A program made the translations under genes and the position numbers. Shown here in pieces: positions 1 to 11,425 of a DNA stretch of 11,425 nt (position 1 is its first letter; each line of letters begins with the position of its first letter). Source of the DNA: Bacteroidota bacterium (GTDB taxonomy: Bacteria > Bacteroidota > Bacteroidia > JACCXN01). The notes beneath the pieces are model-generated. The model saw nothing but the letters and a program-made list of their open reading frames with translations. It had not been told where the DNA came from and did not search any database. The stretch lies in assembly GCA_013696965.1 (NCBI GenBank), contig JACCXN010000031.1, positions 1-11,425 of the forward strand. Direction: 5' to 3'.

Positions 1-1865
1 GCTTTATTCTTCGACCGAGATAATTCTACCAGTTTACTAAATTTTGCCATAACCCTTTTAGAAGATCTATTAATAACCCTCCCAAATTCTTCGATGTCTT
101 TTATGTCTTTATTTTCAATGTTTTGAAGTAAAATGTCGGAGGAGGATACGATCACCGAAAGAGGATTTCTTAAGTCATGGGATATTAAAGAAATAAAATT
201 ATCTTTTGCCTGTGTTAGCTCTTCAAGTTCCTTGTTATACTCTTTCAGCATAACTAAATAGCCTTCTTTTTGCAGTTCTAAAGTTTTTTTCTCGGTAATA
301 TCTGCTACTACTCCAAAGAGTTTTTTTTTGCCTTTAAAATCAGGCATTGGTTTTCCTTTTATTTCAATCCATATAATTTGCCCCCCGGGGGTAATAATTC
401 TTGTTTCACATTCGAAAGATTTATGATATTGCGCATCTTTAATAATATCCTTAACATATTTTAGATCCTCAGGGTGAATATGTTTTAAGAATTTTTCAAA
501 ATTCCATTCTTTAACCGGTTCGCTGTAGCCGAATATCTCATCATGCCTGAAATCCCTTACTGTTTCTTCAGTTTCAACATCAATTTCCCAGGTTCCTAAT
601 TTTGCAGCCTGAATAGAAAACTGTAAGCGTGCTGCCATTTTTTGATGTTCCTTTTCGCTTTCTTTAATTTTTTCTTCTGCTTCTTTTTGTTTATTCACAT
701 CTGTGTTGGTTCCAAGCCATCTATAAATTTTGTTTTGGCTGTTGTAAAGTGGCAAAACACGAGTCAGGAATTGACGGAACTTACCGTCTGCGCCTTTTAG
801 TGGAATAGACATTTCAAAAGGGTTGCCGGTTTTTATAGCCTCACGCCATTTAACAAGTACGTTTGGAAGCTCTTTAGGGTCGTGAACCGATTGCCAGCCC
901 CATCCTTCCATATCAGCCAAGGTGGTGCCGGTATAATCATACCACTTTTGGTTATACCAAAATATGTTGCCGTCCGCATCAGCCATCCATGAAAGGTTAG
1001 GAATATTGTCAGCCAATATCCTGAAACGCTCTTCGCTTTCTGTAATTTTTTTCTCTGCTTCTTTTTGTTCGGTAATGTCAATACTGATCCCAGTAAGTAT
1101 TTTTGCTTCTCCCTTATCGTTATAATAATATTTTCCAAAAGAACGTATCCAACGGAGGGCGCCATCATTTGCCCTGTGAATGGCATACTCTGCTTCATAT
1201 GCCGTTTGATTAACTCTTGCTTCTTCTATTTTTTTAAAAGCCTTTCCTTTATCCTCTTGAACAATCACTTTATGCCAGTCTTCGTATGTTAGGCCTTTAG
1301 CGTGTTCATCATATCCCCACATTATTTTATGCAATGCAGACCATTCTAACTTTTGTGTTTTTATGTCTAAAGACCAAGTACCTATGTTTGCAGAATCGGT
1401 GGCAAGCTTTAAGCGCGCTGCCATTTTTTGATGTTCCTTTTCGCTTTCTTCAATTTGTTTGCGGGCTATTACATGTTCGGTAACTTCATTAGCAAAAACC
1501 AAAATACCCTCTGTTTCGCCCTTGGTGTTTTTAAATGCCTGGTAAGAAAAATTAACATAAGCCTGTTCATGTTTACCATTTCGGTTGAACATCATCGGCA
1601 TTTCTTTACCGAAGAAAGTTTCTCCGGTCTTATAAACATTATCAAGCAGCTCAATAAACCCCTGGCCTTCTAATTCGGGGCGTGCTTCAAGCAGCGTTTT
1701 ACCTGTGAGATTACGGTTGCCAACCATATCTATGTAAGCAGGGTTTGCAAAATCAAATACATATTCATGTCCTTTGAGTATGGCAATCATGGCAGGCACT
1801 TGCATAAAAATATTTTTTAGCGCATCTTCGCTGTCTTCATTTGTATTTTTTGAAGGAGGATTCAT
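1..1865 (-). CDS. Four-PAS sensor histidine kinase, C-terminus cut by the window edge
   Basis: The frame is open without interruption from ATG at 1865 to the left edge, giving 621 codons of a protein whose end lies outside. It should sense signals through PAS domains and autophosphorylate a histidine. No membrane segment or signal peptide is seen, so it is probably cytoplasmic. PAS1 is about residues 18-131 and ends in a VTEH motif. PAS2 is about 151-266 (DITEQKEAE), PAS3 about 280-397 and PAS4 about 408-527 (DITEKK). A short helical linker leads to the HisKA domain, with His563 in SHDLRNPL (codon at 177-179). The HATPase domain must lie beyond position 1. The helical linkers before PAS2 and PAS4 are nearly identical in DNA. 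The start is well fixed: no other ATG in frame precedes it before a stop at 1917-1919. It is separated from the next gene by over 1 kb, so it is probably transcribed on its own. The ligands are unknown. Confidence 0.93.
   Translation of the reverse strand, partial: MNPPSKNTNEDSEDALKNIFMQVPAMIAILKGHEYVFDFANPAYIDMVGNRNLTGKTLLEARPELEGQGFIELLDNVYKTGETFFGKEMPMMFNRNGKHEQAYVNFSYQAFKNTKGETEGILVFANEVTEHVIARKQIEESEKEHQKMAARLKLATDSANIGTWSLDIKTQKLEWSALHKIMWGYDEHAKGLTYEDWHKVIVQEDKGKAFKKIEEARVNQTAYEAEYAIHRANDGALRWIRSFGKYYYNDKGEAKILTGISIDITEQKEAEKKITESEERFRILADNIPNLSWMADADGNIFWYNQKWYDYTGTTLADMEGWGWQSVHDPKELPNVLVKWREAIKTGNPFEMSIPLKGADGKFRQFLTRVLPLYNSQNKIYRWLGTNTDVNKQKEAEEKIKESEKEHQKMAARLQFSIQAAKLGTWEIDVETEETVRDFRHDEIFGYSEPVKEWNFEKFLKHIHPEDLKYVKDIIKDAQYHKSFECETRIITPGGQIIWIEIKGKPMPDFKGKKKLFGVVADITEKKTLELQKEGYLVMLKEYNKELEELTQAKDNFISLISHDLRNPLSVIVSSSDILLQNIENKDIKDIEEFGRVINRSSKRVMAKFSKLVELSRSKNK
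631..664. repeat. Intragenic repeat, copy 1 (linker before PAS4)
   Basis: These 34 bases are identical to 1417-1450, and the match extends about 6 more bases with one mismatch. On the minus strand they encode the linker ESEKEHQKMAARL that joins PAS3 to PAS4. Confidence 0.9.
1417..1450. repeat. Intragenic repeat, copy 2 (linker before PAS2)
   Basis: Identical to 631-664 in the same orientation. It encodes the same EKEHQKMAARL linker, here between PAS1 and PAS2. PAS2 and PAS4 also start alike (GTW motif), which suggests duplication of a linker-PAS unit inside the gene. Confidence 0.9.
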
Positions 1866-2379
1866 TTTTATGTTTGACGATTTTGCAAATTTTAATTCGT
1901 TTTTTTGTGTGATGTTTTATTGCAGTATTTTATTTGTTTATACAAAAACAAAAATCCCTATTACACAAAGGCATAGGGATATTATTAATCGTGATTGTAT
2001 TTTGGAATTTCATCTCTCTTTTAAATAAATGCGCTTTGCGCCCACCTAAGAATAAAAAACATAGGAGTGAAGGGTGTTTTTTTGCAAATGATGCCTCAGC
2101 GTGGATATTATATTCTTCTAATGGCATTTCTATGTTGAGTTGATTGGTTAAATACAAACGATAATTGTTACTTCGGTTTTTTATTTACTGTTTTTTAATT
2201 TTTACAAATAACATACCCGATTTAGGTTTATTATTATTTTATGTGGCGAAGATTCGTTGAGTGCGAATTAGGATAGCCAAAGAGTATTATTTCCTGTAAT
2301 CATGTAGGAATGAGTTCCCCTTATGTGCAATCTGTTATACTATTTGGTAAATAAGTTATATGATTTACCTATTTCTATT
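1866..2379. other. Intergenic leader region of the four-PAS kinase, no gene seen
   Basis: No convincing coding region on either strand. It holds a terminator-like hairpin at 1954-1980, a tiny hairpin GCGC-TTT-GCGC at 2031-2041, and a 7 bp dyad GGTAAAT/ATTTACC at 2346-2352 and 2363-2369 next to the mobile element. I found no clear Bacteroidota promoter (TTTG, about 19 bases, TANNTTTG) on the minus strand. Confidence 0.6.
1954..1980 (-). terminator. Terminator-like hairpin in the leader of the four-PAS kinase
   Basis: Read on the minus strand, an 8 bp stem ATCCCTAT/ATAGGGAT (1973-1980 and 1954-1961) with an 11-base loop is followed directly by TTTTTGTTTTTGT. This has the form of an intrinsic terminator, although the stem has only three G-C pairs. 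It lies about 90 bases upstream of the ATG at 1865, so it could stop read-through from upstream or act as an attenuator. Confidence 0.4.
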
Positions 2380-2588
2380 CACTGTTGTCCGGGGAAAAGG
2401 ATAGAGATTCCTCATTTCGCTACGCTCCATTCGGAATGACAAGGGATTCAGATATATCAATGAGAGGGGGTTAAGTTGCGGCTTTGCCGCAACTTAACCC
2501 CTACCTCTCACAAAAGACTTGAAAAGACTGTCATTCCGACCGTAGGGAGGAATCTCATATATTTTACCGGACAACAGTGATTTCTATT
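2371..2588. mobile_element. MITE-A copy 1, intact, with 9 bp target duplication
   Basis: A 200 bp element at 2380-2579 starts with CACTGTTGTCCGG and ends with its exact complement CCGGACAACAGTG. It is flanked by a perfect 9 bp direct repeat, ATTTCTATT (2371-2379 and 2580-2588), the mark of transposition. Inside, the two halves mirror each other: AGATTCCTC (2405-2413) with GAGGAATCT (2547-2555), and TCGGAATGACA (2431-2441) with TGTCATTCCGA (2529-2539). A central hairpin has arms 2461-2482 and 2486-2510, loop TTT and one 3-base bulge. There is no open reading frame of note, so it is non-autonomous and must be moved by a transposase encoded elsewhere. The 9 bp duplication fits DDE-type insertion sequence families; the exact family is not identified. 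Confidence 0.9.
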
Positions 2589-2940
2589 GGTCTACGAAGC
2601 TGAAGGTGCGTGAGGGTTTCAAAAAACAGGACAAAAACCTTAAAAGCAATTATGATTTTTGGTATGTTTCAATATTTAAGGAAATTAATAATCCTTCCAA
2701 ATTAGGAGTCATTTGGCAAAGTTTTCTGCATAGCTGAAGGTGGCTATTGCCGCTTTGGCTAGAAAACAATGTCATTTCTTAGGGTTTAGTTTTTGAAATA
2801 AAATATTCATTTTCTACAATCAGTGCACCCCTTGCTTAAGATTAAAATCCCTTTTAATTCTGTTAATTTATTTTCAACCTTGATCATCCACTGTTTTTAA
2901 CCTTTGATTGGCATTAATTACAAGAATTCTTGCGCTAATA
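2589..2940. other. Intergenic stretch between MITE-A copy 1 and the Rcp1-like receiver gene
   Basis: No coding region seen. It contains an 11-base direct repeat AGCTGAAGGTG (2598-2608 and 2732-2742) and a 6 bp dyad CCAAAT/ATTTGG (2697-2702 and 2711-2716). Both may be chance. No T-tailed hairpin was found just downstream of the receiver stop codon. Confidence 0.5.
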
Positions 2941-3384
2941 TTAAGGATTTGGCAATTGATTAATCAAAACCCAGTAAAACCCGACCTCTTTTACAACTTT
3001 TGCAAACTGATCAAATTCCATTGGCTTTACAATGTAGCTATTTACTCCCAATTCATAGCATTTTTTAATATCGGGATCTTCCCTTGAAGATGTAAAAATT
3101 ACTACGGGAATATTTTTTGTGAGGTTATCTGCTTTTATCTTTTGCAACACTTCAATGCCATCCACTTTGGGCATTTTAAGATCTAATAATATTAAACAAG
3201 GGAAATTATCGGTACTTCTATCAGAAAAAGACCCTTTGGAAAAGATAAAATCCAAGGCCTCTTCTCCGTCTTTAACATGTATAATATTATTGGCCACTTT
3301 GTCTTGTTTAAGGGCCATAATAACAAGTTTTGCATCATTTGGATTGTCTTCTACAAGAAGAATCTCTTTTTGGTAAATATCCAT
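2941..3384 (-). CDS. Stand-alone response regulator, Rcp1-like receiver
   Basis: This 147-residue protein is a single receiver domain with no output domain. It accepts phosphate from a histidine kinase and probably acts by binding other proteins or as a relay step. The acidic pocket is Glu12-Asp13 (LLVEDNPND), the phospho-acceptor is Asp68 in LLDLKMP, the switch Thr is Thr98 and the conserved Lys is Lys120 in IVKP. The long loop before the acceptor and the C-terminal [10 protein letters not shown] tail are typical of the Rcp1 family, the receivers paired with phytochrome-like kinases. The kinase transcribed just upstream (3761-5638) has a phytochrome-type catalytic domain and is the likely partner, but a mobile element now lies between them, only 20 bases before this ATG. 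Its transcription may depend on read-through or on a promoter inside that element. The pairing is inference; the receiver call is firm. Confidence 0.95.
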
Positions 3385-3395
3385 TTTTTTATATG

Positions 3396-3648
3396 TTTTT
3401 TTATCATTATTGTCCGGCTAATTTTCAGGCCGCTCCTACAGAGCTTGTTTTTTTTGGCAATGCTTTTTACAAACAGTTCACTCCTACGGAGTTTAAATAA
3501 AAAACAGTTCCATGGGAATGGCCTGTTTATAGAAAACAAACCCAATGGAAAAACCAAGCCCCATTATGGGCGGCCTGTATAAACATTGGTAAATTAAGCC
3601 TTCCGTTCAGATAACTGAATTTATTTCGGACACCAATGTTTTTTTTAT
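3396..3648. mobile_element. MITE-B, a second small non-coding element with related ends
   Basis: The element at 3405-3638 begins CATTATTGTCCGG (11 of 13 bases as in MITE-A) and ends CGGACACCAATG (10 of 12 as in MITE-A). Both flanks carry TTTTTTTAT (3396-3404 and 3640-3648). The one-base offset on the right is explained by an extra T in the run, so this reads as a 9 bp target duplication. The interior is unrelated to MITE-A and rich in short palindromes: GCTCCTACAGAGC, ACTCCTACGGAGT, CCCATTATGGG, and a terminal hairpin with stems 3582-3590/3632-3640 and 3606-3610/3615-3619 followed by a T-run on the plus strand. There is no coding capacity. It separates the membrane kinase gene from the receiver gene. 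Confidence 0.7.
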
Positions 3649-3760
3649 TTCAAAAACCTGCTTTCATTCAACATTTTTAATTTACTGTCAACAATTGATT
3701 ATTAACATGAATCATTACAAAACCTTCCACATTCTTTTTAAATTCCTATACATAAAAAAT

Positions 3761-5638
3761 CTAATCAGGCAGGGAAAAATAAAACCCAGCTCCTTTATGC
3801 AGTTCTCCCTCTGCCCATACCTTCCCTCCATGCCTGGAGATAATTTTTTTTACAATTGCAAGCCCTATACCAGTTCCTTCAAATTCCTCCTGAGAGTGCA
3901 ATCTTTGAAATACCCCAAAGAGTTTTCCATAGTATTTCATGTCAAAACCAACACCGTTATCTTTTATATAATACACTGTTTCTTCATCCTTCCGATAAGA
4001 TCCGATTTCTATAACTGGGTTGGGCTTTGGAAAAGAATATTTTAATGCGTTGGTGATCAAATTTATCCACACCTGTCGTATTAATGTGCTATCGCATCGG
4101 GCCAAAGCAAGATCCTTAACAGTAATCTTTGCTGTATATTTACCCTGAGATAATTTTAAAATTTCATCAAGGGCTTCTTTTGCAAGGGCTGTCATATCTA
4201 CATTTGATTTTTCTAAATCTTTTCTTCCCAATCGGGAAAAAGCAAGCAGGTCATCAATCAACTTACCCATTCTTACTGCTTCATCCACTATTATTTGTAA
4301 TAGCTCTTTCCCTTCTTCATCAAATTTATCCTTATACTTTTCCTGGATGATACGGGTAAAAGCATTAATGCCACGAATTGGGGCACGCAAATCATGCGAT
4401 ACGGAATAAGAAAAGGCCTCCAGTTCTTTATTGGCATTTTCCATCAACTTTATATTTTTTTCCAATTCCTCTGAATTTTGCCTAATCGTTTGCTCGGCCA
4501 TCTTACGTTCTGTTATATCATCTGATATTCCCATTAAATATGCAGGGTTGCCATTATCATCCATTAAGGCGATTTTTTTGGTGTGAAGCCATCTCTTTCC
4601 TTTATACTTTGTAATAATGGGTTCTTCCAGAATCTCATAGACTTCATTTTGTGAAAGCACCTCTTTATCCTTGGCTGAAAAGTAATCTGCTTGTTCTTTT
4701 GAAAAGAAATCGTAATCGTTTTTTCCAATCAAATATTCTTTGGAATATCCCAATAACTCTTCCCCTGCTTTATTAAGGCTTACAAAACGAAGTTTATTTG
4801 CATCCTTTACAAATACCATATTGGGAATGTTTTCCAGAATAGAATTGGTAAAAGCAAAGTTTTGTCTTACTATTTTTTCACTTTCCATTAATTGTTTTTC
4901 TACCTTTTTTTGTTCTGTAATATCACGGATAAAACCAATGAAAATATATTTGTCTTTGATTTTTGAGGGTGAAATGCTCAAAGCCACATCAAACTCTTTA
5001 TTTTGCCTGTTGATTGCCTCTATTTCAATGGTTTTATGAAGTACAGGCCCTTCGCCTGTTTTAAAAAAATGTTTTAACCCTCTGTTATGTGCCTCGCGGT
5101 AGCGTTCTGGAATTATAGTTTCACTCAGGGTCTTGTTCATTACTTCTTTTTCTGTCCAGCCAAAGAGAATTTCAGCTTTTGGGTTCCACTTAATTATTTT
5201 TCCCTGCTCATTAATTACTATTACTGCATCAGGGGCATTCTGGAATATAATTTGGATTTTCTCTTCATTTTCTTTGCTAATTTTTATTTTTGATTCCAGC
5301 TCGTCCTGAATCTGTTGTTTAGCCTTATCTTTTTTGATAAGATCAGAAATTGTTCGTGTATTCACCCAAACAACTAAATTTACAAATAAAGCAATAGTAA
5401 AATATAAAATTCCTGTTATAAAAATACGTTGTTCAATATTTCCAGAAAAAACAAAGAAAACATAAACAATATACCCCACAGCAAATAATAGAATGAACAA
5501 GTTTAATATTTTCCATATTTTCAACTCCTTGTTACTTTTATTAAGTATATGCAAAATTGCATGAGTCTTTAATCCGGAAATTATCAAGGCAAAAAAACCT
5601 AAGCCTATTAATACTAAGGCAATATCTTTTAATTCCAT
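3761..5638 (-). CDS. Membrane-anchored double-PAS histidine kinase, phytochrome-type catalytic core
   Basis: This 625-residue sensor kinase is predicted to sit in the inner membrane. Three hydrophobic segments lie near residues 6-24, 43-65 and 72-93, with almost no periplasmic loop, so sensing is probably in the membrane or cytoplasm. A helical linker (about 95-130) leads to PAS1 (about 130-244, ending RDITEQKK) and PAS2 (about 262-378, ending DDITERK). A coiled coil follows, then HisKA with His415 in SHDLRAP. The HATPase domain has N-box Asn530 (NLITNALKY), G1 DNGVG at 560-564 and G2 GTGIGL at 588-593. The stretch around YYGKLFGVFQRLHS is characteristic of phytochrome-like kinases, although no GAF or PHY domain is present. 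The start ATG sits directly before the first hydrophobic segment. The likely partner is the Rcp1-like receiver at 2941-3384, separated from it by MITE-B. The kinase call is certain; the stimulus is unknown. Confidence 0.95.
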   Translation of the reverse strand: MELKDIALVLIGLGFFALIISGLKTHAILHILNKSNKELKIWKILNLFILLFAVGYIVYVFFVFSGNIEQRIFITGILYFTIALFVNLVVWVNTRTISDLIKKDKAKQQIQDELESKIKISKENEEKIQIIFQNAPDAVIVINEQGKIIKWNPKAEILFGWTEKEVMNKTLSETIIPERYREAHNRGLKHFFKTGEGPVLHKTIEIEAINRQNKEFDVALSISPSKIKDKYIFIGFIRDITEQKKVEKQLMESEKIVRQNFAFTNSILENIPNMVFVKDANKLRFVSLNKAGEELLGYSKEYLIGKNDYDFFSKEQADYFSAKDKEVLSQNEVYEILEEPIITKYKGKRWLHTKKIALMDDNGNPAYLMGISDDITERKMAEQTIRQNSEELEKNIKLMENANKELEAFSYSVSHDLRAPIRGINAFTRIIQEKYKDKFDEEGKELLQIIVDEAVRMGKLIDDLLAFSRLGRKDLEKSNVDMTALAKEALDEILKLSQGKYTAKITVKDLALARCDSTLIRQVWINLITNALKYSFPKPNPVIEIGSYRKDEETVYYIKDNGVGFDMKYYGKLFGVFQRLHSQEEFEGTGIGLAIVKKIISRHGGKVWAEGELHKGAGFYFSLPD

Positions 5639-6018
5639 GTTTTGGGTCGTATTACCTATTAAAACTTTGGCAAAGGCAAACTCGATTCCTTAATTTTCAC
5701 AAAACAAATCAAACCCTCATTTAAATATAAGCAGTTTAATTGTATTTTTTTTGTAACACATTCATTAATATAAAATACATTCTGGGATTATTTAACAGAC
5801 CGGAATGATTAAGTAATTTATCAAAAAATGTTGTAAAATCCAAGAAAGCATAAATCATTCTTCTCAAGAAATTCTTAATTCCTTGAGAAGAATAAAAAAC
5901 ATAGCAAAACGAAATGTTTTCATGCCCTAAGTATTTATTTTTCTAATTTAAAAGAAATGACTAAAATTTGAATTTCTAAAATCGCTTATTCAGCAAACAG
6001 TTTTTTAGGTTTTCAACT
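5639..6018. other. Intergenic region between the hybrid kinase and the membrane kinase
   Basis: No gene seen on either strand. The notable structure is a strong hairpin at 5857-5893. The rest is AT-rich with no clear TTTG/TANNTTTG promoter pair on the minus strand. It must contain the leader of the gene starting at 5638 unless that gene is read through from upstream. Confidence 0.5.
5857..5893. terminator. Strong 12 bp hairpin downstream of the hybrid kinase gene
   Basis: A perfect 12 bp stem ATTCTTCTCAAG/CTTGAGAAGAAT (5857-5868 and 5882-5893) continues after one mismatch with 4 more pairs and a CTT loop. It is the best hairpin in the gap and lies about 125 bases past the stop codon of the gene at 6019. 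It lacks a long T-run directly after it on the minus strand (GATTTATGC), so termination is possible but a role in mRNA 3'-end stability is equally likely. Confidence 0.45.
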
Positions 6019-7494
6019 TTAGCTTTGCTTATTTTTAAGTGGCAATTCAACTATGAATTCACTCCCCTCACCAAGTTTGCTTTGTAGTTCAATATGGCCA
6101 TTTAATTTTTCTACAGCATTTTTTACAATATATAAACCCAGGCCGCTTCCTTTTGATTCATGGCTTCCCCTGAAAAATATATCATATACCTTATCTTGTA
6201 TTTTAGTGGGAATTCCTATGCCATTATCCTTTACAGAAATTATAAGCCTGTTATGTTTTTTACTAACCCTGATATCCACGTATGGGTCTATAATATCTAG
6301 GTTTTTGAAAACCACTGCATTACTTATAAGATGATCAAATATGGAAAGCAGTAACTTTGGATCAGAATAAATTTTTTCTTTTAAATCTATATCTATTTTA
6401 AATTGTATTTCAATGTCCTTATGAAAGGGTTTGGAATTTTTAATAGCCTGGTCAACAATTTTTCCTATATCAACTTCGGATATGTTTACATTTTCCCTGC
6501 TCAACATAGTAATATTTACCAGATTCATCAGCAGGTTATCAAGTTTATTGGTGGTGTTTTCTATTAAATTCAGGAATCTCAATGCATTTTCATCTTTTAC
6601 CTCCATTTTGGCGATATATAGAAAGCCCTGAAGTGAACAAAAAGGTCCTTTTAAATCGTGGGAATACATATAAATTAAAATATCCAGTTCTTTAATTTTA
6701 TATTTTAGTTTTTCTTCTATTTTCACTCTGTCTGTAATGTCCCTGCTATTTATTATATAACTAATCCCTCCATCACTTTCAGAATAAGCCTTTGCTGTAG
6801 ATTCAATATATAGCCAGCGTGTGTTTTTAGTCCTGAATCGAAAAGTTATAAAATAGGTGCCATCCGTATCAGAAAGAATTTTTTCAAACTCGTTGGTAAA
6901 GGAATCAAGATCATTGGGATGAATGAAATCAGAAATGTTTTTTCCTAAAATTTCATTTGGTGTATATCCCAGTATTCTCTCTATAGAGGGACTAGAAAAC
7001 GTAAAATAAAAATTTGAATCAAGGATAATAATTATATCTGTTGCGTTCTCAATCAATAACCTGAAGTGTTCTTCGCTTTTTCTAAGTTTTTCTATTGCCT
7101 GTAATTTCTCTGACTCGATTATTCTTTGATTTAGTGCTTTTTGGATTGCTGTTGGCAACCTAGCCAGATTATCTTTTAAAACATAATCGTCAACGCCATT
7201 TTTTAGAACTTCTACTGCAAACTCCTCAGAAACAGTTCCGGTTACCAGAATAAAAGGTATGCTTAGTTTTTTTTGCTTGAAAATTTCAAACGCCTCAATA
7301 GAATCAAATTGAGGCATGGAATGATCGGACAATATTACGTCTGGAGAAAATTCATCCAAGGCCTTTATAAATCCATCTTTGGTGTATTCTGTCCTTGAAG
7401 TAAAATTAATATCTGCTTTTTTTAATTCACGTTTAATTAATTCAACATCCAAAGGTACATCCTCAAGAATTAATATTTTCAATGGCTTGAGCAT
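6019..7494 (-). CDS. Receiver-PAS-histidine kinase hybrid
   Basis: This 491-residue soluble protein has an N-terminal receiver (about 5-125), a PAS domain (about 141-257) and a HisKA-HATPase kinase. In the receiver the acidic pair is Glu11-Asp12, the phospho-acceptor Asp57 (ILSDHSMP), the switch Thr85 and Lys107, followed by Asp rather than the usual Pro (VLKDN). The PAS ends in RDITDR at 251-256. The kinase has His279 in YSHDLKGP, Asn392 (SNAVVF), G1 DNGIGI at 423-428 and G2 GSGLGL at 449-454. A receiver placed before the sensor suggests that an upstream kinase feeds phosphate in and modulates this kinase. Possible donors include the soluble kinases upstream, but this is inference. There is no DNA-binding domain. 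The gene stands alone: a 390 bp gap with MITE-A copy 2 lies before it and a 380 bp gap with a hairpin after it. The ATG at 7494 opens directly onto the receiver's first strand. Confidence 0.95.
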   Translation of the reverse strand: MLKPLKILILEDVPLDVELIKRELKKADINFTSRTEYTKDGFIKALDEFSPDVILSDHSMPQFDSIEAFEIFKQKKLSIPFILVTGTVSEEFAVEVLKNGVDDYVLKDNLARLPTAIQKALNQRIIESEKLQAIEKLRKSEEHFRLLIENATDIIIILDSNFYFTFSSPSIERILGYTPNEILGKNISDFIHPNDLDSFTNEFEKILSDTDGTYFITFRFRTKNTRWLYIESTAKAYSESDGGISYIINSRDITDRVKIEEKLKYKIKELDILIYMYSHDLKGPFCSLQGFLYIAKMEVKDENALRFLNLIENTTNKLDNLLMNLVNITMLSRENVNISEVDIGKIVDQAIKNSKPFHKDIEIQFKIDIDLKEKIYSDPKLLLSIFDHLISNAVVFKNLDIIDPYVDIRVSKKHNRLIISVKDNGIGIPTKIQDKVYDIFFRGSHESKGSGLGLYIVKNAVEKLNGHIELQSKLGEGSEFIVELPLKNKQS

Positions 7495-7683
7495 AGGCTG
7501 CTTTATTGGTTTTTATACCCAAATTCAATGCCATTAATAATTTGGATAAATAACAACTGCCACCACAGCTAATAATTCAACGCTTATTTTTAAAATGGTA
7601 AACTCGGGAGAGTTTGATAAATGTATGGCATATCGGCCAGGAAAATGACTGTATATTAGTGCTATATCTTCGCTATCAATACT
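7495..7683. other. Leader region of the hybrid kinase gene
   Basis: No gene seen. A reading frame that crosses this stretch runs into the mobile element and looks fortuitous. The sequence next to the element (7673-7683) does not match the expected left end of MITE-A, so this side of the insertion has been altered or lost. Confidence 0.45.
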
Positions 7684-7865
7684 GGTAAAATATATGAGAT
7701 TCCTCCCTACGGTCGGAATGACAGGCTTTTTAAGTCTTTTGTGAGAGGGAGGGGTTAAGATGCGCAACTTAACCCCTCCCTCTCATTGATATAACTGAAC
7801 CCCTTGTCTTTCCGAATGGAGCGAAGAGAAATGAGGAATCTCTATCCTTTTCCCGGACAACAGTG
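7684..7865. mobile_element. MITE-A copy 2, inverted relative to copy 1, one end missing
   Basis: About 182 bases align to the reverse complement of 2380-2579 at roughly 90% identity by eye. The right end, CCGGACAACAGTG (7853-7865), is intact. The left terminal repeat is absent: the match starts at GGTAAAATATATGAG and the 11 bases before it differ. The centre is a perfect 18 bp hairpin (7742-7759 and 7768-7785, loop of 8), shorter at the tip than in copy 1. The base after the intact end begins TTTATAAAT, the probable target sequence. It lies 19 bases after the stop codon of the receiver at 7885, so its hairpin may double as that operon's transcription end. Confidence 0.85.
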
Positions 7866-7902
7866 TTTATAAATATTGTTTTAATTAATTATTTTCTTGC
7901 AC
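7866..7902. repeat. Direct repeat at the 3' end of the receiver gene, copy 1
   Basis: This stretch spans the last codons, the stop and the 3' flank of the receiver gene at 7885-8301. It matches 10118-10151 at 34 positions, differing only by three single-base length changes in A/T runs. See the second copy for the meaning. Confidence 0.75.
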
Positions 7903-8301
7903 ATACGGAAAATACTGCTCTAAAATTTCTGTAAGCATTTCTACCGTTAGTGGTTTAATTTTAAAGCCTACAACTTCCGCAAATTGTTCGGCTTTTTTTT
8001 CGTCTTCAGGATTTAGTGATGTAGTAAGCATGATAACAATTGTATCTGATTTTTGTTCTTCACTTAATTCCCTATATGCTTCCAAAAAATCCCATCCGTC
8101 CATTCTTGGCATATTGATATCTAAAAATATTAGTTCGGGTGGAATTTGGTTTTCTTTCTTAACAAAGGTTAAGGCTTGTTCACCATCTAAAGCAACTTCA
8201 ATATTTTCTGTAAAATTCATTTCTTTGATGATGATTTTATGAAAATAGTTATCTGCTGCGTTGTCATCTACCAAAAGAATGCAATTCAATTTTTTTTTCA
8301 T
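7885..8301 (-). CDS. Stand-alone receiver, partner of the soluble PAS kinase
   Basis: This 138-residue protein is a single receiver domain. The acidic pocket is Asp12-Asp13 (LLVDDN), the phospho-acceptor Asp61 in FLDINMP, the switch Thr93 or Thr94 (MLTTS) and the conserved Lys116 in KIKPL, so it has the full set for phosphorylation. It has no output domain and should act as a phosphate shuttle or by binding a target protein. Its ATG overlaps the stop codon of the kinase at 8298 in an ATGA arrangement, a sign of coupled translation and a strong hint that the two are cognate partners. It is about 57% identical (hand count without gaps, 78 of 138) to the receiver at 10284-10712, which differs at Lys116. 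Confidence 0.95.
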   Translation of the reverse strand: MKKKLNCILLVDDNAADNYFHKIIIKEMNFTENIEVALDGEQALTFVKKENQIPPELIFLDINMPRMDGWDFLEAYRELSEEQKSDTIVIMLTTSLNPEDEKKAEQFAEVVGFKIKPLTVEMLTEILEQYFPYVQENN

Positions 8302-9542
8302 AGGAATTTTGCTTTAGGTTTTTGGATAGTGAAATAAAATACGCTTCCCTTTCCGGTTTTAGATTCTACCCAGATTTTCCCTCCGTGCATTTCAACAATT
8401 TTCTTACATTCAGCCAGTCCTATACCTGTTCCTTGGTAAACATCTTTATTGTGCAGTCGCTGAAAAATCACAAAAATTTTATCATAATATTTTTTGTCTA
8501 TTCCAATTCCATTATCTGTTATTGCAAAAAGCCATTCTTTATTTTCCTCTTGTGCTGTAATGTTGATAATTGGGGGTGTATCTTTTTTTCTGAATTTGAT
8601 AGCATTACTGATAAGGTTTCGAAAAAGAAATTTTAATTCTGTAGGAAAGCTGTTAATTACGGGCAATTGTACTGAATGTATTTCTGCTCCGCTTTCCTTA
8701 ATAGAATTGGCCAAATCATTTAGCACCTCCTTTAACAGTGTATTGCAATTGACTTCTTCTCTATTTAAATCTTTTCCTATTCTTGAATAATTCAATAAAT
8801 CTTTGATGAGTGTCTGCATCCGACCTGTTGCAATGCTTATAAAATCCAGAAACTGATCGGCCTCTTTATCTAATTTCCCTTTGTAATTTTTATGAAATAA
8901 ACCTACATAATTGGCAATGGTTCTTAATGGTTCTTGCAAATCGTGTGAAGCAATAAATGCAAATTGTTCAGTTCCTTTGTTAGCCGTTTCAATTTCAATT
9001 ACTTTTTTTTCTAATTCGGAGTTCATTCGATGAATTTCTTTTGCACGGTCGTAAATATCCATTTCCATTTGCTCCTTTAATTCGCCGGCTGCAATATCTT
9101 TCAGGGCAAGTTCATTTTTTATTTTAACATATTCAGTAACATCTTCAACACGGTGAATGATGTAAGCAACTTCCTCTTTTGAATTCAACACGGGTTTATT
9201 CAGAGGACTCCAATATCTTATTTCAAATGCTCCATCCGGTTTTCGAATATCATACTTTTGAACTGCCATCGTATGAGTGGCTTTGTTTTTAAGAACATAA
9301 TTTAATGAAGCCCGCAAATTAGAAACACCATCAGCAGAATGATCATCCGGATTATCGGGGAATATTTCAAACATTCCCTTACCAATAATTTCATTCCGTT
9401 TGGTCATAGACGCATGTTCATAAGCATCGCTTAACGCAAAAATTGTAAAATCAGGTAGTAAAATGATATATAATCCCGGGATCGCCTCAAAGAGGGATTT
9501 AAAATCAATTCCAGATTTATTCTTCATTTCATGCTTTTTCAT
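8298..9542 (-). CDS. Soluble single-PAS histidine kinase
   Basis: I place the start at ATG 9542, giving 414 residues. A TTG at 9551 is in frame but less likely, and an ATG at 9527 is possible. The PAS domain is about residues 12-138 (EDVTEY near its end). A long coiled coil (about 139-190) leads to HisKA with His200 in ASHDLQEPL. The HATPase domain has Asn313 (NLISNAIKF), G1 DNGIGI at 343-348 and G2 GTGIGLA at 371-377. No membrane segment is present, so it acts in the cytoplasm. Its stop overlaps the start of the receiver gene (ATGA), which is the expected phosphate acceptor. The kinase core is closely related to that of the partial kinase at 10712-11425, so the two kinase-receiver pairs are paralogous modules. 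Upstream lies a 109-base gap with a 9 bp dyad and a TAACTTTG box. The signal sensed is unknown. Confidence 0.95.
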   Translation of the reverse strand: MKKHEMKNKSGIDFKSLFEAIPGLYIILLPDFTIFALSDAYEHASMTKRNEIIGKGMFEIFPDNPDDHSADGVSNLRASLNYVLKNKATHTMAVQKYDIRKPDGAFEIRYWSPLNKPVLNSKEEVAYIIHRVEDVTEYVKIKNELALKDIAAGELKEQMEMDIYDRAKEIHRMNSELEKKVIEIETANKGTEQFAFIASHDLQEPLRTIANYVGLFHKNYKGKLDKEADQFLDFISIATGRMQTLIKDLLNYSRIGKDLNREEVNCNTLLKEVLNDLANSIKESGAEIHSVQLPVINSFPTELKFLFRNLISNAIKFRKKDTPPIINITAQEENKEWLFAITDNGIGIDKKYYDKIFVIFQRLHNKDVYQGTGIGLAECKKIVEMHGGKIWVESKTGKGSVFYFTIQKPKAKFL

Positions 9543-9572
9543 CTTAAACAAGCATATGGTTATTGGTTAATG

Positions 9573-9629
9573 TTTATCAAGGATAGTTATGCTTTTACTT
9601 AGTCTGCTTGATAAATGTGTTCAAAGTTA
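9573..9629 (-). promoter_or_regulatory. Possible promoter box and dyad before the soluble PAS kinase gene
   Basis: A perfect 9 bp inverted repeat TTTATCAAG/CTTGATAAA (9573-9581 and 9607-9615) with a 25-base spacer lies 31 bases before the ATG at 9542. Just upstream on the minus strand is TAACTTTG (9622-9629), which fits the Bacteroidota -7 box TANNTTTG. No TTTG stands at the expected -33 spacing, so the promoter call is weak. The dyad could be an operator or a leader hairpin. Confidence 0.3.
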
Positions 9630-9651
9630 AATGATGTCGCTATAGTATCCT

Positions 9652-10107
9652 TTACTCAATAAAGTCGCTGTTTTCTTTACTAAATAATTTATTAGGATGG
9701 TTGTTGACTATCCAATATCTGATTATTATGTCAAATATTTCTGCTTGTTTATCAACATTGGATGGTTTTTTGAAAGAACCTCCCACGCGATAAAGATATG
9801 CGTCTTTAAGATCCTGTTTTGTTTCGGTGTTGCTTAAAAAAATAAAAGGCACTGCTCTTTTAGATGCTTCAAGATGTTCGTCTATCGCTTTTTTCATCTC
9901 AAGTCCATTCATTTTAACCAAATCAAATTCTGAAATTATCAGAAATATCGCATCCTTCGTTTTTTTCAAATATTCCAGAGCGTCCAAAGAGTGGGTGAAA
10001 TATTCTATTTCGACATCCCAGTCTTTTTGCTGTAAAGACTTTTCCAAAAGTTCTTTTTCATATTTTTCATTATCAACGAGGATAATTTTTCCGGTAAGCT
10101 TTTTCAT
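9652..10107 (-). CDS. Degenerate receiver with Glu in place of the phospho-acceptor Asp
   Basis: This 151-residue protein folds like a receiver: a first strand IILVDNE with Asp12, a third strand FLIISEFDLVKMNG, a switch residue Ser92 (FLSNTE) and Lys114 before Pro115 (FKKP). The residue aligned with the phosphorylated Asp is Glu60: it stands 8 residues before Gly68, as in DxxMPxMxG, and the usual Met-Pro is Leu-Val. The second acidic pocket residue is Asn13. Standard phosphorylation is therefore unlikely, and Glu can mimic a phosphorylated state in some receivers, so it may be constantly active or a pure docking module. It stands between two kinase-receiver pairs, 109 bases before the next kinase start, and may be co-transcribed with that pair. 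Asp62 is a less likely alternative acceptor. The fold is confident; the activity is inference. Confidence 0.88.
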   Translation of the reverse strand: MKKLTGKIILVDNEKYEKELLEKSLQQKDWDVEIEYFTHSLDALEYLKKTKDAIFLIISEFDLVKMNGLEMKKAIDEHLEASKRAVPFIFLSNTETKQDLKDAYLYRVGGSFKKPSNVDKQAEIFDIIIRYWIVNNHPNKLFSKENSDFIE

Positions 10108-10283
10108 TGTAATGAATTTTATAAATATGTTTTATTAATTATTTCTTGCACGGGATTTTCATTGTCGTTGAATTTCTTTACTGAACGGGCAATTTTAATA
10201 AGCTTTTTGTTTCATCATACGATTAAAGAGGTAATCACTCATTCCAATTGTTTTGCATCTCTACATATAGATATGATTTTAAA
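10108..10283. other. Gap with remnant of a receiver gene's 3' end and short broken frames
   Basis: Besides the repeat at 10118-10151, the minus strand has a 15-codon frame at 10195-10242 (MSDYLFNRMMKQKAY). A second frame without a start, ending KKFNDNENPVQEIINKTYL, stops at 10119-10121 and would join the first by a one-base shift. No recognisable domain. It may be debris of a duplicated receiver gene or a short lost gene. Confidence 0.35.
10118..10151. repeat. Direct repeat, copy 2: leftover of a receiver gene's 3' end
   Basis: Nearly identical to 7866-7902, which carries the last codons (VQENN), stop and flank of the receiver at 7885-8301. Here no receiver precedes it, so it looks like a scar from module duplication. 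It also contains TTTATAAAT without an adjoining MITE-A, so it serves as an unoccupied equivalent of the MITE-A copy 2 target. Confidence 0.7.
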
Positions 10284-10712
10284 TTATTTCTTGCATATAA
10301 TATTTTCTACATAATCCGGAAAATATTGCTCTAAAATTTCTGTCATTTTTTCTTTGGATAAAGGGTGGTTTTGATAGCCCGAAATCTCTTGTATTAGCTT
10401 TGCTTTTTCTTCATCATCGGGGTTTACAGATGTGGTTAGCATCAATATAACTGTTTTTGCTTTTTGTTTTTCTTCCAAAAACTTATATTGATCCAGAAAT
10501 TCCCATCCGTTCATTTTGGGCATACTAATGTCTAAAAATATGATTTCGGGAATAATTTGATTTTCTTTTTTAAGATATTCCATTGCTTCTACACCGGTTT
10601 GTGCAAATTGAATGGAGTTGGTAATATTCATTCCTTTAATGATGATTTGATTAAAGCGGTTAGCTTCCGGACTATCATCAATTAATAGAATGCAGTTCAA
10701 TTTTTTTTTCAT
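10284..10712 (-). CDS. Stand-alone receiver lacking the conserved lysine
   Basis: This 142-residue single receiver is the paralogue of the one at 7885-8301 (identical MKKKLNCILL start, about 57% overall by hand count). It keeps Asp12-Asp13 (LLIDDSP), the phospho-acceptor Asp61 in FLDISMP and Thr93-Thr94 (MLTTS). The position of the conserved Lys before Pro is His116 (YQNHPL; codon CAC). That Lys normally contacts the phosphoryl group and helps switch the domain, so phosphorylation or signalling may be altered. Its ATG shares one base with the stop of the kinase at 10712 (TAATG), so the two are translationally coupled and probably partners. There is no output domain. A C-terminal extension of a few residues (IICKK) distinguishes it from the paralogue. 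Confidence 0.94.
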   Translation of the reverse strand: MKKKLNCILLIDDSPEANRFNQIIIKGMNITNSIQFAQTGVEAMEYLKKENQIIPEIIFLDISMPKMNGWEFLDQYKFLEEKQKAKTVILMLTTSVNPDDEEKAKLIQEISGYQNHPLSKEKMTEILEQYFPDYVENIICKK

Positions 10713-11425
10713 TATATAATTGTTTTAGGAATTGTAAAATAAAATGCACTCCCTTTTCCAAGTTCTGATTCAACCCATATTTTTCCTCCGTGCAGTTCAA
10801 CAACTTTTTTGCAGTTAGCCAGCCCTATTCCTGTTCCGGGATATTCTGCCCGAGTGTGGAGTCGCTGAAAAATTACAAAAAGCTTATGATAATATTTTTT
10901 TTCTATTCCGATGCCATTATCCTTTATTGCGAAAAGCCATTCCTTTTCTTTGTCTTGTACTGTAATATTTATAAGTGGATCCATTCCATCTTTTTTATAT
11001 TTTATCGCATTGCTTAAAAGATTTTGAAAAACAGATTTTAAATGGACGTAGCCGTTTAAAACGGGCAATTTATCAGAATGAATTTCTGCACCGTTTTCTT
11101 TGATGGATAGTGCGAAATCTTTTAAAACTTCGTGCAAAATTTTATCGCAATCTATTTCTGATATAGCTATATCTTTTCCTATTCTAGAATATTCGAGCAA
11201 ATCCTTAATGAGTGCAGACATACGTGCTGCGGCTTCAATGATATAATTCATATATTCATTTGTATCCTCATCTTTGTTGTTGTTCTTTTTTGCTAATAAA
11301 CCGGTATAATTTGAAATGCTGCGTAATGGTTCCTGCAAATCGTGGCTGGCAAAAGAATTGAAGGAGGCAAGTTCAGCATTGGAGCGTTCAAGTTCTGTAT
11401 TTTTTGTATTGAGTTCTTGCGTGCG
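10712..11425 (-). CDS. Soluble histidine kinase, N-terminus cut by the window edge
   Basis: The frame is open from the right edge to TAA at 10712-10714, giving 237 visible residues that hold the whole transmitter. A coiled-coil end (NTELERSNAELASF) leads to HisKA with the phospho-acceptor His in ASHDLQEPLRS (visible residue 28). The HATPase domain follows with N-box NLLSNAIKY, G1 DNGIGI and G2 GTGIGLA. The sensor part lies outside the window and is unknown, and a start at the internal TTG at 11338 would cut the catalytic histidine off, so it is not the real start. The transmitter is clearly homologous to that of the kinase at 8298-9542, more than half identical by eye. The stop overlaps the next gene's start (TAATG), and that receiver is the expected partner. 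Confidence 0.94.
   Translation of the reverse strand, partial: RTQELNTKNTELERSNAELASFNSFASHDLQEPLRSISNYTGLLAKKNNNKDEDTNEYMNYIIEAAARMSALIKDLLEYSRIGKDIAISEIDCDKILHEVLKDFALSIKENGAEIHSDKLPVLNGYVHLKSVFQNLLSNAIKYKKDGMDPLINITVQDKEKEWLFAIKDNGIGIEKKYYHKLFVIFQRLHTRAEYPGTGIGLANCKKVVELHGGKIWVESELGKGSAFYFTIPKTII

Follow-up and report, generated by a model that had tools for sequence, protein, structure and literature searches.

Within the Bacteroidota, the closest described counterparts of the element reported here are the short, intergenic and non-autonomous miniature inverted-repeat elements (MITEs) BrickBuilt and MITE464/PgRS of P. gingivalis, where several interiors occur with similar ends and where BrickBuilt has trapped a foreign repeat module, a 23-nt minisatellite, between inverted ends (GAGACCTTTGCA) like those of the known insertion sequences ISPg1 and ISPg9 (PMC4596501). 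The ~240-bp MITECca01 of Cardinium is likewise derived from an insertion sequence (IS) by its ends, which are of the IS982 type, and the passages of its description consulted mention no hairpin array of the kind treated below (PMC9769881). A second group of comparable systems comprises the REP/BIME/REPIN repeats served by TnpA_REP (RAYT) and the subclass 2.6 "atypical structures" of Bacteroidetes, which are short hairpins of intergenic regions, each with a conserved foot, that are arranged in opposite orientations and also lie beside Y1 transposase genes (PMC6006769, PMC3733652). Finally, the IS elements of IS4 type that combine DUF4372 (PF14294) with DDE_Tnp_1 share the end consensus CAYTRSTGTCCGG(T)TAAA and a 9-bp target duplication, and carry their own transposase gene.

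The segment at positions 3405–3638 of the window (herein the whole analyzed stretch of Bacteroidota DNA, 11,425 nt in length) joins features of these systems. It resembles BrickBuilt in being short, intergenic and flanked by inverted repeats that belong to a known IS type, and the P. gingivalis MITEs as a set in that several interiors share such ends; its ends (CAYTRTTGTCCGG) are different, however, and what it encloses is a series of hairpins in fixed order with a link to Y1 genes. The hairpin units share the general plan of the REP family but have the foot CAGGYC/TATCA rather than GTAG/CGTC, are paired at a pitch of ~50 bp, are tied to Y1 proteins of subclass 1.2 and are enclosed in a DDE-type shell, and the element differs from the DUF4372 IS in having no transposase gene. 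We assign a probability of roughly 0.85 to the reading that 3405–3638 is a non-autonomous, two-layer MITE in which terminal repeats of the IS4 type (DUF4372+DDE) surround a four-hairpin core of the Y1 type; as such, it is a hybrid of two known kinds, a DDE-type MITE shell and a Y1/REP-like core.

The 234-bp segment is bounded by 13-bp imperfect inverted ends, the left at 3405–3417 on the plus strand (CATTATTGTCCGG) and the right at 3626–3638 on the minus strand (CATTGGTGTCCGA; plus-strand CGGACACCAATG at 3627–3638), which agree with each other at 10 of 13 bases, as expected for the IS-type terminal repeats of a MITE; the left end matches both the ends of the DUF4372 IS elements and those of the multi-copy family described below. 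An earlier note on this DNA had likened the two ends to those of a neighboring element, MITE-A, at 11 of 13 and 10 of 12 bases, and both counts hold, as does its remark that the interiors differ: the interior is unrelated to that of MITE-A and is itself a structured, recurring hairpin module. By itself, the end pair is weak evidence, since its chance occurrence at a spacing of 100–400 bp is not very rare (23 such pairs in 200 shuffled windows vs. 2 in the real window). The 9-bp duplication in a T-run that the note had also proposed survives in part: a probable left copy (TTTTTTTAT) lies at 3396–3404 and a probable right copy (TTTTTTTAT) at 3640–3648, separated from the element end by an extra T (3639), so that the flanking 9-mers are alike at nine of nine positions once one T of the run is counted as an addition on the right, whereas those that directly abut the ends (TTTTTTTAT and TTTTTTTTA) agree at only seven of nine. 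A transposase acting in trans would have cut at the IS4-type ends, pasted the element and left a 9-bp target duplication, and the empty site would then be ATATGTTTTTTTAT and TTCAAAAACC joined with a single TTTTTTTAT. At less than ~300 bp the element has no coding capacity for a transposase, and the frames that overlap it are all short and have no known relatives. It is present once in its own genome, had no Rfam match at gathering thresholds, no plasmid match by blastn and no match in two IMG/VR pattern scans, and literature searches with sequence strings returned no description of it.

Between the ends lie four hairpin units in the order +a +b -b -a, spaced at ~50 bp, with stems of 4–5 bp and the foot CAGGYC. 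Unit +a (3426–3444, plus strand) consists of CAGGCC followed by GCTC-ctaca-GAGC and is homologous to units in the loci L038 and L040, in the multi-copy family and in the flanks of Y1 genes; unit +b (3465–3492, plus strand) consists of TTTACAAACAGTTC followed by ACTCC-tac-GGAGT and includes an interior 24-mer that recurs exactly in three other Bacteroidota genomes, on four contigs in all. In plus-strand reading, unit -b (3508–3534, minus strand) appears as TTCC-cat-GGAA with GGCCTGTTTATAG on its far side, and unit -a (3559–3577, minus strand) as cccATAATggg with the foot GGCCTG. The sequence (C)TACAAA precedes unit b, and a long arm (3578–3625) joins the array to the right end. Wherever clusters contain both orientations, two plus units are followed by two minus units, mostly 49–53 bp from one neighbor to the next. 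Both sides of the stem change between units: the covariation score is 0.518 (0.262 when shuffled) and 98% of stem cells are paired in the unit alignment, as opposed to 26–69% when it is slid, although the unit set was chosen partly through perfect stems, which favors the covariation result. The same selection led us to drop the argument that a lack of G-T pairs points to DNA rather than RNA. The units are repeated in opposite orientation, as in REPs and REPINs; because the sequence directly 5' of the stem is the foot CAGGYC(G) and not a GTAG/GGAG (or CGTC) guide, we do not file them as canonical REPs.

Multiple copies, as expected of a MITE, are found in the Bacteroidales MAG UBA8908 (herein G295). 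One of its contigs (L037) begins inside a copy of the element that bears the outer end TATCGGATACTAATG, and a 95-base query from the element finds 20 places in this genome by BLAST. The copies with both ends are 236–275 bp long (234 bp for the window element) and align with it from end to end at 60–65% identity over ~230 columns, whereas shuffled sequences reach 46% on average and 54% at most. They share a plan that consists of an end, an arm of ~65 bp, four hairpins, an arm of ~12 bp and the other end, such that the asymmetry of long and short arms recurs; a single copy (L150) deviates in having a longer short arm. At least four copies are flanked by exact 9-bp duplications (AAAATTAAT, ATAAACAAT, TTAAAGTAT and ATAAAATAA), and no open reading frame of at least 100 amino acids overlaps any of the six copies checked. 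This co-linear, multi-copy family with its exact duplications clearly identifies the window element, despite its single copy in its own genome, as a mobile unit with defined ends, independently of the doubtful T-run, and is the decisive evidence for its mobility; a chance origin of the IS4-like ends was dropped on the same grounds. In four of the copies (L154, L156, L157 and L163) one unit has its stem interrupted by an insert of 21–22 bp (AGCCTG(T/C)CCCGCC..GCGGG..), which is itself a hairpin. The insert lies directly behind GTA(G), at an equivalent position in each of the two different units affected, and resembles a second repeat, of GTAG type, that has gone into the first.

The assignment of the shell to the IS4 type is strong. 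We scanned elements with DUF4372 (PF14294) and a DDE transposase from the same bacterial class for bracketing ends with duplications of 8–10 bp; nine were solved cleanly, and the duplication was exact and 9 bp long every time. Their ends include CACTGCTGTCCGGTTAAG/CACTGGTGTCCGGTTAAG (L109), CATTAGTGTCCGGTAAAA/CACTGCTGTCCGGTAAAA (L111), TATTGCTGTCCGGTAAAA on both sides (L126) and, as a further example with an exact 9-bp duplication, CACTAGTGTCCACTAAAA; the end sequence that the window element matches is CAYTRSTGTCCGGTTAAA. MITE-A itself (2380–2579) has the same type of end (CACTGTTGTCCGG) around an unrelated interior, and two of its copies have exact 9-bp duplications (ATTTCTATT for the copy at 2380–2579, and ATTTCAAAT), as does a third MITE of 157 bp in the same genome (L008:566–722, G000:C6; TTTCTGAAT). 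Together with the 3405–3638 element, MITE-A and this third MITE thus bring the number of different interiors with this type of end in the genome to at least three. Contigs C32 and C43 have additional single ends of the form CATTAATGTCCGGTAAAA, and the window holds a second copy of MITE-A (7667–7865) that is inverted relative to the first and has CAATACTGGTAAAATA instead of CACTGTTGTCCGGTAAAATA at its damaged left end.

Because the ends of the element match those of the DUF4372 elements with their 9-bp duplications, an enzyme of the DUF4372+DDE class is, judging by these sequences, the likely mover. The suggestion in the earlier note that one transposase may move both MITE-A and this element fits the ends and duplication length shared among MITE-A, the L008 MITE and the DUF4372 IS, but the mover itself we only infer, because a search for a DUF4372 gene in the genome of the window and in G295 found none; it may no longer be present, may belong to another lineage, or may be related but have no DUF4372 domain that can be recognized. 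Ends and duplication length identical to those of the DUF4372 IS would also be expected if the element were a deletion derivative of one such IS that has lost its transposase gene, and internal shortening does occur among DUF4372 elements (L041, in which the domain content was checked). We consider this improbable: the interior hairpin array occurs independently and beside Y1 genes, the listed frames hold no transposase remnant, and none of the DUF4372 elements among the loci read carries a hairpin array beside its ends. We prefer a two-layer MITE, probably moved by a DUF4372 IS4-type enzyme, with a core that would derive from a Y1 element or from Y1 repeats.

The insertion lies 20 bases before the ATG of a receiver (response regulator) gene (2941–3384, minus strand; Pfam Response_reg, 2.4e-20) and separates it from its upstream partner, a gene for a PAS-PAS-HisKA-HATPase sensor kinase (3761–5638, minus strand), as the earlier note had placed it. 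The two genes lie 376 bp apart; the element plus one target copy make up 243 bp of this distance, and the remaining 133 bp agree with the ~130 bases that the note had estimated for the locus without the element. Its view that a kinase–receiver pair has been split is borne out by relatives with a good receiver match, 10 of 11 of which have a homologous kinase directly upstream and no element, with gaps of 4–53 nt or short overlaps (two cases); these element-less loci are mostly related at the level of the class, with no close empty site seen among them. Since the pair is adjacent in relatives and 376 bp apart here, the insert separates a normally tight gene pair, which illustrates a simple route by which a mobile insert can pull apart a conserved kinase–receiver pair. 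In the sense direction of both genes, the inserted RNA has a predicted fold of -87.8 kcal/mol (z = -7.3 against shuffles), and the insertion would thus add a strongly folding segment to the kinase–receiver transcript and alter expression of the receiver; at this site it could have a polar effect, lead to cleavage of the mRNA or bring in a new promoter. A promoter scan of the spacer gave one weak sigma-70-like match, below the shuffled mean, strict patterns for the Bacteroidota -33/-7 promoter had no match in the spacer, and the search for a terminator-like site inside the element found none.

The same fold, together with the operon order kept in relatives, could be taken to mean that the segment, whatever its origin, is mainly a regulatory RNA or attenuator selected by the host between kinase and receiver. 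Yet the segment stands at this place in no relative examined, neither Rfam nor the terminator search gave it a match, and any array of this kind would be expected to fold in the same way wherever it lies, such that we regard host selection as an unlikely main explanation and the MITE insertion as the preferred one. Elsewhere in the window, two kinase genes are 75% identical over 300 nt (8319–8618 vs. 10724–11023) and each is followed by a receiver gene, which suggests a duplicated kinase–receiver cassette.

The evidence that links the core to Y1 transposases of subclass 1.2 is good but correlative. Hairpin units adjoin an IS200-like gene at two loci (L057 and L069); the L069 protein has a Pfam Y1_Tnp match, and proteins of this type were found in 134 of the 247 genomes searched. 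Across 32 Y1 loci, the mean number of perfect-stem hairpins per 130 bp is 1.47 in the upstream flank and 1.59 in the downstream flank, whereas control sites at a distance of ~800 bp give 0.14 and 0.10 and shuffled sequences 0.08. Their positions are phased, at about -75/-25 ahead of the start codon and +10/+60 beyond the stop codon. The HuH motif is present in 31 of these 32 proteins and the motif Y---Q--HH in 29; the latter is the signature of TnpA_Y1 subclass 1.2 of Bacteroidetes and Cyanobacteria, for which the published survey lists no REPs and which is generally without the typical terminal structures of IS200 (PMC6006769). The literature that we searched, which left out most subscription journals, yielded no paper on these repeats. 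Units with the CAGG foot lie beside Y1 genes in other genomes (L074–L077); they were not seen beside such genes in the genome of the window, where the hairpins at the closest Y1 gene whose flanks were read (L104) carry another foot.

The order of the units bears on how the core arose. Around Y1 genes they run -b -a GENE +a +b and in gene-less arrays +a +b -b -a, and at one locus (L076) a complete array precedes the Y1 gene and +a +b follows it; the order -b -a +a +b, expected of a plain internal deletion of the Y1 cassette, was not seen. Circularly permuted, the order around the genes becomes the gene-less one, which therefore looks like a right-end/left-end junction such as a circular intermediate or tandem copy would contain. 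That only the hairpin array is mobile, as a REP/REPIN-like unit moved by Y1, with the IS4-like ends a chance resemblance, is very improbable even though arrays without a shell exist (L038 and L040) and a similar end pair arises by chance in about one in nine shuffled windows, since all two-ended copies in G295 have the shell at similar distances, four of them have exact 9-bp duplications immediately outside it, which already contradicts this reading, and Y1 transposition (IS200/IS605) is not known to make target duplications.

Within the two-layer reading, we tentatively raise the possibility of a doubly mobile hybrid family, in which the IS4-type DDE shell would move as double-stranded DNA, the core would provide single-stranded hairpins recognized by the subclass 1.2 Y1 protein, and the array would be the captured junction of a circular Y1 intermediate. 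If true, subclass 1.2 Y1 proteins would have an extensive system of REP-like repeats throughout the Bacteroidota that has so far gone unlisted. The element joins two transposition chemistries in miniature form, and it offers these proteins, described without associated repeats, a candidate DNA substrate of fixed geometry. The phased hairpin pairs that flank subclass 1.2 Y1 genes (L074–L105) have lineage-specific feet (CAGGTCG.., TATCACCCC.. and TATCATCCC..), and at two loci of one family (L083 and L084) hairpins of a single orientation (GTCCCGTAGGGACGACCT) run in tandem upstream of the Y1 gene at a pitch of ~50 bp.
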